From Clostridiales bacterium (GTDB lineage Bacteria > Bacillota > Dethiobacteria > Dethiobacterales > Dethiobacteraceae), in assembly GCA_018335855.1 (NCBI GenBank), contig JAGXRM010000019.1:1-64000 (forward strand): a stretch of DNA of 64,000 nucleotides, given 5' to 3'. The notes below the pieces were generated by a model. That model was given only the letters and a program-made list of their open reading frames with translations. It made no database searches and had not been told where the DNA came from. How positions within the stretch are numbered: the stretch's first letter is position 1; every line of letters begins with the position of its first letter. Made by a program: the position numbers and the translations under genes. Positions 1 to 64,000 of this stretch are shown here, piece after piece.

Positions 1-178
1 AGGCATATGAAAGATAGCTCGAACAAAGATTTCTAGTCCACCATAGGTTTGCCTGAGCAACATCGTCCGCTCCCAAAGGCCCTTACAGGGGGTGGAATTT
101 AGGTCTGCAAAAATTTGCGCTTCTTGCCGCCCTCTGTTTGGTGCGCCCATTTTTCAATTACCCGGCTAATTTATGCCT
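1..178 (-). ncRNA. Candidate structured small RNA, 6S-like
   Basis: No open frame explains this stretch. Read on the minus strand, a promoter with an extended -10 (TGGTATACT, 181-189) leads straight into a transcript whose first bases AGGCAUA (178-172) are complementary to UAUGCCU at its other end (7-1). The result is an RNA of about 178 nt closed by a 7-bp terminal stem, with internal hairpins such as GUUGC-UCAG-GCAAAC. Length, closed ends and a strong own promoter fit 6S RNA (ssrS), which regulates sigma-A RNA polymerase. I cannot confirm the family from sequence alone, and the 3' end may lie beyond the window edge. A different housekeeping RNA or leader is possible. Confidence 0.4.
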
Positions 179-180
179 AT

Positions 181-208
181 AGTATACCATAAAATAGCAC
201 TGGGCAAA
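181..208 (-). promoter_or_regulatory. Sigma-A promoter of the left-edge RNA
   Basis: On the minus strand TATACT (186-181) is preceded by TG one base upstream, giving an extended -10. TTTGCC (208-203) lies 16 bases upstream as a moderate -35. The expected start falls around 178-174, where the terminal stem of the candidate RNA begins. Confidence 0.5.
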
Positions 209-280
209 CGGTTTTTGTGTACTCCAGAAAGATTGTATGGAATTTAATCCTGCAAACTAGAAGTTACTTTTGCATTTGAG

Positions 281-889
281 CTATTTTTTTACCATCACAA
301 TCCAGTCTCCCTGGGAGTCGGCTGTTTTGTCTATGGGCTCGAAGCCCAGTGATGTGTAGAGGTTGTAGGCGGCTTGGTTTTCCGGTCGGACTTCCAGCTT
401 GATCTCTTCTGTGCCTTCGAGGTATGTGAGTCCAAGGTTGAGGAGTTCCCGGGCGATGCCATTTTTTTTGTAATCGGGATGGATCGCGATGGAGAGAATC
501 TGGGCCTGAGATGAGGAGCGGTAATTGTGTTTACTGCTGAGGAAGAGGAGTTTGTGGCGGATAATGGATTTAATGGGGCCCGTACCGATGTTGTAGCTGC
601 CGGAGAGCCAGCGGTACAACCAGAGGAAGATATCGCCCTGGGTTATGGCTTTGAGCCAGATACGGCGCATGCTGCGGTTGGCTATGAGGTAGCCGGCGAG
701 CTGATCTTCGGATGCGGCTACGAAAAAGCTTTGGGGTTCGGCCCGGTGAATGAAGTGGAAGATGTCGCAGATGCCGCGGTCGTTTTGTAGTGGCTTACCG
801 AGGAAGTGTTCGACGGAGGGTGTAAAGCTTTGCAGGAAGATAGACGCTACGGCGGGGATATCCTGGGATTGGACTTGGCGGTATTCCAT
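281..889 (-). CDS. GNAT family N-acetyltransferase
   Basis: A 202-residue acetyl-CoA-dependent N-acetyltransferase; the substrate cannot be told. The acetyl-CoA binding part is near residues 130-155 (ILSIAIHPDYKKNGIARELL, with K-x-x-G-x-A in place of the classical R/Q-x-x-G-x-G/A). It is followed by the typical LEVRPENQAAYNLYTSLGFE strand-helix. The N-terminal half is less conserved and slightly longer than in minimal GNAT proteins. It starts right behind the PlsY-NodB gene (stop at 890) and is probably co-transcribed with it. Not RimI by length, although the C-terminal half resembles that group. Confidence 0.8.
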   Translation of the reverse strand: MEYRQVQSQDIPAVASIFLQSFTPSVEHFLGKPLQNDRGICDIFHFIHRAEPQSFFVAASEDQLAGYLIANRSMRRIWLKAITQGDIFLWLYRWLSGSYNIGTGPIKSIIRHKLLFLSSKHNYRSSSQAQILSIAIHPDYKKNGIARELLNLGLTYLEGTEEIKLEVRPENQAAYNLYTSLGFEPIDKTADSQGDWIVMVKK

Positions 890-2176
890 TTACATTTCCT
901 CCTCAACGTGAGTTAAGCCCTTGATGATCAGGAGTTCCTGCATGGAAACGGGAATCAGGCCTTTTTCCTGAAGGCCGGTAATGATTTGGGGCAGAGCTTG
1001 TAAGGTATTGTAGCGGTATCCGCCTTCAGCGGAGATAATATTACCGCTGTCGTGGAAAAGGAGAATGTCACCACCAGTGACATGGGAAAGAATTCGGGTG
1101 GTGATGTCACGGCTGCTGATTTCTCGCCAGTCCTGGGAACTGATGGTCCAGAGGCAGAGCGTGTAATTACGTGCGGTAACGATGTCACGAACCGTTTGGC
1201 TGTAGACGCCTCGGGGAGGACGGAAAAAGACGGGTGTTATACCGGTTACTGAATGGATAATTTCTTCACAGTGGATGACCTCTTCCAGGACTTTGTCCGG
1301 GTGGAGCGGTACCAGGCTCCGGTGGGAGTAGGTGTGATTGCCAATATCATGGCCTTCTGCTGCGATACGGCGGGCGATGTCCGGGTACATTTCCACGTGA
1401 CGGCCAATCATGAAAAATGTGGCTTTCACGTTGTGTTCTGCCAGGATATCCAGAATGGCTGGGGTATAAGCGGGGCTGGGTCCGTCATCGAAGGTGATGG
1501 CTACGTAAGGCAGGTCCGGGTTGCCGTGACGGATCATATCGATTTGAGTGCCGAAACCACGATAAACATAGCGGCTGAAAAAGCCCACTGTAATCAGGGA
1601 TGTGATGATGAATACAAGGGTGAACTGGCGGAAGCGACGTTTACGGGAGCACTCTTCCCCAATTAAATGATAACTGACCAATAATGCGGCAACCATGCCA
1701 AAGAGAATATACAAGTCAAAGCGTTTGACCTGCCAGAGAACGACGGGCAAAGAAAGTGTGGTAACAATATAACTGGCGTACTTATTGGTAACGGTTAGGT
1801 ACAGCGTTAACCAGATGATGATTAGATAGGGTAATACTGTGGGTGCGAAGACGATGAGGACACCAAAAAGAACGCCGATTCCTGTCCCGCCCCGGAACTT
1901 GGCAAGGAAGGACCAATAATGGCCGATAAGAACGGCAAGGCTGGCAAGCGCCATGGCGATAGGTGTGCCGATAAGCAGCCTGGCCAACAGAACTGCGGCA
2001 ATCCCTTTGAGAGTGTTTACAAGGAAAGCAAGGTAATTGAGTTTGAGCCCTGGCATTTCCCATGTCAGAAAGTTCTTTTCATTGTTATTTAAAGCTTTGA
2101 GGATAATCTCCGACGGAAGAGAACCTAAAAGGTAGGCGACCAGTATGACAAACAGAAATGTGTCCCTGGCAAACAA
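890..2176 (-). CDS. PlsY-like membrane domain fused to NodB polysaccharide deacetylase
   Basis: A 428-residue two-domain protein. Residues 1-190 are a multi-pass membrane domain with all PlsY landmarks: YLLGSLPSEIILKAL near the N-terminus, NTLKGIAA, and GHYWSFLAKFRGGTGIG, which aligns with GHNWPVFFGFRGGRGIA of the true PlsY at 5005-5622. A further membrane segment (about 190-208) leads to a NodB domain with TFDDGPS, the metal-binding NHTYSHRS, RPPRG and LLFHDS, so the metal and catalytic residues are present. PlsY transfers acyl groups from acyl phosphate to glycerol-3-phosphate; NodB enzymes deacetylate peptidoglycan or other glycans outside the membrane. Combining them suggests an enzyme acting on a lipid-linked glycan, but that is inference. 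The TTG start has GGGGGGAA 7-12 bases upstream. Placed behind spoIVA and its terminator. Confidence 0.8.
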   Translation of the reverse strand: MFARDTFLFVILVAYLLGSLPSEIILKALNNNEKNFLTWEMPGLKLNYLAFLVNTLKGIAAVLLARLLIGTPIAMALASLAVLIGHYWSFLAKFRGGTGIGVLFGVLIVFAPTVLPYLIIIWLTLYLTVTNKYASYIVTTLSLPVVLWQVKRFDLYILFGMVAALLVSYHLIGEECSRKRRFRQFTLVFIITSLITVGFFSRYVYRGFGTQIDMIRHGNPDLPYVAITFDDGPSPAYTPAILDILAEHNVKATFFMIGRHVEMYPDIARRIAAEGHDIGNHTYSHRSLVPLHPDKVLEEVIHCEEIIHSVTGITPVFFRPPRGVYSQTVRDIVTARNYTLCLWTISSQDWREISSRDITTRILSHVTGGDILLFHDSGNIISAEGGYRYNTLQALPQIITGLQEKGLIPVSMQELLIIKGLTHVEEEM

Positions 2177-2245
2177 AAGTATTCCCCCCGTATTTTTTTG
2201 TATCCATATTAATTATAACGTACTTATTTCGATAGGGATATATAA

Positions 2246-2278
2246 AGATAAAATGCGTGGTAGCCACGCATTTTATCT
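2246..2278 (-). terminator. Terminator behind spoIVA
   Basis: A perfect 15-bp stem (2246-2260 with 2264-2278) around the loop TAG lies four bases past the spoIVA stop. The sequence after the stem on the minus strand is AT-rich (CTTTATATATCC) rather than a pure T run. Confidence 0.75.
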
Positions 2279-2281
2279 GGG

Positions 2282-3757
2282 TTAGAGAATGATGGCGATG
2301 AGGCCGCCGCTTCCCTCATTAATGATTTTTTCCAGTGTTTCCTGGAGTTTTTCCTGGGCATTGGGTGGCATGTTCCCCAACTTATTGCCAATGCCGTCTT
2401 TAACCAGTGCGTGCAGAGACTTGCCGAAGATGTCAGATTGCCACATCTTCTCCGGACTTTCTTCAAACTCGCTCATGATGAAGCTGATTAATTCTTCGCT
2501 TTGTTTTTCCGTTCCGACGATTGGTGCAAATTCGGAATTAACGTCAACGCGGATGATGTGGAGGGACGGTGCCGATGCACGGAGGCGGACACCGAAACGG
2601 CCTCCCTGGCGGATGATTTCCGGCTCTTCCAGGGACATTTCCTCCAGGAGGGGCGGGACTATTCCGTAGCCGGTCTCCCTTACCTGTTCTAAGGCTTCAG
2701 CAAGCTTATCATATTCCCGCTTAGCGGCTACACTCGCTTTGAGAATCATTAAGAGATCGGCCTGGTCTTCGATTTCCACACCGCAGATTTCGGTGAGAAT
2801 CTGCTCATAGAGCGATTCCGGCGCCTGGATTTCAATGACAGCCTTGCCGGTTCCCAGGTCCATTTCCTTAAGCACGATGTTTTCCACAATATCCTGGACG
2901 CTTAAGGTTTCCACCATACCGTCCACGTCACGGAGGCGGTTAATTTCAGCTACGCTTTCACGGATAATCTGGGAATAGTCTTCCCGCAGCCAATGGTCTG
3001 CGTCCAGCACTTCTACCCAACTGGGCAGGTTGATGTTGACTTCACGGACCGGGAACTCGTAGAGTACTTCCTGGAAAATGACATTAATGTCTTCTTCCAT
3101 CAGTTGAATGGCGTTAAACGGAATGATGGGAACATTATATTTATCTGCCAGTTCTTCTTTTAAGGCGAGGGCTTCCTGAGAGTAGGGCCGGATAGAATTT
3201 AACAGGATTACGAAAGGTTTACCCAACTCTTTCAGTTCGGCAACGACCCGCTCCTCCGCTTCCAGATAGTCATAGCGGGGGATGTCTGTAATAGTGCCGT
3301 CTGTTGTGACGACAATACCGATGGTAGAATGGTCGGTGATTACCTTCCTTGTCCCCACTTCTGCCGCTTCTTCAAAGGGGATGTCATAGTCGAACCAGGG
3401 GGTGGTGACCATCCTTGGGCCGCCGTCATCATCGTAGCCTACTGCTCCATTTACGGTATAACCGACGCAGTCGACAAAACGAACCCTCATGGAAATATTG
3501 TCCCGGACTTTAATTTCAATGGCTTCATCCGGGATAAATTTTGGTTCTGTTGTCATTATGGTACGGCCGGCGCTGCTTTGAGGCAGCTCATCCCGTGCCC
3601 GTTCCTGATCCAGGGCATCTGGGATATTTGGAATAACTAAGAGCTCCATGAACTTTTTTATAAAAGTTGACTTACCTGTACGGACCGGTCCGACTACACC
3701 CAGATAGATGTCGCCGCCAGTTCTCTCAACAATATGTTGTATCAGATCAAATTTCAC
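2282..3757 (-). CDS. spoIVA: Stage IV sporulation protein A (spore coat basement ATPase)
   Basis: SpoIVA is the ATPase that polymerises on the outer forespore membrane and anchors the spore coat; it is made in the mother cell. The 491-residue product is full length and close to the Bacillus protein throughout: ERTGGDIYLGVVGPVRTGKS with the Walker A GPVRTGKS near the N-terminus, TTEPKFIPDEAIEI, VDCVGYTVNGAVGY, TDGTITDIPRYDYLEAEERV, and the conserved C-terminal end INEGSGGLIAIIL. An AAAGGAGGGAG ribosome site sits upstream. A TTG one codon earlier is also possible, but GTG at 3757 gives the usual N-terminus. It has its own transcription unit, bounded by terminators at 2246-2278 and 3951-3980. 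The 200-base leader carries a 7-bp inverted repeat (3838-3844/3850-3856) of unknown meaning. No sigma-E promoter could be fixed with confidence. Confidence 0.97.
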   Translation of the reverse strand: MKFDLIQHIVERTGGDIYLGVVGPVRTGKSTFIKKFMELLVIPNIPDALDQERARDELPQSSAGRTIMTTEPKFIPDEAIEIKVRDNISMRVRFVDCVGYTVNGAVGYDDDGGPRMVTTPWFDYDIPFEEAAEVGTRKVITDHSTIGIVVTTDGTITDIPRYDYLEAEERVVAELKELGKPFVILLNSIRPYSQEALALKEELADKYNVPIIPFNAIQLMEEDINVIFQEVLYEFPVREVNINLPSWVEVLDADHWLREDYSQIIRESVAEINRLRDVDGMVETLSVQDIVENIVLKEMDLGTGKAVIEIQAPESLYEQILTEICGVEIEDQADLLMILKASVAAKREYDKLAEALEQVRETGYGIVPPLLEEMSLEEPEIIRQGGRFGVRLRASAPSLHIIRVDVNSEFAPIVGTEKQSEELISFIMSEFEESPEKMWQSDIFGKSLHALVKDGIGNKLGNMPPNAQEKLQETLEKIINEGSGGLIAIIL

Positions 3758-3950
3758 CAAAAACTCTCCCTCCTTTATTTACGTGTATATTGAAATGTGT
3801 TAAAGAACGTATCCCTCCCCTTCTAAACTTTTTGATAGTGATAAAGTTGTTATCACAACGATTACTAACGAGTTGCGGACAGGTTTTAACAATACATATA
3901 TATGAAGGGTAGCTGTGATTATTACTTTTGAACAGGGAAAAAACGGTAAG

Positions 3951-3980
3951 AAACAAAAAAAAACACTCTTGCGAGTGTTT
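3951..3980 (-). terminator. Terminator of the DUF512-der-plsY-gpsA operon
   Basis: AAACACTC (3961-3968), loop TTGC, GAGTGTTT (3973-3980), followed on the minus strand by a long T run (plus-strand A tract 3951-3963). The stem touches the gpsA stop codon (3980-3982). Confidence 0.9.
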
Positions 3981-5005
3981 TACCAGTCATTTCTATTATT
4001 AAGGACGATTTCTTCAGTCTCATGTTTAGGGCCGCGGCGCATTAAGTCTACCACTGCAGCCCGGGGATCTTTGTCATTGAATAAGACATTACATGTTTCG
4101 TCGGTGATGGGCATTTCCACCCCGTAGTCTTTAGACAGGGCTTGGGCAACCTGTGCGGTGCGGACACCTTCGGCTACCATCTGCATCCCGGCCAGAATAT
4201 CGTTAAGCTTTCTGCCTTCCCCCAGAGCCATCCCCAGATTACGGTTGCGGCTGTGTTTAGATGTGCAGGTGACGACTAAATCACCGATACCGGACAGACC
4301 GGCGAAGGTCAGGGGTTCTGCTCCCATCTTTATTCCCAGACGGGCAATTTCTGTCAGACCCCGGGTCATCAGAGCAGCTTTCGTGTTGTCACCGAAACCC
4401 AGGCCGTCTGAGATGCCGGCGCCCAGGGCAATGACATTTTTCAGGGCTCCTCCCAGTTCGACGCCAATAATATCCGGGTTGGTATAGACACGGAAAAAAC
4501 GGGTCATAAACATGTCCTGCACTGCTTCCGCCGTTTGGCGGTCATGGGCGGATACGACTGTGGCCGAAGGAATACGGCGGCTTACTTCTTCCGCATGATT
4601 CGGGCCAGAAAGTACCGCAGCCCGGGCATGGGGTGCTTCCTCGGTCAGGACGGCAGACATTCTTTGCATTGTCTCCGCCTCCAGGCCTTTGGCACAACTG
4701 ACCAGATATGTGTCCTTTGTAAGATATGGCGCAAGCATTCGGGTCGTGGCACGGACAAAATGGGAAGGAATAACCAGGGCTACACCTTCTTTTTGCCGAA
4801 CTGCTTCTTCCAGATCAGACGTTAGCAGTACATTTTCCGGCAGAACAACCCCGGGCAGATAGTCCGGGTTTTTTTTTGTCTCACTGATGGCACGGCAAAG
4901 CTCCTCACGCCGGGCCCAAAGTGTTACACTGGCACAATTTTCAGCCAATACAACAGAAAGTGCTGTCCCCCAACTCCCCGCTCCAATCACGGCAACATGT
5001 TTCAT
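3980..5005 (-). CDS. gpsA: NAD(P)-dependent glycerol-3-phosphate dehydrogenase
   Basis: Reduces dihydroxyacetone phosphate to sn-glycerol-3-phosphate for phospholipid synthesis in the cytosol. At 341 residues it has the usual length. The Rossmann motif GAGSWGTAL is at the N-terminus, and VELGGALKNVIALGAGI contains the catalytic Lys. AALMTRGLTEIARLG and SGIGDLVVTCTSKHSRNRNLG are family signatures. Its ATG overlaps the plsY stop by one base (TAATG), so the two are translationally coupled. The product is the acyl acceptor for PlsY, a direct pathway link. Terminator at 3951-3980. Confidence 0.97.
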   Translation of the reverse strand: MKHVAVIGAGSWGTALSVVLAENCASVTLWARREELCRAISETKKNPDYLPGVVLPENVLLTSDLEEAVRQKEGVALVIPSHFVRATTRMLAPYLTKDTYLVSCAKGLEAETMQRMSAVLTEEAPHARAAVLSGPNHAEEVSRRIPSATVVSAHDRQTAEAVQDMFMTRFFRVYTNPDIIGVELGGALKNVIALGAGISDGLGFGDNTKAALMTRGLTEIARLGIKMGAEPLTFAGLSGIGDLVVTCTSKHSRNRNLGMALGEGRKLNDILAGMQMVAEGVRTAQVAQALSKDYGVEMPITDETCNVLFNDKDPRAAVVDLMRRGPKHETEEIVLNNRNDW

Positions 5006-5622
5006 TAGTTCTCCACCTTTTTCTCCTCTGTGGCAACTTTACTCCCCAGCTTATTTTCAGATCCATTTAACAGCCGGCCGATATTTTCCCGGTGACGCCA
5101 TACGGCCAGAGAACTGAGAACAAGACCAAAAAGCTGATACTCAACGGGTTGGCGAAAAGCAACCATCAGAACAGGAATCATTACACTGCCGATTATTGAC
5201 CCCAGTGATACATAACGGGTCAGGGCAATGATAATTACCCCTATAATTGTGGCAATCAGTATGACTGTGGGTGCAAGGCCTGCGACAACACCGATGCTGG
5301 TGGCAATCCCCCGGCCGCCGCGGAAACCAAAAAAGACAGGCCAGTTGTGACCGACGACAACAGCCACCCCGGCAAGGATTACTACCAGGGGAATGTCTGT
5401 GAGGGAACTGGCCAGATAGATGGCAGTCCACCCCTTACCGGCGTCCAGGAGTAAAACCAGGATTGCCGGACCTGTGCCCAGGGTACGCAAAATGTTGGTT
5501 GAGCCGGTATTTCCACTGCCGAAGTTACGAATATCCACGCCGCGGAAGAGGCGACCGGCCAGGTAGCCGAAGGAAACAGATCCGAGCAGATAGCTTAGTA
5601 ACAGTGCAAGGAAATTGTTCAT
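5005..5622 (-). CDS. plsY: Acyl-phosphate:glycerol-3-phosphate acyltransferase PlsY
   Basis: Integral membrane enzyme that acylates glycerol-3-phosphate with acyl phosphate, the first membrane step of phospholipid synthesis. A 205-residue protein of standard length with about five membrane segments. Signature loops: LLGSVSFGYLAGRLFRG, FGSGNTGSTNILRTLG, LLDAGKGW and GHNWPVFFGFRGGRGIATS. It overlaps the der gene by four bases (ATGA type) and the gpsA start by one. It is the canonical copy; the domain at 890-2176 is a diverged relative. Confidence 0.96.
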   Translation of the reverse strand: MNNFLALLLSYLLGSVSFGYLAGRLFRGVDIRNFGSGNTGSTNILRTLGTGPAILVLLLDAGKGWTAIYLASSLTDIPLVVILAGVAVVVGHNWPVFFGFRGGRGIATSIGVVAGLAPTVILIATIIGVIIIALTRYVSLGSIIGSVMIPVLMVAFRQPVEYQLFGLVLSSLAVWRHRENIGRLLNGSENKLGSKVATEEKKVEN

Positions 5623-6941
5623 GAGCCCTCCCTTTTACGCTTTCGCACAAGCAGGCGTATTGGTGTTCCTTCGAAGCCGTATGTACTACGTAGTTTATTC
5701 TCAATAAAACGCATGTATGAGAAGTGAGCCAATTCAGGCTCGTTCACGAAGATAGCAAATGTAGGCGGTTTCACCTTTACCTGTGTCAGGTAATAAATCT
5801 TTAACTGTTTTCCTTTTTTTGTGGGCGGTGCCGTTACCGCCATCGCGTCTTCCAGAAGTTCATTTAGCTTTGAAGTGCTGATGCGTAATGCATGTTGATT
5901 AGCCACATAGTCAACCAGTTCAAAGACACGCTGAACACGTTGCCCTGTTAAGGCAGAGATAAAGAGAATCGGAGCATAACTCAGGTATGCCAGATCTTTC
6001 CGGAGTTGTTCCCGGTACGCGTCCATAGTTTTTTCGTCTTTTTCCACCTTGTCCCACTTGTTAACAACCAGAACCAGGGCCCTGCCCGCTTCGTGGGCGA
6101 TTCCGGCGATACGTTTATCCTGCTCGGTAACACCGTCTTCAGCATCAAGCATCATGAGGACCACATCCGAGTCCTCTGCGGCGCGGATAGAACGCAAAAC
6201 GGAATAATATTCTATCGCCTCATCTACCCTGTTTTTACGGCGGATTCCAGCAGTATCCACAAACAGATACCGGCGGCCGTCCCGTTCCACCTCCAGGTCG
6301 ACGGCATCCCGGGTCGTGCCTGGCATGTCGCTGACAATAACCCGGTCGGTGCCAGCCAGACGGTTGGTCAGTGAGGATTTACCTACATTAGGGCGACCGA
6401 TAACGGCAACACGTAAAATATCTTCGTCTTCCGCGGGCAGATTTCCCTCAGGAAGCAGTTTGACGATTTCATCCAGCAGATCCCCGGTTCCCAAACCATG
6501 GGCACCGGATGTAAGAATGGGTTCCCCCACCCCCAACTGGTAGAACTCGGCAGCATCGCCGGCACTGGCCCCTGCTTCCGATTTATTAGCGGCAAGCACG
6601 ACCGGTTTATCTGTTCTGCGCAGCAGTTGGGCTATTTCAACATCTAGTGCCATAGGACCGCTGCGTACATCTACCAGAAATATAATGACATGAGCTTCGT
6701 CGATGGCTAATTGCACCTGATGAAATATTTCTTTTGAGATCTGATCCCCTTCAAATGTGAGTCCGCCTGTATCAATGAGCCAAAAATCCCGGCCGGTCCA
6801 CTCCACCCGTCCGTAGATACGGTCGCGGGTTACTCCCGGAGTACTTTCTTCAATAGCTACCCGCTTTTGAATCATGCGGTTAAACATCGTGGATTTGCCG
6901 ACATTGGGCCGGCCGACAATTGCAACAACTGGATGGGACAC
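5619..6941 (-). CDS. der: Ribosome biogenesis GTPase Der (EngA)
   Basis: Double-GTPase needed for 50S subunit maturation. Two G domains are visible, each with GRPNVGKS (near residues 9 and 179), DTGG/DTAG switch II motifs and NKWDK/NKSE base-recognition motifs, followed by a KH-like C-terminal domain. The start is the GTG at 6941, behind AGGTGA and giving the usual 440 residues. A longer in-frame extension upstream is not conserved in sequence type and overlaps the DUF512 gene. Four bases separate it from the DUF512 stop, so it belongs to the same operon. Confidence 0.96.
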   Translation of the reverse strand: MSHPVVAIVGRPNVGKSTMFNRMIQKRVAIEESTPGVTRDRIYGRVEWTGRDFWLIDTGGLTFEGDQISKEIFHQVQLAIDEAHVIIFLVDVRSGPMALDVEIAQLLRRTDKPVVLAANKSEAGASAGDAAEFYQLGVGEPILTSGAHGLGTGDLLDEIVKLLPEGNLPAEDEDILRVAVIGRPNVGKSSLTNRLAGTDRVIVSDMPGTTRDAVDLEVERDGRRYLFVDTAGIRRKNRVDEAIEYYSVLRSIRAAEDSDVVLMMLDAEDGVTEQDKRIAGIAHEAGRALVLVVNKWDKVEKDEKTMDAYREQLRKDLAYLSYAPILFISALTGQRVQRVFELVDYVANQHALRISTSKLNELLEDAMAVTAPPTKKGKQLKIYYLTQVKVKPPTFAIFVNEPELAHFSYMRFIENKLRSTYGFEGTPIRLLVRKRKREGS

Positions 6942-6945
6942 AAAG

Positions 6946-8259
6946 TCACCTCGTTTCTGCGAATAAAAACTGTAGGAATGTATCCAGACTGTCCACAACC
7001 CGGACTTCTACTCCGAGTGTTTCAGCCAGATCTTTTGTAGTATGCCCATCAAGGAAGAGGTCTCTTCCCTCTTTTAGCATCACTGCAGGTAAATAAAGAG
7101 GCCCGAATCGTTTTTCTTTAGACAGTGCATCTGTTAAATCCCGATATGTAAGTAAACCCGACACTGTTACATGACCACCGAAGAACCGGTTGGGCACAGT
7201 TTTCAGGTTCACAGTAAGACCGCTGATTTCGTTTAGTCTGGATATAATCGGTTCCAGGTAACAGGCAGCCGAAGCGCCCGTGGCGATAGTGGCTAATCTT
7301 TCTTCTGTCAATGTTGCAGGAAGTTTTTCATGCCACCGGTCCCACGCATTAAACAGCAGGCGCACCATCCCCACACCGTTTTCCAGTTGGGGATACCCTT
7401 CATATTCGTCATCTTGGGGGACGCCCATACCGGCCATCGTGTAAAACTCATCGGAGGCAAATACAAACCGGGTTTTGGCCTTTGCCAGACAATGCTCCTG
7501 CCAGCGGGAAAGCTGGTTTAGGACTGTCCGGGCATGGTTTTTGTCAAAGGGCGACAAAGGATAAAGCTGGTCCCTGTGGCCCGTAAGTCCAACGGGGACA
7601 ACAGCCAGGCTACGAACTTGGGGGTACATACTGAATAAATCATCCAGGGTTTGTTCGAGCTCTTTACCGTCATTAAGCTCAGGGCAAAGCACAATTTGAG
7701 TATGAAATTCAATCCCGGCAGCGGCCAGTTTTTTTAGTATCGGCAAAACTTCGCCGGCTTGCCGGTTACCAAGCATACGACGCCGGAGTTCGGGGTTGGT
7801 TGTATGTACCGATACGTAAAGCGGGCTCAGATGCAATTGCATAATTCGCTGCAGATCAGCCTCATTCACGTTTGTCAGTGTAATATAGCTGCCGGAGAGA
7901 AAAGAAAGCCGGTAATCATCATCTTTTATTTGCAGCGTTTCGCGCATTCCCGGAGGAAGCTGGTCAACAAAACAAAAGACGCACCGGTTTTTACAAGAGC
8001 GAATCCCGTCTAATGTAGGAGAATCAAAGATGATACCCAGCGTTTCGTCATAATCTTTTTCTATCTCATATTCAACCAATTCGCCGTCCATGTGCCGGAC
8101 TGCAATCAGTAATTCCTCATCGCTCTCGGTGAGGCGCCAGTCAAGGACATCGCCCAGTTCCTCACCATTGACGGCAACGATACTGTCACCGGAACGAATC
8201 CCAAGCTCCTCTGCGATGGAACCGGGCTCAACCCTGTCCACCAATTTCCCTTGTACCAC
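6946..8259 (-). CDS. DUF512 radical SAM / PDZ protein
   Basis: Conserved Firmicute protein usually found next to der. Residues 1-60 are PDZ-like (VEPGSIAEELGIRSGDSIVA). Then comes a radical SAM segment with CKNRCVFCFVDQLPPGMR (Cys-x3-Cys-x2-Cys), with FLSGSYITLTNVNEADLQRI and SVHTTNPELRRRMLGN, and a C-terminal DUF512 domain ending in EVRVVDSL. The exact reaction is not known to me. The GTG at 8259 has AGGTG seven bases upstream and is preferred over a GTG three codons earlier. A consensus promoter lies at 8292-8320, so this is the first gene of the der-plsY-gpsA operon. Confidence 0.9.
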   Translation of the reverse strand: MVQGKLVDRVEPGSIAEELGIRSGDSIVAVNGEELGDVLDWRLTESDEELLIAVRHMDGELVEYEIEKDYDETLGIIFDSPTLDGIRSCKNRCVFCFVDQLPPGMRETLQIKDDDYRLSFLSGSYITLTNVNEADLQRIMQLHLSPLYVSVHTTNPELRRRMLGNRQAGEVLPILKKLAAAGIEFHTQIVLCPELNDGKELEQTLDDLFSMYPQVRSLAVVPVGLTGHRDQLYPLSPFDKNHARTVLNQLSRWQEHCLAKAKTRFVFASDEFYTMAGMGVPQDDEYEGYPQLENGVGMVRLLFNAWDRWHEKLPATLTEERLATIATGASAACYLEPIISRLNEISGLTVNLKTVPNRFFGGHVTVSGLLTYRDLTDALSKEKRFGPLYLPAVMLKEGRDLFLDGHTTKDLAETLGVEVRVVDSLDTFLQFLFAETR

Positions 8260-8291
8260 TAGGCACACCTACTTCAGCATATACTTTAATC

Positions 8292-8320
8292 ATTATCCTA
8301 CATGCTGGAACCAGTGTCAA
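8292..8320 (-). promoter_or_regulatory. Promoter of the DUF512-der-plsY-gpsA operon
   Basis: TTGACA (8320-8315), 17-base spacer, GATAAT (8297-8292) on the minus strand, about 35 bases before the GTG start. Near-consensus sigma-A promoter. Confidence 0.8.
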
Positions 8321-8334
8321 GAAAACCCGGGCTC

Positions 8335-8371
8335 GGGGGCAGGTTTAACCTAAATTGTTAAACCTGACCCC
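8335..8371 (-). repeat. REP-like palindrome serving as the end of the cadA unit
   Basis: GGGGGCAGGTTTAAC (8335-8349) and GTTAAACCTGACCCC (8357-8371) form a long stem with one mismatch around a 7-base loop; CCCGGG flanks it on both sides. The cadA stop codon (8358-8360) lies inside the right arm, so the last residues of the ATPase are encoded by the repeat. TTTTCTTG after the stem on the minus strand would allow it to terminate cadA transcription. The GGGG-rich ends recall REP elements of RAYT type; no transposase is nearby. Confidence 0.6.
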
Positions 8372-10490
8372 GGGTGTGTTGCTTGGTTCTGTAGGCGAGG
8401 AGGCGCATGCCGTTGGCGGTTACCAGCAGGGACGCACCCATGTCGGCCAAAATAGCGAGCCAAAGGCTTAGCCAGCCGGGAAAAACCAGGAGGATTGCTA
8501 TGCCTTTAATCAACAGGGCTAAAGCGATATTTTGCTTGATGATGACCATCGTTTGACGGGACAAGCCGATGAGAAAGGGTAGCTTCTCCAATTCGTCACT
8601 CATTAGGGCCACATCAGCCGTTTCCAGGGCCGTGGGGCTGCCGGCCACACCCATGGCAATACCTAAGTCGGCAGAAGCCAGTGCGGGTGCGTCGTTAATT
8701 CCGTCACCGACCATGGCCACGTTACCGTATTGTTCTTTAAAGCGGCGCACCGCCGCTTCTTTTTCTGCAGGCAACAATCCTGCAGCGATATCATCCAGGT
8801 TCAGCCTGGAAGCAATTAAAGCTGCTACCTCAGCTCTGTCCCCGGTCAGCATAGCAAGCCTGACTATGCCCATAGATCGTAATGTTTTCAGGACAGCGGC
8901 ACTCTCTTCCCGAAGAGTGTCACTGATTAAGATTACACCGTATAGTTTTCCTTCTGCGGACAAGCCGATGGCAGTAGCTGTACCGGCAACCACCCCTTCG
9001 GTCTCTTCCGGTGCAAGTCCTCTTTCTAGCAGAAATTCCGGGGAGCCAAGACTATAATGGATACCTGCTATAGTACCCTCTACCCCCTGACCGGGATAAA
9101 CGGAAAAGTTCTCCACAGTCTGGAATTCCAATTTCCTCTCTTTGGCATACTCACGTATAGCGGCTGCCAACAAATGCTCGGAGTGTGCCTCCAGGCTGGC
9201 TGCGATTTGGATAATATAGTTTTCATCGGTGCCTTTAAACGTTTGAATGGCCCCGACGGCTGGTGTCCCTTTCGTGAGTGTGCCAGTCTTGTCAAAGACT
9301 ATAGCCCGAATACTGCCTGCGGTTTCCAGGTAGGCGCCTCCTTTTATGAGTACCCCGTTCCTCGCCGCATTTGTCAGAGCGGCGACAATAGAAACCGGTG
9401 TGGAAACAACCAACGCGCAGGGGCAGGCCACGATAAGCAAGGCAAGCCCACGGTATAGCCACGGATGCCAGCCTCCGCCCAGGACGAGAGGTCCGCCGAT
9501 AGCCAACACTGCCGCAATTCCGATGACAACCGGTGTGTAAACCGACGCAAACTGATCAATGAACCGTTGGGCCGGCGCACGGCGCCGTTGGGCTTCTTCC
9601 ACCAGGCTAACGATTTTTGCCAGCGTGCTGTCGACGGCGGTTCCTTTGACTCTGACCCGGAGCGAACCATTCCCGTTCAATGTTCCGGCAAAAACACCGT
9701 GCCCTTTTCCCTTATTAACGGGCATTGATTCTCCGGTGATTGCCGCCTCCATCACAGATGAACTGCCCGATATAACGATGCCGTCTAAGGGGATTCTTTC
9801 CCCGGGTCGAATGAGGATTTCTTCGCCGGCAGCAATATCTTCCACTGCCACCGTTTCCGTCTCCTCTCCTGTCAGACGGTGGGCCGTTTCGGGAATGGTT
9901 GTCATCAGGGCGCGGATAGACCTGCGGTTTTTCTCTGCAGTGTAGGATTCCAGGGCGTTACTGGTAGCAAAGAGAAACGCAACCGTTGCAGCCTCCCACC
10001 ATTCACCGATGAATAGAGCACCGGCTACTGCCACAGTCATCAGGACGTTCATATCCAGTTGCCGTGCAGCTATGCCAATAATACCCCGGCGGAATGTGAT
10101 ATGGCCGCCGATGGCTACAGTAGCAAAAAGGAATATGTTGCTTAAGAAAGGGTTAATCCGGGTAAAGATCATGGCCAACAGGAGAGATATTGCAGAAAAA
10201 ACGGCATACATGACGCGTTTGCGCGCATTGGCCCAGGTGGCTTCATCGTCGTTACTATCCCGGATTTCATATCCCAGGTTTTCAATGATGTTGTAGACAC
10301 CGGAGAGCACCCCCCGGTAACGGAGATGGAGCTTTCCCGAGGTAAAAGAAAGAACGGCTTCCGCCACCCCATCTGATTGTCTGATCTTCTCTTCCAGTTT
10401 TTTTGCACAGTCAGCACAGTCCAGCCCGTCAATAATAATTGTTTTTTCCTGCCATTCCCCTTCAGGTATTGCTTTGGCGTATGTCCCCAT
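8358..10490 (-). CDS. cadA: Cd/Zn/Pb-type P1B heavy-metal ATPase
   Basis: Metal-exporting P-type ATPase of 710 residues in the cytoplasmic membrane. The N-terminal HMA domain has the metal site DCADC (Cys25, Cys28). TGES phosphatase loop, CPC membrane metal site (VACPCALVVSTP), phosphorylated Asp in DKTGTLT, and GDGINDAPALASADLGIAMG hinge are all present. CPC and the CadC-type regulator next door favour Cd/Zn/Pb over Cu. Oddity: the usual Ser-Glu-His-Pro motif of the nucleotide domain reads SEHLLAAAI, with Leu in place of Pro. The C-terminal tail runs into a palindromic repeat. It follows the arsR-type gene by 21 bases and should be induced by the metal it exports. Confidence 0.93.
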   Translation of the reverse strand: MGTYAKAIPEGEWQEKTIIIDGLDCADCAKKLEEKIRQSDGVAEAVLSFTSGKLHLRYRGVLSGVYNIIENLGYEIRDSNDDEATWANARKRVMYAVFSAISLLLAMIFTRINPFLSNIFLFATVAIGGHITFRRGIIGIAARQLDMNVLMTVAVAGALFIGEWWEAATVAFLFATSNALESYTAEKNRRSIRALMTTIPETAHRLTGEETETVAVEDIAAGEEILIRPGERIPLDGIVISGSSSVMEAAITGESMPVNKGKGHGVFAGTLNGNGSLRVRVKGTAVDSTLAKIVSLVEEAQRRRAPAQRFIDQFASVYTPVVIGIAAVLAIGGPLVLGGGWHPWLYRGLALLIVACPCALVVSTPVSIVAALTNAARNGVLIKGGAYLETAGSIRAIVFDKTGTLTKGTPAVGAIQTFKGTDENYIIQIAASLEAHSEHLLAAAIREYAKERKLEFQTVENFSVYPGQGVEGTIAGIHYSLGSPEFLLERGLAPEETEGVVAGTATAIGLSAEGKLYGVILISDTLREESAAVLKTLRSMGIVRLAMLTGDRAEVAALIASRLNLDDIAAGLLPAEKEAAVRRFKEQYGNVAMVGDGINDAPALASADLGIAMGVAGSPTALETADVALMSDELEKLPFLIGLSRQTMVIIKQNIALALLIKGIAILLVFPGWLSLWLAILADMGASLLVTANGMRLLAYRTKQHTRGQV

Positions 10491-10511
10491 TATACGGATC
10501 CTTCCCCTTCT

Positions 10512-10880
10512 TTACAGCTTAAATCGGTGTGCTACATGGGTAAGTCCCGTCTGCAGCAATGTTTGTACATGATCATCATCAAGAGCGTAGTACACCAGTT
10601 TTCCGGCGCGACGTGTCCTGACCAGACCCAAATCCTTTAAGAGCCTTAAATGGTGGGATACGGCAGGAGCACTCATTTCCAGCACCTCCCCCAACTCGCA
10701 GACGCACAACTCCCGCTGTGACAATCCCAACAGGATTTTCAGACGGTTGGGATCGCCAAACGCCCGATACGTCCGGGATAATACCATCAGTACGTGTTCA
10801 TCCGGTATACTTTTTTTTGCTTCTTTGACCGCATCTTTGTTAACGGCATATTCCTGACAGCACTCCGGTTCTCTTGTCAT
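10512..10880 (-). CDS. cadC: ArsR/SmtB family metal-sensing repressor (CadC-like)
   Basis: Winged-helix repressor of 122 residues that is released from DNA by metal. The helix-3 metal motif ELCVCELGEVL is present, as in CadC, with extra Cys near the N-terminus (ECCQE) that could complete an alpha-3N site. The recognition helix region is MSAPAVSHHLRLLKDLGLV. The ATG at 10880 behind GAGGTG is preferred over an upstream GTG that falls inside the operator. It heads the operon with cadA; promoter and operator are directly upstream. Metal specificity (Cd, Pb, Zn) is inferred from motif and neighbour. Confidence 0.9.
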   Translation of the reverse strand: MTREPECCQEYAVNKDAVKEAKKSIPDEHVLMVLSRTYRAFGDPNRLKILLGLSQRELCVCELGEVLEMSAPAVSHHLRLLKDLGLVRTRRAGKLVYYALDDDHVQTLLQTGLTHVAHRFKL

Positions 10881-10893
10881 ATTTTCACCTCGA

Positions 10894-10917
10894 TTAAACA
10901 CTTGCTTAATTGTTTAA
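10894..10917 (-). promoter_or_regulatory. Predicted CadC-type operator
   Basis: Perfect inverted repeat TTAAACA-N10-TGTTTAA, starting one base downstream of the -10 box and covering the expected transcription start. Position and form fit repressor binding by the ArsR-family protein encoded next to it. Confidence 0.65.
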
Positions 10918-10918
10918 T

Positions 10919-10947
10919 ATTATATGCTCAAAGATTTATTTGGTCAA
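10919..10947 (-). promoter_or_regulatory. Promoter of the cadC-cadA operon
   Basis: TTGACC (10947-10942), 17 bases, TATAAT (10924-10919) on the minus strand, a near-perfect sigma-A promoter. Confidence 0.85.
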
Positions 10948-10990
10948 TTATATTTCTATAAAAACACAACTGAATTTTCTCGACAGGAAC

Positions 10991-11022
10991 GAAAAAGCGG
11001 CTACCGATTAACCGGTGCCGCT
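10991..11022 (-). terminator. Terminator of the DUF1614-SpoIIP-YIEGIA-DUF3189 unit
   Basis: AGCGGC (10996-11001) pairs with GCCGCT (11017-11022), with CCG(A)/(A)CCGG pairs inside; a short T run follows on the minus strand. The stop codon of the last DUF3189 gene lies inside the hairpin. Confidence 0.75.
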
Positions 11023-11472
11023 ATGCTGTTGTTCTGTCGGTCGTTCTGCCTTTTGTATTAAATCAGCGAAACAATTACCAGCCAGTTTGCCAGCTATTTT
11101 TTTTTCCGCTTTAGTGAGGCCTGCCATCCGCAATGCTTTGCATATGCCAATGACTTGGGGATTCTCGGGTTCGCAGGGTATAACTTTTACTTCTTTTATA
11201 GAGATGCGGTAAATTCCAAGCAGGCTCTGTACAACTCGGACAATGACATCGGTCTGACCCTTAACGCATGTCACAAAGACTTTATTGCCTTGTTCATCAT
11301 TCCCTATGTAATATAACTCACCCTCGTCGTCTTTTTCACTGTGACGAAAATGTTCTACTTCGAGCAGTTCATCCAAGTCCGGCGGTACATTTATATCCAG
11401 CCGATTCAAATGGATGGCGGCGGCAACGGCAGGCAAATATAAATCACCAACCCCCAAATAAACATAATTCAT
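11008..11472 (-). CDS. DUF3189 family protein (second copy)
   Basis: A 154-residue cytosolic protein related to its neighbour at 11469-11933. Both have an N-terminal YVYLGVGD / YHCYGGTHSS element, then AAAIHL and a F/H-x-G-N/D-D/E-Q-G-N segment (YYIGNDEQGNKVFV here, FFGFDEQGNEIYSV there). This copy has lost the Gly-Gly-Thr-His-Ser-Ser stretch of the first. The ATG overlaps the stop of the first copy (ATGA). Function is unknown; DUF3189 genes accompany sporulation genes in Clostridia. Last gene of its unit, with the terminator inside its 3' end. Confidence 0.75.
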   Translation of the reverse strand: MNYVYLGVGDLYLPAVAAAIHLNRLDINVPPDLDELLEVEHFRHSEKDDEGELYYIGNDEQGNKVFVTCVKGQTDVIVRVVQSLLGIYRISIKEVKVIPCEPENPQVIGICKALRMAGLTKAEKKIAGKLAGNCFADLIQKAERPTEQQHSGTG

Positions 11473-11933
11473 GCAACGGCCCCTTCCTTAACACCCTGGA
11501 CCAGCTCAACCAACTTGGGGTAGGCCTCCTGCGTACCTTTTAACACGATAGGCCGACCAATATTGATGAAACCCAGGCGCCGAGATATATAGCCGCCGAA
11601 CCGCATCTTGATATTTACACAATGGAGAGTATCTACAAAGATTAACTCTTCACCGGCACCAATGATCTCTTTTATTTTCCCTAAAACTTTTCCCACAGCC
11701 TGCCCCACATTTCTGCAGCCCACAGAATATATCTCATTCCCCTGTTCATCAAAACCGAAAAAATGTAACTGCCCGTGACCTTCCTTTGTTTGCCTGTCAA
11801 AGAGTGTCAGGGCCATCAGTTCATCTTCAGTAGGGACCTTTTCTGGTTTAAGGTGTCCTAAATGAATGGCGGCGGCGGTTACAGATGAATGTGTACCACC
11901 GTAGCAGTGATAGACAATTTTTCTTCCTGCCAT
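11469..11933 (-). CDS. DUF3189 family protein (first copy)
   Basis: A 154-residue protein with the start at ATG 11933, nine bases behind GGGAGG. It begins RKIVYHCYGGTHSSVTAAAIH, where GGTHSS resembles a nucleotide- or phosphate-binding turn, followed by FDRQTKEGHGQLHFFGFDEQG. No membrane segment. Biochemical role unknown. It sits between the small YIEGIA-linked gene and the second DUF3189 copy and is co-transcribed with SpoIIP. Confidence 0.78.
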   Translation of the reverse strand: MAGRKIVYHCYGGTHSSVTAAAIHLGHLKPEKVPTEDELMALTLFDRQTKEGHGQLHFFGFDEQGNEIYSVGCRNVGQAVGKVLGKIKEIIGAGEELIFVDTLHCVNIKMRFGGYISRRLGFINIGRPIVLKGTQEAYPKLVELVQGVKEGAVA

Positions 11934-11958
11934 AATTCCTCCCAACTCACTGTTCAAT

Positions 11959-12147
11959 TTAATGTTTCACTATAATATAAACGCCGTTGCCCATGTCATG
12001 CGCCACTGCTTCCATCACCCGGGAAAGCATAACGGCCATCCTTTCCTGTTCCTCTTCATCCCTGGCATAAAACACTGGGACACCGTGAATCTTCCGCTCC
12101 TCGCAGGTCACGGCCGCCATAATCATTTTTGTAATGGTTATTTGCAT
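11959..12147 (-). CDS. Small protein linked to YIEGIA (capping-complex-subunit type)
   Basis: A 62-residue protein, MQITITKMIMAAVTCEERKI at the start, ending in GVYIIVKH. It has a clear ribosome site (ACAGGAGGCAGTT) before the ATG and lies 12 bases behind the YIEGIA gene. Databases name small proteins in this position 'capping complex subunit for YIEGIA'. I assign that name from context and size; it has no catalytic motif I can see. Confidence 0.65.
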   Translation of the reverse strand: MQITITKMIMAAVTCEERKIHGVPVFYARDEEEQERMAVMLSRVMEAVAHDMGNGVYIIVKH

Positions 12148-12159
12148 AACTGCCTCCTG

Positions 12160-13035
12160 TTAATCAGACGCGCATCTGCCGGCGCCTGACGCCAACGGAT
12201 TGGACTGAGCGCTTTCTAAAACCGGAACGTTTTTTACTGCCTCTACCAAACATTTTTCGTCGGGTTCAATGGGGACAATAATCATTCCGATACGTCCCGT
12301 TTCCGTATTGCGCCGCAAAAGCGGAGTAAATTCCGGGGTATCCACGTCACGGTGGATTCCCAGCATCAGAGCAGCATCATGGGCAATGGCCTGGCGTTGC
12401 CCGGCGTTTGCCAATATCTCCCGGGCGTTATCATCAAATGGTTCCAGTATTAACGCTTTGGCCCGTTTATAATAGATTTCCCGAATCTCCGGCAAACCGA
12501 GGTTCATAATATGGACATCCTCAATAAACAGATTCGGTCCCTCAAATCGAAACTCTGCCGATCTCACGTTGGCAATATCTTTTATAATTTTGCCCTTCAT
12601 CAACCGCTTTATTGCAAAGGCGGTAACAATGGCCGAGAGGACACCAAACAACACACCAAACCTGAAAGTAACTGCCGACGTAACCAGGGCAATAAACATA
12701 ACTAAATAGTTGCGTGCCTCGAATGTCCGGGCTATACCTTCAATAAAATCATTTCCTCTGGGCACCATTTCCGACTTTTCCAGAGAACCGAGCATTTCCC
12801 GTTCCATGCTGCGCACTTCCCGAAACTGTGTGGATGCCAACGCAAGAAAGGTTACTGCGGTATACTCTTTAGCGACAATGGCCGGGACGGCCACCGCACC
12901 CAGGGTGGCCGCCACGAAACCCAATGCCAAATGGTTAACGACAGCATGCGGATAAGAAGGATACTGCCTGAAATCACGGCGCATCATCCAGTATCTGGCC
13001 AATGTGCCCAGAACCACACCGCTGGCGATAGCCAT
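12160..13035 (-). CDS. YIEGIA family membrane protein
   Basis: A 291-residue protein (ATG 13035 behind CGGAGA; a TTG five codons earlier is an alternative). The family-defining motif appears as FIEGIARTFEARNYLVMFIA. Three to four membrane segments lie in the first half (ALGFVAATLGAVAVPAIVA, VMFIALVTSAVTFRFGVLFG) and a soluble C-terminal half contains FIEDVHIMNLGLPEIREIYY. The role is unknown. It lies in a unit with spoIIP and DUF3189 genes, so a sporulation-stage membrane function is likely. Confidence 0.78.
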   Translation of the reverse strand: MAIASGVVLGTLARYWMMRRDFRQYPSYPHAVVNHLALGFVAATLGAVAVPAIVAKEYTAVTFLALASTQFREVRSMEREMLGSLEKSEMVPRGNDFIEGIARTFEARNYLVMFIALVTSAVTFRFGVLFGVLSAIVTAFAIKRLMKGKIIKDIANVRSAEFRFEGPNLFIEDVHIMNLGLPEIREIYYKRAKALILEPFDDNAREILANAGQRQAIAHDAALMLGIHRDVDTPEFTPLLRRNTETGRIGMIIVPIEPDEKCLVEAVKNVPVLESAQSNPLASGAGRCASD

Positions 13036-13055
13036 TAAGTCTCCGTTCAATCCGG

Positions 13056-14255
13056 TCAGCTCCCTTCAGGCCCCCGGTCGTCAGGATCATTCTTTTTCCG
13101 CCCGCCTAGCAGATCCGCAAACTCCCTGCGCCTGAATTCGCTTAGCTTTTGCTTCGCTTCTTCAATCCCGCCGGTACTAATCAGCAGATACCCGGCGACA
13201 CCAAGAATCAATGCCAGTAGTACCCAAAGGACGGCACGGAGAGCTGTTCCGCCCGGGCCGCCAGGTGTGGTCGCCCCTGGCCCGGCAATTTCCCGTCCTT
13301 CATCCGTTCCATACAGATAGTCATTTACGACTTCGGCAAAGAGCTGTACCGATTCCTCTGCCTGTGCTTTATCGTTGGTATGGGAGCCGACTTCAATTAG
13401 AGTAGCACGGGGAGACAAGTCCTGATTGTAGCTGCCCCGGGCCATGAAAATCCCTTTTACCAGGCCTGGATATTTCTCGTCAGCCACCTTTTTTAACCCT
13501 TCAGCAAACTCTTGGTTATTGGCCATGTTTTGGTTTTGCCGGCCGACCACAAGTTGTATTTGTACCCGTTCCTCTCCTGCAACCTGCTCCAGATACTCTT
13601 CTTCGGGCACAGCATCCCGGTGAACGTCGATTAGCGCGTCGGGCTGATCTTTGAGCGCTTCTTCCACCGTGCGGCGTGAACGCTGATACGCACCGGCGTC
13701 ATGGGGAGTGTGGGGTTCTTTGGAGCGAATAACGTTGACACCCAGTTTCTCCAGAGCGCTGGCAAATGAATCACCAACATCAAGGATACCGCCGCCGGGA
13801 TCCTTGCTTTCTGTGCCGTCTCCGGGAATATAGGATTCGGCTCCATGGGAGTTATAGACTGCAATTTTCTTTTGGTCATTTTGTTGCTGTGCAGGCAGCG
13901 ACATCTTCAGTAACCGGTTGACACGGGCAATCCATCCCTCTTCTTCTCCCACCGGCGGCCCGGCAAGTGTGACTCTTTCCACCAGTTCCGCCACCGCTTC
14001 CTGTTCTTCCACAGATATCACACGGTAATAATTATTGGCCATGTTGATATATTCATCGCCAACACTGATACGGCGTGCCGTACGCACAATAACCTGCCCG
14101 TCCTGATCCACCATGGTGTATACTTGACCGCTGTGATGTTCAAACTCGTCAAAAATGTCGTCTAACTCCTGTGCTGCGGAAAAGACTGTGGCAAGAAGGA
14201 GGCAGACCCCCAGAATCAAAGCCAACGATGCCGTCCTTTTGAAGAAGTTATTCTT
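13056..14255 (-). CDS. spoIIP: Stage II sporulation protein P (septal peptidoglycan hydrolase)
   Basis: SpoIIP is an amidase and endopeptidase that, with SpoIID, thins septal peptidoglycan during engulfment. The 399-residue product starts with a membrane anchor (ALILGVCLLLATVFSA). The catalytic domain shows AVYNSHGAESYIPGDG, DVGDSFASALEKLGVNV, DALIDVHRDAVP and PRATLIEVGSHTND. A C-terminal membrane segment (AVLWVLLALILGVAGYLLI) follows and ends in a charged tail, so both ends are membrane-tethered; Bacillus SpoIIP lacks this tail. The GTG at 14255 overlaps the DUF1614 stop (14248). Confidence 0.93.
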   Translation of the reverse strand, partial: KNNFFKRTASLALILGVCLLLATVFSAAQELDDIFDEFEHHSGQVYTMVDQDGQVIVRTARRISVGDEYINMANNYYRVISVEEQEAVAELVERVTLAGPPVGEEEGWIARVNRLLKMSLPAQQQNDQKKIAVYNSHGAESYIPGDGTESKDPGGGILDVGDSFASALEKLGVNVIRSKEPHTPHDAGAYQRSRRTVEEALKDQPDALIDVHRDAVPEEEYLEQVAGEERVQIQLVVGRQNQNMANNQEFAEGLKKVADEKYPGLVKGIFMARGSYNQDLSPRATLIEVGSHTNDKAQAEESVQLFAEVVNDYLYGTDEGREIAGPGATTPGGPGGTALRAVLWVLLALILGVAGYLLISTGGIEEAKQKLSEFRRREFADLLGGRKKNDPDDRGPEGS

Positions 14256-14967
14256 CACGGTTCTCACCCTCCCTGTGTTTCTCCCGGTCATCCCTATGCG
14301 ATTCCTCACCGAACTCCACATCGGAAAGCCCGGCCTTCAGTTCATCGGCACGATCATGGGAAGGACCGCCCTGCATTTTTTCCCGGCTTTCACCGATTAA
14401 CTCCGCCAGCATCAGGGCCAGGATGCCGCCAATAATGATACTGTCAAAGACCCCGGCACCGCCAATGGTCATCCGGCCACTACCACCGGTCAGGGCAATT
14501 TCAATCCGGGAAAAAATATCGGTTAAAAGCAACCCCATAGATCCCGCAATAAAGGCGGAACGCCGGGAGCGGCCTGCCAGGTACCCGACAACACCGGCAA
14601 TAATGGCAAAGATGTACATCGGATCGAGAAAAAAGTTATAGGTCGGTTCCAGCGGCATTATTTTCATCGTACCGTAGACAATTACCGCTGTAATGAGAGA
14701 CGCCACAATAGCCCTTACTTTTTCCTTCGTTGTACCGGCCCGGATAATCAGGTATCCAGCCAGAACAATGGGAACAATGCCGCCGCCAATATTAATGGAG
14801 ACATTTTGCGTGATGGGGATATCCGGCAGAAATCCACCGATTACCAAGGCGCCCACAAATGCCAGCGCAGCACGGTCTGTTAACCGTAGCCTGTCCAGCA
14901 CCCGCTGTGCGACTCCCAGATAGATCAGAATCGCCACTGCAATTAAAACAATCATACCGATCGTCAT
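14248..14967 (-). CDS. DUF1614 membrane protein
   Basis: A 239-residue integral membrane protein with about seven segments and a polar C-terminal tail rich in Arg, Glu and Asp. Family features: DRAALAFVGALVIGGFLPDI, INIGGGIVPIVLAGYLII, IAGVVGYLAGR and GGAGVFDSIIIGGILALMLAE. The function of DUF1614 is unknown. It overlaps the start of spoIIP by eight bases and is the first gene of this sporulation unit. The upstream region holds an inverted repeat (14994-15045). Confidence 0.82.
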   Translation of the reverse strand: MTIGMIVLIAVAILIYLGVAQRVLDRLRLTDRAALAFVGALVIGGFLPDIPITQNVSINIGGGIVPIVLAGYLIIRAGTTKEKVRAIVASLITAVIVYGTMKIMPLEPTYNFFLDPMYIFAIIAGVVGYLAGRSRRSAFIAGSMGLLLTDIFSRIEIALTGGSGRMTIGGAGVFDSIIIGGILALMLAELIGESREKMQGGPSHDRADELKAGLSDVEFGEESHRDDREKHREGENREE

Positions 14968-14993
14968 TATCCATACACCTCCATATTTTCAAC

Positions 14994-15045
14994 ATTGCAC
15001 TAAATAGCGTAACCGAAACGATAAGATTTATGCTATTTATGCAAT
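14994..15045. repeat. Imperfect inverted repeat in the leader of the DUF1614-spoIIP unit
   Basis: ATTGCACTAAATAGC (14994-15008) is the inverse of GCTATTTATGCAAT (15032-15045) except for one extra base, with a 23-base spacer. It lies about 30-80 bases upstream of the DUF1614 start. It could be an operator or leader stem; nothing identifies the factor. Confidence 0.4.
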
Positions 15046-15074
15046 GCCGGAAGGTTCTTTTTTGGTGCTAAAAC

Positions 15075-15107
15075 CAAAAAAAAGCAGGAGAGAAACTCTC
15101 CTGCTTT
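15075..15107 (-). terminator. Terminator of glutamate dehydrogenase
   Basis: A perfect 12-bp stem AAAGCAGGAGAG/CTCTCCTGCTTT (15081-15092, 15096-15107) with an AAA loop; on the minus strand it is followed by a T run (plus-strand A tract 15075-15083). Confidence 0.95.
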
Positions 15108-15124
15108 TGATCCTAATGTTAGCT

Positions 15125-16372
15125 CTATACATGACCTCTGACTTTAATCGCTTCAGCAACTCTGCTGATTGAATTAATATAGGCGGCTGTACGCATATCT
15201 ACTTTATGTTCTTTACTGGTCATATAGGTTTTGTCAAATGCGTCAAACATCAGTGCCTTCAGCTTTGTATTTACTTCTTCTTTTGTCCAGTAATAGTTCA
15301 TTAAGTTTTGTACCCATTCAAAATAGGATACTGTTACACCGCCGGCATTGGCCAGGATATCGGGAATAACCATCACACCATTTTTAAAAAGAAATTTATC
15401 AGCTTCCGGTGTGGTAGGGCCGTTGGCGGCTTCCGCCACAATCTTGGCCTTAATATTATGTGCATTCTTGGCAGTAATCTGGTTTTCCAGAGCGGCCGGA
15501 ACTAGGATATCCACCGGCATCTCCAGCAGATCCTCACCGGTGATGAGGCTGCAGGCACCAAAATCAACACAGGAACCGGTCTCTTGTTTATGCTCAAGAA
15601 GGTGGCTGGGATCAACGCCATCGTCACTGTGAACGGCACCACGGGAGTCACTGACGGCCACAATTTTGCAGCCAAGGTCTGCCAGCAGGCGGGCTGCAAT
15701 ATAACCCACATTGCCATATCCCTGTACGGCCACTGTTGCACCGTTTAGATCCAAGCCAATCTTTTCTGCCGCTTTAATAATACTATAAATACAACCCTGT
15801 GCAGTGGCTTCAGTGCGTCCCAGAGAACCGCCAACAATAAGCGGCTTGCCGGTAATCATGCCGAACTGGTTGCTACCCTTAAGCCTGCTGAATGTATCCA
15901 TCATCCAGGCCATAACCTGCGGAGTAGTGTATACATCCGGAGCGGGGATATCTTTATCCGGTCCGATAATGACAGCAATGGCTTCAATAAATCCTCTGCT
16001 GACACGTTCCAGTTCGCCGTTGGACATTTCCTTAGGATTACAGATGACGCCACCTTTACCGCCACCGTAAGGGAGCCCGACTACACCACACTTAAATGTC
16101 ATCCACATGGAAAGCGCCTTTACTTCGTCAATGGTTACATCAGGATGGAACCGAATACCGCCTTTGCAAGGACCGATTGCATCGTTGTGCTGAGAACGAA
16201 TACCTGTAAATACTTTAGTGCTGCCATCATCCATTTTAACCGGAAATGTGACAATAAGTACCCGTTTGGGTTCACTGATAATCGCCTCAAGGGCCGGATC
16301 GAGGTTGATATACTTGCCTGCCTCATGTATTTGCTGCTGAGCAATTTTAAAAGGATTTAATAATTCCGTCAC
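15125..16372 (-). CDS. gdhA: Glutamate dehydrogenase (Glu/Leu/Phe/Val family)
   Basis: Interconverts glutamate and 2-oxoglutarate plus ammonia. The 415-residue protein shows the substrate loop GPCKGGIRFHPDVT, GGGKGGVICNPK with the catalytic Lys, GPDKDIPAPDVYT, a Rossmann motif VQGYGNVGYIAA followed by VAVSDSRG, and DILANAGGVTVSYFEWVQN near the C-terminus. The length and the residues fit the hexameric NAD-type enzymes of Clostridia and Bacillus (RocG/GudB). The start is the GTG at 16372, eight bases behind AAGGAG; a GTG three codons upstream abuts the ribosome site. Single-gene unit with promoter at 16424-16453 and terminator at 15075-15107. Confidence 0.95.
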   Translation of the reverse strand: MTELLNPFKIAQQQIHEAGKYINLDPALEAIISEPKRVLIVTFPVKMDDGSTKVFTGIRSQHNDAIGPCKGGIRFHPDVTIDEVKALSMWMTFKCGVVGLPYGGGKGGVICNPKEMSNGELERVSRGFIEAIAVIIGPDKDIPAPDVYTTPQVMAWMMDTFSRLKGSNQFGMITGKPLIVGGSLGRTEATAQGCIYSIIKAAEKIGLDLNGATVAVQGYGNVGYIAARLLADLGCKIVAVSDSRGAVHSDDGVDPSHLLEHKQETGSCVDFGACSLITGEDLLEMPVDILVPAALENQITAKNAHNIKAKIVAEAANGPTTPEADKFLFKNGVMVIPDILANAGGVTVSYFEWVQNLMNYYWTKEEVNTKLKALMFDAFDKTYMTSKEHKVDMRTAAYINSISRVAEAIKVRGHV

Positions 16373-16423
16373 CGTTGACACTCCTTCAAAATATAATTTG
16401 CAGATTACTGCCTCTCGTTGAAG

Positions 16424-16453
16424 ATTATATCAACCTTCCTTTAAAACTGTCAA
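16424..16453 (-). promoter_or_regulatory. Promoter of glutamate dehydrogenase
   Basis: TTGACA (16453-16448), 18 bases, TATAAT (16429-16424) on the minus strand, about 50 bases ahead of the start codon. Confidence 0.8.
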
Positions 16454-16479
16454 CGAAATTACCTTTCACTATATGAAAT

Positions 16480-16522
16480 TTTTAAAAAAGTTGGGCTGAC
16501 ATTTTTATGTCAGCCCAACTTT
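16480..16522 (-). terminator. Terminator behind fni
   Basis: A 16-bp perfect stem (16487-16502 with 16507-16522) around TTTT; on the minus strand it is followed by TTTTTTAAAAATTT. Ends the transcript of the ispH-rpsA-fni genes. Confidence 0.9.
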
Positions 16523-16529
16523 GTAATTG

Positions 16530-17579
16530 TTACCGGGAAGTAAGTACCTCTGAGAGCACGATATTACGCTGCTCCAACCATTCCCTTGTGTAGCCGCTTA
16601 CCACCAGCGGGACATGGCGCATCTGGTCAATATTTCCTGCTCCGGTCATGACCATAATCATTTTTAATTCATTGATAATTTCCTGCAGACGTGCAACAAG
16701 GGCTCCCCGTCCCTCGGAAAGTAAAAGCTTCGCTGCAAGACCGGCTATGCCCACTGTGTTGGCGCCCAAAGCAAGTGCTTTAGCCGCCAGGAGACCTGAA
16801 TTAATGCCGCCGCTTGCCACAATGTCTATGCCCGGTGCACCCGCCATGGTTTCCAGGAGTGATATGGATGTGGGCAATCCCCAGTCCAACAAGTCCTGGT
16901 TTGCTTTGCTGTGGGCTCTGCGTTTCTCAATCAACATAAAATTGGTGCCGCCTTTGCCGCCAACGTCAATGGCGGCGGCGCCCATATCTTTAAAAATGGC
17001 GGCCTGTTCTTTGGCGATACCAAAACCTACCTCTTTAATGATGACCGGAACACCAACCGATGCAATTATTTTTTCAATCTTATTTCTATACCCGCGAAAG
17101 TCGGTATCACCTTCAGCCATCATGAGTTCCTGGGGGACATTCAGGTGGATCTGCAGTGCATCAGCTTTAACCATATCCACAGCATGTTTGGCCATTTTCA
17201 GATCGGCGTAAGCACCGATGTTAGCAAAAATAATCCCTTCGGGATATACTTCCCGTACAACTCTGAATGTTTTTGCAAAAAGAGGATTCTCCAGCGCTGC
17301 CATTTGGGAACCGACAGCCAGTGCTAAACCGCATTCCTTTGCGGCCAGTGCAAGTTCACGGTTAATATTTTCTGCATCGTCGATGCCACCAGTAATGGCA
17401 TTAATGAAAAGCGGGCGTAACAAATTAATCCCCGCCAGGCTGGCAGATAAATTAACAGCAGTCAGGCCGGTCTCCGGTAAACAATTGTGAACCAAGCTGA
17501 TGTCATCAAAATTAGCATTGGTTAACTCGCTTCTAACCGTATGCCACAGGTGCTCTAGCTTTCTTGCCTGACGTGTCAT
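16530..17579 (-). CDS. fni: Type 2 isopentenyl-diphosphate isomerase (FMN)
   Basis: FMN- and NADPH-dependent isomerisation of IPP and DMAPP. The 349-residue protein has the expected motifs: FINAITGG, VGSQMAAL, LQIHLNVPQELMMAEGD with the catalytic Gln-Ile-His region, VIIKEVGFG, DVGGKGGTNF and VASGGINSGL. It begins two bases behind the stop of the IspH-S1 fusion, so both steps on IPP/DMAPP are co-expressed: IspH makes IPP and DMAPP, and Fni balances them. Confidence 0.95.
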   Translation of the reverse strand: MTRQARKLEHLWHTVRSELTNANFDDISLVHNCLPETGLTAVNLSASLAGINLLRPLFINAITGGIDDAENINRELALAAKECGLALAVGSQMAALENPLFAKTFRVVREVYPEGIIFANIGAYADLKMAKHAVDMVKADALQIHLNVPQELMMAEGDTDFRGYRNKIEKIIASVGVPVIIKEVGFGIAKEQAAIFKDMGAAAIDVGGKGGTNFMLIEKRRAHSKANQDLLDWGLPTSISLLETMAGAPGIDIVASGGINSGLLAAKALALGANTVGIAGLAAKLLLSEGRGALVARLQEIINELKMIMVMTGAGNIDQMRHVPLVVSGYTREWLEQRNIVLSEVLTSR

Positions 17580-17581
17580 TG

Positions 17582-19651
17582 CTACTCTTCCTTATCGTTG
17601 TCGGATGTGTCAAAAAGGTTGCCGAACACATCTCCCAGAGTTAGGCCTGTACCGGTGTCTGCAGGCTGCTGATACTGTTGTTGTTGCGTTGCTTCCTTTT
17701 TGGGACGGGGGCTGGCATCACGCATACTCAGACTAACTCTTTTGGCTTCCGTATTAATGTCGAGGATTTTAACTTTTACGGTTTCACCCTGTTGAACAAC
17801 TTCAGAAGCTTGCTTGACATGGTAACCGGCTAATTGGGAAATATGGACAAGCCCTTCCACGCCAGGAATGAGTTCGACAAAAACGCCGAAATCAACCAGA
17901 CGTGTCACTTTACCTTCTACAACTTCCCCTGCTTTAAATTTCTTTGTAATTTCTGTCCAGGGATCGGGAAGCGCCTGACGAATAGACAGGCCGATTCGTT
18001 CCCGCTCGGGAATCACTTCAATTACTTTTACGTCAATTTCATCGTTGACATTGAGAACTTCTGAGGGATGGTCAATGCGGTGCCAGGAAATTTCGGAGAT
18101 ATGGACAAGGCCGTCAATCCCGCCCACGTCCACGAAAGCACCAAAGTTTGTGAGCCGCTTAACCGTGCCGCGAATGATTTCTCCCTGCTTGAGACCCTTC
18201 AGTATCTGCTCCTTTTGAGCGGAGCTTTCCTCTTCCAGTACCTGTTTACGGGAAAGAATCAATTTTTCTTTCTCGCGGCGGATTTCAATCACTTTAAACG
18301 TTATTTCCTGATTCACAAACTCACTGAAGTCAGGGATAAAGCGGATATCTACCAGAGAGCCGGGCATAAATCCTTCATAACCGCCTCCCAGATCTACCAC
18401 CAGACCTGCCTGGACAGCTTCTTTTACCCTGCCTGTCAGTACATTGCCATTTTCAAAGGCCTGCTCCAGTTCTTCCCACTTATTTTTGCGTTCAATGTTT
18501 TTGCGGGAGAGGAGCACCCGACCTTCCTGGGTATCTACATTCTTGACGACAACTTCAATTTCCTGGCCTATTTGAACGGCCTCAGAAAGAGCCTCGTCAG
18601 GCTTTAGTATCATTTCCTGGCGGGGAAGAACTCCCTCGCTCTTATATCCGATATCCACAAGGACCTCGTCTTCGGAAATCTGTACTATTGTACCTGTAAC
18701 TACATCCCCCGCGGAGAATTCCCGAACTTCCTGATTAAGGGAAACTTCCTCCACTGCCACCTGCTCTTCTTGCTCTTCTTGCTCTTCTTGCACTTCCGGT
18801 TCTTCCTGGCTTTCCACATTCTTTTCGTTTTCCATCTTACCAATGACCTCCTTTATCGTCCAGTCGGGCGTTGAAGCACCGGCGGTTACCCCGACTGTCC
18901 CTACGTCTTGCAGTTGACTTGTGTCAAGTTCATCCGCTTCTGTGATTTGAATAGTTTTTACTCCGGCATCACGGCAAATTTCCGCAAGCTTTCGCGTGTT
19001 GGAGCTTTGACTGCCGCCCACAACAACCATTACATCCACTTCATCGGCTAACTCTCGGGCAGTTGCCTGCCGCTGCACAGTCGCCTGGCAAATTGTTTCA
19101 TATATATCAACCGCCGGGACTTGCTCTTTTAGTTTCTCACCAATTTCATTCACAATACTCTGACGTTGAGTTGTTTGTGCTACCACTGCCAGTGGTTTAT
19201 TGCTGTCAATTTGTGAAATTTGTTCAGGAGAAGAAATTACATGGGGTTCCCCGTTGCCCCAACCAACCAGGCCCTGAACTTCCGGGTGCGCAGGGTCACC
19301 AACAATGATTACCTGTTTTCCCTCGGCCGTCAATGTCGCTACCAGTTTCTGCAGCTTTGCAACATAGGGACAAGTAGCGTCTATGATTTCTATACCGCGT
19401 TGTGCTGCTTCGGCAAATATGTCCGGTGTAACTCCGTGGGTTCTGATCAGTACCTTAGCGCCCGGCGGTACATCCGCCAGCCGCTCAACGGTCACAACCC
19501 CGTTGTCATGCAGCCGGCGCAGCAGTGATTCGTTATGCGCCAGTGGGCCAAGAGAGTAAACCGCTCCGTTTCCGGCGGCTTTTAAGGCAGCGTCCACCGC
19601 TTTCCTTACACCGCCGCAAAACCCGGCATGTTCAGCCGTAATGATTTTCAC
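17582..19651 (-). CDS. ispH: IspH (HMB-PP reductase) fused to ribosomal S1-like domains
   Basis: Bifunctional protein of 689 residues known from Clostridia. Residues 1-280 are IspH, the [4Fe-4S] reductase giving IPP and DMAPP: Cys in AGFCGGVRKAV, DATCPYVAKLQ and ETICQATVQRQ, substrate His in RTHGV and HPEV. An acidic Glu/Gln linker (about 283-310) follows, then four S1 RNA-binding repeats (GDVVTGTIVQIS, GNVLTGRVKEAV, GEIIRGTVKRLTNFGAFVDV, GEVVEGKVTRLVDFGVFVEL). A Gln-rich tail is followed by GNLFDTSD. The start is taken at GTG 19651, five bases behind GAGGTGA; an ATG six codons earlier is weaker. Lies between plsC and fni. Confidence 0.95.
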   Translation of the reverse strand: MKIITAEHAGFCGGVRKAVDAALKAAGNGAVYSLGPLAHNESLLRRLHDNGVVTVERLADVPPGAKVLIRTHGVTPDIFAEAAQRGIEIIDATCPYVAKLQKLVATLTAEGKQVIIVGDPAHPEVQGLVGWGNGEPHVISSPEQISQIDSNKPLAVVAQTTQRQSIVNEIGEKLKEQVPAVDIYETICQATVQRQATARELADEVDVMVVVGGSQSSNTRKLAEICRDAGVKTIQITEADELDTSQLQDVGTVGVTAGASTPDWTIKEVIGKMENEKNVESQEEPEVQEEQEEQEEQVAVEEVSLNQEVREFSAGDVVTGTIVQISEDEVLVDIGYKSEGVLPRQEMILKPDEALSEAVQIGQEIEVVVKNVDTQEGRVLLSRKNIERKNKWEELEQAFENGNVLTGRVKEAVQAGLVVDLGGGYEGFMPGSLVDIRFIPDFSEFVNQEITFKVIEIRREKEKLILSRKQVLEEESSAQKEQILKGLKQGEIIRGTVKRLTNFGAFVDVGGIDGLVHISEISWHRIDHPSEVLNVNDEIDVKVIEVIPERERIGLSIRQALPDPWTEITKKFKAGEVVEGKVTRLVDFGVFVELIPGVEGLVHISQLAGYHVKQASEVVQQGETVKVKILDINTEAKRVSLSMRDASPRPKKEATQQQQYQQPADTGTGLTLGDVFGNLFDTSDNDKEE
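18764..18790. repeat. Three 9-base tandem repeats in the ispH-rpsA linker
   Basis: CTCTTCTTG occurs three times head to tail and encodes repeated Glu-Glu-Gln on the minus strand. Copy-number change would keep frame and only alter linker length. Confidence 0.75.
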
Positions 19652-19661
19652 ATTGCTCACC

Positions 19662-20255
19662 TCATGCATTGTTTACCTGCCGCAAGCGGCCTATGTTGGC
19701 CATAATGGCGGCGGCAATTTGCTCCAACTGCTCCGCTTTCGCTTTTTGACCATAATACTCTGTAAATTCAAGCGGTTCACCGATTTTAACCTGAATCGGT
19801 TTAAACAGGCGGTAAGGGCCAATAATTGCCACAGGAATCACGGGAGCTTCGCTTTTTAAGGCTATTAAGCCAACGCCGGCCTGGGGCGGTAATAGTTCAT
19901 CCGTCTTACTTCTTGTTCCTTCAGGAAATAAACCCAGGATATTGCCGTTTTTAAGTATGTCTAAGGCTGTTTTAATAGCCCTGCGGTCAGCACTGCCCCG
20001 TTTGACAGGAAAGACGTTAATCCCTTTTATTATCTGGCTGAAAACCGGGATCCTAAAAAGCTCTTCCTTCGCCATGAAGTGGACCTGACGATTTCGTACT
20101 ATTGATCCGATTAACGGTGGATCCCACCAGGAAATATGATTGGAGCAAAGAATATACGGGCCTTCATTTGGCAGGTTTTCCAGGCCACGAACATCCCAGC
20201 GATAACAGAACCTGAATATCTGGATAAAAAACCAACGGATTCCCACGTACAGCAC
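19662..20255 (-). CDS. plsC: 1-acyl-sn-glycerol-3-phosphate acyltransferase
   Basis: Second acylation of phospholipid synthesis (lysophosphatidic acid to phosphatidic acid) at the membrane. A 197-residue protein with CSNHISWWDPPLIG (His-x4-Asp catalytic pair), GINVFPVKRGSADR, LGLFPEGTRSK and an apolar N-terminus. The start is GTG 20255, seven bases behind GGAGG; an in-frame GTG seven codons upstream overlaps cmk. The order cmk-plsC-ispH/S1 is common in Clostridia. Confidence 0.93.
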   Translation of the reverse strand: MLYVGIRWFFIQIFRFCYRWDVRGLENLPNEGPYILCSNHISWWDPPLIGSIVRNRQVHFMAKEELFRIPVFSQIIKGINVFPVKRGSADRRAIKTALDILKNGNILGLFPEGTRSKTDELLPPQAGVGLIALKSEAPVIPVAIIGPYRLFKPIQVKIGEPLEFTEYYGQKAKAEQLEQIAAAIMANIGRLRQVNNA

Positions 20256-20272
20256 GGAATTCCCTCCCTGCG

Positions 20273-20938
20273 TCACTGCCCGTTTACAGTATGAACGATG
20301 GTGCTTATGACTTCCTCTGTCGTCATCTCCGTTGTATCTATGTGGATCGCATCATCCGCCGCTTTGAGCGGCGCACACTCCCGTTCGGAGTCGATTTTGT
20401 CTCTGGCAGAGATTTCACTGATCATTTGCGGCAACTCCAGCGTTTCCCCTTTGGCCGTCAGTTCCGCCAAACGGCGCCGGGCCCTTTCACCCAGTGAAGC
20501 AGTGAGGTAAAATTTATACTCAGCGTCAGGCATCACATTGGTGCCGATATCACGGCCGTCCATGACTGTTCCGCCTCTGGCGCCGATTTGACGCTGCTTA
20601 TCTACCATTACGTCGCGCACTTCGGGGCAGCGTGCCACATAAGAAACTCCCCTGCTTACAACCGGCAGGCGAATGGCTTCGGAAACATTTTCGCCGTCGA
20701 GAAAGATTACATTCTGGTTGTCTTCACCACTTTGAATGTCTAATTGCAGCCGCCGGGTAAGCCGTCCCAGCGCGTCCCCGTCCTCTAAATCTATGTTTTC
20801 GCGCAGGGCAGCCACAGTAATTGCCCGGTACATGGCGCCTGTGTCGAGATATGCCAACCCCAGTTGACGCGCAACAGCACGGGCCACCGTACTTTTTCCC
20901 GCGCCGGCGGGACCATCAATTGCAATCCTAGGTTTCAT
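20273..20938 (-). CDS. cmk: (d)CMP kinase
   Basis: Phosphorylates CMP and dCMP. A 221-residue protein with Walker A GPAGAGKS, LDTGAMYRAIT, VMDGRDIGTNVMPDAEYKFY and ASLGERARRR followed by LIDs of the usual type. It overlaps or abuts plsC. The aroH gene lies 44 bases upstream. Confidence 0.96.
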   Translation of the reverse strand: MKPRIAIDGPAGAGKSTVARAVARQLGLAYLDTGAMYRAITVAALRENIDLEDGDALGRLTRRLQLDIQSGEDNQNVIFLDGENVSEAIRLPVVSRGVSYVARCPEVRDVMVDKQRQIGARGGTVMDGRDIGTNVMPDAEYKFYLTASLGERARRRLAELTAKGETLELPQMISEISARDKIDSERECAPLKAADDAIHIDTTEMTTEEVISTIVHTVNGQ

Positions 20939-20982
20939 TTCTGCCAGCCCCTTCCAGTAAAATTACACAACAAAAACAACAC

Positions 20983-21360
20983 CTAGGTGTTGTCTGCAAG
21001 GTCGACCCTGAGATTCCGCGCTTCACGCAAATAAATATGTTTAACTTGAGACTGGCTCAGTTCGGTATTGATATGCATCATCACACGAACACAAAAAGCC
21101 ATTGCACCGGGCACGTCCGCTTCAACGGCACAGAGCAGTGGCACTTCATTCCAGCCGAGTTCCCGGGCAGCAACGGCGGGGAACACCGCATTGAGGTCTG
21201 GTGTGAGAGTAAAAAATATACTAATGATATCTTCTTTTTGTATGTTATTCGCCTGCGCCATCCTGACCAGGAGTTCCCGAGTCGCTTCTAAAATTTCCGA
21301 CTCAGTGTTTTCCGTAACATTTATTGCGCCGCGTAACCCTCTCACCACACTACAACCCAC
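20983..21360 (-). CDS. aroH: Chorismate mutase, AroH type
   Basis: Converts chorismate to prephenate. A 125-residue monofunctional enzyme of the AroH trimer fold: VRGLRGAINVTENTESEILE, FFTLTPDLNAVFPAVAARE, VPLLCAVEADVPGAM with the active-site region, and the C-terminal KHIYLREARNLRVDL. GTG 21360 has GGAGG eight bases upstream; another GTG at codon 5 gives the more usual N-terminus. Upstream of cmk. Confidence 0.92.
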   Translation of the reverse strand: MGCSVVRGLRGAINVTENTESEILEATRELLVRMAQANNIQKEDIISIFFTLTPDLNAVFPAVAARELGWNEVPLLCAVEADVPGAMAFCVRVMMHINTELSQSQVKHIYLREARNLRVDLADNT

Positions 21361-21465
21361 ACAAACGTCCTCCCACGAACAACCGCTGTACTCAGGAAAA
21401 TAGAAACTGTTTATTTACCGTATTTTAAATAATATCTTAAAATGCCAACTTTGGCAAGTCCTAAC

Positions 21466-21963
21466 CTAGTCTCCTTTTATAACCACCCAGCCAATCGTCT
21501 CCGGGCGTCCGAAAAAGTGGACCTGCCTGCCATGTTGGGGTAACTGGATACCATCGGATACAGCACTGACAACTACACCCAGTTCCTCCTCCGGAATGTC
21601 TCCGTCAATTTCCACCAAATCTCCTTCACTGACAGTGATCACAACGGATGTGTTTTCTGAAAACGACTTGACCGCCGTCCCGTTAACGAACACTTCCACA
21701 TTGCCTTTAACTTCTCCGAGCAACGTCAGTTCCAGGTAATGCATCACATCTCCGGCAGACCGGCTTATTGCCGGTGCCCCGATATCCACCGGTGTGTAAG
21801 GCTCACCTTCCAGGCGATCCACCAGATTAAGCGTCCGCCGTACCCCCGGCACCGTCAGCAAAGCTTGGCTCAAAAACAACAATACAAGAAGAAAAATTGC
21901 ACCCCGGATTAATAATCGTTCGAAACCGCTTGTCCGTTCTTTAAACCACTGTTCAAAATCCAT
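21466..21963 (-). CDS. Membrane-anchored hypothetical protein
   Basis: A 165-residue protein I do not recognise. An N-terminal membrane segment (GAIFLLVLLFLSQALLTV, about 20-40) is followed by an extracytoplasmic region with GEVKGNVEVFVNGTAVKSF, which looks like a small beta-sandwich, and a C-terminal GRPETIGWVVIKG. The start is ATG 21963, seven bases behind GGGAGG. It lies between the BaiN-type flavoprotein and aroH. Confidence 0.6.
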   Translation of the reverse strand: MDFEQWFKERTSGFERLLIRGAIFLLVLLFLSQALLTVPGVRRTLNLVDRLEGEPYTPVDIGAPAISRSAGDVMHYLELTLLGEVKGNVEVFVNGTAVKSFSENTSVVITVSEGDLVEIDGDIPEEELGVVVSAVSDGIQLPQHGRQVHFFGRPETIGWVVIKGD

Positions 21964-22012
21964 TTTAACGCCTCCCATCCTCTACTACAGAGTATGTCAG
22001 GGACAGCGTTTT

Positions 22013-23248
22013 TTATTCCTGTCCAATGGCGGAAAGGCCAGCCAAAGTTCCTGTGGAAAAGGCCGCCTGCAGATTATACCCGCCGGTGTTACCATCAATA
22101 TCTATGACTTCGCCGGCAAAATACAGCCCTTTAACCAGCTTTGAAGCCATACTGGCCGGGTCAATTTCCTTACGTGACACACCGCCTGCGGTGACAATGG
22201 CCTCCCGGAGCGAACGTACTCCGCTTATCGTCAGCGGCATGTCTGTCAGCGTCTGAAGCAGTTGCCGGCGCTGTTCCCTGCTAATCTGGTTAACAGGCAG
22301 TTCACCGTCTATTCCAGATAACCGGATGACCGGCTCAATCAACCGCTGCGGTAATAACTCCCCAAGGCTGTTTTTAAATTGTTTGCGGGAGTATTTTTCA
22401 AAGTCACGCAAAAGTCTGGCATCCAGTTGTTCCGTGGTTAGTGCCGGTTTTAAATTTAAATGCACAACAGGCTTTTTCCCTTTTTTTAAAGCTTTCACCG
22501 CTTCCCGGCTTACCGTGAGAATAATCGGTCCGGAAAGGCCGTAGTGGGTAAAGAGCATTTCTCCAAACTCATCGGCCACTGTTTTACTACCCACAGTCAG
22601 TTGCACACTGACATTTTTAAGCGACAGACCGGTTAGATCCCAAACCCAGGTTTCCTCCGTCTCCAGTGGCACCAGCGCCGGATGCGGCGTTTCCACCGTA
22701 TGACCCAATTCACGGGCAAGCCGGTAACCGTCACCGGTGGACCCCGTTGCAGGATAGGAAGCGCCACCGGTAGCGATAATCACCGCATCGGCTGGGAATT
22801 GTTTTTCCCCGCATTCGACATATTCAACGATACCATCTTTTACACCGATAGCCGTAGCCCTCTGTCCATAAATTACCCGGACACCGGTCTGATCTAAAAA
22901 CCGCCGCAGCGCATCCACCAAGTCAAATGCTTTCTGAGACTGGGGGAAAACCCGGCCGCCCCGCTCCTCCACCGTAGGTACATCCAGATCATGAAAAAAC
23001 CGGCGCACATCATCATTGGTAAACCGGTACAACGCACTGTACAAAAAACGCCCGTGCCCGGGGAATTGCGTAATAAAGTCTTCGAGATCGGCAGTATTAG
23101 TCAGATTGCCCCTGCCTTTTCCCGTAATCGCCAGCTTTTTTCCCAGTCTCTCGTTTCGCTCCAGCAGTGTTACAGCAGCACCGCCCTTCGCGGCATGACC
23201 CGCCGCCATCATTCCTGCCGGCCCTCCTCCTATTACTACTATCCGCAT
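22013..23248 (-). CDS. NAD(P)/FAD-dependent oxidoreductase, BaiN/HI0933 family
   Basis: A 411-residue flavoprotein. The FAD-binding motif VIGGGPAGMMAAGHAAKGG is at the N-terminus, followed by LERNERLGKKLAITGKGRGN, TGGASYPATGSTGDGY and the C-terminal GLYFAGEVIDIDGNTGGYNL. The family includes HI0933 and YhiN; BaiN of gut clostridia reduces bile-acid intermediates, but most members have no known substrate. AGGAGTG precedes the ATG, just downstream of the stop of the broken radical SAM gene. Confidence 0.9.
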   Translation of the reverse strand: MRIVVIGGGPAGMMAAGHAAKGGAAVTLLERNERLGKKLAITGKGRGNLTNTADLEDFITQFPGHGRFLYSALYRFTNDDVRRFFHDLDVPTVEERGGRVFPQSQKAFDLVDALRRFLDQTGVRVIYGQRATAIGVKDGIVEYVECGEKQFPADAVIIATGGASYPATGSTGDGYRLARELGHTVETPHPALVPLETEETWVWDLTGLSLKNVSVQLTVGSKTVADEFGEMLFTHYGLSGPIILTVSREAVKALKKGKKPVVHLNLKPALTTEQLDARLLRDFEKYSRKQFKNSLGELLPQRLIEPVIRLSGIDGELPVNQISREQRRQLLQTLTDMPLTISGVRSLREAIVTAGGVSRKEIDPASMASKLVKGLYFAGEVIDIDGNTGGYNLQAAFSTGTLAGLSAIGQE

Positions 23249-23258
23249 ACAATCACTC

Positions 23259-23658
23259 CTAACTTTCCACCCGGGTCAGACCCAGTTCTACTGCCATCTT
23301 CCTGGCAGCCTCTCGCCTGCAAACTGAGCATTATTCTGGCCAGTTCACCCGCATCCATTTCATCACCATGGCCCAGATGGGAAATGTCATAATTCTGGCA
23401 GAACACGCAGCGCAGATTACAGTAGGAGAAAAAAACTGTCCCTGAACCTCCACGGCCAACCAAGGGCGCCTCCTCGCCAAAGTGGGGGCCAAAGCTTGAC
23501 ACTCTGGCCTTAGCGCCTGCACGGCAAAACCCCTTCTCCCCTTTTAGACGGTCCACACCGCAGGCCTGGGGACAAAGTAAACACCCGCCAAGCCCGCTGA
23601 CAGCTTTTTGGGCTCTGACTGTTAGTTCACCGCTTTTAGCTAAATCAGTATAACGCAC
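23259..23658 (-). pseudogene. Radical SAM protein with a large internal deletion
   Basis: The N-terminal part is intact: GTG 23658 behind AGGAGG, CLLCPQACGVDR, KGFCRAG and the radical SAM triad YCNLRCVFCQNYDIS. After LSLQARGC the frame leaves the family and stops at 23239. In the +1 frame the same DNA reads REAARKMAVELGLTRVES and stops at 23261-23259, which looks like the usual C-terminal helix of PflA-type radical SAM proteins. About two thirds of the roughly 300-residue protein is missing, so an internal deletion joined the two ends out of frame near 23310-23340. The remaining frame could still make a 139-residue Fe-S peptide, but the SAM-binding barrel is gone. Confidence 0.8.
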
Positions 23659-23672
23659 ATTTTCCTCCTGGT

Positions 23673-23698
23673 AAATAAAAAGCGGCCCGCAGCCGCTT
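23673..23698 (-). terminator. Terminator behind the 23713-24216 gene
   Basis: AAGCGGC (23680-23686), loop CCGCA, GCCGCTT (23692-23698), followed on the minus strand by TTTTTATTT. Confidence 0.85.
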
Positions 23699-23712
23699 AG
23701 TAATGTTAACGC

Positions 23713-24216
23713 CTAATCAAAATATTTTTTCGCCTTCAGATAAACTTGCGTTTTTACCATGTCATTTACCTGGAAGAAGAGGTGTTCCATTTGCTGCTTG
23801 GACATAGTAATTCGTTCCGGCTCAACAATCAGAATACGGCGAAATTCTTCACGTACAGCGAAGCGGACCAGCTTGTCCAGGGAGTCTGCCACGACGTCGA
23901 GTTCCATGGGCGCAAAAGCCACTTCGTCATCGACTTCTTCGTCGTAAACGAAATAAATCTCACCCAGCTCAATATGGTCTATCTGGACTCCCTGCAGAGG
24001 GACATTCCGCCATAAGGCCGCTTGCTGCTGCCGAAGCTCCCCGGCCGCCTCTTCGGTGCTTTTGCCGCCAAAGAAGAACCGGGATGGCCTGGCCTTGCCG
24101 CGATAATCAAAGCGGACCTTGGCACGAATCGGAGACTGTGCCTGTAGCTCTGTTATTTCCGCCTGCTGTTTGCATTCCTCTAAACTAACCGGCTTTTCAA
24201 ATCCGGGCTTCAGCAC
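23713..24216 (-). CDS. Conserved-looking hypothetical protein
   Basis: A 167-residue soluble protein (GTG 24216, six bases behind AGGGGAG; an ATG nine codons earlier lacks a ribosome site). Two halves: a basic region KVRFDYRGKARPSRFFFGG and an acidic stretch YFVYDEEVDDEVAF, then a helical C-terminus. No cysteine cluster or nucleotide motif. I do not recognise a family. It is a single-gene unit by its terminator, with no promoter I can fix. Confidence 0.6.
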   Translation of the reverse strand: MLKPGFEKPVSLEECKQQAEITELQAQSPIRAKVRFDYRGKARPSRFFFGGKSTEEAAGELRQQQAALWRNVPLQGVQIDHIELGEIYFVYDEEVDDEVAFAPMELDVVADSLDKLVRFAVREEFRRILIVEPERITMSKQQMEHLFFQVNDMVKTQVYLKAKKYFD

Positions 24217-24351
24217 TTTAATCTCCCCTCTATGAACCTTCATTTACAGAGAAAACTCTATAATAACTATATTTTCCCCGTTGTAAAAAATAATTCGTGC
24301 TGAAAGGAGAAAATCCTGCCGGTTCCGCCTGTCTTCGCGTAGTCTTTACGA

Positions 24352-24960
24352 TTAACTGTCAATATAACATGTATCGTTTAGTCGGACCAACTTCCAATGA
24401 CCATCCACTTTATCTAAAATTGTCAGAGAACCAGGGTAAACCTGTACCCGTCCCACCGCAATTAAAGGCATGTCCATTAAGGCAGCAACGATTGCGCGGA
24501 TTACCCCGCCGTGGGTAACAGCTAACGCTACCGCTCCTTCCTCAAGGCTGTCACAAATATCTTCGGCCGCTTTCCGCACGCGCGCCGTCAGTGCTGCAAT
24601 CGACTCTCCATCGGGTGACGTATTTTTCACAGGATCTTCAATCCAAAGTTTAAACGCCTGCTGCAGGGAATCATCCATATCTTCATAACGAAGACCCTCA
24701 AAGCGTCCAAATGACATCTCCCGCAAATTTTCCATAACCTTCGGCTTCAGTCCAAAACGGGATGCCAGAGGTGCAGCAAAGGATTGTGTCCTTGCTAGCG
24801 GCGAAACGAAAATCGCAGCAGGCTTTTCCGTAAATGAACGGGCCAAACGTTGTGCCTGATCCTCACCCAGTTCGCTTAGCGGTACATCGCTGCTTCCCTG
24901 CAGGCGAAATTCCCTGTTCCATAATGTTTCACCGTGACGGATTAATATTAACCGGTTCAT
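24352..24960 (-). CDS. cobC: Histidine phosphatase, probable alpha-ribazole phosphatase
   Basis: Phosphoglycerate-mutase-like phosphatase of 202 residues: LIRHGETLWNREFRLQG with the phospho-accepting His, AQRLARSFTEKP, FVSPLARTQSFA, EMSFGRFEGLRYEDM and VTHGGVIRAIVAA. As the last gene of the cobalamin operon, 18 bases behind cobD, it should remove phosphate from alpha-ribazole-5'-phosphate or adenosylcobalamin-5'-phosphate in nucleotide-loop assembly. The fold alone would not exclude another phosphatase; context makes the call. Confidence 0.85.
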   Translation of the reverse strand: MNRLILIRHGETLWNREFRLQGSSDVPLSELGEDQAQRLARSFTEKPAAIFVSPLARTQSFAAPLASRFGLKPKVMENLREMSFGRFEGLRYEDMDDSLQQAFKLWIEDPVKNTSPDGESIAALTARVRKAAEDICDSLEEGAVALAVTHGGVIRAIVAALMDMPLIAVGRVQVYPGSLTILDKVDGHWKLVRLNDTCYIDS

Positions 24961-24978
24961 GTGGCCTCCATACGAGAT

Positions 24979-26067
24979 TTATTTCAGCGCCTGGTGCAGT
25001 GCGCGTACCAGTCTTTCGTTTTCTTCCAACCCACGAACAGCAACCCGGAAATAGCTGTCATCTAACCCGTGATAGTTACTGCAGTTCCGAAGCAAAATAC
25101 CTTTCCCGATCATTTTCTGTTGTAAAGCTGATACCTTTATCGTTGTACACTTCAAAAATATATAATTTGCTGAAGGCGGATATACAGTCAGGCCGGGAAC
25201 GCTTCTTAACTTTTCAGCGAATGCTGCGGCAGTCGTTGCCATCAAAGCAGACGACCTTGCGGTGAAGCTGTCATCGGCCAGTACAAACTCCCCGGCTCTT
25301 TGCGCCAATGCATTGACACTCCACGGGTCACGGAGGCGATTAAGCCTTTTGAGCAAAGACGAATCCCCTGTAATAAAACCGAGCCGCAGACCGGGCAAGG
25401 CAAACATCTTTGTCATCGAGCGCAGAACAACAACTCCCTTTTTCTGCTCCTGTAGCATCGTTATTTCATCGTGACCGGGATAGAACTCCAGGAAAGCTTC
25501 ATCCACAGCAAGCAAGCTTCCCGCGTTATCACATGCGTCAGCCGCTGCCAGCACTTCCTTCCGTGAAAGTAAGGTGCCTGTTGGGTTGTTAGGATTACAG
25601 AGAATTACAAGCCCCGGCTTCGCACGGATTATTTCGCGGCAAAACCCATCCATGTCCAGGCTGAAGTCGTGATGGTGATCTGACATGTAGTAAGTAACCT
25701 CGCAGCCCGCAGCCCGCGCTGCTTTTTCATACAACGTGAACGTGGGTGCAGTGAGAAGAACGGGAGCAGGTGCTATAAGTCGGGGTAACAGATAGATCAG
25801 TTCTCCTGCCCCGTTTCCGGCTAAGATATCCCCGGCAGGATTGTACCGCTGGCAAATCGCTGCCTGCAAGCCGCGGCATTCTGGGTCCGGGTAGCGGACA
25901 ATTTCCGGCAGTTTTTCCGTAAGATAATCAAATAGCCCGGGTGGCGGGCCAAGCGGATTTATGTTGGCGCTGAAATCAAGAATCTCTTCCGGGTTGAGTC
26001 CCGCTGATACAGATGCGGTCCAGATGTCGCCCCCGTGCCCGTATGAAGAAAATGTTGCATCTGCCAC
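24979..26067 (-). CDS. cobD: L-threonine-O-3-phosphate decarboxylase
   Basis: PLP enzyme making (R)-1-amino-2-propanol O-2-phosphate, the linker of the nucleotide loop. The 362-residue class I/II aminotransferase-fold protein begins MADATFSSYGHGGDIWTA, typical for CobD. It carries DFSANINPLGPP, LAGNGAGELIYLLPR, LCNPNNPTGTLL and SMTKMFALPGLRLGF with the PLP Lys. The GTG start has GGAGGTG upstream. Its product is joined to cobyric acid by CbiB, encoded two genes upstream in the same operon. Confidence 0.92.
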   Translation of the reverse strand: MADATFSSYGHGGDIWTASVSAGLNPEEILDFSANINPLGPPPGLFDYLTEKLPEIVRYPDPECRGLQAAICQRYNPAGDILAGNGAGELIYLLPRLIAPAPVLLTAPTFTLYEKAARAAGCEVTYYMSDHHHDFSLDMDGFCREIIRAKPGLVILCNPNNPTGTLLSRKEVLAAADACDNAGSLLAVDEAFLEFYPGHDEITMLQEQKKGVVVLRSMTKMFALPGLRLGFITGDSSLLKRLNRLRDPWSVNALAQRAGEFVLADDSFTARSSALMATTAAAFAEKLRSVPGLTVYPPSANYIFLKCTTIKVSALQQKMIGKGILLRNCSNYHGLDDSYFRVAVRGLEENERLVRALHQALK

Positions 26068-26114
26068 ATTGTCACCTCCGCATTTTTCTTGCTACTTCTT
26101 GCAACTTGCTACAT

Positions 26115-26858
26115 TCATGCCACAGCAGCTATCACGATAAGCAGGGCTAATTCGTGAATCTCGCACGCCGCTCCAATCAGGTCTCCGGTGACACCACCGA
26201 AGTTCACCCGGAAAAAATGCCGAATGCCGAAAAACACAATAATTTGGGAAACAAGGGCTGCAAAGACAGTTGCCCAAAGATATGCGCCGGCTAACACAGT
26301 AAACAGGATTGCGGTGACAACTACGTGGGATATTCCTGCTCCTTCCACAAAAACCCTGCCCAGGCCGGATTCACTCCTTGCATAGCTACTTGTCCCCATC
26401 AGCGCCACCATGGCCGTCCTTCCTGCTACCGGAGCCAGAAAGAGTGCTCCGGGCATACTCAGTTCAGAGGAAAGGGCTGCAATAGCTGCAATCTTTAAGA
26501 AAATCAGCAAGGTGGCAGCCTGCGCGCCAAATGCACCTACACGGCTGTCCCGCATTACAGCTAACCGTCGCTCCTTGTCCCCCCTGACACCTAAACCATC
26601 AAAGGTATCCATTAACCCGTCGAGATGGAGTCCGGCCGTAAGTATCACCCAGAGAGTCACCGTCAATGCTGACGACAAAAATAACGGCCAGTTTCCCCGG
26701 GCCCAGTTAAAAAATAAAAATAATATCAGACCAACCAAAGCACCCACCAGCGGATAATAATACATGGAAGCAACCAAATCTTCTTCTTTGATTTCTCCCT
26801 GATCTCGGCCCAGGGGCAGAATGGTCAGGAAGCGCAACGCGAGAAAAAAATGCTTCAC
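26115..26858 (-). CDS. cobS: Adenosylcobinamide-GDP ribazoletransferase
   Basis: Membrane enzyme joining adenosylcobinamide-GDP with alpha-ribazole to form adenosylcobalamin. The 247-residue protein has five to six membrane segments. RFLTILPLGR, YYPLVGALVGLILFLF, ILTAGLHLDGLMDTFDGLG (Mg-binding Asp residues), VMRDSRVGAFGAQA and GVTGDLIGA are family hallmarks. The GTG at 26858 lies six bases behind AAGAAGGTG; a GTG three codons earlier is weaker. Confidence 0.94.
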   Translation of the reverse strand: MKHFFLALRFLTILPLGRDQGEIKEEDLVASMYYYPLVGALVGLILFLFFNWARGNWPLFLSSALTVTLWVILTAGLHLDGLMDTFDGLGVRGDKERRLAVMRDSRVGAFGAQAATLLIFLKIAAIAALSSELSMPGALFLAPVAGRTAMVALMGTSSYARSESGLGRVFVEGAGISHVVVTAILFTVLAGAYLWATVFAALVSQIIVFFGIRHFFRVNFGGVTGDLIGAACEIHELALLIVIAAVA

Positions 26859-26900
26859 TACGTGCACCTTCTTTCAGTTTAACAAGGGCATAGTAACCTG

Positions 26901-27842
26901 TTAAGTTAGTAAATACCGTATAGCCAAACCTGCAGCTAAAAATATCATGGACGTTATCCGCATCAATTGGGATGCCCCGGAAATATCCTCATGCCCGGGG
27001 AGGCGCCCGCCGCTATTGAGCCGGGGACGGTTCGATATGCGGCCTCCGTAACAACTATCGCCGCCCAGAGTCAGACCCAGTGCGCCTGCCGTCAGTGCTT
27101 CGGAGAGGCCGCTGTTAGGACTGGGGTGTTTTCTGCCGTCATTTCTGAGCGCACTCCACGCCGCTCTCGCATCAAAGCCCAGAATAAATGCTGCCAGCAA
27201 CATGGCCGGTACTGTAAGCCGTGCCGGCAACCAATTCGCAGCGTCATCCAGCTTGGCCGCCGCCCTGCCGAAATAAAGATAACGGTCATTTTTGTAGCCT
27301 ACCATGGAATCCAGTGTATTCACAGCTTTGTACGCCAGTGCCAGGGGCAGGCCGCCAATCAATGCGTAAAAAAGCGGTGCCGTAACGCCATCCACAGTGT
27401 TTTCCGCCACTGTTTCCACTGTAGCACGGGCAACTTCCGATGCAGACATACTGTCTGTGTCCCGGCCGACAATCATGGAAACGGCGCGGCGCGCCGCCGG
27501 CATATCACCGGCAGATAAAGGCCGGTAAACGGCTGCCGCCGACTGAGACAAGCTTTTTGCTGCCAATGTGGTGGCCAGCAAAACAACCGTCATTAGTCTG
27601 CCGACAGCAGGATGGAGCAGTTCGGCGGTGTATACAGCGAAAACGGCAACAGCCCAGGTGGCACCCACCACTGTGATCACCAGTAATGCACCGCGCCATA
27701 ATAGCTCGGCAGGTGGCTGGGAGATGTCACGGAGCCTTTTCTCGAAAGCAGAAATCATACGGCCAACCGCAATCACAGGGTGTGGCAGCCAATGTGGATC
27801 GCCGATAACGGCATCGAGCAGATATGCTAGCAAAAGTGTCAC
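26901..27842 (-). CDS. cbiB: Adenosylcobinamide-phosphate synthase
   Basis: Membrane enzyme that attaches aminopropanol phosphate to adenosylcobyric acid. A 313-residue protein with LLLAYLLDAVIGDPHWLPHP at the start, IVGRDTDSMSASEVARATVE, ENTVDGVTAPLFYALIGGLP, NTLDSMVGYKNDRY and HPSPNSGLSEALTAGALG. GTG 27842 overlaps the cobU stop (GTGA), which fixes the start over a longer frame. The region around 27016-27026 contains GGGGACGGTTC, the same string as the repeat at 30873-30883, but it encodes family-like residues here. Confidence 0.95.
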   Translation of the reverse strand: MTLLLAYLLDAVIGDPHWLPHPVIAVGRMISAFEKRLRDISQPPAELLWRGALLVITVVGATWAVAVFAVYTAELLHPAVGRLMTVVLLATTLAAKSLSQSAAAVYRPLSAGDMPAARRAVSMIVGRDTDSMSASEVARATVETVAENTVDGVTAPLFYALIGGLPLALAYKAVNTLDSMVGYKNDRYLYFGRAAAKLDDAANWLPARLTVPAMLLAAFILGFDARAAWSALRNDGRKHPSPNSGLSEALTAGALGLTLGGDSCYGGRISNRPRLNSGGRLPGHEDISGASQLMRITSMIFLAAGLAIRYLLT

Positions 27843-28414
27843 TCTGCCCCTCCCTTCACATAAAGGGGCAAGCCAGCCACAGCCAGACAAACAGAATCAG
27901 CCTGGGATGCCAGGTACTGGTTGGCACGACCCGCAATATCCCGGAAAATCCGCCCCAACTGCGATTCAGGCACAATGCCGCAGCCCACCTCATTGGCAAC
28001 TACAATGGTCTGAAACGGAGATTGCCTGGCCAGAAAGCATAATTCTTCCAGTTGCGTATGAATCTCGCCCTCCAGTAACGAGAGAGCGACCGGTGTCATC
28101 CCTTCCTCATAACGATCCAGCAGAAGATTGGTCAGCCAAAGGGTAAGGCAATCAACGATCACCGCTGCATAATGCCGGGGAACACGGCCCAGTGCCGCAG
28201 ACAGGTCAAGGCGCTCTTCTACTGTCAGCCATTCTCCCGGCCTGCGCTCCCTGTGCTTTTTTACCCTTTCAGCCATTTCATCGTCAAATACACCGGCCGT
28301 GGCAATATACGCGACCGGTCCTGCCGATTTCTCTGCCCTTTCCTCAGCGAGGCGGCTTTTCCCGCTGCGGGCGCCCCCGATCATTAAAACCAACCCTCCG
28401 TTTATGTTTTCCAC
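27839..28414 (-). CDS. cobU: Adenosylcobinamide kinase / GTP guanylyltransferase
   Basis: Bifunctional nucleotide-loop enzyme that phosphorylates and then GMP-transfers adenosylcobinamide. Walker A GGARSGKSRLAEERA, RVKKHRERRPGEW with the GMP-accepting His region, AVIVDCLTLWLTNLL, and VANEVGCGIVPESQLGRIFR followed by DIAGRANQ. The start is uncertain: GTG 28414 lies just past the cbiA stop and gives 191 residues; ATG 28384 behind CGGAGGG gives 181 residues, the E. coli length. Stop overlaps the cbiB start. Confidence 0.94.
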   Translation of the reverse strand: MENINGGLVLMIGGARSGKSRLAEERAEKSAGPVAYIATAGVFDDEMAERVKKHRERRPGEWLTVEERLDLSAALGRVPRHYAAVIVDCLTLWLTNLLLDRYEEGMTPVALSLLEGEIHTQLEELCFLARQSPFQTIVVANEVGCGIVPESQLGRIFRDIAGRANQYLASQADSVCLAVAGLPLYVKGGAE

Positions 28415-28415
28415 A

Positions 28416-29780
28416 TTATTTTCCCCCACAGCTGAATTCACGGCAGGCGTCCACAAAACGGCACGCCACCGCCGGGTTGCTGAGAAAATGAAGATGAATA
28501 TATGAGCCCGCGGCGTTGCCAACCCTTTCCCCTACCGGGTCCCCTTCGGGAACCCTGGCATACAGCGGCGCGGCAGTACCGTCTTCCATGTCGGACCAAT
28601 GAAACTCATGACCGCGGCAGGTTTCCCCGGCCGGAAGAAGATTGTTACCCTCCGTACCAGATACTTCCACATACCCCAACGCGCGGCGTTTGTGCCTCAT
28701 GGAAGTCCGTCCGGGAAAAACACCGGCCATGGGAAAATGACGACCTTCAAAATCCACCAGTTCCTGAGACAGGTACATATAGCCACCGCACTCTGCATAA
28801 ACAGGCATTCCCGTCGCGGCCGCACTGGCAATCTCATTACGCATCGGTTCGTTCTCTGCCAGTGTTTCGGCAAACATCTCAGGAAAGCCGCCACCCAGAA
28901 ATATCCCGGCGCAGTTTTCCGGCAGTCGTTGATCATGTAACGGGGAGAAATCAATCAGTTGGGCGCCGTATGCTTCCAGTAACGCCAGGTTCTCCGGATA
29001 ATAGAAATGAAAGGCTTCATCCCTGGCCACAGCAATGATACAGTCTTTCTTCCGGGGCGGCGGGAACGCCGTTTTCCCCGGTTCAGACAAAGCCGGAGCC
29101 GCTGTGGCAACCTGCAGTATCCCATCCAGATCTATATACTCCTCTACCAATATGGCCAATCTTGCCAACAGCATATTAATGCCATCCATCTCTTCGGCCG
29201 GCAACAGCCCCAGGTGCCTCTCGGGAATGGTTATATCAGCGCTTTTGGACAGATAGCCAAACACAGGCAGTCCCAGATATTCCTGCACTGCATCCCGTAA
29301 AAGCCGGTAGTGGCTTTCCCCGGACACATGATTGAAGATAACACCGGCGAAAGGGACATCCTTATCAAAATGGACGTATCCGCCAACTAAGGCAGCGGCG
29401 CTGCGGGCCATCTTTGCTCCGCTGGCAACCAGAATAACAGGCGAGCCGGTTATCTTGGCCACATGGGCCGTACTCCCTGTCTCCCCCATGTTCTTCCGAC
29501 CGTCATAAAGCCCCATCACCCCTTCAATCACGGCCAGTGAACCGGCGGGTGCACGGCGGGCCAGAACTTCAAGCACCTGATCCGGCGGCAGCATCCAACT
29601 GTCCAGATTACCAGCTGGTGTGCCGGCAGCCAGGGTATGAAAGCCAGGGTCGATATAATCCGGCCCAACCTTAAAAGGCACAATCAGCCGCCCTCTGCGG
29701 CGCAGCGCCGCTAAAATCCCGGCCACCACCGTCGTCTTCCCCACACCGCTATGCGTCCCGCCAATTAAAATCCTATCCAT
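28416..29780 (-). CDS. cbiA: Cobyrinate a,c-diamide synthase
   Basis: ATP- and glutamine-dependent amidation of cobyrinate at positions a and c. A 454-residue two-domain protein: N-terminal P-loop IGGTHSGVGKTTVVAGILA, then FKVGPDYIDPGFH and EGVMGLYDG; C-terminal class I glutaminase with YAECGGYMYLSQ (nucleophile Cys) and HEFHWS. The ATG at 29780 is preceded by AAGGCGGGA; the TTG nine codons upstream overlaps cbiC. Operon gene. Confidence 0.95.
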   Translation of the reverse strand: MDRILIGGTHSGVGKTTVVAGILAALRRRGRLIVPFKVGPDYIDPGFHTLAAGTPAGNLDSWMLPPDQVLEVLARRAPAGSLAVIEGVMGLYDGRKNMGETGSTAHVAKITGSPVILVASGAKMARSAAALVGGYVHFDKDVPFAGVIFNHVSGESHYRLLRDAVQEYLGLPVFGYLSKSADITIPERHLGLLPAEEMDGINMLLARLAILVEEYIDLDGILQVATAAPALSEPGKTAFPPPRKKDCIIAVARDEAFHFYYPENLALLEAYGAQLIDFSPLHDQRLPENCAGIFLGGGFPEMFAETLAENEPMRNEIASAAATGMPVYAECGGYMYLSQELVDFEGRHFPMAGVFPGRTSMRHKRRALGYVEVSGTEGNNLLPAGETCRGHEFHWSDMEDGTAAPLYARVPEGDPVGERVGNAAGSYIHLHFLSNPAVACRFVDACREFSCGGK

Positions 29781-29803
29781 AAACTTCCCGCCTTCAACTT
29801 TTT

Positions 29804-30433
29804 TCAACAGTCTGGAGTTAATGTTAAAAGGGCGTTGACTATCGCGGCTGCAATGGTGCTGCCGCCTTTTTGTCCCAGGACGGTAATCCAGGGGAAGTCA
29901 AAAGATGTGAGCCATTCTTTGGATTCGGCGGCCCCGACAAAACCGACCGGGGTGCCGACAACCAGGGCTGGGCGTGCCCGGCCGGCTGTTACTGCTTCAA
30001 GTAGCACAAATAAAGCGGTTGGCGCATTACCAATTACAAAAATCCCATTCATGGGTTGTTGTGCCAGTGCCGCTTCCATGGCGGCTGCAGCCCGGGTTAT
30101 GCCGCCCATTTTCGCTGCGTTTGCTATTTCCGGCTCATGAATGGTGCAATACAAATCCAACCCTAGCTCTGCAGTTGTCTTGCGGTTAATCCCGGAGCGT
30201 ACCATTTCCACATCGCAATAAACACGCCCCCCGGCAGCCAGCCGTCTGGCCCCCGCCTGCGCAGCGTCTTTTCCGATGACAGTTATCTCTGCAAATGACG
30301 GATCTCCCGTCGTATGTACAATCCGCTTTACCACAGGCTTTTGCCAACGGTCCAGATTGTATCCGCCTAAAAGCTCTTCAATCATTTCCATGCTTTTCTC
30401 TTCAATCCTTCGCGGATCTTTAATATATTCCAT
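29804..30433 (-). CDS. cbiC: Cobalt-precorrin-8 methylmutase
   Basis: Moves the methyl group from C-11 to C-12 to give cobyrinate. A 209-residue protein of usual length. KRIVHTTGDPSFAE contains the catalytic His; VYCDVEMVRSGINR, IGNAPTALFVLLEA and VGTPVGFVGAAESKE are family signatures. AGGAGG precedes the ATG. Between cbiX and cbiA. Confidence 0.96.
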   Translation of the reverse strand: MEYIKDPRRIEEKSMEMIEELLGGYNLDRWQKPVVKRIVHTTGDPSFAEITVIGKDAAQAGARRLAAGGRVYCDVEMVRSGINRKTTAELGLDLYCTIHEPEIANAAKMGGITRAAAAMEAALAQQPMNGIFVIGNAPTALFVLLEAVTAGRARPALVVGTPVGFVGAAESKEWLTSFDFPWITVLGQKGGSTIAAAIVNALLTLTPDC

Positions 30434-30442
30434 AACAGCCTC

Positions 30443-30814
30443 CTACTGATGCGGGGCAGCGTCCACCCGGTCCCAGACAATGTCCGCCATCCGCTCGTCA
30501 ATCCCCAACACCGGCGCCAGAATCAACCGCATATCAGGGTATTTCTCTGCCACTTCTGTAAGGACTTCAGGAATATCCTCCTGGATGTGCACACCTTCAT
30601 ACAGAAAAACCGGCACAATTGTTACTTCTTCCACACCGTCCGCCGCCAGTTGGGCCAACGCACCGGGCAAGTCCGGCTTAGCAAACTGCAAAAAACCGTG
30701 TGTAATAGTAGCACCCGGACGCTTACTTTTCACTAAACCGCACAACCTGACCAACGCATCATTCGCTTCCTGTTTCCTGCTACCGTGTCCAACAAGCAAT
30801 ACCGCCTGTTTCAT
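30443..30814 (-). CDS. cbiX: Sirohydrochlorin cobaltochelatase, small CbiX type
   Basis: Inserts cobalt into sirohydrochlorin, the entry step of the anaerobic route. At 123 residues it is the short, single-domain CbiX form thought to work as a dimer. The metal-binding His residues are in LLVGHGSRKQEAN and FLYEGVHIQEDIPE. No C-terminal His-rich extension or Fe-S motif. AAAGGAGG upstream of the ATG. A 180-base gap carrying repeats separates it from cbiJ, the largest break inside the biosynthetic run. Confidence 0.93.
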   Translation of the reverse strand: MKQAVLLVGHGSRKQEANDALVRLCGLVKSKRPGATITHGFLQFAKPDLPGALAQLAADGVEEVTIVPVFLYEGVHIQEDIPEVLTEVAEKYPDMRLILAPVLGIDERMADIVWDRVDAAPHQ

Positions 30815-30866
30815 ATCAAAAACCTCCTTTAAAATTCAACCCATTTTCCAACCGGGGGGATCCTCT

Positions 30867-30953
30867 GCAAATCGGGGACGGTTCTCTGTCGCAAAAGTAT
30901 TACGTTACGATTAAGTTCACCTTTTCTGCGACAGAGAACCGTCCCCGATTTGC
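30867..30953. repeat. Long inverted repeat of the GGGGACGGTTCTCTGTCGC type
   Basis: Perfect 27-base arms (30867-30893 and 30927-30953) enclose 33 bases. Next to it, 30959-30988 is a second small palindrome, TTGCAAC ... GTTGCAA, with AACCGTCCCCG inside, resembling a half copy. GGGGACGGTTCTCTGTCGC repeats are scattered in many Firmicute genomes and are thought to be REP/MITE elements moved by Y1 (RAYT) transposases. It sits between cbiJ and cbiX; the transcript would form a very stable hairpin there. Confidence 0.8.
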
Positions 30954-30994
30954 ATGTTTGCAACTTAGGAACCGTCCCCGGGTTGCAAAACTTG

Positions 30995-31759
30995 TTATTG
31001 GGGGATTTTTTTTAGGGCGTTAATAATTTCTGTGGGGAAGTTTATGCCGGCGGGGGAGGGGGGGCGTCTAATGAGGACGATGGGGATTTTTAGTTCTCTG
31101 GCGGCGGCTACTTTTTCTGGAGTGCCCCCGGTTTCGCCGCTGTCTTTGGTGATGATTACATTGGCACTGTATTCCTTGAACAATGCAATGTTCAGCGCTT
31201 TTGATACCGGACCCTGGATTGCGACAATTTCGGCGGGGGAGAGCCCCAGGCTGGTGCACTGACGGATACTGTCCGCATCGGGGAGTACCCTCGCCACCAC
31301 TTTTTTACCTTCGGGCAGATGATTCAATATCTCCCTGAGATGCCTGCTGCCGATGGTCAGGAAAATGACTTTTCCTAATCGTGCAGCAATTTTCGCTGCC
31401 GCTGCAAAATCTGCGGCATAATACACGCCGTCGCCTGCCTCGATTTGCCCTGGCGGCCGCTCAAAGCGGAGATAGGGAACACCGGTTTTTTGGGCAGCCT
31501 GCCGTGCTTCTGCCGTCGCCTGCTCGGCAAAGGGATGGGTGGCATCTATCAGTGCCCGGACGCCTTTCTCCCGGATAAAACGGGTCAGTGCGGCGGTATC
31601 CATAGCACCCTGAAGGACGGTGCAGCCACCCTGCTTGCGCAAAAGGTCGGCGCCGTAGTCACTGATGGCGGTGGCCACAATCATTTCAGCAGGAAAGGCG
31701 GCACGCAGGGATGTCAGCAAAAGACGGGCGTCTTTTGTCCCCCCCATTACCAAAATCAT
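30995..31759 (-). CDS. cbiJ: Cobalt-precorrin-6A reductase
   Basis: NADH-dependent reduction of cobalt-precorrin-6A. A 254-residue protein starting MILVMGGTKDARLLL, with DATHPFAEQATAEARQAAQK, LRFERPP, IFLTIGSRHL, VIITKDSGETGGTPEKVAAA and VLIRRPP, all typical. The ATG at 31759 overlaps the cbiH stop (ATGA), which decides the start. Ends in front of the repeat at 30867-30988. Confidence 0.95.
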   Translation of the reverse strand: MILVMGGTKDARLLLTSLRAAFPAEMIVATAISDYGADLLRKQGGCTVLQGAMDTAALTRFIREKGVRALIDATHPFAEQATAEARQAAQKTGVPYLRFERPPGQIEAGDGVYYAADFAAAAKIAARLGKVIFLTIGSRHLREILNHLPEGKKVVARVLPDADSIRQCTSLGLSPAEIVAIQGPVSKALNIALFKEYSANVIITKDSGETGGTPEKVAAARELKIPIVLIRRPPSPAGINFPTEIINALKKIPQ

Positions 31760-32463
31760 AGCGCGTACCCCCGTGGCGTGACCATGCGGCCGTTCACGAC
31801 TTTCGTACAACTGTTGCCAATAATCACAGTGGTAAACATATCTACTTCTTCTACATTCAGCTGGGCCAGCGTAGTAATTTTGCTTCCTTCTTCAGCACGG
31901 CCGCAGTTTCTTACTAAGCCAACCACCGTGCTACCGTCTCTCTTCTCTAATATAATGCTGCGGGCCGTGGCCAAATGATCTTTCCGGCCCCGGCTGCGCG
32001 GGTTATACAGTACAATGATAAAATCCGCATAGGCGGCAGCCTCCAGCCGCCGGACGATGGTTTCCCATGGCGTAAGCAGGTCGGACAGGCTGATGACAGC
32101 AAAATCATGCATTAATGGAGCACCAAGCAATGCAGCAGCCGCATTGGCCGCCGTTACGCCGGGAACGATATCTACTTCCATACCGGCGGGTGCTGCTTCC
32201 AGCACCGGGCCGGCCATGCCGTACACCCCGGGGTCTCCGCTGGAAACAACAGCCACATGTTTTCCCTTGGCGGCAATTTCCAAAGCGAGCATAGCCCGGT
32301 CAACTTCCTTTTTCATGCCGGAAGAAATCACTTCTTTTCCGGCTAAATGATGCTCTATCAGCTTAATATAGGTTGTGTAGCCGACGACCACATCTGCCCG
32401 TGCCAGTGTTTCCAGAGCTTCCGCTGTCAGTGTCCGTTCCGCTCCCGGCCCCAGGCCGACCAC
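31756..32463 (-). CDS. cbiH: Cobalt-precorrin-3B C17-methyltransferase
   Basis: SAM-dependent methylation at C-17 and ring contraction. The family core is complete: VVGLGPGAERTLTAEA, VGYTTYIKLI, VVSSGDPGVYGMAGPV, VPGVTAANAAAALLGAPL, HDFAVISLSDLLTPW and VLYNPRS. The start is uncertain. GTG 32463 behind AAGGGA gives 235 residues but trims the first strand (KISV). The ATG at 32565 would overlap cbiG by 139 bases with a non-conserved, charged leader. Stop overlaps cbiJ. Confidence 0.9.
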   Translation of the reverse strand: MVGLGPGAERTLTAEALETLARADVVVGYTTYIKLIEHHLAGKEVISSGMKKEVDRAMLALEIAAKGKHVAVVSSGDPGVYGMAGPVLEAAPAGMEVDIVPGVTAANAAAALLGAPLMHDFAVISLSDLLTPWETIVRRLEAAAYADFIIVLYNPRSRGRKDHLATARSIILEKRDGSTVVGLVRNCGRAEEGSKITTLAQLNVEEVDMFTTVIIGNSCTKVVNGRMVTPRGYAL

Positions 32464-33503
32464 GGAAATCTTCCCTTGGCCACTGCCACTGTTATCCCGT
32501 TCAGATTTTGTTTCGGCACCAGCAACTGGTCGCTGCTTGCTGCCAGCATCGCTACCGGTTCGCATACCGCACCCACCCCCATGTTTTTTTGTACAAAGTT
32601 TGACGTTTGATAAGGCACAGTCAGCGAATTAATCTCATCCGCACTGTAAAAGAACAGCGGCACCCTTAGCGTTTCAGCTGCTTTAAGAAGCCCGGGCTCA
32701 TCGCTTTTTTTGTCAATGCTGGCCAGACCGGCCACACTGGACGGGGCCAGGTTGTAACCGCTCAGCACACCGGTTACAGCTTCCAGGATGCGCTCTGCCG
32801 AAATACCGCGCCTGCATCCCACCCCGACATATAGGACAGGCGGACGTAAGTATACGTCGTTCTCTCCGGCATCGGTGAAGATAGTCTGATGCGTAATGAT
32901 TGCCCGGTAGAAATATATCCTGCTCAATTTAGAAAAATCCGCAAGCGGTTGAAACAATAAATTGCCCTTCGGCGATTGCTCAACATCTTCTTCTGTAAAG
33001 ACGACCACCGTCTCCCCGCGGAGCATGGCAGCGTTTAACTGTTTTATGCCGGAAAAGGGCTCAGGCATCAGGCCGTATTCCCTGGCAAACACATCAACGG
33101 CCTGAAGTTCATTGACGTCAGTAGCCGTGGTAATGACCGGGATTGCACCGATTGCTTCACCAAGTTGCCACGCCAAATCATTGGCCCCGCCCCAGTGTCC
33201 GGAAAGAAGGGAGACAGCATACTGTCCCCGCTCATCCATGACGACGACAGCCGGATCCGATAGCTTGCTACGAATCAGCGGCGCCAGTAGCCGGACGGCA
33301 ATTCCCGTTGCCATAACCAACACCAGGGCACGCTTTGTGGTAAAACACTCCATAAATGTTTCCCTTAATGAACGATAACATAAAGCCGGGCACTCCGGAG
33401 GACAATGTCCCTCAGGAAGATAAACGGTAAAGCCTGTTTTCGCGCCAATCTCCAGCGCAAGTGTTCCTCCCTGCGCCGTCAGCGCGATAACGGCGCCGTT
33501 CAT
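32427..33503 (-). CDS. cbiG: Cobalt-precorrin 5A hydrolase
   Basis: Opens the lactone of cobalt-precorrin-5A with loss of acetaldehyde. A 358-residue protein: LLAPLIRSKLSDPAVVVMDE, SLLSGHWGGANDLA, VITTATDVN, VGVGCRRGISAERI and VGAVCEPVAMLAA. The last 17 residues (after VTVAVA) run past the usual end and into the start of cbiH. The ATG overlaps the cbiF stop. Confidence 0.95.
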   Translation of the reverse strand: MNGAVIALTAQGGTLALEIGAKTGFTVYLPEGHCPPECPALCYRSLRETFMECFTTKRALVLVMATGIAVRLLAPLIRSKLSDPAVVVMDERGQYAVSLLSGHWGGANDLAWQLGEAIGAIPVITTATDVNELQAVDVFAREYGLMPEPFSGIKQLNAAMLRGETVVVFTEEDVEQSPKGNLLFQPLADFSKLSRIYFYRAIITHQTIFTDAGENDVYLRPPVLYVGVGCRRGISAERILEAVTGVLSGYNLAPSSVAGLASIDKKSDEPGLLKAAETLRVPLFFYSADEINSLTVPYQTSNFVQKNMGVGAVCEPVAMLAASSDQLLVPKQNLNGITVAVAKGRFPWSAWGRERNGH

Positions 33504-34261
33504 GTCGTCTTTCCCTCCCGGAAACCGTGGGTAAATTCAGTTGCATAAAGCCGCGATTGCGGATAGTCTTTGCCGGTTAAAAAGTCGCCAACCAGAATCA
33601 TGGCCGTCTTCGTGATGCCTGCCTCTTGAACAAGTGTAGCAATATTATGCAGCGTCCCCCGAATCACCCGTTCCTCGGGCCAGGAAGCCTTCTCAACGAT
33701 GGCAACCGGTGTTTCCGGGGTATACTCGGTAATCAATTCCGCCACAACAGATTCAATCATACCCACACTGAGGAAGATGCACATGGAGGCCCGGTGGGAA
33801 GCTAAACCACGTAAGCTCTCCTTTTCCGGCACAGGAGTCCGTCCCGCCAGCCTGGTAATAATCACAGTCTGCGAGACCTCGGGCAATGTCAGTTCCCGGC
33901 CGACGGCGGCGGCCGCAGCCGCAAACGATGATACACCGGGGACAATCACTGATGAGATGCCCCTTTCAGCCAGTGCGTCCATTTGCTCCTGAATAGCGCC
34001 AAACAGTCCGGGATCTCCAGTATGCAGACGCACTACAGTAACACCATTTTCCACGGCTTCCGTCATTAACTCCACCTGCTGCTCCAGATCAAGGCCTGCA
34101 CTGTCCACCAATTTGGCCTCAGGAGCGGCATGGTTAAGTATGGCGCGATTGACCAGGGAACCCGCATAGAGAACCAGGCCGGCCGTACCAAGCAACCGTG
34201 CGCCTTTCACGGTAATTAACTCCTCATCACCGGGTCCGGCGCCAACAAAGAATACTGTCAA
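33500..34261 (-). CDS. cbiF: Cobalt-precorrin-4 C11-methyltransferase
   Basis: SAM-dependent methylation at C-11. A 253-residue member of the tetrapyrrole methylase family: VFFVGAGPGDEELITVKGA at the start, YAGSLVNRAIL, VVRLHTGDPGLFGAIQEQMD, VPGVSSFAAAAAAVGREL and ASWPEERVIRGTL. Overlaps cbiL and cbiG by four bases on each side. Confidence 0.96.
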   Translation of the reverse strand: MTVFFVGAGPGDEELITVKGARLLGTAGLVLYAGSLVNRAILNHAAPEAKLVDSAGLDLEQQVELMTEAVENGVTVVRLHTGDPGLFGAIQEQMDALAERGISSVIVPGVSSFAAAAAAVGRELTLPEVSQTVIITRLAGRTPVPEKESLRGLASHRASMCIFLSVGMIESVVAELITEYTPETPVAIVEKASWPEERVIRGTLHNIATLVQEAGITKTAMILVGDFLTGKDYPQSRLYATEFTHGFREGKTT

Positions 34262-34983
34262 AGGGGACGCCTCCTTTTTGCTATTAAGAGTGATAAATAA
34301 TCCACATCCTCCCCGCGGAGCGTGAAGGGGTTGTTTGTCCAGGACTCTTCGGCGCTACCGCAGCGGGTGACCAGGTAAACTTCCTCGTCCAGCCCAATCC
34401 GCCGGAGCATTTCCAGCGTCTGATCATAGGCTGCGGAAACTTTCAAAAAAACAATGGTATCAAAATGTTTGGCAATCTCTTTTAATTCTTCTTCATCCAC
34501 AGGAACGGGAACTACTGCCAACCGTTCATCTTTTTCCACCAGCGGCACGCCAACCACAGCGGCGGCGGCATTAATGGCAGAGACGCCGGGAATCACTTCC
34601 GCCTGTGCCTCGGGGTTTTCCCTGCGCAGATAACGCAGCAGGTACCCAAACGTACTGTATAAAAACGGATCGCCAATGGTTACAAACGTTACTGTCTCTC
34701 CATCGGCCAGCAGCGCTGACACCTGCCGGGCGGCATCAATCCAATGTTCTTCCAGGACGTCCTCATCTCTGGACATGGGAAAGAGTAATTCCACAATGCG
34801 GACGTCATCGCGCAGATATCGGGAAGCCGCTGTATACGCCACACTTTCCCGACCCCGTTTGGAGATGGGAATACAAAGCACATCAGTCCGCGACAAAATA
34901 TCTTTGCCTCTGACAGTAATTAAATCTCCGTCTCCGGGCCCCACACCCAAGCCGTAAAGTATACCTTTCGTCACTGCTGTCAC
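34258..34983 (-). CDS. cbiL: Cobalt-factor II C20-methyltransferase
   Basis: SAM-dependent methylation at C-20. A 241-residue protein: LYGLGVGPGDGDLITVRGKD, TFVTIGDPFLYSTFGYLLRY, VIPGVSAINAAAAVVGVPL and TIVFLKVSAAYDQTLE. Overlaps cbiT and cbiF by four bases. Confidence 0.96.
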   Translation of the reverse strand: MTAVTKGILYGLGVGPGDGDLITVRGKDILSRTDVLCIPISKRGRESVAYTAASRYLRDDVRIVELLFPMSRDEDVLEEHWIDAARQVSALLADGETVTFVTIGDPFLYSTFGYLLRYLRRENPEAQAEVIPGVSAINAAAAVVGVPLVEKDERLAVVPVPVDEEELKEIAKHFDTIVFLKVSAAYDQTLEMLRRIGLDEEVYLVTRCGSAEESWTNNPFTLRGEDVDYLSLLIAKRRRPL

Positions 34984-35576
34984 ACATCCTTTTGGGCACT
35001 GAGAATCCAGATACCGTTTTGTGCTTTAAAATACCGTTCCTTACCCAACGCTTCCAGCCGCGAAACCTGAACATGGATACCTTCCAGGCCAGAAAACGGC
35101 GGCGAAGCCAGAATCTCCAAGGCCGCAGCCATGGTTGACGGCGTAATGGCATTTACGATAACCATGCCGCCTGCTGCCATGTTTTCCGCGCAGACAGCAA
35201 GAATATCTTTAAGCCGGCCGCCGCTGCCGCCGATAAACACCCGGTCCGGCGCAGGCAACGTCATTAATGCTCCTGGTGCCTCCCCCTGAAGGACGGTAAC
35301 ATTCCCCACCCCAAAACGGCGGCAGTTTTCCTCAATCAGCACAATCCCCTCAAGGTTCCTTTCCACAGCGTAAACATGGCCGCCCGGTGTAAACAGTGCC
35401 GCTTCCACCGTAAGTGAGCCTGTCCCGGCGCCCACATCCCACACTGTCAGGCCTGGCGCCAGCCTGGCACGGCACACGGTGAGGGCACGGACTTCTTCTT
35501 TAGTCATCGGCACGGTGCCCCGGAGAAATTCACCATCCGGAATTCCCGGAGTATGGCAAGTCCGAATCTCAGACAT
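34980..35576 (-). CDS. cbiT: Cobalt-precorrin-6B C15-methyltransferase (decarboxylating)
   Basis: Class I SAM methyltransferase acting at C-15 and removing the C-12 acetate carboxyl. The 198-residue protein has GTVPMTKEEVRALTVCRARL, VWDVGAGTGSLTVEAALF (SAM motif I), YAVERNLEGIVLIEENCRRF and DRVFIGGSGGRLKDIL. ATG 35576 is behind a GGTGA within the end of cbiE; CbiE and CbiT are often fused (CobL) and are here two overlapping genes. Confidence 0.95.
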   Translation of the reverse strand: MSEIRTCHTPGIPDGEFLRGTVPMTKEEVRALTVCRARLAPGLTVWDVGAGTGSLTVEAALFTPGGHVYAVERNLEGIVLIEENCRRFGVGNVTVLQGEAPGALMTLPAPDRVFIGGSGGRLKDILAVCAENMAAGGMVIVNAITPSTMAAALEILASPPFSGLEGIHVQVSRLEALGKERYFKAQNGIWILSAQKDV

Positions 35577-36189
35577 CTTCAATCACCATCACACAGTCCC
35601 CTTCTACTGTCTCATCCAGCGCTGACAAGCGGGTTTTCACAATTTTTTCATCCGGTGCCGTCAACCTGTAACATAGCGTCACTCCGGTATCAGCACCACC
35701 CCCGTCTAAAACCAGAGTTGCAAGCCGGGCTGGCGTCCAGGCACGGTCAGTAAGAACCGCTTTCCTGCCCGGACCCAAAAGCGGCGGCAACAGTTCCCTG
35801 CCGTCCCGGCCATGGGCAGAAAGAAGCACCGCATCGTGCCACAGAATCCCCAACCGGGCAAACGCCACCTGGAGCGAAGATATCCCCGGGTATACTTCCA
35901 GTTCATCATCGCAAAAATGCTTTTTAAGAAAGGCCAGAAGGCTGTAAAATCCCGGATCACCGGAAACCAGGACAGCAATTTTTTTAGTGCTGGCCCGTTT
36001 TTTTAATTGAGTTACCAAACTGGCCAGATCGGCTGTCACAGGCAATGTTTCTTTCCCCAGTGACCGAAAGGGCGCCAGTGCCCGGGCACCGCCGGCAAGG
36101 ATATCAGCTTCGGCCGCAATTTTTTGTACCACAGGCAGTATGTATTCTTCTCCGCCGGGACCGACCCCGGCCACAATAATCTTAGCCAT
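35569..36189 (-). CDS. cbiE: Cobalt-precorrin-7 C5-methyltransferase
   Basis: SAM-dependent methylation at C-5. A 206-residue protein: IIVAGVGPGGEEYILPVVQK, LAGGARALAPFRSLGKE, VLVSGDPGFYSLLAFLKKH, VYPGISSLQVAFARLGI and SAHGRDGRELLPPL. ATG overlaps the cbiD end by eight bases; the stop overlaps cbiT. Confidence 0.95.
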   Translation of the reverse strand: MAKIIVAGVGPGGEEYILPVVQKIAAEADILAGGARALAPFRSLGKETLPVTADLASLVTQLKKRASTKKIAVLVSGDPGFYSLLAFLKKHFCDDELEVYPGISSLQVAFARLGILWHDAVLLSAHGRDGRELLPPLLGPGRKAVLTDRAWTPARLATLVLDGGGADTGVTLCYRLTAPDEKIVKTRLSALDETVEGDCVMVIEDV

Positions 36190-37303
36190 GGTTCCACTCC
36201 TTTAAGCACGCCGCACCAAATGGATCTGCCGCCAGCACGTCTCCGCGCAAATTTAACAGGATACAGCCCACTTTAATCTGATTCCGGGCAAATTTCCCTG
36301 CCCGGCTTACTGCTTCCGTTGCCACCGCAGTAAGAACGGATGCATTGCCCCGCTCCACCAGATACCGGGCTGATTCCTCGGCCGTATTATGCGCCATCAG
36401 CGCACGAAGCGCCTCCACAGGCAACCCGGCCAGAGCCGCATGAGCCACCAGCGTTTCCCGCCGGGCATCGGCCACAGAACTATGAGTATCGGTAATCCCG
36501 GCCGCCACCTTGACTAATTTGCCGATATGCCCGAGGAGAATTACCTCAGACACCCCTTTGGCCGCACACCCTGTAAGCATATAGCCAATAAAGTTGCTGG
36601 TCAGTATTACAGCATCGGTTTCCACCGGCAATAGTTTGCGGGCATTTGTTTTCCCCATCTTCCCTGGTGTCAGCACTAAGCGCCTGTGTCCCGCCGCCAG
36701 CGCCACATCTATTTGGGGCAAAAGCGAGCGTTTAAACGCTTCGGATGACATCGGTTCCACGATTCCCGTAGTACCCAAAATAGAGATGCCGCCGAGAATA
36801 CCCAAAGACGGGTTTAATGTGCGAGCTGCCAGTTCCCTGCCCCCGGGAACGGAAATGGTTACACGGACTCCTTTGCCTGGGGGAAGAACGCTAACTACGG
36901 CAGCTAAAATCTGTTGCCGTGGCACCGGATTAATGGCTGCCTCTCCCGGAGGCACGGCCAACCCTGGTTTCGTCACCCGGCCCACACCATCCCCTCCCAT
37001 TAGCTGAACTTCTGCCTTAGGGAGAGTTTCCGCTTCTGCCACAATGAGCAGCTTATGGGTGACATCAGGATCATCGCCCGCATCTTTACGGACGGCGCAG
37101 CGTGTCCCGGTTGCAGTGATTTCGCATAATTCCACGGACAGCGTAAGCGTAAGGCCGGACGGTGTATCTACAGTAACCATCTCAACCGTGTCGCCGGTAT
37201 AGAGAAAACGCACTGCTGCGGCAGCAGCGGCGGCGGCGCATGTTCCTGTGGTAAAGCCGGCACGTAATGTTGTGCCGTCCGGTTGTTGGTATACTGGAAG
37301 CAT
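36182..37303 (-). CDS. cbiD: Cobalt-precorrin-5B C1-methyltransferase
   Basis: C-1 methylation in the anaerobic pathway. The 373-residue protein starts LRAGFTTGTCAAAAAAAAVR and has DAGDDPDVTHK, GVGRVTKPGLAVPPGEAAIN, ISVPGGRELAARTLNPSLGI, LGTTGIVEPMSSEAFKRSLL and LLGHIGKLVKVAAGI, all family motifs. Twelve bases behind cbiO. Confidence 0.96.
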   Translation of the reverse strand: MLPVYQQPDGTTLRAGFTTGTCAAAAAAAAVRFLYTGDTVEMVTVDTPSGLTLTLSVELCEITATGTRCAVRKDAGDDPDVTHKLLIVAEAETLPKAEVQLMGGDGVGRVTKPGLAVPPGEAAINPVPRQQILAAVVSVLPPGKGVRVTISVPGGRELAARTLNPSLGILGGISILGTTGIVEPMSSEAFKRSLLPQIDVALAAGHRRLVLTPGKMGKTNARKLLPVETDAVILTSNFIGYMLTGCAAKGVSEVILLGHIGKLVKVAAGITDTHSSVADARRETLVAHAALAGLPVEALRALMAHNTAEESARYLVERGNASVLTAVATEAVSRAGKFARNQIKVGCILLNLRGDVLAADPFGAACLKEWNHG

Positions 37304-37315
37304 ACTTGTATCCCC

Positions 37316-38158
37316 TTAGCGTTTATTCCCCAGCCGATCCTTTATCCACTTTCGGGCCTGTCCGATTGTTAACGGCAATGTCTCTGTATCAACGTCATCT
37401 TTGTCGCGCAATATCTCGGCAAGATGAGCGATTCGCGGCAACCGCAACCCGGCCTTTCGCATCGCGGCCGCATCACTGAGCACTTCTGCCGCCGGACCGG
37501 TACGGACGACCTGCCCCTTGTCAAGGACGCAAACACGGTGGGCAAACACGGCCGCCAAATCCACATCATGGGTAGTCACGACCACTGTGAGCTGTTTTGA
37601 TTCATTGAGTGCCCTGACCAATTCCATGATACGCACGGCACCTATGGGATCAATCCCGGCTGTAGGCTCATCCAGCAGCAACACTTCCGGATCCATGACC
37701 AGGATCCCGGCCAGTGCTGCCCTTTTCTTCTGACCGTACGAAAGGGTGCGGACTTCCCTGGGCCCGAACCCGGCAAGGCCCACCGTTGCCAACGCCTCCG
37801 CTGCCATTTCTCTGGCCTTTTCTCCATCTTCCCCTAAGTTGCGGGGACCGTACATCACATCTTCTTCTACGGTAGGTGCAAATAACTGGTCGTTGGGATC
37901 CTGAAAAACCAATCCTACCTTACTGAATAAATCTTTTTCCCGGTATCTCCCCAGAAGCATGCCATGAAGGGAAACAGCGCCCGAACCAGGCCTTAGCAGC
38001 CCATTTAGATGGTGAAGCAGGGTCGTCTTCCCCGAACCGTTTACTCCGAGAAGAAATAATATTTCACCTGTTTCCACAGTCAGTGTCAGCCGGTCAAGCG
38101 CCGGGACGTTGGTGCCAGGATACGTATAGGTAATATCTTGTGCAGTTAAAATTGACAC
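37316..38158 (-). CDS. cbiO: Cobalt ECF transporter ATPase CbiO
   Basis: ATP-binding subunit of the CbiMQO cobalt importer. 280 residues: Walker A LLGVNGSGKTTLL, Q-loop LVFQDPNDQLFAPTVEEDV, signature LSYGQKKRAALAGIL, Walker B VLLLDEPTAGID, H-loop TTHDVD. GTG 38158 is seven bases behind GGGAGG and gives the usual N-terminus; the longer frame upstream overlaps cbiQ. The C-terminal 50 residues (RKAGLRLPRIAHLAEIL...) are the common extension of cobalt and nickel ATPases. Confidence 0.95.
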   Translation of the reverse strand: MSILTAQDITYTYPGTNVPALDRLTLTVETGEILFLLGVNGSGKTTLLHHLNGLLRPGSGAVSLHGMLLGRYREKDLFSKVGLVFQDPNDQLFAPTVEEDVMYGPRNLGEDGEKAREMAAEALATVGLAGFGPREVRTLSYGQKKRAALAGILVMDPEVLLLDEPTAGIDPIGAVRIMELVRALNESKQLTVVVTTHDVDLAAVFAHRVCVLDKGQVVRTGPAAEVLSDAAAMRKAGLRLPRIAHLAEILRDKDDVDTETLPLTIGQARKWIKDRLGNKR

Positions 38159-38189
38159 GGCGCCACCTCCCGATAAGACTACTATGATT

Positions 38190-38921
38190 TTACCACACTT
38201 GCCAGCGCCCAACATACAGTGCAAGGAAAAGTACCGCTGCGGTGAAAAGGGGAATCGCATGACGAAAATGAGTGACGGTAAGAGGTTTTGGCCGCTCCGC
38301 CGTTGCTCTGCCGTCAAACCCGCGAATACGCATGGCCCGATACGTCCGCTCACTGTGGTCAAATGCGCGCACCACGGCCTGCCCGCCGATTGCCGCTGTG
38401 GAAACGGCGGCAGAGCGCCAGTCCTGGTAACCCAGTCGCAGCGTCCTGGCCTGGCGCATTCTGCAGATTTCCTCTTCATAGACAGAAAGATAACGCCAAG
38501 TCATGCTAAGTACAGCAACCACCGGTGCCGGCACCCGCAGCCAGGTCATGGCACCGTTAATTTGCGTTAGTGTAGACGATTGGGCAAACCAGAAAAATGC
38601 CAAAACACCGGATGCAATCCGCAGTGCCAATAATCGTCCCATCACAAACCCCTGCGGAGAGTACCTAATCAGTTGCCCTAAAATTGTAACGGTTTCCATG
38701 GGCGCACCGCCAAAAAAGAAATGAGCCAGGAAAAAGATGGCAGCAAACGTCAATGGAATAAGCAGCCTTTTAAAGCTTCGCAAAGGCGGACGGGTGAAAA
38801 CGATTAAACATCCGAAAAAGCAAGCGGTGAAGATAAGAAACTGCGGCCGGGTGGACGCACTCCCCAGCAGTAAGATGAAAATCAGAAAAAGAAGTTTCAA
38901 TCGGACATCAATGTTTTTCAT
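38190..38921 (-). CDS. cbiQ: Cobalt ECF transporter transmembrane subunit CbiQ
   Basis: Coupling membrane subunit of the cobalt importer. 243 residues with five to six membrane segments and the two ATPase-contact motifs as AQARTLRLG-like (RQARTLRLGYQDW) and SERTYRAMRIRGFDG. The ATG at 38921 overlaps the cbiM stop (ATGA), which excludes the longer upstream frame. Confidence 0.93.
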   Translation of the reverse strand: MKNIDVRLKLLFLIFILLLGSASTRPQFLIFTACFFGCLIVFTRPPLRSFKRLLIPLTFAAIFFLAHFFFGGAPMETVTILGQLIRYSPQGFVMGRLLALRIASGVLAFFWFAQSSTLTQINGAMTWLRVPAPVVAVLSMTWRYLSVYEEEICRMRQARTLRLGYQDWRSAAVSTAAIGGQAVVRAFDHSERTYRAMRIRGFDGRATAERPKPLTVTHFRHAIPLFTAAVLFLALYVGRWQVW

Positions 38922-39583
38922 TGCTCGGCCTCCGCCTGCTGCAGCCGTTTCACCAACGCCGGCCGGGATTGTGTAACATAGTTCAGTATACCCACCGTGA
39001 TAAATCCTTCCAGTAACGCTACCGGAAGCTGCAGGGGGAGAAACGCCAATATCAGCACTGCCCACTGGGCAAAAAAAGTTTGCCCGGGAAACACCGGTGC
39101 CAACTGCAGTGCAGAAACAACATAGACCGCCAGATCACCAATCAGCGCCGCCAAAAATATAGCCGCCGGCTTGGGAACGCGAACCCGCAAAGCCGAACGG
39201 TAAACAGCAATGGTTGCAAAAGAACCGGCTACGCCCATAGCAAAAACATTGGCACCCAGTGGTCCCAAACCTCCCTCTCCCAGGAGGAGCGCCTGAAGAA
39301 TCAAAGCAACTAAAGACAAAATAATAGCGAGCCATGGACCAACCAACAGCGCAGCCAGCGGCACACCGACCATATGGGCCGACGTTCCGGTAAACGGTAC
39401 CGGGATATGCAGCATGGACATGACAAAAACGGCTGCTCCCAGTATCCCCATCATCGGCAGTAGCTCCGGTATCTTCTTTTCCGTCTTTCTGTATTCCTTA
39501 ACGGCCCGAACCAGCATGATACCGCTGGCACCGGCCCACCCGGCAGCTTGTGCTGCCGGTAAAATTCCCTCAGGCAAATGCAT
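38918..39583 (-). CDS. cbiM: Cobalt ECF transporter substrate subunit CbiM
   Basis: Metal-binding membrane subunit. 221 residues beginning Met-His-Leu-Pro-Glu-Gly; the His2 loop inserts into the metal site, so the N-terminus must be exact. VPFTGTSAHMVGVPLAALLV and LLGEGGLGPLGANVFAMGV are family motifs. No cbiN gene lies between cbiM and cbiQ, and none is seen elsewhere in the window. Thirteen bases in front is the cbiP stop. Confidence 0.95.
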   Translation of the reverse strand: MHLPEGILPAAQAAGWAGASGIMLVRAVKEYRKTEKKIPELLPMMGILGAAVFVMSMLHIPVPFTGTSAHMVGVPLAALLVGPWLAIILSLVALILQALLLGEGGLGPLGANVFAMGVAGSFATIAVYRSALRVRVPKPAAIFLAALIGDLAVYVVSALQLAPVFPGQTFFAQWAVLILAFLPLQLPVALLEGFITVGILNYVTQSRPALVKRLQQAEAEQ

Positions 39584-39596
39584 GGTGTAGCCTCCT

Positions 39597-41078
39597 TTAT
39601 GTCTTTTGAATCAATGTATGTAGCAATTCCAAATCAAGGTGGTCACGGACAGCCTGGGCCAGCAGGCGGTATGAGCTTTCCCGCCGCTGCCGGGCCGAAA
39701 CACCGTCACCGGTCCGTTCAGGTAATCCATGGGCAACACGCACCCGGTTGAGGAACCCTTGCCGGAACTGCGCTGAATCAAACAATCCGTGCAGATACGT
39801 GCCAATTACCCGCCCGTCCCCACTCACCGCCCCGTCCGGCCGCCATACCCCGTCTTCAGCGGCTAAACTGGCAAAGGGCTCTCCGGCCAGCCGTATCGTC
39901 CTTCCCATGTGTATTTCATAGCCTTCCAGTGACTCACCCTCGAACACGGTTTTACCTGTAACGCGGATTGTGGTTTTCTCCGGGTAAAATTCCGTCTCCA
40001 CCGGCAGCAGACCCAATCCCTGGCCGTCACCGCCGGTACCGTCACTGCCGGATGGGTCTGTAATTCGTTCCCCCAGCATCTGGTAACCGCCGCAGACACC
40101 GACCACGTAGGAGCCGTGTTGCTGGGCGGCCAATATTGTCTCCGCCAGGCCGCTGTCCCTGAGAAACGCCAAGTCTGCCAGGGTATTTTTTGTTCCCGGC
40201 AAAATAATCAGATGAGGAGAGCCAATCTCACCCGGTCGGTCCGTGAACCGCAGCGATACCCCCTCTTCTTCGGCCAAAACGTGGTAATCGGTAAAGTTGG
40301 CAATCCGCGGCAGGGTAATGACAACAACTTGCAGCTCCCCCGCTCCGTTCCCGGCCCCGCGCAGGCCCAGAGAATCCTCGGCGGGCAACGACAGCTTCTC
40401 CAGAAACGGCACCACCCCTACAATGGGCTTGCCTGTAATTTCTGTTAGCTGGTCTAAACCGGGCTGCAGCCTTTCCTTAATTCCCCGGAACTTATTAATG
40501 ATCACACCCTGCACCCGGTTTCGTTCATCATCGGTAAGAAGGGCCAGTGTACCTACCACGGCGGCAAACACTCCGCCGCGGTCTATGTCGGCAGCCAAAA
40601 GTACAGGAGCATCCGCAGCAGCAGCCAATCTCATATTTACGATGTCATGGTCACGGAGATTCACTTCGGCCGGGCTGCCTGCCCCTTCTATCACCACCAC
40701 ATCAAACTGTCGGCGCAGCTTTGTCAAAGCTTTAAGCACGGCGGGAAACGCTTCCTGTTTGTATTCCTGATAGTGTGCTGCAGACATATCGCCCACCGGT
40801 TTCCCGCTGACAATAACCTGGCAGTCCGTATCCGACACCGGCTTGAGTAACACAGGATTCATCTCCACCATCGGTGCCACCCTGGCCGCCTCAGCCTGCA
40901 TCACCTGAGCCCAGCCAATCTCACCGCCGGGGACAACCATGGCATTTAGGGCCATATTCTGCGCCTTAAACGGTGCCACAGTATACCCTTCCTCACTGAG
41001 CCAGCGGCAGAGCGCAGCGCAAAGGATACTTTTGCCTGTGTCCGATGAGGTGCCCTGCACCATAATCACAGCACCCAT
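39597..41078 (-). CDS. cbiP: Cobyric acid synthase (canonical-like copy)
   Basis: Glutamine- and ATP-dependent amidation of adenosylcobyrinate a,c-diamide at four carboxylates. 493 residues: MVQGTSSDTGKSILCAALCR, VAPFKAQNMALN, GGEIGWAQVMQAEAA, MNPVLLKPVSDTDCQVIV, EGAGSPAEVNLRDHDIVNM, and in the glutaminase domain VVGVCGGYQMLGERI (nucleophile Cys) and YEIHMGRT. It retains the Gln of the conserved QNM-LN motif. Starts one base from the stop of the neighbouring paralogue. Confidence 0.93.
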   Translation of the reverse strand: MGAVIMVQGTSSDTGKSILCAALCRWLSEEGYTVAPFKAQNMALNAMVVPGGEIGWAQVMQAEAARVAPMVEMNPVLLKPVSDTDCQVIVSGKPVGDMSAAHYQEYKQEAFPAVLKALTKLRRQFDVVVIEGAGSPAEVNLRDHDIVNMRLAAAADAPVLLAADIDRGGVFAAVVGTLALLTDDERNRVQGVIINKFRGIKERLQPGLDQLTEITGKPIVGVVPFLEKLSLPAEDSLGLRGAGNGAGELQVVVITLPRIANFTDYHVLAEEEGVSLRFTDRPGEIGSPHLIILPGTKNTLADLAFLRDSGLAETILAAQQHGSYVVGVCGGYQMLGERITDPSGSDGTGGDGQGLGLLPVETEFYPEKTTIRVTGKTVFEGESLEGYEIHMGRTIRLAGEPFASLAAEDGVWRPDGAVSGDGRVIGTYLHGLFDSAQFRQGFLNRVRVAHGLPERTGDGVSARQRRESSYRLLAQAVRDHLDLELLHTLIQKT

Positions 41079-42613
41079 CAGCTCTCACCCCGCTTCGGCC
41101 CGTTCAGGCCCATCATCGCATAAATTGCATCCATGTCCAGCGAGGCCCGGACATGGTCTGCCAAACGGTCAATTGGTTTGACAACAGCGTCTTCCGACGG
41201 TGCCAGGGCTACCCAGCCCTTACGCAATCGCAGTGTATTAAGCCAGGTCCGTCTGAAAACCGGTTTATCAAAAACGCCGTGCAGATAGGTACCCCAGATG
41301 TTTCCGCAAGGGGAAACGGCGCCTTCAGGAATTTTATCCCCTGAGTCCGTAATGAGCTGAAACGCAGGCAGGCACCCGGTATGACGCTCTGTCTGCCCCA
41401 TATGTATTTCGTACCCTTCTACCAGGCAGCCCTCAGCAAAGGGCAACAGTCCTTCAGCCCGGGCACGGGTAACCCTTTTTTCGGGGAAAAAGTTTGTATC
41501 GGTAGCCAGTAAACCAAGCCCGCCGGTAACAAGAGGAGCCCCTCCTGATTCCCGGCCATCGGGGTCACTCAGTGTCTGCCCCAGAATCTGATATCCGCCA
41601 CAAATTCCCACCACAGGCACGCCACGGGCAGCCAGATTTATGACAGCCGCAGCCAACCCCGTTTCTTGCAGAAAAGTGAGATCGTTCATACTGTTTTTCG
41701 TGCCGGGAATAATGACGGCGTCCATATCGGCGGACAATTGCTCCGGGTCATTGCAATAGTGAAGCGAAACATCACTTTCAGCTGCCAATGCATCCAAATC
41801 GGTAAAATTTGAGATGTGGGGCAGGCGAAGCACTGCGATGCGCAACTGGTTTTCCCCATGATTCAGCGGTACCTCTATCCTCTCCAGCGCCACACCATCT
41901 TCTTCAGCCAGACCTGTATCGGCTACGTAAGGCACTACACCGATTACTGGCCTGCCGGTCCGTTCTTCCACCACATCTAACCCTGGTTGCAATAACTCCA
42001 GATCACCGCGGAATTTATTAAAGATAAATCCCGCTACCCGGGCATTGTCTTCTGCGGGGAGAAGCATCATTGTTCCAACTACCGCAGCCAGCGCACCGCC
42101 CTGATTCACATCTCCCACCAGTAAGACTGGTGCGTCTGCCAGGTGAGCCACTTTCATGTTGGCCACATCCTGTGCGGCTAAATTAATTTCTGCAGGGCTT
42201 CCCGCACCTTCAATGACCAGAATTTCATAGTCTTTGTGTAATATACTGAGTGACTCCCCGATGATATTCATACAAAGAGCGACATATTCTTCTTCCGTCC
42301 TGGTTGAGTAATCCATATCGCCATGGACCTGGCCCCGGACAATAACCTGCGCCTGTCCTTTTCCTTTGGGCTTAACTAAAATAGGATTCATATGTACAGT
42401 GGCCTCAATCCCGGCCGCCTCAGCCTGCTCTCCCTGGGCACGGCCAATTTCGCCACCGTCTGCAGTCACATGGGAGTTCAGTGCCATGTTCCAGCTTTTA
42501 AACGGCGCCACACGGTAGCCCTCCCGGGCAAAAATACGGCAGAGCGCCGCAGCAATCACACTCTTGCCCACATGTGAAGCTGTCCCTTGAATCATAATTG
42601 TTTTCGCCATCAT
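41078..42613 (-). CDS. Cobyric acid synthase paralogue, diverged
   Basis: A second CbiP-family protein, 511 residues, first gene of the cobalamin operon. The domains are the same: P-loop MIQGTASHVGKSVIAAALCR, MNPILVKPKGKGQAQVIV, EGAGSPAEINLAAQDVANM, glutaminase VVGICGGYQILGQTL and YEIHMGQT, GTYLHGVFDKP. It differs at conserved positions: FKSWNMALNSHV, with Trp where the other copy and most family members have Gln, and KPKGKG where most have Lys-Pro-x-Ser/Thr-Asp. All glutaminase residues are present, so it is likely active, but its substrate may differ (another amidated tetrapyrrole, or a subset of the four amides). AAAGGA and a double ATG mark the start. Confidence 0.85.
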   Translation of the reverse strand: MMAKTIMIQGTASHVGKSVIAAALCRIFAREGYRVAPFKSWNMALNSHVTADGGEIGRAQGEQAEAAGIEATVHMNPILVKPKGKGQAQVIVRGQVHGDMDYSTRTEEEYVALCMNIIGESLSILHKDYEILVIEGAGSPAEINLAAQDVANMKVAHLADAPVLLVGDVNQGGALAAVVGTMMLLPAEDNARVAGFIFNKFRGDLELLQPGLDVVEERTGRPVIGVVPYVADTGLAEEDGVALERIEVPLNHGENQLRIAVLRLPHISNFTDLDALAAESDVSLHYCNDPEQLSADMDAVIIPGTKNSMNDLTFLQETGLAAAVINLAARGVPVVGICGGYQILGQTLSDPDGRESGGAPLVTGGLGLLATDTNFFPEKRVTRARAEGLLPFAEGCLVEGYEIHMGQTERHTGCLPAFQLITDSGDKIPEGAVSPCGNIWGTYLHGVFDKPVFRRTWLNTLRLRKGWVALAPSEDAVVKPIDRLADHVRASLDMDAIYAMMGLNGPKRGES

Positions 42614-42637
42614 CGAATCCTTTCACCGGCTCACTTC

Positions 42638-42666
42638 TTGACAAAAAACCGGGCGGAGAGTAAAAT
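42638..42666 (+). promoter_or_regulatory. Consensus promoter of the ferredoxin gene
   Basis: TTGACA (42638-42643), 17 bases, TAAAAT (42661-42666). It lies in the 94-base gap between the cobalamin operon start (42613, minus) and the ferredoxin start (42708, plus). Confidence 0.85.
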
Positions 42667-42670
42667 ATAC

Positions 42671-42687
42671 ATACCCACTAGGGGTAT
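42671..42687 (+). promoter_or_regulatory. CsoR/RcnR-family-like operator
   Basis: ATACCC-ACTAG-GGGTAT, a palindrome with C/G runs flanked by AT-rich DNA, just downstream of the -10 box where a repressor would block transcription. The form (TACCC ... GGGTA) matches operators of CsoR-type regulators that sense Cu, Ni/Co or persulfide. No CsoR-family gene is in the window. It may also act on the divergent cbiP-led operon, whose promoter must lie in this gap. Confidence 0.55.
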
Positions 42688-42707
42688 AATATTAGGGAGG
42701 CTCTACT

Positions 42708-42896
42708 ATGAAAAAATTTGCCATTAATCCGAATAACTGTGATAAGTCTCCGGGCTGTCCAGTCCGCAGGGAATGTCCCAGCCACGCTATTTTGGAAATG
42801 GACGGCGTTTACTATATTGATATGGACGTCTGCCGCGGTTGCGGGCTTTGCGTAAAGGTTTGCCCGAGAAATGCTGTGGAAGAAAGTGCATCCTGA
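42708..42896 (+). CDS. Small ferredoxin-like 4Fe-4S protein with variant first cluster
   Basis: A 62-residue protein; GGGAGG lies nine bases before the ATG. The second motif is classical, VCRGCGLCVKVCP (Cys42, 45, 48, 52). The first is unusual: NCDKSPGCPVRRECP, with Cys11, Cys17 and Cys23 spaced x5-x5 instead of x2-x2. One normal [4Fe-4S] cluster and a second of altered geometry, or none, are likely. Probably an electron carrier. It lies divergent from the cobalamin operon and 66 bases ahead of the TrkA-C membrane protein, with which it may be co-transcribed. Confidence 0.85.
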   Translation: MKKFAINPNNCDKSPGCPVRRECPSHAILEMDGVYYIDMDVCRGCGLCVKVCPRNAVEESAS

Positions 42897-42962
42897 TTAA
42901 TTTTCCTCCGGCGGGCTATGCTACCATGAGAATACATTTGCAGTAAAGGCCGGTGGTATCAA

Positions 42963-43637
42963 ATGACCAATGAACTTATGCTGCTTTTTCTCGTGGCTAC
43001 TCTGCTTTTTCTCATCCTGGAAGTGGCGGCGGTTATGCTCCGCCTGACCGGCCTGGACCGGGATACGGCCCGCTTCCAGGCCATTTCCATTATTACAGCC
43101 TCGGGCTATACCACATCGGAGTCGGAACTGGTTGCCCGCCATCCGGTACGCCGTAAAATTGCTATGTTTCTAATGATTTCCGGCACCATCGCCCTGGCCT
43201 TTATCATTTCTATCCTGGTTCGTATTTTAGGCCGTGGCTTGTCGGGACCCGAAGAAGTATTTTCGGCCGTAACCGCCCTGCTGGTTATCTACTTGCTCTT
43301 TCATAATCCAATTATGGCCGGCATGGTGGACCGCTACCTGGAACGGCAGCTATTGAAACAGCCTTATCTGTCCCGCCGCAGTGTGGAAGAACTATTAAAG
43401 CTGGATGAAAACTACAGTATTGCCGAAGTACATCTAAGTAACCCTGACTCCCATTGGTTCGGTAAAACACTCTCAGAAATTCGTCCGCGGGACCAAGGGA
43501 TTATGATCCTTTCCATCCGCCGGAACGGCAACGTGATCCGGGCGCCGCTGGGCACAGACGACTTGCGTCAGGGAGACATATTACTGGTTTACGGCCGCCC
43601 AAAATATATTTCTCAATTAATCGAACGTGTCACATAA
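42963..43637 (+). CDS. Membrane protein with C-terminal TrkA-C (RCK_C) domain
   Basis: A 224-residue protein with three membrane segments (about 5-27, 65-88, 98-116) and a cytosolic TrkA-C domain (about 140-222: FGKTLSEIRPRDQGIMILSI, LRQGDILLVYG). FQAISIITASGYTTSESEL lies between segments 1 and 2 and resembles a selectivity-filter-like turn, but a channel role is not shown. TrkA-C domains bind small ligands such as c-di-AMP in transport proteins. Its 3' end overlaps the 3' end of the opposite ABC ATPase gene by 21 bases. Confidence 0.78.
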   Translation: MTNELMLLFLVATLLFLILEVAAVMLRLTGLDRDTARFQAISIITASGYTTSESELVARHPVRRKIAMFLMISGTIALAFIISILVRILGRGLSGPEEVFSAVTALLVIYLLFHNPIMAGMVDRYLERQLLKQPYLSRRSVEELLKLDENYSIAEVHLSNPDSHWFGKTLSEIRPRDQGIMILSIRRNGNVIRAPLGTDDLRQGDILLVYGRPKYISQLIERVT

Positions 43638-44894
43638 ACTGAATTGTTCTGCCAAAGCCCGGTAAAGCCGGGCTTTTTCATTGACGATGGAGCCCCTGGT
43701 CCTTAGCACCCCAAGTAATCGCAAACCCTCTCCCCCGGTAAAATCCCGATTCCTGTCTGGATTCTCCTCCAGAATAAATAAGGATTTTCCCAGATCCACT
43801 GCGAATCCCGCTGCTTCCAGGTTGCGTATATTGCCGTTCCCCAAAGGTGCTTCGGCCAACACCACAGCGTCTGCCTGCCGGATCATTGCCAGATTTTCAT
43901 CATGTCTTTGCTCGGATATCCCGGAAAAAGGAGCCTCAGCCACCACAGATATACCCATTGCCCGGGCCGCCTCCCAATCACTGTCACCGACATTGAGAAC
44001 GCCTACCGTTACGGTGTATCCCGCATCTCTCAAATCACGGAGCATCTCACCGCCGCTGCCTCCACCGGCCAGGACATGTACTCTTTTCTTCTCCGGTTCA
44101 GCAACCACATTGTCCTTTGTTACAGGCAACAACGAAACAGTAGGGGTGCCCAGTACAGGGTGGGGAGTCACCAGCACATGCGTTCTATATACGTTGCCGA
44201 TGTTTTTATCAGTCAGAACTTCAGCCGGGGAGCCGCTGGCAAAAATCTTTCCATTATTGAGTAACAACAGCATCTGGCAGTAATACGCTGCCAGGTTCAA
44301 GTCATGTAAGACGGCTACTACTGTGACACCATGGGTCACACTCAGCCGTTTAACTAGATCAAGGATTTCCTGCTGGTAGCCGATATCAAGATGGTTTGTA
44401 GGTTCATCCAGGAGAAGTACCTTTGGTTCCTGGGCCAGCGCCCGGGCGATCATTACCCGTTGCCGTTCCCCGCCGCTCAATTCGCTGAGCCTTCGCTCGC
44501 GCAAATGGGTGCACCCTGTCATTTCCATCACCTGACGGACGATTTCCCTGTCTTCCATTGTTTCCGACTGAAAACGACCCAGAAAAGGCGCCCTACCCAT
44601 CAATACAATCTCTTCCACCGTAAAAAGATAACCTGCATCGCCGTCCTGGGTGACCACTGCCATCCGCCTGGCTAATTCCTTTTGTGAAAACGACGCCAAT
44701 TCCCGGCCGTCAAGATAAATGCTTCCCCCCGATGGTTTAAGCACACGGCTTATAAGTTTAAGCAGAGTTGTCTTACCGCTCCCGTTGGGGCCGATGATCC
44801 CGGTAAACACCCCTTCGCCCAGAGAAAATGTTGTACTGTCCAGCACGGCGGTTTCACCATATTTAAATGACAGTTGTTTGACGCTAATTTCCAT
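43617..44894 (-). CDS. btuD: Cobalamin-type ABC transporter ATPase with extra C-terminal domain
   Basis: ATP-binding subunit of a FecCD-type importer. Residues 1-255: Walker A IIGPNGSGKTTLLKLIS, VVTQDGDAGYLFTVEEIVLM, signature LSGGERQRVMIARAL, VLLLDEPTNHLD, AVLHDLNLAA. Residues 270-425 are an added domain (VHVLAGGGSGGEMLRDLRDA, VGVLNVGDSDWEAARAMGI, VVLAEAPLGNGN) not found in E. coli BtuD, with a Rossmann-like Gly-rich turn. Vitamin or corrinoid specificity follows from the riboswitch upstream. Ninth base behind btuC. Confidence 0.88.
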   Translation of the reverse strand: MEISVKQLSFKYGETAVLDSTTFSLGEGVFTGIIGPNGSGKTTLLKLISRVLKPSGGSIYLDGRELASFSQKELARRMAVVTQDGDAGYLFTVEEIVLMGRAPFLGRFQSETMEDREIVRQVMEMTGCTHLRERRLSELSGGERQRVMIARALAQEPKVLLLDEPTNHLDIGYQQEILDLVKRLSVTHGVTVVAVLHDLNLAAYYCQMLLLLNNGKIFASGSPAEVLTDKNIGNVYRTHVLVTPHPVLGTPTVSLLPVTKDNVVAEPEKKRVHVLAGGGSGGEMLRDLRDAGYTVTVGVLNVGDSDWEAARAMGISVVAEAPFSGISEQRHDENLAMIRQADAVVLAEAPLGNGNIRNLEAAGFAVDLGKSLFILEENPDRNRDFTGGEGLRLLGVLRTRGSIVNEKARLYRALAEQFSLCDTFD

Positions 44895-44903
44895 ATGGCG
44901 ACC

Positions 44904-45941
44904 TCACAGGCGGATTTCCGTTTTCTTTTTACGCAGCAAATAAATGAAGAACGGCGCACCGACAAAGGCTGTAATAATCCCCACTGGAATTTCTTGCGGC
45001 GCCATTACTGTTCGAGCCACCACATCCGCCCAAATCAGGAATACAGCTCCAACCAGCGCTGAAGCTGGCAAAAGCACACGATGGTCTGGCCCGGTCACAA
45101 TCCTTACGGCATGGGGGATAATCAGACCGACAAAGCCGATCATGCCACTTACGGCAACGGCCGCGGCCGTCACCAGAGATGCTGTAACCAGTAAAATTTT
45201 CTTGGTACTATCCACCTGTACACCGAGATGCAGCGCGGCTTCTTCCCCTAAAAGCAAAATATTTAAATCCCGGGCGTACGCATAAAGAATAACGGAGCCC
45301 ACAGCCAGGTATGGGCCGACAAACCAAAGCTGCGGCCAGGAACGCATCATCAGACCACCGGACAACCAGAAAAATATGCCCTGCATATTTTCCCCGGCCA
45401 GTACCATCAGCAGGGAAATAACAGCACTCAAAAAGCTGGAAATGACCACGCCCGCCAGCAACAGTGTCACCACGGGAACCTGGCCGCCTATTTTTGCTAA
45501 ATTATAGACGAAAAACATAGCCATCAGTGCGCCGATAAATGCAAAAAGCGGAATCATATGGGGAAAATTCAGTTGATAGACCTGTCGGAAAAACAGCGCG
45601 AACGTCGCACCGGCAGCAGCTCCGCTTGACACTCCGATGGTAAACGGATCTGCCAAAGGATTGCGCAGCATCCCCTGATATGTGACACCGGCCAGAGCAA
45701 GAGAAGCACCGACCAACGCCCCCAGAATAACCCGGGGCAACCTAAGATTCCAGATAATAGACACCGTAGACCGGGGAATCTCCGCCAGACCCTCTGGTCC
45801 ACCGGGCCAACCCAGCTTTGCCAGAACAATCTGCAGAGTTACTGCCGGCGGGACGGACGCTGTCCCGATGGCGGTGGCTGCGATAATCGTCAGCAACAAG
45901 GCCGCCAACAAGCCGGCAAAAAGCAGTACGCGCTTGTTCAT
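44904..45941 (-). CDS. btuC: Cobalamin ABC transporter permease (FecCD family)
   Basis: Membrane permease of 345 residues with about ten segments. Signatures: LRLPRVILGALVGASLALAG, GMLRNPLADPFTIGVSSGAA, FFWLSGGLMMRSW, ALHLGV (coupling helix with BtuD), GFVGLIIPHAVRIVTGPDHR. One base separates it from btuF. Regulated by the riboswitch at 46930-47106. Confidence 0.92.
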   Translation of the reverse strand: MNKRVLLFAGLLAALLLTIIAATAIGTASVPPAVTLQIVLAKLGWPGGPEGLAEIPRSTVSIIWNLRLPRVILGALVGASLALAGVTYQGMLRNPLADPFTIGVSSGAAAGATFALFFRQVYQLNFPHMIPLFAFIGALMAMFFVYNLAKIGGQVPVVTLLLAGVVISSFLSAVISLLMVLAGENMQGIFFWLSGGLMMRSWPQLWFVGPYLAVGSVILYAYARDLNILLLGEEAALHLGVQVDSTKKILLVTASLVTAAAVAVSGMIGFVGLIIPHAVRIVTGPDHRVLLPASALVGAVFLIWADVVARTVMAPQEIPVGIITAFVGAPFFIYLLRKKKTEIRL

Positions 45942-45942
45942 A

Positions 45943-46857
45943 TTACTGCCGGTAGAATACAGCGTTCAATTCAGTCAGCCCCTGGGCAACCCGGGGACCT
46001 GGACGGGAAACCAAGTCGCCGTCCACTGTGTAAACCCGTCCGTTTGCAATAGCCTGAAGTCCCTCCCAGGAGGGATTAGCGAAAATTTGCGTAGGATGAG
46101 TCAGGATGATAATGTCGGGATCCAATTCAAATAAAACTTCTTCCGAAAGGAGTAGCCAGCCGTCACCCTGGTTAAAGGCTGCATTGAGTCCACCTGCCGC
46201 CTCAATCATCTCTGAGAGAAACTCACCTGCTCCCACGGTATATAAATAGTCGGTATCCAGCAGGATAAATACTCGCGGACGTAAATCCAGATCAACGCCA
46301 GCAAACTCTCTGCTTACCGCATTCCTGCCACTGTGCACCTCCGCAGCGAACTGTTCCCCTCGATCAGGAACATTGGTCAGACGGGCAATCTCCCTGATAG
46401 CATCTTCAATTTCTGCCAGGCTCTGCGGATCGATAACAACCACGGTTACACCGTTTGCTTCTAACACGTCTAACACTTCCTGGACAGTACTACTTTTGCC
46501 GGCAAGAACTATATCCGGTTCCAGTGCAAGAATTGCCTCCGCGTTTAAGTCATAAAGGCCACCTACATTATCTATAGCCAAAGCCTCTTTCGGGTAATTG
46601 CAGTAAGACGTCACACCAACCACCCGCTCTCCCAGCCCTAAAGCAAATAACGTTTCTGTCAGGCTGGGCATTAATGATACAATGCGCAAAGGTTCTTCAG
46701 TGATTACCACATCTCGTCCTACGTTATCGGTAATTGTCATGGGATAAGGACCAACAGGTGCCACCGGCGCGGTTGGCTGTTGAACTCCGCCGCCGCATCC
46801 GGCAACTATCGAAGCTACCGCGACTATGACAAACAGTACAATCCATCGCTTATTCAT
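45943..46857 (-). CDS. btuF: Cobalamin-binding lipoprotein (BtuF-like)
   Basis: Substrate-binding protein of the importer, 304 residues. The ATG at 46857 starts a lipoprotein signal MNKRWIVLFVIVAVASIVAG followed by Cys, with lipobox Val-Ala-Gly-Cys. PeripBP_2 domain: RIVSLMPSLTETLFALGLGE, VGVTSYCNYP, NVGGLYDLNAEAILALEPDI, with VFILLDTDYLYTVGAGEFLS and LLLSEEVLFELDPDIIILTH. GAGGGGGAAGAG is the ribosome site, placed right after the riboswitch terminator. A longer in-frame extension would run through the riboswitch and is rejected. Confidence 0.92.
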   Translation of the reverse strand: MNKRWIVLFVIVAVASIVAGCGGGVQQPTAPVAPVGPYPMTITDNVGRDVVITEEPLRIVSLMPSLTETLFALGLGERVVGVTSYCNYPKEALAIDNVGGLYDLNAEAILALEPDIVLAGKSSTVQEVLDVLEANGVTVVVIDPQSLAEIEDAIREIARLTNVPDRGEQFAAEVHSGRNAVSREFAGVDLDLRPRVFILLDTDYLYTVGAGEFLSEMIEAAGGLNAAFNQGDGWLLLSEEVLFELDPDIIILTHPTQIFANPSWEGLQAIANGRVYTVDGDLVSRPGPRVAQGLTELNAVFYRQ

Positions 46858-46878
46858 TGTCTCTTCCCCCTCTTCTTT

Positions 46879-46906
46879 AAAAAAAAAACTCAGCGCCCCG
46901 GCTGAG
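46879..46906 (-). terminator. Riboswitch-controlled intrinsic terminator
   Basis: CTCAGC/GCTGAG stem (46889-46906) followed on the minus strand by ten T residues (plus-strand A tract 46879-46888). It lies between the cobalamin aptamer and the btuF ribosome site, so it is the likely off-state of transcription control. Confidence 0.9.
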
Positions 46907-46929
46907 ATTGTACAACGTGCGTCTCCCTT

Positions 46930-47106
46930 CTCCCGAGGATACGTGACATCTGGCAATACAGGCAGGTTTCCTGGCTGCCGATCATCGTCTTGCCGCGCCT
47001 TCCCCCTAACGGAGTGGCCAGTGCGGTGACTCACGGTTTACAGTGGCGGGACCGCTCAGGTTTTACACCTGATTCCCTTTTAACTCCCTAAGGAGCACCC
47101 GTTTAC
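46930..47106 (-). promoter_or_regulatory. Cobalamin riboswitch
   Basis: On the minus strand the conserved B12 box GCCAGGAAACCTGCCTG is present (46978-46962). Upstream lie the expected GGTGCTCC (47100-47093), AAGGGAATCAGGTG, the GCGGTCCCGCCACTGT core and the junction GGGGGAAGGCGCGG. The terminator at 46879-46906 is its expression platform. High adenosylcobalamin or related corrinoid should stop transcription of btuF-btuC-btuD. Confidence 0.95.
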
Positions 47107-47124
47107 CAATATTAAGTTAACTAC

Positions 47125-47153
47125 ATTTTAACAGACAGATCAAAATTAAGCAA
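47125..47153 (-). promoter_or_regulatory. Promoter of the riboswitch-btuFCD unit
   Basis: TTGCTT (47153-47148), 17 bases, TAAAAT (47130-47125) on the minus strand, just upstream of the riboswitch. Confidence 0.7.
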
Positions 47154-47162
47154 CGATGTTAT

Positions 47163-47882
47163 TTACGTAACTTTCACTGCCTGACGCAAAGCTCTGATTT
47201 CTTCAGCAGTTAGCCGGCGCCACTCCCCTACTTTCATACCTCGCAGCGTCAATGAACCGAAGCGGAGACGTTTAAGACCTACAACCGGATGCCCTACCGC
47301 TTCCAGCATGCGGCGCACCTGTCGGTTCCGCCCTTCTTTAAGGGTCAGGGAAACCTGGGATGTGGGGCGTCCCCCTTTAACAAGGCGGACTTGAGCAGGC
47401 GCCGTCATCCCGTCTTCCAGTTGTACGCCCCTAGCCAACTGGTTCAGAACTTTCGCTGTGGGAATGTCATGGATACGGGCCAGATACTCCTTCTCCACCC
47501 CATAAGACGGATGGGTCAGCCGGTTAGCCAACTCGCCGTCATTTGTTAGCAGAAGCAGCCCGCTGGTGTTGATGTCCAGTCGCCCCACAGGAAAAACGCG
47601 AACGTTGGCATCCCGAACCAAGGCTAATACAGTGGGCCGGTCAAAAGGATCTTTAGCTGTGGTCACATAGCCCACAGGCTTATACAGCAGAATATATTCT
47701 TTTTTCTTTACCGTCTTAACAGGGCGGCCGTCCACTTCCACCTGATCACTGTCAGGATTAATGGTGACTCCCATTTCAGTCACAACGTCTCCGTTAACCT
47801 TTACCCTGCCCTCTTTAATCAGCGCTTCACCGGCACGGCGCGAACAAACACCGGCCGTGGAAAGATATTTTTGTAGTCTCAT
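47163..47882 (-). CDS. rluB: 23S rRNA pseudouridine synthase (RluB type)
   Basis: Makes pseudouridine at position 2605 region of 23S rRNA. 240 residues: N-terminal S4 RNA-binding domain RLQKYLSTAGVCSRRAGEAL; catalytic GRLDINTSGLLLLTNDGELA with the active Asp; C-terminal LKEGRNRQVRRMLEAVGHPV. ATG 47882 has GAGG six bases upstream; a GTG four codons earlier is weaker. In many Firmicutes rluB directly follows spmB; here a hairpin element separates them. Confidence 0.93.
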   Translation of the reverse strand: MRLQKYLSTAGVCSRRAGEALIKEGRVKVNGDVVTEMGVTINPDSDQVEVDGRPVKTVKKKEYILLYKPVGYVTTAKDPFDRPTVLALVRDANVRVFPVGRLDINTSGLLLLTNDGELANRLTHPSYGVEKEYLARIHDIPTAKVLNQLARGVQLEDGMTAPAQVRLVKGGRPTSQVSLTLKEGRNRQVRRMLEAVGHPVVGLKRLRFGSLTLRGMKVGEWRRLTAEEIRALRQAVKVT

Positions 47883-48078
47883 TGCATGCCTCACTATTAT
47901 TTTATTTTTCTCTAACCATTAGTCTGCAACTTTTACCTACATTTATCCCATGAATACCGGAATTACGGATAACTCTGCCAGAAAATATTAGCTTTATTAC
48001 ATTCTTTATCTATCAAAGAAACCCTTTTTTTAACACACACCCGTAAACTCTGATTGTTTAAAAACTTTCATCCCGGCC
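47883..48078. other. Gene-free stretch upstream of rluB
   Basis: AT-rich, without an open frame or a terminator that I can defend. It should contain the rluB promoter; no consensus pair stands out. The MITE-like hairpin (48079-48208) forms its right border. Confidence 0.5.
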
Positions 48079-48208
48079 CAGCAGGCTGTTCAAAAGCAAG
48101 CATAGCGAGGCGCGACTCCTGTCGGCTCCGCAGGCGTATTTAATATACGTTGAGGAAGCCGGCAGGGGGAGCAACGAAGTCTAGGCGCCGCTTTTCAACA
48201 GCCTGCTG
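48079..48208. repeat. MITE-like long hairpin between spmB and rluB
   Basis: Outer arms CAGCAGGCTGTTCAAAAGC (48079-48097) and GCTTTTCAACAGCCTGCTG (48190-48208) match with one mismatch. Inside, GGCGCGACTCCTGTCGGCT faces AGCCGGCAGGGGGAGCAACG imperfectly, and the centre is CGTATTTAATATACG. The 130 bases fold into one long stem. Similar CAGGCTGTT ... AACAGCCTG elements are scattered in Peptococcaceae-type genomes as I recall. It starts ten bases after the spmB stop. Confidence 0.75.
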
Positions 48209-48218
48209 CAGCCTGCAA

Positions 48219-48755
48219 CTACCGGAAGACAATGTTACATATAGTTATCGCCGCAATAAAACCTGTAAAGTCTGCCAGCAAGCCGACGGCCAAAGCGTGC
48301 CTGGTCCGGCGTATCCCGACGGAGCCAAAGTATACGGTGAGAATGAAAAGAGTAGTATCGGTGCTTCCCTGCATAGTGGAGGCAACTCTGCCAACGAAGG
48401 AATCGGGTCCCTGGGAGTTAAGGATTTCCGCCGCTATGCCTAAAGCGCCGCTTCCTGAGAGAGGGCGCATAATGGCCAGCGGCACTACTTCACCGGGGAT
48501 ATTAAACACTTCAAGAACCGGTGTCAAAATCAGAATAAATAAATCCAGGGCACCTGAGGCGCGCAGGATGCCAATGGCAACCAGCATTCCGACTAAAAAA
48601 GGAATCAGTTTAACTGACGTGTCAAACCCTTCTTTAGCACCCTCCACAAATGTATCAAATACATCTACCCGCTTGAGAAAAGCATACACCAAAGCAATAA
48701 AGAGAAAAGTGGGAATGACCCACGCCGCCATTGTTTGTGATATAAACTGGAGCAT
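48219..48755 (-). CDS. spmB: Spore maturation protein B
   Basis: Membrane protein (178 residues, nucleoside-transporter gate-like fold) that with SpmA is required for full spore core dehydration. FVEGAKEGFDTSVKLIPFLV, GILRASGALDLFILILTPVL, PLSGSGALGIAAEIL and STMQGSTDTTLFILTVYFGS are family motifs. The ATG overlaps the spmA stop by one base. Confidence 0.95.
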   Translation of the reverse strand: MLQFISQTMAAWVIPTFLFIALVYAFLKRVDVFDTFVEGAKEGFDTSVKLIPFLVGMLVAIGILRASGALDLFILILTPVLEVFNIPGEVVPLAIMRPLSGSGALGIAAEILNSQGPDSFVGRVASTMQGSTDTTLFILTVYFGSVGIRRTRHALAVGLLADFTGFIAAITICNIVFR

Positions 48756-49357
48756 TAGCCGTTCCGTCCTTTCCGTCCGTTCCTGGAAAAGCGGCGCAAT
48801 AGCCTGTCAAAGGTGATGGCAACCGCTGTGGAACAGAATGTGGCTACAATGGTTGTCCCCACAATTTCTGTGGGGTTAAGAGAACCGGTGGCCGCCCGTA
48901 AAGCGATGACTGTAGTGGGAATCAGCGTCAGGCTGGACGTGTTTACAGCTAAAAATGTACACATCTCGTCGCTGGCTGTTTCTTTGTCACTGTTTAGTTC
49001 CTGCAACTCCTGCATGGCCTTTAAGCCGAATGGCGTGGCTGCACTGCCCATTCCCAGTAAGTTGGCACTCATATTCATTAAGATGGCATTCATGGCCCGG
49101 TGATTCTTGGGTATATTCGGGTAGAGAAAGTTAGCGAACGGGCGGAGAATTGCGACAATGATATTGATCATGCCGCTCTTTTCTATAATCTTCATCATGC
49201 CGAGCCAAAAGGTTAAGATGCTTACCAGAGAAATGGCGATACCGACAGCTTTCTCCGCCGAAGAAAAAACGGTCTCCGTTACCGTTTCCACCCTTCCGGT
49301 TAGTGCCGCCACCATCAACCCGGCAAACATCATACAAAACCAAATCAGATTTACCAT
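48755..49357 (-). CDS. spmA: Spore maturation protein A
   Basis: Partner of SpmB; 200 residues with four to five membrane segments. Motifs: SAEKAVGIAISLVSILTFWL, FLYPNIPKNHRAMNAILMNM, ANLLGMGSAATPFGLKAMQE, TFLAVNTSSLTLIPTTVIAL. Follows dacF by about 60 bases in the known dacF-spmA-spmB order. Confidence 0.95.
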   Translation of the reverse strand: MVNLIWFCMMFAGLMVAALTGRVETVTETVFSSAEKAVGIAISLVSILTFWLGMMKIIEKSGMINIIVAILRPFANFLYPNIPKNHRAMNAILMNMSANLLGMGSAATPFGLKAMQELQELNSDKETASDEMCTFLAVNTSSLTLIPTTVIALRAATGSLNPTEIVGTTIVATFCSTAVAITFDRLLRRFSRNGRKGRNG

Positions 49358-49418
49358 GCTGCCACCACCTGCATTATGTTTGAGCTAATATTCAAACTCC
49401 TCGTACTCCCGAAATGGT

Positions 49419-50573
49419 TCATGAATGCAGGGCGGCAAAAGGGACCCACCGTCCGAAAAATTTTCTTAGAATTCTCCCGAAACCTCTTTTTTCTACTTCT
49501 TCCGCTGCCAGCAGTGAAACCTCGGCAACTCTCTGCGTACCAAAGTAAATATGCAGGGCACCTACTTCCTGACCTTCTCTCACAGGGGCCGTTAACGGCT
49601 CCTTAACGTCAAAATGATAGCGCAGGAGTTCCGCCTCGTTTTCTTTAAGAGGCATGCCCACACCGTTGCCCGCAATCAGTGTGACTTTATCGGACACGCC
49701 CTTACTGACTGCAGCAGTCTTTAGAGGCTGGTTTTTCTCAACAACTTTTTTCCACATATAGAAAGAATAGCCGAAATCCAAGAGGCGGGTGGTATCTTCC
49801 CACATTTGCGGAGCGTTAAGAACGACGGATATCAAACGCCAGTCATCCCGCACCGCCGAGCCGACAAAGCAGCGTCCGGCAGGAGTGGTCCATCCCGTTT
49901 TAATACCGTCAGCGCCGTCATAGAGGGTAAGAAGTTTATTCTGGTTACGAAGTAACCGGTCATAAGGCCTGCCCGTCCAGGAAATTTTAATTTCCCTGGT
50001 TGTGCACACTTCCTGAAATTTTGGAATTGACATGGCATGGGCAGCGATTAGTGCCAGATCATAAGCAGTGGTATAGTGCTCCTCATGGTGAAGCCCGTGG
50101 GGGTTCATAAACTTCGTTTGTGCCGCCCCCAGTTCTTTGGCTCTTCTGGTCATCATCACAGCAAATTTTTCCACAGAACCGCCTAAATGCTCGGCGATTG
50201 CAGTGGCTGCGTCATTGCCCGAACGCAGTATTAGACCATAAACAAGCTCTTCCAGAGTCTTTTGCTCGCCCGCTTCCAAATCGATTCCGGACCCTTCCAT
50301 CAGGGATGCATACTCGCTGACTGTAACCACATCTCCCAGCCTGCCTGATTCCAGAGCCAGTATTGCCGTCATAATTTTTGTTGTGCTAGCCATAGGTAGC
50401 ACCTCATGGGCATTTTTACTAAATAAAATCCTTCCCGTTGCCTGGTCAAGCAGCACTGCGGAACGGGCTGTAACCCTAGGTGGTTCTGTTACCGCAGTAT
50501 CTGCCCTCACCGGAAGTGACAAAGCAACCACAATCATCAGGACCGTCAAAATAGACGCCAGTAATCTTCGCAT
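49419..50573 (-). CDS. dacF: D-alanyl-D-alanine carboxypeptidase (DacF/DacB type)
   Basis: Penicillin-binding carboxypeptidase that trims peptidoglycan cross-linking, likely of spore cortex given the spmAB neighbours. 384 residues with signal peptide (LLASILTVLMIVVALSLPVRA), catalytic ASTTKIM (Ser-x-x-Lys), SGNDAATAIAEHLG (Ser-x-Asn), KTGWTTPAG (Lys-Thr-Gly), and a C-terminal beta domain ending in an amphipathic region (GFGRILRKFFGRW) that would bind the membrane. Confidence 0.94.
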   Translation of the reverse strand: MRRLLASILTVLMIVVALSLPVRADTAVTEPPRVTARSAVLLDQATGRILFSKNAHEVLPMASTTKIMTAILALESGRLGDVVTVSEYASLMEGSGIDLEAGEQKTLEELVYGLILRSGNDAATAIAEHLGGSVEKFAVMMTRRAKELGAAQTKFMNPHGLHHEEHYTTAYDLALIAAHAMSIPKFQEVCTTREIKISWTGRPYDRLLRNQNKLLTLYDGADGIKTGWTTPAGRCFVGSAVRDDWRLISVVLNAPQMWEDTTRLLDFGYSFYMWKKVVEKNQPLKTAAVSKGVSDKVTLIAGNGVGMPLKENEAELLRYHFDVKEPLTAPVREGQEVGALHIYFGTQRVAEVSLLAAEEVEKRGFGRILRKFFGRWVPFAALHS

Positions 50574-50593
50574 TCAATACCCCCCAATTCCAA

Positions 50594-50630
50594 TAAAAAA
50601 AGCCATGCTTATTGTTATTCGCATGGCTTT
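50594..50630 (-). terminator. Terminator between ytfJ and dacF
   Basis: AAAGCCATGC (50599-50608) pairs with GCATGGCTTT (50621-50630); on the minus strand a T run follows (plus A tract 50595-50600). Confidence 0.85.
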
Positions 50631-50661
50631 CGGAATATGAAGAGAACTGGCTGCTCATCCA

Positions 50662-51084
50662 TTAAATCTCGTAATTCATTTGATTATCCTGCCCATTATC
50701 ACGTTTTATCAGATTTTGCAGTTGGTTCACCAACTGCGGTGCCATATCAATCAGCCTGTCCAGCATAGCATGCCTGTCCACAGGCAACATGCGGACCTGT
50801 CCATTACTGCCCATGACCAGAAAAGCCACAGGCTGCACGCTCACTCCGCCGCCGCTGCCACCACCAAAAGGAAGTTCACCTTTGCCTTTACTCCCTTTTT
50901 CTTCTTCCACATGTTCAAATTCACTGCCGCCGGCTGCAAAGCCGAAGGACACCCGTGAAATGGGAATAATCACACTCCCGTCCGGTGTTTCCACAGGATC
51001 ACCAATAATTGTGTTCACATCTACCATTTCTTTAATGTTTTCCATGGCTGTCTTCATCAGCCCCTGGATCGGATGTTCTTCCAT
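50662..51084 (-). CDS. ytfJ: Spore germination protein GerW/YtfJ family
   Basis: A 140-residue sporulation-linked protein. MEEHPIQGLMKTAMENIKEM, NTIIGDPVETPDGSVIIPIS, VSFGFAAGGSEF and GGGSGGGVSVQPVAFLV match the family closely. In Bacillus GerW it is needed for normal germination and cortex lytic enzyme localisation. Overlaps the end of the DUF2953 gene by 28 bases and is followed by a terminator. Confidence 0.93.
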   Translation of the reverse strand: MEEHPIQGLMKTAMENIKEMVDVNTIIGDPVETPDGSVIIPISRVSFGFAAGGSEFEHVEEEKGSKGKGELPFGGGSGGGVSVQPVAFLVMGSNGQVRMLPVDRHAMLDRLIDMAPQLVNQLQNLIKRDNGQDNQMNYEI

Positions 51085-51734
51085 AGTTCTATCACCCCCC
51101 TTGGATTTTGATTAATTAGGAAAAGAAAACCTGCTATGGTAAAGTGACCAAGACGAAAAGAAACGGTGGTGTTGAGGCGACAGGCAAGTTCTGGCTGAGG
51201 GCTGAAATCCGGCTTCAATCCGAAGACCGGACGCTGCTTTACCGTAAGCCAACGCTGTGCCAGGGTGGAAACTGTGCTGGTGACCGTCCAGTACAGCCCG
51301 GCGAGCATCCCTGTTACCGCCGCATCATCTGCTCCTCCCCGGATGTTCAGAGTAAACTCATCCACCGTTACTGCTCGTATGTAAAAGCGACTGATAAACC
51401 AAAGCAATTTCCGATTTTTCCGAATGTATTTTATAATAGCTGCAGCTTTTTCCCAGTTAATATCCTGTACCGAAATTTTTTCTTTTATCTCCCGTATCAG
51501 TTCATCTTCTCCGGCCTTTAGTTCCGCCTCCATTGTCAGATCCAGAGGAGTCTCTTGATGAAGCAGAGGGATTGCAATGTTAAAACGAATCAGAGAAAAA
51601 AATGTATTTACACGTATGGTTAAAAAATCGTTATTATTTTCCCTTTGGAAAAACAGATTTATACGCACAGGGACCAGTTGAACGAGAATGTATAAGACAA
51701 TCATAAAAGGAAGCAACTGCCACAATATCTTCAT
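51057..51734 (-). CDS. DUF2953 membrane protein
   Basis: A 225-residue protein with an N-terminal membrane segment (ILWQLLPFMIVLYILVQLVP) and a soluble rest. VRINLFFQREN and the C-terminal KPDFSPQPELACRLNTTVSF are typical of DUF2953, which travels with ytfJ in Clostridia. Function unknown. ATG 51734 behind GTGGTGG; the in-frame extension upstream has no ribosome site of the same quality. Confidence 0.82.
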   Translation of the reverse strand: MKILWQLLPFMIVLYILVQLVPVRINLFFQRENNNDFLTIRVNTFFSLIRFNIAIPLLHQETPLDLTMEAELKAGEDELIREIKEKISVQDINWEKAAAIIKYIRKNRKLLWFISRFYIRAVTVDEFTLNIRGGADDAAVTGMLAGLYWTVTSTVSTLAQRWLTVKQRPVFGLKPDFSPQPELACRLNTTVSFRLGHFTIAGFLFLINQNPRGVIELWKNIRSRG

Positions 51735-51800
51735 GAAACCACCACACACGTTTTTTTTACCTTCTCCCGCTACGATAAAATAAATACACAAGTTGTGTTT

Positions 51801-51830
51801 TAAAAAAAAAAGCGCTATTTTGCGCTTTTT
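51801..51830 (-). terminator. Terminator behind scpB
   Basis: AAAAAGCGC (51807-51815), loop TATTTT, GCGCTTTTT (51822-51830); on the minus strand a long T run follows. It begins within five bases of the scpB stop. Confidence 0.92.
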
Positions 51831-51834
51831 AGGA

Positions 51835-52395
51835 TCAGGTCGTTATAGTTTGTCCAGGCTCTTCAAACAGCGATCTTTCCCGAGGTAAGTCCATATCTGA
51901 CCGTGGCAATTCGCTTACGTCTTTCAGTCCGAAGTATTTCAGGAATTCCCGGGTGGTGCTGTAGAGAATCGGCCGGCCAGGGGCATCCTTTCTGCCTGCG
52001 GTCCGGATAAAACGGCGTTTGAGCAGTGTCTCCAACACACCGTCCACTTTTACACCGCGGATATTTTCAATGTCCACCCGTGTTACCGGCTGGCGGTAAG
52101 CAATAATGGCCAACGTTTCCAGTGCGGCCTGGGAAAGGGTGTAGCGGTTTTCCCCTTTAAAAAGTTTTTCCACCACCGGTGCCAACTCCGGCTTGGTGGC
52201 CAACTGATATCCTTTGGCAATCTCCATGACTTGCAGTCCGCTATCATCTGCTGCATATTCCTGCTGCAGTTCCCGGAGGGCAAGACGCACGTCCTGAACG
52301 GGAAACTCTGTAATTTCCGCCAGACGGTCCAGGGACAGAGGTTCCTCAGCCACAAAAAGTAGCGCTTCCACCAGGGGCTTTATCAACATTTTTTG
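51835..52395 (-). CDS. scpB: Chromosome segregation and condensation protein ScpB
   Basis: Winged-helix kleisin-interacting subunit of the Smc-ScpAB condensin. 186 residues beginning MLIKPLVEALLFVAEEPLSL; ETLAIIAYRQPVTRVDIENI, GVKVDGVLETLLKRRFI and GRPILYSTTREFLKYFGL are diagnostic. The ATG at 52395 has GGAGGTGG upstream; the longer frame overlaps scpA. Confidence 0.95.
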   Translation of the reverse strand, partial: QKMLIKPLVEALLFVAEEPLSLDRLAEITEFPVQDVRLALRELQQEYAADDSGLQVMEIAKGYQLATKPELAPVVEKLFKGENRYTLSQAALETLAIIAYRQPVTRVDIENIRGVKVDGVLETLLKRRFIRTAGRKDAPGRPILYSTTREFLKYFGLKDVSELPRSDMDLPRERSLFEEPGQTITT

Positions 52396-52408
52396 CCACC
52401 TCCGAGCA

Positions 52409-53143
52409 TTACACTTTACGCATGATGAGCAGACTTTCCATGGGGCCCGTCTGCCAGACTGAAATTTTTCGGAGCCTGATGAGTTCCAAAAGAGAGAAAA
52501 AAGTGATGATGATTTCCGACAAGCCTGCACCTTTAGGAAAGAGGGAGAAGAAATCGATGCCTGACGACTGTCCTCTTAAAGAAGTCATAATCAGCTTCAT
52601 TTTATCCTTTACCGTAAACTCATCCACATTTACTTCCCGGGGCTGCCGCTCAAAGTCTGCCAGCAGATGCGCAAACGCCTGCATCAGTCCGGGCAACGTA
52701 ATCCCCGCTGCGGACATTTCCTTTTCGGGATTGACAATCACTACTTTTTCACCGGATAACGAGCGGGCAAACACCCGTTTTTGCGCTTGCTCGAAGCGGC
52801 GCAATTCTTCAGCTACAGAGCGGAAGTGGCGATATTCCAGCAGGCGCTGTACTAACTCTTCCTGGGAATCGATGGTGATCATTGCATCTTCCAGTTCATC
52901 CACCGTTTCAAACGTCCCCGGCAGCAGTTTTTTTGATTTCAGCTTTAACAACGTGGCAGCCATCACTAAAAACTCGGAAGCTACCTCCAGGTTCAGCTCT
53001 TGCATCGCCTGCAGGTATTCCAGGTACTGAGCGGTGATTTCCGCAACAGATATTTCATAGATGTCCACCTCCGCTTTTTCAATCAGGTGAAAAAGCAGGG
53101 CAAAAGGCCCTTCAAAGGCGGGCTGTTTAACGAGATAATCCAC
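52409..53143 (-). CDS. scpA: Chromosome segregation and condensation protein ScpA
   Basis: Kleisin subunit of condensin, 244 residues. QPAFEGPFALLFHLIEKAEV matches the FEGPLDLLLHLI motif (with Phe-Ala for Leu-Asp), followed by DIYEISVAEITAQYLEYL and ASEFLVMAATLLKLKSKKLL; the C-terminal winged helix ends IRLRKISVWQTGP. GTG start with AAAGGGAGAG upstream. 13 bases ahead of scpB. Confidence 0.95.
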   Translation of the reverse strand: MDYLVKQPAFEGPFALLFHLIEKAEVDIYEISVAEITAQYLEYLQAMQELNLEVASEFLVMAATLLKLKSKKLLPGTFETVDELEDAMITIDSQEELVQRLLEYRHFRSVAEELRRFEQAQKRVFARSLSGEKVVIVNPEKEMSAAGITLPGLMQAFAHLLADFERQPREVNVDEFTVKDKMKLIMTSLRGQSSGIDFFSLFPKGAGLSEIIITFFSLLELIRLRKISVWQTGPMESLLIMRKV

Positions 53144-53159
53144 CGGCCTCTCCCTTTCC

Positions 53160-54146
53160 TTACAGCGTGAGGTTCATGGCCTCACGGACCAGTTCCATGG
53201 TCTTTGCGGCAACCTCACTGGCTTTCTTAGCACCTGACTCCAGTATTTCGCGGATATACTCAGGTTTTCCTGTTAATTGCTGCCTGCGTTCGAAAATGGG
53301 CTCCATATAAGACACCAATTTTTCGCCCAATTGTTTTTTGCACTGGACACACCCGATTTCTCCGCGGCGGCAGACAGCTTCCACGTCAGCCACTGCGTCG
53401 GCGCTGAAAACGCCGTGGAAAGAAAACACGGTGCAGACATCTGGGTTGCCCGGATCATCTTTACGGATTCGGCCGGGGTCGGTAATCATCTGTGTGACTT
53501 TGCGCCGGATCTCATCGGGATTCTCTGACATCTCTATTGTGTTACCGTAGGATTTACTCATTTTCCGGCCGTCAATTCCCGGAAGCAGCTTGACTTTGTT
53601 TAAAATGGTGGCGGGCTCGGGAAAGACAGGCTTGTACAAGTGGTTAAAACGGCGGGCCACTTCCCGGGTCATTTCAATATGGGGCGCCTGGTCTTCCCCG
53701 ACGGGAACAGCATCAGCGCGGTATACCAAAATGTCGGCGGCTTGTAAGAGCGGATAGCCTAAAAAGCCGTACGTCGCCAGGTTTTTCTCCCGTAACTGCT
53801 CAATCTGGTCTTTGTAGGTAGGACAGCGTTCCAGCCAGGAGATAGGTGTAAACATGGAAAACAGCAGATAAAGTTCGGCGTGCTCCTTGACGTCTGACTG
53901 CCTGAAGATGACGTTTTTCTCCGGGTCAAGCCCGGCTGAAAGCCAGTCGGTCACCATTTCGTACACATTTTCACGTATTTCCGATGTGTCTTCATAGCCG
54001 GTAGTCAGTGCATGCCAGTCCACAACAGAAAAAAAACAACGGTGAGTATGCTGCAATTTAACCCAATTGTCCAGCGCACCCAGCAGGTTACCTAATTGTA
54101 GTCGGCCCGTGGGGCGCATGCCGCTTAAAATCACTTTTTGATTCAT
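53160..54146 (-). CDS. trpS: Tryptophanyl-tRNA synthetase
   Basis: Charges tRNA-Trp. 328 residues, class I synthetase: SGMRPTGRLQLGNLLGALDN (HIGH-type motif), FGYPLLQAADIL-like LGYPLLQAADILVYRADAVP, VGEDQAPHIEMTREVARRFN and GRKMSKSYGNT (KMSKS). ATG 54146 behind AAAGGGG. There is no room for a T-box leader: 13 bases separate it from the protease gene, so it is driven from upstream. Confidence 0.96.
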   Translation of the reverse strand: MNQKVILSGMRPTGRLQLGNLLGALDNWVKLQHTHRCFFSVVDWHALTTGYEDTSEIRENVYEMVTDWLSAGLDPEKNVIFRQSDVKEHAELYLLFSMFTPISWLERCPTYKDQIEQLREKNLATYGFLGYPLLQAADILVYRADAVPVGEDQAPHIEMTREVARRFNHLYKPVFPEPATILNKVKLLPGIDGRKMSKSYGNTIEMSENPDEIRRKVTQMITDPGRIRKDDPGNPDVCTVFSFHGVFSADAVADVEAVCRRGEIGCVQCKKQLGEKLVSYMEPIFERRQQLTGKPEYIREILESGAKKASEVAAKTMELVREAMNLTL

Positions 54147-54159
54147 GAGATTACCCCTT

Positions 54160-54783
54160 TCATAAAAGGTTAAGCAGTAAACTGACTGCAACAAAAATTA
54201 TATTCGAAGCAGCGTTTATCAGTGGGGAGAGAATTCTCCATAAAACACCGGAGAATATTAATACAATTAAAATGACCGGGCCGTATTGCTCAATCTGATG
54301 AAATGTTTGCAAAAAGCTCCGCGGCAGAAAATAGGCAAGTACTTTTGAACCATCCAGCGGCGGAAAGGGCAAGAGGTTAAACACACCTAAAAGTACATTA
54401 TAGCGAAAGGTAATCACCAAAATATCCGGGAGATGGGGCACAGCGCCAATGGAAGGGAAAGCTCCCAGGATAAACAGTGTAATAAAAGCCAGGATAAAGT
54501 TAGTCACAGGCCCGGCGAGGCCTACTAAAAACATGCCACGGTGGCGGTCACCTTTAAAGTACATGGGATTGACGGGAACCGGTTTAGCCCAGCCAAACCC
54601 CACAAGAAACAGTGCCAACAGTCCGATGGGGTCAATGTGGGCCAGGGGATTTAACGTAAGCCTGCCATGGGACTTGGCTGTGTCATCGCCTAAACGGTAG
54701 GCAACCCAGCCATGAGCCAGTTCATGAAGAGTAACCGCCAGCAACAATGCCGGAACCCTATATAAATAATTGCCTAAAAACAT
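54160..54783 (-). CDS. Site-2 protease family (M50) membrane metalloprotease
   Basis: A 207-residue intramembrane protease-like protein with about six segments. Zinc site HELAHGW (His20, Glu21, His24) and the second metal motif LLPFPPLDGSK with Asp. No PDZ domain; of the small Clostridial type usually encoded near scpA and trpS. Target unknown. Starts one base behind the CBS/nucleotidyltransferase gene. Confidence 0.93.
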   Translation of the reverse strand: MFLGNYLYRVPALLLAVTLHELAHGWVAYRLGDDTAKSHGRLTLNPLAHIDPIGLLALFLVGFGWAKPVPVNPMYFKGDRHRGMFLVGLAGPVTNFILAFITLFILGAFPSIGAVPHLPDILVITFRYNVLLGVFNLLPFPPLDGSKVLAYFLPRSFLQTFHQIEQYGPVILIVLIFSGVLWRILSPLINAASNIIFVAVSLLLNLL

Positions 54784-54784
54784 T

Positions 54785-57409
54785 TTAGCTCTCCTCTCCT
54801 GTGCTGGAGGCCAACATTTCCTTTATATAAGCAAGCTCTTCCTCTTTACCCTGAATTCTGCCGTTTAACCGCTCTTCGTGGACGGAGCGCAATATTTGCT
54901 GAAAGCGGGGACCGGGCGAGTAGCCCAATTCTAACAGGTCACGGCCGCTAACATGCCCCTGGAGATGGCGCAGTTTTTCCCAGTAAAGTGACGTATATTC
55001 CCAAATCCGGCTCTCTTCGCATTCAGCCTGGAGCATAAGCAGGGTTTCTACTGGCTGACCGTCCAAAGCATAAAAAATCTCACTGGGTGTCAAGCTTTTC
55101 TCAGCCAGAAACAACGTTTTCAGACGGGGTACCGCTTCCACCACAGCCATAATCCGCTCCCGCTCGTCTTTATGCAAACGTAACCGGCGGCAAAGATGCC
55201 TTGCTTCCTGGAATGGCGCTTCGAGGAGGACGGCACTGAGATAAACCGCCTCCGTCAGCGGGGCAGCATCAGCCCAGCGACGCTTCACCCAGGAAAGCAT
55301 TTCCCGGACGGCAAACAGTCGGCGGCTTAGTTTATTTTCAAACCGGACACCGGGAAAAATCAGGGCATCCAGTCCCAACTCAAAATAACGCACCAGTATT
55401 TCCGGCGCTTTTTCCTCCAGCAAAGCAAGCTTCAGTTCCTCATAAATTCTTTCTTTGCTGACCTTCTCCAGTGTTCTGGTCTGGACTGCATTCTCCACCA
55501 GGGAAAAGGTGGTCTCTTCAATCGTAAAGGAGAACCGTTGTTCAAAACGGATGGCTCGTAACAAACGAAGCGGGTCTTCCACAAAACTAAGGTTATAAAG
55601 GGTGCGAATCAGTCCCTTTTCTAAATCAGAAATGCCATGGAAAAAATCATAAAGTCTGCCGAACCTCGGCGAGTTCAAACTGCACGCCAGGGTATTAATC
55701 GTAAAATCCCGGCGAAAGAGATCGTTCTTCAGGCTGCTTTGTTCCACTTCCGGCAGTGCCGCCGGGCGAGCGTAAAATTCCTGACGGGATGTAACCAAGT
55801 CAATCTGCCTGCCGTCAGGCAAATTAATTTGTGCCGTACCAAATTGTTCATGGGTTTTCAGTTGTCCGCCCAGTAGGTCATTTAAGGTCTGTGCGAAGGG
55901 AATCGCTTCCGGTTCCACCACCAGATCCAGATCCTGATTGGGGATATTGAGCAGCAGATCCCGAATAAATCCTCCTACAGCATAAACACTGACATTTTCC
56001 ATGTCTGCCTTCTGGCCAATTAACAGCAGCAGGCTCTGGGACTCTTTGGGAAGCCGTTCATTAATAAGCGGTGTGATGTCATCACCGTCGGCAGGGATGC
56101 TGCTCTCGCCGTTGCAGGTGACTTTAGCGCCGCCCTCCAGGTTACGCAGCACATCCGTCCGGGTAACAATACCCACAATTGAGCCGTCTTCCATTACAGG
56201 GAGCCGACCCACATTATTTTCAATCATCATTTGTTGCACTTTTTTTACAGACACATCATGGGGAACGGTAAGTGGCTTCTTATTCATATAGCCTTTAACC
56301 GGCGCATGGCCAAGACCGTGGTGTCCCGCTTTCTCCAAGTCCCTGCGCGAAATAATTCCCACCAGCTTTTCGTTTTCTGTTACGGGAAAACCGCTGTGGC
56401 CATAGCGCATCATCAATTCCCGCGCTTTATCCACAGTGGTGTCGGCGGCAATAGTACGTACCGGAGTCGACATCATCTCTTTTGCCGTAGTTACCGGTAG
56501 TATCTCCCTGTACAGTGTACCCACAAGCTTTTCCCTGACTTCCGCCAGGGATGACCCTTTTACGGTAGCAGAAGCGGCACGGGGATGGCCCTTACCGCCG
56601 AAAACAGCCAGCACACGACCCAGGTCAAAGTGTTCCATACGACTGCGTCCCACCACATAAATTCTGTCTTCCATAGACACTACGGAAAAAACAACATCCA
56701 CGTCTTCAATTTCAATGAGTTTATGGGTTAATAACGCCAGGCCATTTACATAGTTGGCACTGTCTGCCGTCGTCACCGCGACACGGACACCGCGCAATTC
56801 ATGGTATTCGGTTGCAGTAAGCATGTGATCAAGAATGGAACGCTGTTCTTCGCTGAGCGGTCTGTTTAAAAATTCATTGACCACCCTTAGATTAACCCCA
56901 ATCTCCCAAAGGCGGTGCAATGCCGCCACATCCCGCATCGTGGTGGAATCAAACGTTAAACAGCCCGTGTCCTCATAAATCCCCAAAGCAAACAATGTTG
57001 CTTCAAAGGGTGACAACGGGATGTTTTTGGCGAATATCCGCTCTAAAATCAGGGTCGTTGTGGCACCAATTTCTTCGTATACGAGCTGATGGGCGGTAAT
57101 ATCGTTATCGGTGTCGGGATGATGGTCATATATATGTATTTCCGGAATATTTGCCAAATGTTTTACAAAAAGGCCAATGCGGTTTTTCTGTTTTGTATCT
57201 GTAACCACCAACAGCTCAACAGCCGAAAAATCAATTTCTTTCTGATACTTAATATTCAGTACATCCCTGTAGAGAGTAACAAACTCATGAACATTCTGGT
57301 TGAGACCACCGGGGAATACCGGCTGCGACTGGGGGTACAGCTTCGTCGCCGCCACCATGGAAGCCAAAGCGTCAAAGTCAGCGTTCTGATGAGTCGTAAC
57401 GGCTATCAT
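54785..57409 (-). CDS. DHH-CBS-CBS-tRNA nucleotidyltransferase (CCA/A-adding type)
   Basis: An 874-residue multidomain protein. Residues 1-300: DHH phosphoesterase with VTTHQNADFDALASMVAA, the metal motif YDHHPDTD, and a DHHA1 end FGGKGHPRAASATVKG. Residues 310-440: two CBS domains (MSTPVRTIAADTTVDKAREL, GIISRRDLEKAG, VGIVTRTDVLRNL). Residues 470-700: poly(A) polymerase head with YAVGGFIRDLLLNIPNQDLD (metal Asp pair), FRRDFTINTLACSL and VEDPLRLLRAIRFEQRFSF. Such proteins add A or CC/A to tRNA ends; the DHH part might degrade small RNA or nucleotides. ATG 57409 behind GGAGGGGG; ten-codon longer start is less good. Confidence 0.93.
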   Translation of the reverse strand: MIAVTTHQNADFDALASMVAATKLYPQSQPVFPGGLNQNVHEFVTLYRDVLNIKYQKEIDFSAVELLVVTDTKQKNRIGLFVKHLANIPEIHIYDHHPDTDNDITAHQLVYEEIGATTTLILERIFAKNIPLSPFEATLFALGIYEDTGCLTFDSTTMRDVAALHRLWEIGVNLRVVNEFLNRPLSEEQRSILDHMLTATEYHELRGVRVAVTTADSANYVNGLALLTHKLIEIEDVDVVFSVVSMEDRIYVVGRSRMEHFDLGRVLAVFGGKGHPRAASATVKGSSLAEVREKLVGTLYREILPVTTAKEMMSTPVRTIAADTTVDKARELMMRYGHSGFPVTENEKLVGIISRRDLEKAGHHGLGHAPVKGYMNKKPLTVPHDVSVKKVQQMMIENNVGRLPVMEDGSIVGIVTRTDVLRNLEGGAKVTCNGESSIPADGDDITPLINERLPKESQSLLLLIGQKADMENVSVYAVGGFIRDLLLNIPNQDLDLVVEPEAIPFAQTLNDLLGGQLKTHEQFGTAQINLPDGRQIDLVTSRQEFYARPAALPEVEQSSLKNDLFRRDFTINTLACSLNSPRFGRLYDFFHGISDLEKGLIRTLYNLSFVEDPLRLLRAIRFEQRFSFTIEETTFSLVENAVQTRTLEKVSKERIYEELKLALLEEKAPEILVRYFELGLDALIFPGVRFENKLSRRLFAVREMLSWVKRRWADAAPLTEAVYLSAVLLEAPFQEARHLCRRLRLHKDERERIMAVVEAVPRLKTLFLAEKSLTPSEIFYALDGQPVETLLMLQAECEESRIWEYTSLYWEKLRHLQGHVSGRDLLELGYSPGPRFQQILRSVHEERLNGRIQGKEEELAYIKEMLASSTGEES

Positions 57410-57478
57410 GGTCCCCCTCCTCTCCAAATCTTTCCCCATTATACCACAAATACCCTTGTCAGGTGAAACAAGAAATAA

Positions 57479-57634
57479 TATCAGGCCGTCTTCCTTCCAC
57501 TACTCAAACTACTTCAGGAAAATAAAGACCGCCTAATCGAACTTCTGAGCATACCTGACAACCTTGGCCAGGTTCCTCGCTACTTTGTCCCGGGTATACC
57601 GATTACTAAATCCGTCGCATTTATCAAAACATGA
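57479..57634 (+). pseudogene. Fragment of an RHH/CopG-like DNA-binding protein
   Basis: Without a start codon the frame reads ENKDRLIELLSIPDNLGQVP followed by RYFVPGIPITKSVAFIKT and a stop. This resembles the stretch just before the ribbon-helix-helix in small DNA-binding proteins of mobile elements, by memory only. Both ends are missing. It overlaps the next fragment in another frame. Confidence 0.35.
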
Positions 57635-57875
57635 ACGAGGACGCACTGCAAGAAATGCGTCAGGATGGGTTATCCATGATTTCCATTGCAGAAAGCCAGG
57701 GAATGGCAGCAGATTTGTTAAAGCTGTGGTTGATCACCGGAAAGAACAATTGGATGCATTGGTGGAAGAAGGTAAAGTCACAGCAGAACGGGCTGAAGAA
57801 TTAGTATTCTACAACCAGTTGCAGGAATTAAAAACCACAAGTAGAAAGATGATATTAGCGAAAGGAGATTGTGAA
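57610..57875 (+). pseudogene. Frameshifted DUF2680-like small protein
   Basis: The first part reads RRIYQNMNEDALQEMRQDG and LSMISIAESQGMAAD in one frame. After about 57715 the other frame continues with KAVVDHRKEQLDALVEEGKV and TAERAEELVFYNQLQELK. Joined, they give a helical repeat protein like the DUF2680/YckD group. A single indel near 57715-57725 explains the break. No ribosome site or signal peptide is left. Confidence 0.4.
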
Positions 57876-58349
57876 ATGACTGACACCGTAAAACGCTGTT
57901 GAGCAAATAATTCCACCGCCCGTGAAGCGGAAAAGGACAAGCTATGCCCTGTCTGTGGTAAAGTAGGACTGATAGTGCCATCAGAAACTGTAAAGCATCT
58001 GACAAAAACACAATTGTTCAATGCTGTAGGGTCATCAAGCTATAATTTATGTATGAGTGAAGACTGTGATGTTATCTACTTCAACGATGACAATACATAT
58101 TACAGTGCCGACATCATCGTTCCAGTGTGGTTCAAAACAGACGCTAACCCGAAGTATATCTGCTACTGTAGCAAAGTCACCAAAGAAGAGATAGAACAAG
58201 CTGTGTTCATGTATGATGCAAAAACAATAAAGGATGTTGTAAAAATAACAGGTGCAATGAAAAATGCTGATTGCATACATAACAACCCCACCGGCAAGTG
58301 TTGCAGCGAATTTATAAAGCAGGTCATCGAGCAGTCTCTGACTAAATAA
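57876..58349 (+). CDS. CopZ-N-like Zn/[2Fe-2S] metallochaperone, predicted selenoprotein (Cys8-Sec9)
   Basis: From ATG 57876 (AAAGGAG eight bases upstream) the frame is open to TAA 58349 except for TGA at 57900-57902, directly after Cys8. Decoding TGA as selenocysteine gives 157 residues. The protein after it matches the N-terminal domain of Archaeoglobus CopZ: zinc ligands LCPVCG (Cys24, 27) and LCMSEDC (Cys59, 64), then ICYCSKVTKEEIEQA (Cys96, 98), Cys133 and GKCCSEF (Cys142, 143), the BFD-type [2Fe-2S] ligands. Family members carry Cys-Cys-rich N-termini, so Cys-Sec is a natural replacement. The proteins handle copper or other soft metals and may reduce them. A SECIS-like hairpin follows (57912-57937). 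If the TGA is a nonsense mutation instead, the gene could restart at GTG 57975 but would lose the first zinc ligands. The host must carry selABCD, which is not in this window. Confidence 0.7.
57912..57937 (+). promoter_or_regulatory. Candidate bacterial SECIS element
   Basis: CCGC (57916-57919) pairs with GCGG (57927-57930) around the loop CCGTGAA. An outer TCC/GGA helix (57912-57914 with 57935-57937) is separated by an A/AAAA internal loop. The apical loop begins 17 bases after the TGA and contains G-T, within the spacing of known bacterial SECIS hairpins. The stem is short and the loop starts with C, so support is moderate. Confidence 0.45.
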
Positions 58350-58362
58350 AAAACGCACATAG

Positions 58363-59020
58363 CAAGCTCGGAGGTCCAACCTGAAATATGTCCGACCTGC
58401 CTATCACCCGGGCGAGGGTCTGCCGCAGTCAGGCCATATTTACCTCAGGCTGGTCGACAATGATGATGGCCGGATCAATCATGATTCTTATACCTATGTA
58501 CGCATGAAGGAGTTTGTCGACCTGTGTATCAAAGACCCCTCGCTATATACCATGGAAAACTTCATGTTCTTTTTGCATCTGACGGGTTTGAGTGTTCCAG
58601 AGCACCATCTGCAGTACCGCTTTGACCCGGAGAAACCCGTAGAGAACCTGATCAATCCTCATCTTCGGATATCATCTTTTGAAGCGGCCATCCGGGGGTT
58701 TGCCAAATCGGATAAAAGCAAACATGCCATCACAAGTGTCTATACCTGTGAGGGCATTGAGGATGTTTGCATGGCTTCTCTTTATCATTTTTTGAAGCTT
58801 GGCCTTGCGATCAAAGTCTGCGGCAACTGTGGTAAATACTTTGTGCCTCTGCGGCGCTCGGACGCGATGTACTGTGACCGCATCAGTCCTTTTAATGCGT
58901 CCAAAACCTGCAAAGAAGATGGCTCACAAAGAGCCTTTGAAGAAAAGCTGAAAATAGACGATGCTGAAAAATTAAGACGTCAAATATATCAGGCAAAGCA
59001 GATGCGGATCAGGAGAAACC
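58363..59020 (+). pseudogene. DUF6076 protein fragment
   Basis: The open frame has no start at its 5' edge (stop at 58360-58362) and reads NLKYVRPAYHPGEGLPQSGH onward. The core carries a zinc-finger-like element: VCGNCGKYFVPLRRSDAMYC and KTCKEDGSQRAF, typical of DUF6076. Homology ends near MRIRRNPH at about 59020, where unrelated sequence begins. Both ends are truncated. An 82-base piece of it is repeated at 61676-61757. Confidence 0.6.
58723..58804 (+). repeat. 82-base direct repeat, copy 1
   Basis: CATGCCATCACAAGTGT...TTTTTTGAAGCTTGGCC, nearly identical (three differences) to 61676-61757. This copy lies inside the DUF6076 fragment. Confidence 0.9.
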
Positions 59021-59021
59021 C

Positions 59022-59330
59022 TCATACCTTCCCGGTCAGGTCCTTCAGCGCATGGGTAACCATCTCCCAAGTGATATCGGCGGCGTAGCTGTATTTTTTC
59101 TGATACCGCTGCCACAGGCTGGCCATGACGGTGCTGGCGGCATCTAGAAAAACAAACCCTGCCAGCCTATCACCCTTCAAAGGTGAAAAAGCAAGCAGGG
59201 GCTTCTGCTTTATAAATGAGATTGCGCCGGTGGTATACTGCACACGCTGATTCAAACGATGTATCAAGATTCCTTTTTTTAAACGAGGATCGACCTGAAC
59301 TGCTCCTTGAGATTTAAGTAGCTGCCTCAA
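59022..59330 (-). CDS. Unrecognised small reading frame behind the RelE toxin
   Basis: A 102-residue frame (TTG start, AAGGAG is downstream rather than upstream of it), in the same frame as the RelE gene and separated from it only by the RelE TAG. It reads RLNQRVQYTTGAISFIKQKP and LWQRYQKKYSYAADITWEM. I know no family. It ends exactly where DUF6076 homology on the other strand breaks off, so it may be a fragment of a gene that recombined here. Confidence 0.3.
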   Translation of the reverse strand: MRQLLKSQGAVQVDPRLKKGILIHRLNQRVQYTTGAISFIKQKPLLAFSPLKGDRLAGFVFLDAASTVMASLWQRYQKKYSYAADITWEMVTHALKDLTGKV

Positions 59331-59339
59331 ATATTTGAA

Positions 59340-59675
59340 CTAATCACCCTTATCTAAAAACGAATCGTGTAAACGCTTGGATATATCGCTGGCACTGTAC
59401 AAAACGTTTGTTATAATTACCCGATCTTTTCTGATATGAAAAAACACAGAAAAGTTATCAACAAGCATCTGACGTAGTCCCAGTGCACATAGTTCCTCAG
59501 AATGTATTAACTTAATACGTTCCGGGAATGTATTAAGGGTTTCGATAGCGTCAGCTATTCTGTTATACTGCACCATGGCCGCTTCAGGTGCCTGCAGTTG
59601 CCTTGAGATATAATTATAAATCTCCTCCATATCACAAAGAGCCTTGCCCGTGATTTGAACCTTATACTGCTTCAT
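59340..59675 (-). CDS. RelE/ParE family toxin
   Basis: A 111-residue toxin of the RelE/ParE superfamily, by family an mRNA interferase or gyrase inhibitor. MKQYKVQITGKALCDMEEIY and NYISRQLQAPEAA, LNTFPERIKLI, LGLRQMLVDNFSVFFHIRKD, IITNVLYSASDISKRL show the compact fold. The ATG overlaps the antitoxin stop by four bases, the usual coupling. Appears intact. Confidence 0.85.
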   Translation of the reverse strand: MKQYKVQITGKALCDMEEIYNYISRQLQAPEAAMVQYNRIADAIETLNTFPERIKLIHSEELCALGLRQMLVDNFSVFFHIRKDRVIITNVLYSASDISKRLHDSFLDKGD

Positions 59676-59977
59676 TGGTGTGTCTTCCGAAATTTCTGAA
59701 AAGCAGCAGACGCATCCAGCACATTACCTTTTTCGATATCGTTGTATCCTTCCTTTAACTTCGCATAAATTTCATCCGTTGTCATCAAATCAGCGTTTAC
59801 GGAAGCCGGTGCTTTCGGCAGTTTTACATCAAAGGGTATTCCACCAGTCATTAAAATCTGTTTCAGATAAATATCTATCGCTGTAGACATAGGGATGCCA
59901 AGTTGTGAAAGAACTTCCTCTACCCTTCTTTTCACGTCAGGATTAACTCTTAAATTTAAAGTCGCAGTTTTTTCCAT
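59672..59977 (-). CDS. RelB/DinJ family antitoxin
   Basis: A 101-residue antitoxin: TATLNLRVNPDVKRRVEEVL, SQLGIPMSTAIDIYLKQILM, TGGIPFDVKLP is the classical RelB/DinJ N-terminal ribbon-helix-helix; the C-terminal part (TTDEIYAKLKEGYNDIEKGN) wraps the toxin. The ATG at 59977 is nine bases behind GGAGGAG. A palindrome upstream (60006-60024) is a likely autoregulatory site. Confidence 0.87.
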   Translation of the reverse strand: MEKTATLNLRVNPDVKRRVEEVLSQLGIPMSTAIDIYLKQILMTGGIPFDVKLPKAPASVNADLMTTDEIYAKLKEGYNDIEKGNVLDASAAFQKFRKTHQ

Positions 59978-60005
59978 GCTTATCATCTCCTCCTATATTA
60001 TTATT

Positions 60006-60024
60006 GTAACGCTTTTGTCGTTAC
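60006..60024 (-). promoter_or_regulatory. Probable RelB operator
   Basis: GTAACG-CTTTTGT-CGTTAC, a 6-bp inverted repeat about 30 bases upstream of the relB start. Toxin-antitoxin operons bind such repeats for autoregulation. Confidence 0.4.
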
Positions 60025-60027
60025 TAT

Positions 60028-60084
60028 TCAATAGGGATTTAGATATTTCAACAAGCCTGCCTGCCAATCACTAGATGTTTTCAT
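60028..60084 (-). pseudogene. AbiEii start remnant
   Basis: The ATG (60084-60082) overlaps the AbiEi stop as in intact AbiE operons, and MKTSSDW begins like an AbiEii toxin. The frame stops after 18 codons (TGA). The rest of the nucleotidyltransferase gene is gone, replaced by the RelBE upstream region. Confidence 0.5.
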
Positions 60085-60674
60085 AGGAGTACCTCCAGAT
60101 AACTTCGGAGTAGTTTTGTGATGCGGAAGGTTTCGGCCATCTGCATAAGCAAGTTCAGATTCTTATCGCTTCTCCTTGCGTAGCGCTTCACAGCGTCGGT
60201 CACAACGGCGATGTCCATCTGGTTCCGGCTGCGGATGCAGTCACAGATTGTCCGCTCCAAACCGTAAGTGGTCACCGGATGCCCGAACATCGTTTCCATC
60301 TGAACCGTACCCAGTTCGTGGAGTTCACGTTTGACAGAAAAGACAGTAAAACCTTCTTCCCGCAGATTTTTGGCATTATATCCTGTCGGCACAGTCACAG
60401 AAGAATTGATTGGATCGCGGTCGGTAAGCTCGTGCAGGAACAACGACGTTTCGTGGGAGTAAATCAGCTTCGGCCGCCTAAGCTGGGCGATATACATCTT
60501 GTCAGGAATGTCCTCGGGTGAAATGTATACACCATGTCCTGCCCGTTCCAGATTGCCGGAACCCACAAGCAGGCGTAGCCGCTCGTTTGAAAAACCGGCG
60601 TCGTTTGCCTGTGCGGTTGTGACTGTACCACCGTTTTGATGTAAAAGGATTTGCAGTTCACTTGGCAGTGGCAT
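60081..60674 (-). CDS. AbiEi-family antitoxin / transcriptional regulator
   Basis: A 197-residue protein with an N-terminal winged helix (LLHQNGGTVTTAQANDAGFS) and a C-terminal AbiEi_4-like domain: YSHETSLFLHELTDRDP, VTVPTGYNAKNL, YGLERTICDCIRSRNQMDI. AbiE systems are type IV toxin-antitoxins used in phage abortive infection. The partner toxin gene is deleted (60028-60084), so this is an orphan antitoxin. ATG 60674 behind AAAGGGGG; own promoter at 60712-60740. Confidence 0.78.
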   Translation of the reverse strand: MPLPSELQILLHQNGGTVTTAQANDAGFSNERLRLLVGSGNLERAGHGVYISPEDIPDKMYIAQLRRPKLIYSHETSLFLHELTDRDPINSSVTVPTGYNAKNLREEGFTVFSVKRELHELGTVQMETMFGHPVTTYGLERTICDCIRSRNQMDIAVVTDAVKRYARRSDKNLNLLMQMAETFRITKLLRSYLEVLL

Positions 60675-60711
60675 AACATCCACCCCCTTTAATTTTGATT
60701 TTTATGCTCAT

Positions 60712-60740
60712 ATTATAAACTATACTTGCACATAAATCAA
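60712..60740 (-). promoter_or_regulatory. Promoter of the AbiEi gene
   Basis: TTGATT (60740-60735), 17 bases, TATAAT (60717-60712) on the minus strand, about 38 bases before the start codon. Confidence 0.75.
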
Positions 60741-60893
60741 GAAGGCTGATAGGCTTATACTATCGTTATGGTAGCCATCAGAGCCACATGGCTACATTTT
60801 GATAGCTACGACAACCATATATTTTACCATATTATGGCATGCTAAAATCGCAAAAAAGCCTGTGGTTACAAGGATTTTAGATAATGGAAGTCA

Positions 60894-61227
60894 CAAAAAA
60901 TAGCCGGTATCACACGGCTTCACACTGGTTAAACTGATGGTGGTTGTAGTTATTATTGGTATTTTGGTGGCGATTGCGATTCCTGTTTATGGCGGAATCC
61001 AAAGAAAGGCAGCCATAAGTGCGCATCAAGCTAATGTAAGAACACTCCAAGGTGCTGCGGCTTTACAGATTGCTCAAGAAACATCTCCGGGGGGAGTACT
61101 TCTTGATAAGTACATTGATGGTGCTATGCCCATAGTTCCAGCGATTCTAGATGCGGCTACGCCTGCGTACACATGTACTATTGATGCAACAACTTTTGTA
61201 ATTACAGTAACACCTGCTGCCCACTAA
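60894..61227 (+). pseudogene. Type IV pilin-like gene with frameshift in the prepilin leader
   Basis: ATG 60894 (AAGGA upstream) starts MEVTKNSRYH in one frame. The prepilin signature GFTLVKLMVVVVIIGILVAI follows in another frame, with a stop (TAG, 60905-60907 region) just before it. So a one- or two-base indel near 60915 separates leader and mature part. The mature part (about 98 residues: AIPVYGGIQRKAAISAHQAN ... TFVITVTPAAH) is small. Position 5, normally Glu, is Lys, which would itself impair assembly. Likely a dead fragment in the island. Confidence 0.6.
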
Positions 61228-61228
61228 A

Positions 61229-61480
61229 CCGCCAAATGTAGTTTCTTTTCCACCAGGTCTTAAAACACAATTTACGGATGAATTTATTTATAGAAACATA
61301 TTAGGTGGAATTCTGGGTGCGACTCGTTTTCACGCAACCGCACTTCAACAAACATCGACCAACGACCGGATTCGCAAACTATTCGTTGACCTTCTACTAT
61401 CAGAATTAAACCTTTTTGACAAGTTTATTCGATACGGTAAAACCAAAGGCCATTTGCACACTGTCCCTATGTACCGGTAA
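61229..61480 (+). pseudogene. C-terminal fragment of a coat-F/DUF3231-like protein
   Basis: An open frame of 83 residues with no start codon: PPNVVSFPPGLKTQFTDEFI, then NILGGILGATRFHATALQQT, and the end LFDKFIRYGKTKGHLHTVPM followed by Tyr-Arg. A ferritin-like helical spore protein (CotF or DUF3231) ends in a similar way, by memory. The N-terminal part is absent; the frame overlaps the pilin fragment's end. Confidence 0.4.
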
Positions 61481-61675
61481 GACAAAACGCCAGCTCTTCA
61501 CAAATCGAAGATGGTTTTTTCATGCCCAAAAACAGCGCTCACTAAATCTTAAGAGTACGGCATATACCGCTTTGGGGGCATGATGAAGCAAGAGAACAAA
61601 ATAATGAGGAAAATCCTGCTGGATCTTGTGAGATATTTATTAAGCGCGCAATCCACCGAACAGTCAGAGCCGGGT

Positions 61676-61757
61676 CATGCCATCACAAGTGTTTATACCT
61701 GTGAGGGCATTGAGGATGTTTGCATGGCTTCCCTCTATCATTTTTTGAAGCTTGGCC
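61676..61757 (+). repeat. 82-base direct repeat, copy 2 (DUF6076 piece)
   Basis: Same sequence as 58723-58804 with three differences, encoding HAITSVYTCEGIEDVCMASL and YHFLKLG. Its right end (61757) is the exact break point of the ParE toxin on the other strand. Between 61481 and 61675 I see no gene. Confidence 0.9.
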
Positions 61758-61977
61758 ATTCTACCGGCAGCTTTCGTATCCCCAACGCAGCAAGTCGCTC
61801 ATTGGTCACAAGTGCATGACGGGTCGGCAAATCAGAGAGGCTCATCACGGCCTCACGAATTTTTGCAACCAACTTTTTTGCGGTGGCTGGTTCTTTTAAT
61901 TCTTCTGCAATATAACGCGCGGTTGCCTGCAAATCGTCTATCGCCGGATGGGACAGAAGAACTTTATAGCGTTTCAT
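61738..61977 (-). pseudogene. ParE/RelE toxin truncated by the DUF6076 repeat
   Basis: The N-terminal part is family-like: MKRYKVLLSHPAIDDLQATA, YIAEELKEPATAKKLVAKIR, LSDLPTRHALVTNERLAALG followed by IRKLPV. Then the reading frame enters the inserted repeat and ends EWPSFKK. The normal last strand (of the type NYIIFYVV) is missing, which removes the usual C-terminal active-site residues. The ATG overlaps the antitoxin stop. Probably not toxic. Confidence 0.75.
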
Positions 61978-62240
61978 CGCGTAAGTTCACGCTCAATTTT
62001 TTCAAAAACATCCTCGGCCAATGAGACTTTATTATCCTTGATTGCGTCAAGGCCTTCATACAGCAGCTTATACAGTTCAAACTTGCCCACAAGCCTTTCA
62101 TAAACTTCTATGCTCATCACTGCTAAATCACCGGTGCCGTTTTTCGTGATGTAGACAGGTTCGGAATACTTGTGGCAGAACTCAGAAATTTCATTGTACT
62201 TATTTCTTAAGTCAGAACTTGGTCTGATCTTTGGCATCAT
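61974..62240 (-). CDS. Phd/YefM family antitoxin
   Basis: An 88-residue antitoxin: MMPKIRPSSDLRNKYNEISE, FCHKYSEPVYITKNGTGDLA and VMSIEVYERLV are the Phd/YefM N-terminal DNA-binding fold; the C-terminal helix (DAIKDNKVSLAEDVFEKIER) would cover the toxin. It is intact although its toxin is truncated. Confidence 0.85.
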   Translation of the reverse strand: MMPKIRPSSDLRNKYNEISEFCHKYSEPVYITKNGTGDLAVMSIEVYERLVGKFELYKLLYEGLDAIKDNKVSLAEDVFEKIERELTR

Positions 62241-62294
62241 AGAAAACAGCCCTGTTTGCCTCGTTATGAGTTGGCGGGAATCCAGGTTGTCTGC

Positions 62295-63386
62295 TTACAT
62301 GGTTTTTGTTTTGATTCTGCGCTGTGAGAGGAGGTCGAGGAATGCTTCCAGTCGGGTGATGAATCCAGCTTCTCCGGCTTGTTCGTCCAGGGAGAAGGAA
62401 ATAACCGGGATTCCCTGTTCTCTGCTGACTGTGGGGAGGATACTTTGGGCTACAATTTCCGGCGTACAGGTAAAGGGCAGGATATGTACAACGCCATCAA
62501 AACCTTTGCGGGCATAAAGCACTGTATCACCCACCGATTCCCAGCCATGGCCGCCGACAAAATGATTCAGGTATGGGGCGGCTGCTTTTTTTATTTGTTT
62601 ACTGCCTTTAAGCCCCAGTGAGCTCAACACTAAATGTTCTTTGATCCAATGGGAGATATAAATAGACCGTTCCACTTCCACGCCCATCTCTCCCAGAACG
62701 TTTTCGATATAGAGATTTGCATAGGGCTCAAGAATCATGTAAATCTCGCCAACCAGGCCAATGCGCAGCACATCTTTTTCATAATCACACGGCACCGCTT
62801 TTACTGTTTTAGTGCCCCGGCGAAGAGCTTCTTCGATTTGGGCATTGCTACGGGCAGAGGCGATTGGCTGTAGCGCCTCTTTATAAGCTTTGGTGGTGGA
62901 GCCCTTTTCCAACTCACGGGGCCGGACTTTCAAGGTTAGCGCATGGAGTTGATCCATAGCCTTAATCCTGCGCCAGGCGGTGTGCAGAGCGCGCATAACT
63001 TCAGGCCAGCTTTTATCACCGCACAGCTCCTTTATTTTATCCACCAGTTCACTCATCTGCCCCTGCGGAGGTTCCAGTACAATCATTTCAAAATTGTAAC
63101 CGAGATCACGTAGAATCTCCCGCTGAACCTGGGCGTAATAGCCGAACCGGCAAGGACCGGTGCCGCCTGCCATGACAATGGTATCCGCACCCGCTTCCAA
63201 TGCCTCGATAAAGTTGCCCATATTGATTTTCAGTGGAAAGCAGGCAAATTCCGGGGAATGCCGCACACCGAGATTAATCGTACGCTTTGTAATAGGCGGC
63301 GGCGCCTGGACATCCAGTCCCAGGTCTTCTAATAATCCGTGCATGGCTATGGAGAGCGATCCTAAATGGGGATAGGTAATTTTCAT
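62295..63386 (-). CDS. DUF2229 protein, acyl-CoA dehydratase activase-related
   Basis: A 363-residue protein: KITYPHLGSLSIAMHGLLED, HSPEFACFPLKINMGNFIEA, GGTGPCRFGYYAQVQREI, HILPFTCTPEIVAQSILP and FSLDEQAGEAGFITRLEAFL. The three Cys-containing motifs are those expected to hold a [4Fe-4S] cluster in relatives of 2-hydroxyglutaryl-CoA dehydratase. DUF2229 proteins usually stand beside or are fused to BcrAD/BadFG-type ATPases. Substrate unknown. The ATG overlaps the stop of the next gene upstream by four bases. Confidence 0.85.
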   Translation of the reverse strand: MKITYPHLGSLSIAMHGLLEDLGLDVQAPPPITKRTINLGVRHSPEFACFPLKINMGNFIEALEAGADTIVMAGGTGPCRFGYYAQVQREILRDLGYNFEMIVLEPPQGQMSELVDKIKELCGDKSWPEVMRALHTAWRRIKAMDQLHALTLKVRPRELEKGSTTKAYKEALQPIASARSNAQIEEALRRGTKTVKAVPCDYEKDVLRIGLVGEIYMILEPYANLYIENVLGEMGVEVERSIYISHWIKEHLVLSSLGLKGSKQIKKAAAPYLNHFVGGHGWESVGDTVLYARKGFDGVVHILPFTCTPEIVAQSILPTVSREQGIPVISFSLDEQAGEAGFITRLEAFLDLLSQRRIKTKTM

Positions 63387-64000
63387 ACCGCTTTCCTCCA
63401 GCGCAGCATATCAATAAACGCTTCCAGACGGGTAACCACTCCTGCCTCACCGGTATGTTCATCCAGAGTGAGCATCAGGACAGGCGCATTCTTCCCCCGC
63501 TTATACATTCTTTCCACCAGTTCACAAACCAGTGAGTCAGGCCCGCAGCCAAAGGAGGCAACCAGGACCACTCCATCAATCTTCCCTTCTTCCAACAGGT
63601 GGAAGGCTGCACCCATCAGTTCCTTACCGAAAGTCCAGAATATTTCTTTTTCCAATAACCCGGCTCCACGTTTTATATCCTGAGGCCGGAGCATCTCTGC
63701 GGTTACGACCTCAGCGCCGAACTCCCGCAGTTTGGACAGCAAGTCCATACTGATAAATTTATCATTCAAATTATAGGCGTGTCCCAGCACAGCCACCCGT
63801 AATTTGCCCTCCTGATAGGTATTCTCTGTGCCGGAGAGGACATCATGCGGTGTATGCCCTAGTCGCAGTGTAGCCTCGTATTCATCCTGCGCCAGCTTGG
63901 CGGCACGCAACGCCCGGGCAATCACCCAGGGACGTCTGTCAAAGCCGGCTGCCAGCTTTTTTAAGTCACGGCGCGTTTTTTGGTACTGCTGGTGCACATT
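63383..64000 (-). CDS. DUF2229-family protein, 5' part outside the window
   Basis: The frame is open to the window edge, so the start is probably missing; at least 205 residues are seen. LRVAVLGHAYNLNDKFISMD, GVVLVASFGCGPDSLVCELV and LTLDEHTGEAGVVTRLEAFI parallel the C-terminal part of the neighbour at 62295-63386 (LDEQAGEAGFITRLEAFL). The two are paralogues, encoded with a four-base overlap, and likely act together. A GTG at 63997 exists but has no visible ribosome site in the window. Confidence 0.8.
   Translation of the reverse strand, partial: NVHQQYQKTRRDLKKLAAGFDRRPWVIARALRAAKLAQDEYEATLRLGHTPHDVLSGTENTYQEGKLRVAVLGHAYNLNDKFISMDLLSKLREFGAEVVTAEMLRPQDIKRGAGLLEKEIFWTFGKELMGAAFHLLEEGKIDGVVLVASFGCGPDSLVCELVERMYKRGKNAPVLMLTLDEHTGEAGVVTRLEAFIDMLRWRKAV

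What the first reader, a model, noticed from the sequence alone, without database searches (positions are those of the whole stretch)
42638..42687. CsoR/RcnR-like operator between the cobalamin operon and a ferredoxin gene
ATACCC-N5-GGGTAT sits directly after a consensus -10 box. Operators of this shape bind CsoR-family metal or persulfide sensors. It lies in the only 94 bases that can hold the promoter of the 18-kb cobalamin operon on the other strand, which lacks a riboswitch of its own. A cobalt- or nickel-sensing RcnR-like protein controlling cobalamin synthesis would make sense, but this is inference.
Basis: partly seen in the sequence, partly recalled or inferred. Interest (0 to 1): 0.6.

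Follow-up and report, generated by a model that had tools for sequence, protein, structure and literature searches.

The report
CsoR-type operator of a nested ferredoxin
The palindrome looks like a genuine on/off site for a CsoR-family repressor: it sits on the promoter of a small ferredoxin gene and is one copy of a regulon, conserved across a family of sulfur-metabolising anaerobes, that looks geared to sulfane-sulfur or iron-sulfur stress rather than to cobalt or nickel control of vitamin B12 synthesis.

Summary
TTGACA-17-TAAAAT (42638-42666) is followed at 42671-42687 by a perfect ATACCC-N5-GGGTAT, a textbook type 2 CsoR operator over the predicted start of the ferredoxin transcript. Exact copies are rare (3 in 2.96 Mb), all at promoters. 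In Dethiobacteraceae the same site precedes all 9 ferredoxin genes found (7 perfect, 2 with one mismatch), 7 of 7 HesB-like selenoproteins, NapH-like Fe-S proteins in at least 10 genomes and CoA-disulfide-reductase/rhodaneses in 5. In 32 of 34 sites read, the downstream gene has a 10-12/12 promoter; the opposite strand rarely does.

The genome has two CsoR proteins. One sits beside copZ with its own, different G/C-tract operator. The other (Cys-His-Cys ligands, no RcnR fingerprint) is the likely binder.

The cobalt/nickel reading is not supported, and the cobalamin operon shows no convincing promoter here. It more likely depends on read-through from the btuFCD cobalamin riboswitch 4.4 kb upstream, with the ferredoxin nested antisense; in two relatives a ferredoxin copy lies antisense between a cobalamin riboswitch and cbiMNQO. 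Binder, effector (persulfide favoured, copper next) and read-through are inferred, not shown.

The parts
42638..42643 (+). -35 box TTGACA of the ferredoxin promoter
   Evidence: conserved with a 17-base spacer in 9 of 9 ferredoxin loci
42661..42666 (+). -10 box TAAAAT of the ferredoxin promoter
42671..42687 (.). operator ATACCC-ACTAG-GGGTAT, over the predicted transcription start of the ferredoxin gene
   Evidence: family-wide conservation
42694..42700 (+). Shine-Dalgarno AGGGAGG of the ferredoxin gene
   Evidence: direct reading
42708..42896 (+). fer: 62-aa 4Fe-4S ferredoxin, most likely direct target of the operator
   Evidence: Pfam Fer4 family hits; orthologs in 7 relatives
42963..43637 (+). 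membrane protein with a C-terminal TrkA-C domain, probably co-transcribed with fer; its 3' end overlaps btuD by 21 bases
   Evidence: same neighbour in G005, G010 and G012
41078..42613 (-). cobQ/cbiP-like first gene of the cobalamin operon, divergent from fer
   Evidence: Pfam GATase_3 + CbiA; rest of operon
43617..44894 (-). btuD-like ABC ATPase
   Evidence: Pfam
44904..45941 (-). btuC-like FecCD permease
   Evidence: Pfam
45943..47034 (-). btuF-like periplasmic binding protein (the listed ORF start overlaps the riboswitch; the true start is probably below 46889)
46944..47117 (-). cobalamin riboswitch RF00174, proposed to govern btuFCD and, by read-through antisense to fer, the cobalamin operon
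   Evidence: 109.2 bits
46889..46906 (-). terminator hairpin of the riboswitch expression platform

Best explanation
The palindrome is the operator of an orphan CsoR-family repressor ('type A', encoded elsewhere at G000:C7:46835-47077 between a 6S RNA gene and mgtE). Without its effector the repressor sits over the start site of a strong sigma-A-type promoter and blocks transcription of fer and probably the adjoining TrkA-C gene; with its effector it lets go. The same operator-promoter unit controls a HesB-like selenoprotein and a NapH-like Fe-S/flavin protein in this genome, and CoA-disulfide reductase-rhodanese(-TusA-DsrE2) fusions in relatives, so the most likely effector is a reactive sulfane-sulfur (persulfide/polysulfide) or thiol-redox signal, with Cu(I) second. 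The divergent cobalamin operon is not the direct target: it most likely lacks its own promoter here and is reached by read-through from the btuFCD cobalamin riboswitch, so that fer is nested antisense inside a B12-controlled transcription unit and the two units may oppose each other. Shown by sequence: operator, promoter, conservation, regulon membership, CsoR residues, gene order. Inferred: which protein binds, the effector, read-through and mutual interference.
For: The site matches the published CsoR type 2 consensus ATATACCCCTNAGGGGTATAT with N5 and the 5'-TAC-X9-GTA-3' repeat (PMC3902906). There are 28 exact sites against 6 reversed-pattern controls in 20 family genomes. All 9 fer genes of the family carry it (7 exact, 2 with one mismatch), starting about 30-45 bases before the ATG, behind TTGAC(A/T)-17-TANNNT-like promoters. 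In 34 sites read, 32 have a 10-12/12 promoter towards the target gene with the operator mostly 0-8 bases after the -10; opposite strands score 6-8 in 27 of 34. Targets: HesB-like selenoproteins 7/7, NapH-like proteins in at least 10 genomes, CoADR-rhodaneses in 5. A CoA persulfide reductase of that type is a CstR target in E. faecalis (PMC9405070). Type A CsoR was found in 16 of 20 genomes, with C-H-C in 16/16 but Tyr before Cys in 0/16. The copZ-linked CsoR and many copA genes have a different operator. The genome lacking any CsoR (G007) has no exact site, and the near-match of it that was read lies inside a gene. Read-through: riboswitch only before btuF, no strong terminator to cobQ, no promoter above shuffles on the cobalamin strand, and the G013/G017 riboswitch-antisense fer-cbiMNQO order.
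Against: No binding or expression data exist. The type A protein keeps the full Cu(I) ligand triad, which CstR lacks, so copper cannot be excluded. In G005, which lacks the copZ-type CsoR, a copA gene carries the palindrome, and in G012 a copA follows the HesB gene. G013 and G019 have sites but no CsoR was detected (both about 93% complete, fragmented). G016 has type A but no site verified at a promoter. Type A genes have no operator of their own, unusual for CsoR. In this window a 9/12 promoter can be drawn on the cobalamin strand ending at the operator, so dual control is not excluded here. The sister species G001 lacks a clear fer ortholog, so this locus could not be tested there.
Confidence: 0.6

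Rival explanations
1. Copper regulon: the type A CsoR is a Cu(I) sensor, and the operator turns on Fe-S spare parts (ferredoxin, HesB, NapH-like) when Cu(I) damages Fe-S clusters.
For: Cys-His-Cys triad and second-shell Glu/Asp conserved in 16/16; closest solved structure is Geobacillus CsoR 4m1p; operator shape equals the S. lividans Cu-CsoR operator (PMC3902906); copA of G005 has the site.
Against: A separate copZ-linked CsoR with Tyr-Cys and its own G/C-tract operator serves csoR-copZ and copA in most genomes, including a copA of this one. Tyr at position A is lost in type A. CoADR-rhodanese-TusA-DsrE2 targets point to sulfane sulfur.
Confidence: 0.22
2. One reading: a Co/Ni-sensing RcnR-like protein binds here and controls the cobalamin operon.
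For: The fer/operator unit always lies beside cobalamin or cobalt genes (cbiP/cobQ, cbiX, cbiM); a weak 9/12 promoter on the cobalamin strand ends at the operator in this window; InrS (Ni) is the second-best structural match of type A; the Cys/His pattern alone does not predict the metal (PMC4235346).
Against: The operator is type 2, not the RcnR type 1 site; no RcnR fingerprint (Z is Cys in 16/16, N-terminal His in 5/16); no promoter above shuffles on the cobalamin strand in 9 loci; in G005 cbiM has its own riboswitch beyond the operator; no other identified site precedes a cobalt or nickel gene.
Confidence: 0.06
3. Dual control: one operator occupied by CsoR represses both fer and the divergent cobalamin operon, whatever the effector.
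For: Only 94 bases separate the start codons; TTTTCA-17-TATTAT on the minus strand ends at the operator.
Against: The minus-strand promoter is not conserved in the five relatives with the same cobQ-fer or cbiX-fer divergence (7-9/12, within the shuffled range), and its -35 would lie in the fer start codon.
Confidence: 0.15

Closest known systems
CsoR type 2 operators (Streptomyces lividans csoR/copZA; Staphylococcus aureus copA/copX)
   Same: ATACCC-type arms, N4-5 spacer, TAC-X9-GTA repeat (PMC3902906, PMC5947656)
   Different: Those drive copper resistance genes; here targets are a ferredoxin, a HesB-like selenoprotein and NapH-like proteins, and the copper genes mostly use another operator
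CstR / YrkD persulfide-sensing repressors
   Same: CsoR-family fold, two conserved cysteines, regulon containing CoA persulfide reductase/rhodanese genes (PMC9405070, PMC9918477)
   Different: Type A keeps the His ligand that CstR lacks (the latter from own knowledge of CstR); it is an orphan far from its targets and not beside rhodanese or sqr genes
TTHA1953 of Thermus thermophilus
   Same: Second CsoR paralog beside a true copper CsoR, with scattered sulfur-related targets and a distinct operator (PMC10318464)
   Different: Its operator TACNNTACNNNNGTANNGTA lacks G/C tracts; its targets are Sox genes
Antisense-acting riboswitches, noncontiguous operons and excludons (Listeria rli39/pocR; S. 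aureus men locus)
   Same: A cobalamin riboswitch transcript runs antisense to a neighbouring gene; an operon may contain an oppositely oriented gene (PMC7154746, PMC9943018)
   Different: Here sense genes (btuFCD, cbiMNQO, cobQ operon) and the antisense, separately repressed ferredoxin would share one unit; no transcript data yet

Membership tests
CsoR-family type 2 operator | two G/C tracts with short spacer flanked by 5'-TAC-X9-GTA-3' | tested here: met
   ATACCCACTAGGGGTAT at 42671-42687
CsoR-family type 2 operator | overlaps promoter or start site of a regulated gene and is conserved | tested here: met
CsoR-family type 2 operator | bound by a CsoR-family protein | not testable with these tools
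   CsoR-family proteins exist in the genome; binding needs an experiment
RcnR operator (type 1) | TACT-G6-N-AGTA | tested here: not met
   against PMC3902906
RcnR | His-Cys-His-His fingerprint | tested here: not met
   Z is Cys in 16/16 type A and 11/11 other CsoR proteins
Cu(I)-CsoR (for the type A protein) | Cys-His-Cys ligands plus second-shell Tyr and Glu | tested here: not met
   C-H-C 16/16 and Glu/Asp 16/16, but Tyr 0/16
CstR (for the type A protein) | two Cys with the Cu-ligand His replaced | tested here: not met
   His conserved 16/16; that CstR lacks it is from own knowledge
CstR-like function | persulfide releases repressor; regulon of persulfide-clearing genes | tested here: inconclusive
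   CoADR-rhodanese targets in 5 genomes; chemistry not testable here
Noncontiguous operon | one transcript through an oppositely oriented gene | not testable with these tools
   gene order, missing terminator and missing promoter fit; needs RT-PCR or long-read RNA-seq

The most novel reading that the evidence does not exclude
A two-input switch: fer, repressed by a sulfane-sulfur-sensing CsoR paralog, is nested antisense in a cobalamin-riboswitch-controlled noncontiguous operon, so that B12 shortage (read-through) and persulfide stress (fer transcription) oppose each other. This would couple corrinoid supply to reactive-sulfur and Fe-S stress in Dethiobacteraceae.
Probability: 0.2. Interest if true: 0.75.

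Novelty: new member of a known kind. Interest (0 to 1): 0.48.

Why it matters
It defines a testable, family-wide CsoR regulon outside the classical copper, nickel and cobalt roles: a small ferredoxin, a HesB-like selenoprotein of unknown function, a NapH-like electron-transfer protein and CoA-persulfide-type reductases. That gives the selenoprotein and the ferredoxin a likely physiological context (reactive sulfur or Fe-S stress) in anaerobes related to Dethiobacter. It also points to a conserved arrangement, a repressed gene antisense inside B12-riboswitch units, where opposing transcription could be tested directly.

Tried and rejected
RcnR/Co-Ni control was considered and demoted (operator type, fingerprint, no cobalt/nickel targets). 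Chance palindrome rejected; note that with two mismatches allowed the motif would be no more frequent than chance. Terminator reading of the palindrome (one search lists it as terminator-like on the minus strand) rejected: only 3 G-C pairs and a weak T tract, while its position behind a promoter is conserved. Extension outside the family: HesB-like selenoproteins of other families of the class lack the site, except one 11/12 case in G048. Some exact sites are not promoters: G003:C34 lies inside a long ORF and G005:C51 has no clear target. One-mismatch sites in G007 and G011 are at control level. Literature searches for a CsoR regulon with HesB or ferredoxin found no paper in the held library. 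Searches failed on coordinates, and one search was an empty script.

Full report
Observation. The sequence at 42638-42687 is as described: TTGACA, 17 bases, TAAAAT, then after four bases ATACCCACTAGGGGTAT. The exact pattern occurs once in the window and never in 100 dinucleotide-preserving shuffles; with two mismatches allowed it would be no more than chance. In the whole genome (2.96 Mb, 60 contigs) there are three exact 17-mers and no reversed-pattern control hits. All three lie just upstream of genes: fer in the window, a HesB-like protein with an in-frame TGA at the conserved GGFG-U-GGP position, and a NapH-like Fe-S protein with a C-terminal FAD/NAD domain.

Direction. The promoter next to the palindrome points to fer, a 62-aa 4Fe-4S protein. 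It scores 11/12 and is the best in the region, and the operator covers the expected start site. On the cobalamin strand a 9/12 match exists. But over nine fer loci (this one and eight in seven relatives) the cobalamin side scores only 7-9/12, the range of shuffled sequence, while the fer side scores 10-11/12 with a 17-base spacer in all nine.

Relatives. The genome belongs to a Dethiobacter-like family: contigs of the family members carrying fer are labelled mostly as Dethiobacter sp. MAGs. fer orthologs occur in G004, G005, G010, G012, G013, G017 (two copies) and G019. Counting the window, seven of the nine genes have a perfect ATACCC-N4/5-GGGTAT; the two others (G013 and the second G017 copy) have ATACCCTATACTGGTAT, one mismatch. 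Over 20 family genomes there are 28 exact N5 sites against 6 controls.

Regulon. Sites were read one by one. They precede HesB-like selenoproteins (7 of 7 of this clade, one of them with one mismatch; NCBIfam IscA/HesB), NapH-like Fe-S proteins in at least ten genomes, CoA-disulfide reductase-rhodanese proteins in five (some fused to TusA and DsrE2), and singly a copA (G005), an FmdB zinc ribbon (G012) and a second small ferredoxin (G002). For 34 sites the best promoter towards the target is 10-12/12 in 32 cases, usually with the operator 0-8 bases after the -10; the opposite direction gives 6-8 in 27 cases. This is a one-directional repressor design.

Regulator. The genome has two CsoR-family proteins. 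The copZ-linked one has Tyr-Cys...His...Cys, the full copper fingerprint, and its own promoter and many copA promoters carry a different, longer G/C-tract site. The other, here called type A, follows a 6S RNA gene and precedes mgtE and a ccdA-like gene. It has Cys-His-Cys in 16 of 16 relatives, never the Tyr, always the Glu/Asp, no conserved N-terminal His. Closest solved structures are Geobacillus CsoR and InrS. Genomes with only type A (G001, G003, G004, G005, G017) have sites; the genome with no CsoR (G007) has no exact site, and its near-match that was read lies in coding sequence; the genome with only the copZ type (G011) has none exact. G013 and G019 have sites without a detected CsoR, possibly through incompleteness. 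The link between type A and the palindrome is thus correlative.

Effector. The fingerprint does not fix the metal (PMC4235346). The targets favour sulfane sulfur: CoA persulfide reductase-rhodanese is a CstR target in Enterococcus (PMC9405070). Copper remains the main rival because the ligand triad is intact and one copA has the site. A Co/Ni sensor is least likely: the operator is type 2, and RcnR uses type 1 (PMC3902906).

Cobalamin side. fer lies beside cobalamin or cobalt genes at every locus examined: cobQ/cbiP (G000, G004, G010, G017, G019), cbiX (G012), cbiM (G005, G013 and the second G017 copy). In the window, btuFCD with a cobalamin riboswitch lies upstream of the cobalamin operon on the same strand; btuD overlaps the 3' end of the TrkA-C gene, and no strong terminator was found between btuD and cobQ. 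In G013 and G017 a fer copy lies antisense between a cobalamin riboswitch with its terminator and cbiMNQO, with no convincing gene for that riboswitch to control before fer. The simplest reading is that riboswitch transcripts read through fer in antisense. Noncontiguous operons and antisense-acting cobalamin riboswitches are known (PMC7154746, PMC9943018). This step is inferred from gene order only.

Verdict. A real, conserved CsoR-type operator of a ferredoxin gene, member of a newly outlined regulon; the cobalt/nickel-to-cobalamin idea is not supported; the nested, riboswitch-antisense arrangement is the most interesting lead.

Noticed in passing
L104 1459-4756 (G017) and L115 1276-4573 (G013): A ferredoxin copy lies antisense between a cobalamin riboswitch plus terminator and cbiMNQO, so the riboswitch seems to act through an oppositely oriented gene.
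   Followed up: partly
G000:C37:124211-124492 (L008), L179, L180, L182, L082, L097, L214: HesB-like genes with an in-frame TGA at the conserved GGFG-U-GGP position, apparently selenoproteins, all with the CsoR-type operator.
   Followed up: partly
L006 4524-4705: A 6S RNA gene (RF00013, 93.4 bits) directly precedes the type A csoR gene; several relatives show similar sequence upstream of csoR.
   Followed up: no
L002, L071-L074, L076-L078, L080, L081 upstream regions; copA loci L185, L186, L188-L191, L203: The copZ-linked CsoR promoter and many copA promoters share a distinct C/G-tract site such as CCACCCCCCGGGGGTAGGGGG, a candidate copper CsoR operator.
   Followed up: partly
G008:C64:15630, G009:C78:7870, G015:C28:39092 (L261): ATACCCCGAGGAGGTAT, one mismatch from the operator and overlapping a ribosome-binding site, lies just downstream of type A csoR, in L261 before what looks like a ccdA gene.
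   Followed up: partly
window 46944-47117 (-) and 43617-43637: Cobalamin riboswitch before btuFCD, and convergent btuD and TrkA-C genes overlapping by 21 bases.
   Followed up: yes

Follow-up and report, generated by a model that had tools for sequence, protein, structure and literature searches.

A gene at positions 57876-58349 of the window (the whole 64,000-nucleotide stretch of Clostridiales bacterium DNA analysed here) is, judging from its sequence and those of its relatives, apparently a convincing and intact bacterial selenoprotein gene, in which selenocysteine (Sec) takes the place of one cysteine of a metal-binding pair in a zinc/iron-sulfur protein. It is very likely that its single in-frame TGA is read as Sec, as the sequence-only reading had proposed. 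This assignment is supported by the presence of selA, selB, selC and selD in the genome, by the exchange of TGA and Cys codons at this column among homologues, by a covarying hairpin and by the retention of all ligands.

The gene and its product

The features discussed below are the following.

57864..57867, + strand: ribosome-binding site GGAG, 8 nt 5' of the ATG at 57876 (read from sequence)
57876..58349, + strand: predicted CopZ_Nterm_CU selenoprotein gene, 157 aa (frame reading; NF045877, E 2.5e-55; PF18423, PF04324)
57897..57902, + strand: predicted Cys-Sec pair, Cys8 codon (TGT) at 57897-57899 and Sec9 codon (TGA) at 57900-57902
57915..57931, + strand: bacterial SECIS-type hairpin, CCGC-[CCGUGAA]-GCGG core at 57916-57930 (family register and covariation; weak alone)
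57945..58067, + strand: zinc-binding (zf_CopZ) part with C24, C27, C59 and C64 (PF18423, E 1.1e-18; cysteines invariant)
58155..58304, + strand: BFD-like [2Fe-2S] part with C96, C98, C133 and C142/C143 (PF04324 (Fer2_BFD), E 5.4e-6; 2hu9 alignment; fold match to 2hu9 and Bfd)

The layout described from the letters alone, with a ribosome site and an ATG followed by eight codons ending in Cys, one TGA and a long frame, was borne out. The translation of 57876-58349 reads MTDTVKRC-TGA-ANNSTAREAEKDKLCPVCGK... up to the TAA at 58347-58349, and the TGA at codon 9 is the sole interruption of the 157-residue frame. AGGAG-type sites are found 5' of the start in most relatives as well. Every Zn and [2Fe-2S] ligand of the CopZ N-domain had also been described as kept, which holds: the protein has C24, C27, C59, C64, C96, C98, C133, C142 and C143, each of them invariant among the relatives.

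When C was typed for U, residues 6-155 of the read-through product matched the NCBIfam model NF045877 (CopZ_Nterm_CU) with 186.8 bits, slightly under its cut-off of 190; NF047645, the model of the Cys version, gave only 82.7 bits. The N-terminal domain of Archaeoglobus fulgidus CopZ (2hu9) also matched in sequence (E 3.3e-17). An AlphaFold model was made with an alignment of 27 sequences, the plasmid rows being left out (mean pLDDT 72), and a fold search with it returned 2hu9 at the top and Bfd ferredoxins next. The sequence-only reading was right in calling this a Cys-Sec member of the CopZ N-terminal type. The model gives residues 1-17, where the Cys-Sec pair lies, a pLDDT below 50, so that the pair is probably carried on a mobile N-terminal arm.

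The gene stands alone in the window, with housekeeping genes on one side and DUF6076, toxin-antitoxin-like and repeated genes on the other; we found no metal-resistance genes next to it there. Its surroundings do include duplicated and broken genes, DUF6076 copies among them, as the sequence-only reading had described. The one other genome of the genus lacks the gene. An Rfam scan of the gene gave chance matches only, and searches with it of phage records and, at the DNA level, of plasmids matched nothing. In this genome it is an isolated and probably acquired cargo gene.

Decoding of the TGA

The source genome (2.96 Mb, 99.5% complete) encodes the whole Sec machinery, whose presence had been named as a check. 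The genes selA (578 bits), selB (385 bits) and selD (380 bits) form one cluster on contig C20 (35958-40194), selD carrying an in-frame TGA of its own, and a tRNA-Sec with a UCA anticodon is found on contig C57. An alternative code with TGA as Trp was ruled out because 24 of the 55 window frames over 200 aa end in TGA. A second tRNA-Sec-like gene was likewise ruled out as a reader of the TGA, its anticodon being GCA (Cys). This 94-nt tRNA-Cys of tRNA-Sec-like shape (L010:1501-1594, in this genome C32:16609-16698) fits the selC* tRNA-Cys described in PMC7609411, and it lies about 2.6 kb from a DUF6076 copy that is 89% identical to window positions 58420-59030.

The homologue set, about 95 loci, came from profile scanning of genome contigs, from which 80 loci were kept, from scans of viral contigs, and from hits in plasmids and related genomes. 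As the sequence-only reading had anticipated, variation between TGA and Cys falls on exactly the column of the window TGA. A TGA preceded by Cys (CU) is present in 19 other loci from distant Bacillota (L027, L033, L046, L050, L052, L054, L056, L058, L060, L061, L065, L075, L083, L085, L086, L094, L110, L115 and L117) and Cys in about 70, nearly all loci without TGA having Cys-Cys (CC); these counts overstate independence, because mobile DNA carries several of the CU loci as near-copies. Three near-identical proteins (L050, L059 and L069) have CU, CC and CG at the pair, respectively, which looks like recent Sec loss after transfer. One CU member (L115:5974-6462, IMGVR_UViG_3300006097_000029) has a Mu F-like gene on one side and a phage scaffold gene on the other, which makes it a selenoprotein carried as cargo within a phage head operon.

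In a tree of the family, the window sequence and L033, from a Thermincola MAG, form a CU clade (support 95/98). Most CU rows lie outside a single large CC clade; the CU/CC label requires 3 changes on the tree, compared with 16.6 in shuffles. The end branch of the window sequence is rather long, and its protein is at most 52% identical to any fetched member. All 16 CU genomes tested contain selA, as against 17 of 26 CC genomes (Fisher p 0.008), counts that likewise overstate independence given the near-copies among the CU rows.

Downstream of the TGA, the sequence-only reading had pointed to a hairpin with a G-T loop. Its loop starts 18 nt after the TGA and contains GU; it reads CGUGA in the family register (G second) and CCGUGAA as folded (G third). 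A guide for bacterial SECIS elements asks for a loop 16-37 nt away, a G in the first two loop bases and an MFE of at most -7.5 kcal/mol (PMC13188914), and the window hairpin falls short of the last value with -6.5 kcal/mol. Taken alone, it is no better than chance (z -0.25 against shuffles; p ~0.16 against synonymous recodings). Because of these two shortfalls, the case for a SECIS element rests on comparison.

The CU loci have a 6-bp stem and a 5-nt loop, usually xGUxx, that starts 18 or 21 nt past the TGA; the window hairpin shares its register with L033. In a set of 15 distinct CU sequences, from which L053, whose TGA lies in a degraded N-terminus, and L022, whose spacing differs, were excluded, 91.1% of the cells of the 6-bp stem are paired, compared with 77.5% in shuffles. 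Two-sided changes occur in 17 cells, as against 5.7 in shuffles and at most 3 with a slid partner, and compensatory changes were seen in 4 of the 6 stem pairs. Most CC members form 0-4 pairs in the same register; a few still form 5, as would be expected if they had converted recently. Position, loop and covariation across relatives make the window hairpin a credible candidate element.

Possible roles of the Cys-Sec pair

In the mechanism that we propose, SelB, guided by the hairpin with its loop 18 nt past the UGA, would insert Sec to give Cys8-Sec9, a step that is strongly supported. The pair would then sit on a short N-terminal arm, apparently flexible, that precedes the Zn-binding and [2Fe-2S]-binding domains. 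There it could catch a soft metal, for instance Hg(II), Cu(I) or As(III), with a tighter hold than a Cys-Cys pair has, and hand the metal on. The [2Fe-2S] centre may donate electrons or sense the redox state. Given that Sec is inserted, we lean towards the pair acting as a catcher and deliverer of soft metals. Mercury-type handling would be the best candidate function, since relatives sit in MerT/ArsR/MerA operons or in mobile elements; the MerA beside the L086 member, for example, scores 573 bits (cut-off 454).

It is possible, if distinctly less probable, that a real Cys-Sec protein serves in thiol/selenol redox chemistry, as a selenenylsulfide switch or in [2Fe-2S] electron transfer, and not in metal delivery. 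This proposal competes only with the functional part of our explanation. Most bacterial selenoprotein families are thought to act in redox reactions, according to a passage of PMC9312934; the Fe-S domain resembles Bfd ferredoxin, and many of the relatives' loci are on mobile DNA with no metal gene nearby. However, the neighbours that can be recognised and that recur are an ArsR regulator, MerA, a MerT-like protein and Acr3, and the solved homologous structure is a copper chaperone domain.

A more elaborate form of the soft-metal reading, which we regard as rather unlikely in full, is a mercury relay of the CU protein, a TGA-bearing MerT ('ICU') and MerA, in which Sec would replace Cys at successive handovers; the genes would be mobile cargo moving between Sec-decoding anaerobes, with reversion to Cys once transferred. 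L086 encodes MerT(CU), ArsR, MerA and CopZ-N(CU) together, and the source genome has both kinds of Sec protein, CopZ-N CU and a TGA-bearing MerT, at separate loci.

The MerT-like gene of the source genome (L024:1192-1488, contig C11, ~44.0 kb) has its TGA at the second Cys of a Cys-Cys pair ('ASICULGPL'), with a SECIS-like hairpin, CCGCUA-GGUCU-UAGUGG, following, and is flanked by an ArsR gene and a CopZ_Nterm_CC paralogue. In the MerT of L086 a TGA occupies the equivalent position ('AAICUIGVTL'), and the hairpin there, also with GGUCU, is similar. PMC13188914 already includes a MerT among its selenoproteins.

Intactness of the gene and its place in the family

Between L033 and the window gene, 32% of first, 25% of second and 54% of third codon positions differ, the third diverging most; the window gene's codon positions look to be evolving as in a coding gene, under constraint relative to the nearest homologue. 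Of 45 highly conserved columns, the window protein departs from 3 and other intact members from 0-4.

These observations bear on the proposal that the TGA arose by nonsense mutation of a former Cys-Cys gene within a decaying island, which we consider very improbable. The duplicated and broken surroundings would suit such a pseudogene, as would the CopZ_Nterm_CC paralogue on contig C11 (L024:1492-1833), which has a TGA at a non-cysteine position and has lost the last Fe-S cysteines. That paralogue is followed by a MerA remnant, and the C11 mer cluster looks decayed. The window gene, in contrast to this case of real decay, has no further stop or frameshift, retains all ligands and diverges most at third positions; its nearest homologue, 52% identical, shares the TGA, and the odds of a random TGA landing on the Sec column of the family are about 1 in 157.

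A detail that the sequence-only reading did not mention is that the frame is also open upstream of the ATG, stop-free from 57564. The upstream part (57564-57899) resembles DUF2680/DUF6233 weakly (best E 0.003, under cut-offs) and is probably a gene remnant with a frameshift. That the TGA is the ordinary stop of this frame (57564-57902), with a shorter non-Sec protein made from the GTG at 57975, is the least probable explanation of all: the continuous frame speaks for it, but the upstream frame has no clear family, homologues lack it and retain a ribosome site and a start close 5' of the Cys pair, and initiation at the GTG would lose the Zn ligands C24 and C27.

The Cys-Sec identity of the window protein is not new, because NCBIfam and two reviews list the family. 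PMC13188914 names a '(2Fe-2S)-binding protein (CopZ family) form 2', the Csac_0668 family with the motif CU, beside a form 1 with the motif GxUC, and both forms are also listed in PMC9312934; CopZ is not named in the main text of the ocean-sampling paper of 2008 to which the reviews refer. The Cys-Sec CopZ-type family and its CU form are therefore already known as predicted selenoproteins, and the window gene is a further member.

Its closest counterpart is NF045877 ('Csac_0668 family 2Fe-2S cluster-binding (seleno)protein'), with which it shares a full-length match, the domains, the CU position and an anaerobic Bacillota host; it differs in scoring just under the cut-off, in its low identity to the fetched members and in lying away from metal genes. 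NF047645 (CopZ_Nterm_CC, putative iron-sulfur cluster-binding metallochaperone) has the same fold and ligands and an N-terminal Cys-Cys of its own, but Cys where the window has Sec. The A. fulgidus domain shares the Zn and [2Fe-2S] core; its aligned chain, however, begins at residue 4, the first Zn cysteine, without a counterpart of the Cys-Cys arm and without Sec. Form 1 belongs to the same protein family and has Sec, but at a C-terminal cysteine of the Fe-S region, where the window has Cys.

A CopZ-N protein from another genome of the same class (G022; L022:1440-1910) has two in-frame TGAs, N-terminal in 'KLUGN' and C-terminal in 'GKUCG'. After each comes a perfect 6-bp hairpin whose loop has GGU, at 24 nt and 20 nt respectively. 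Only a single Sec is given for either published form, so this two-Sec form may be unreported.

A gene that automatic annotation would call broken is thus probably intact and translated with Sec. For the family, the comparison provides a SECIS model with one fixed register, covariation and decay in the Cys form. The evidence gathered here also points to the recurrence of Cys-Sec pairs in soft-metal handling proteins of anaerobes.
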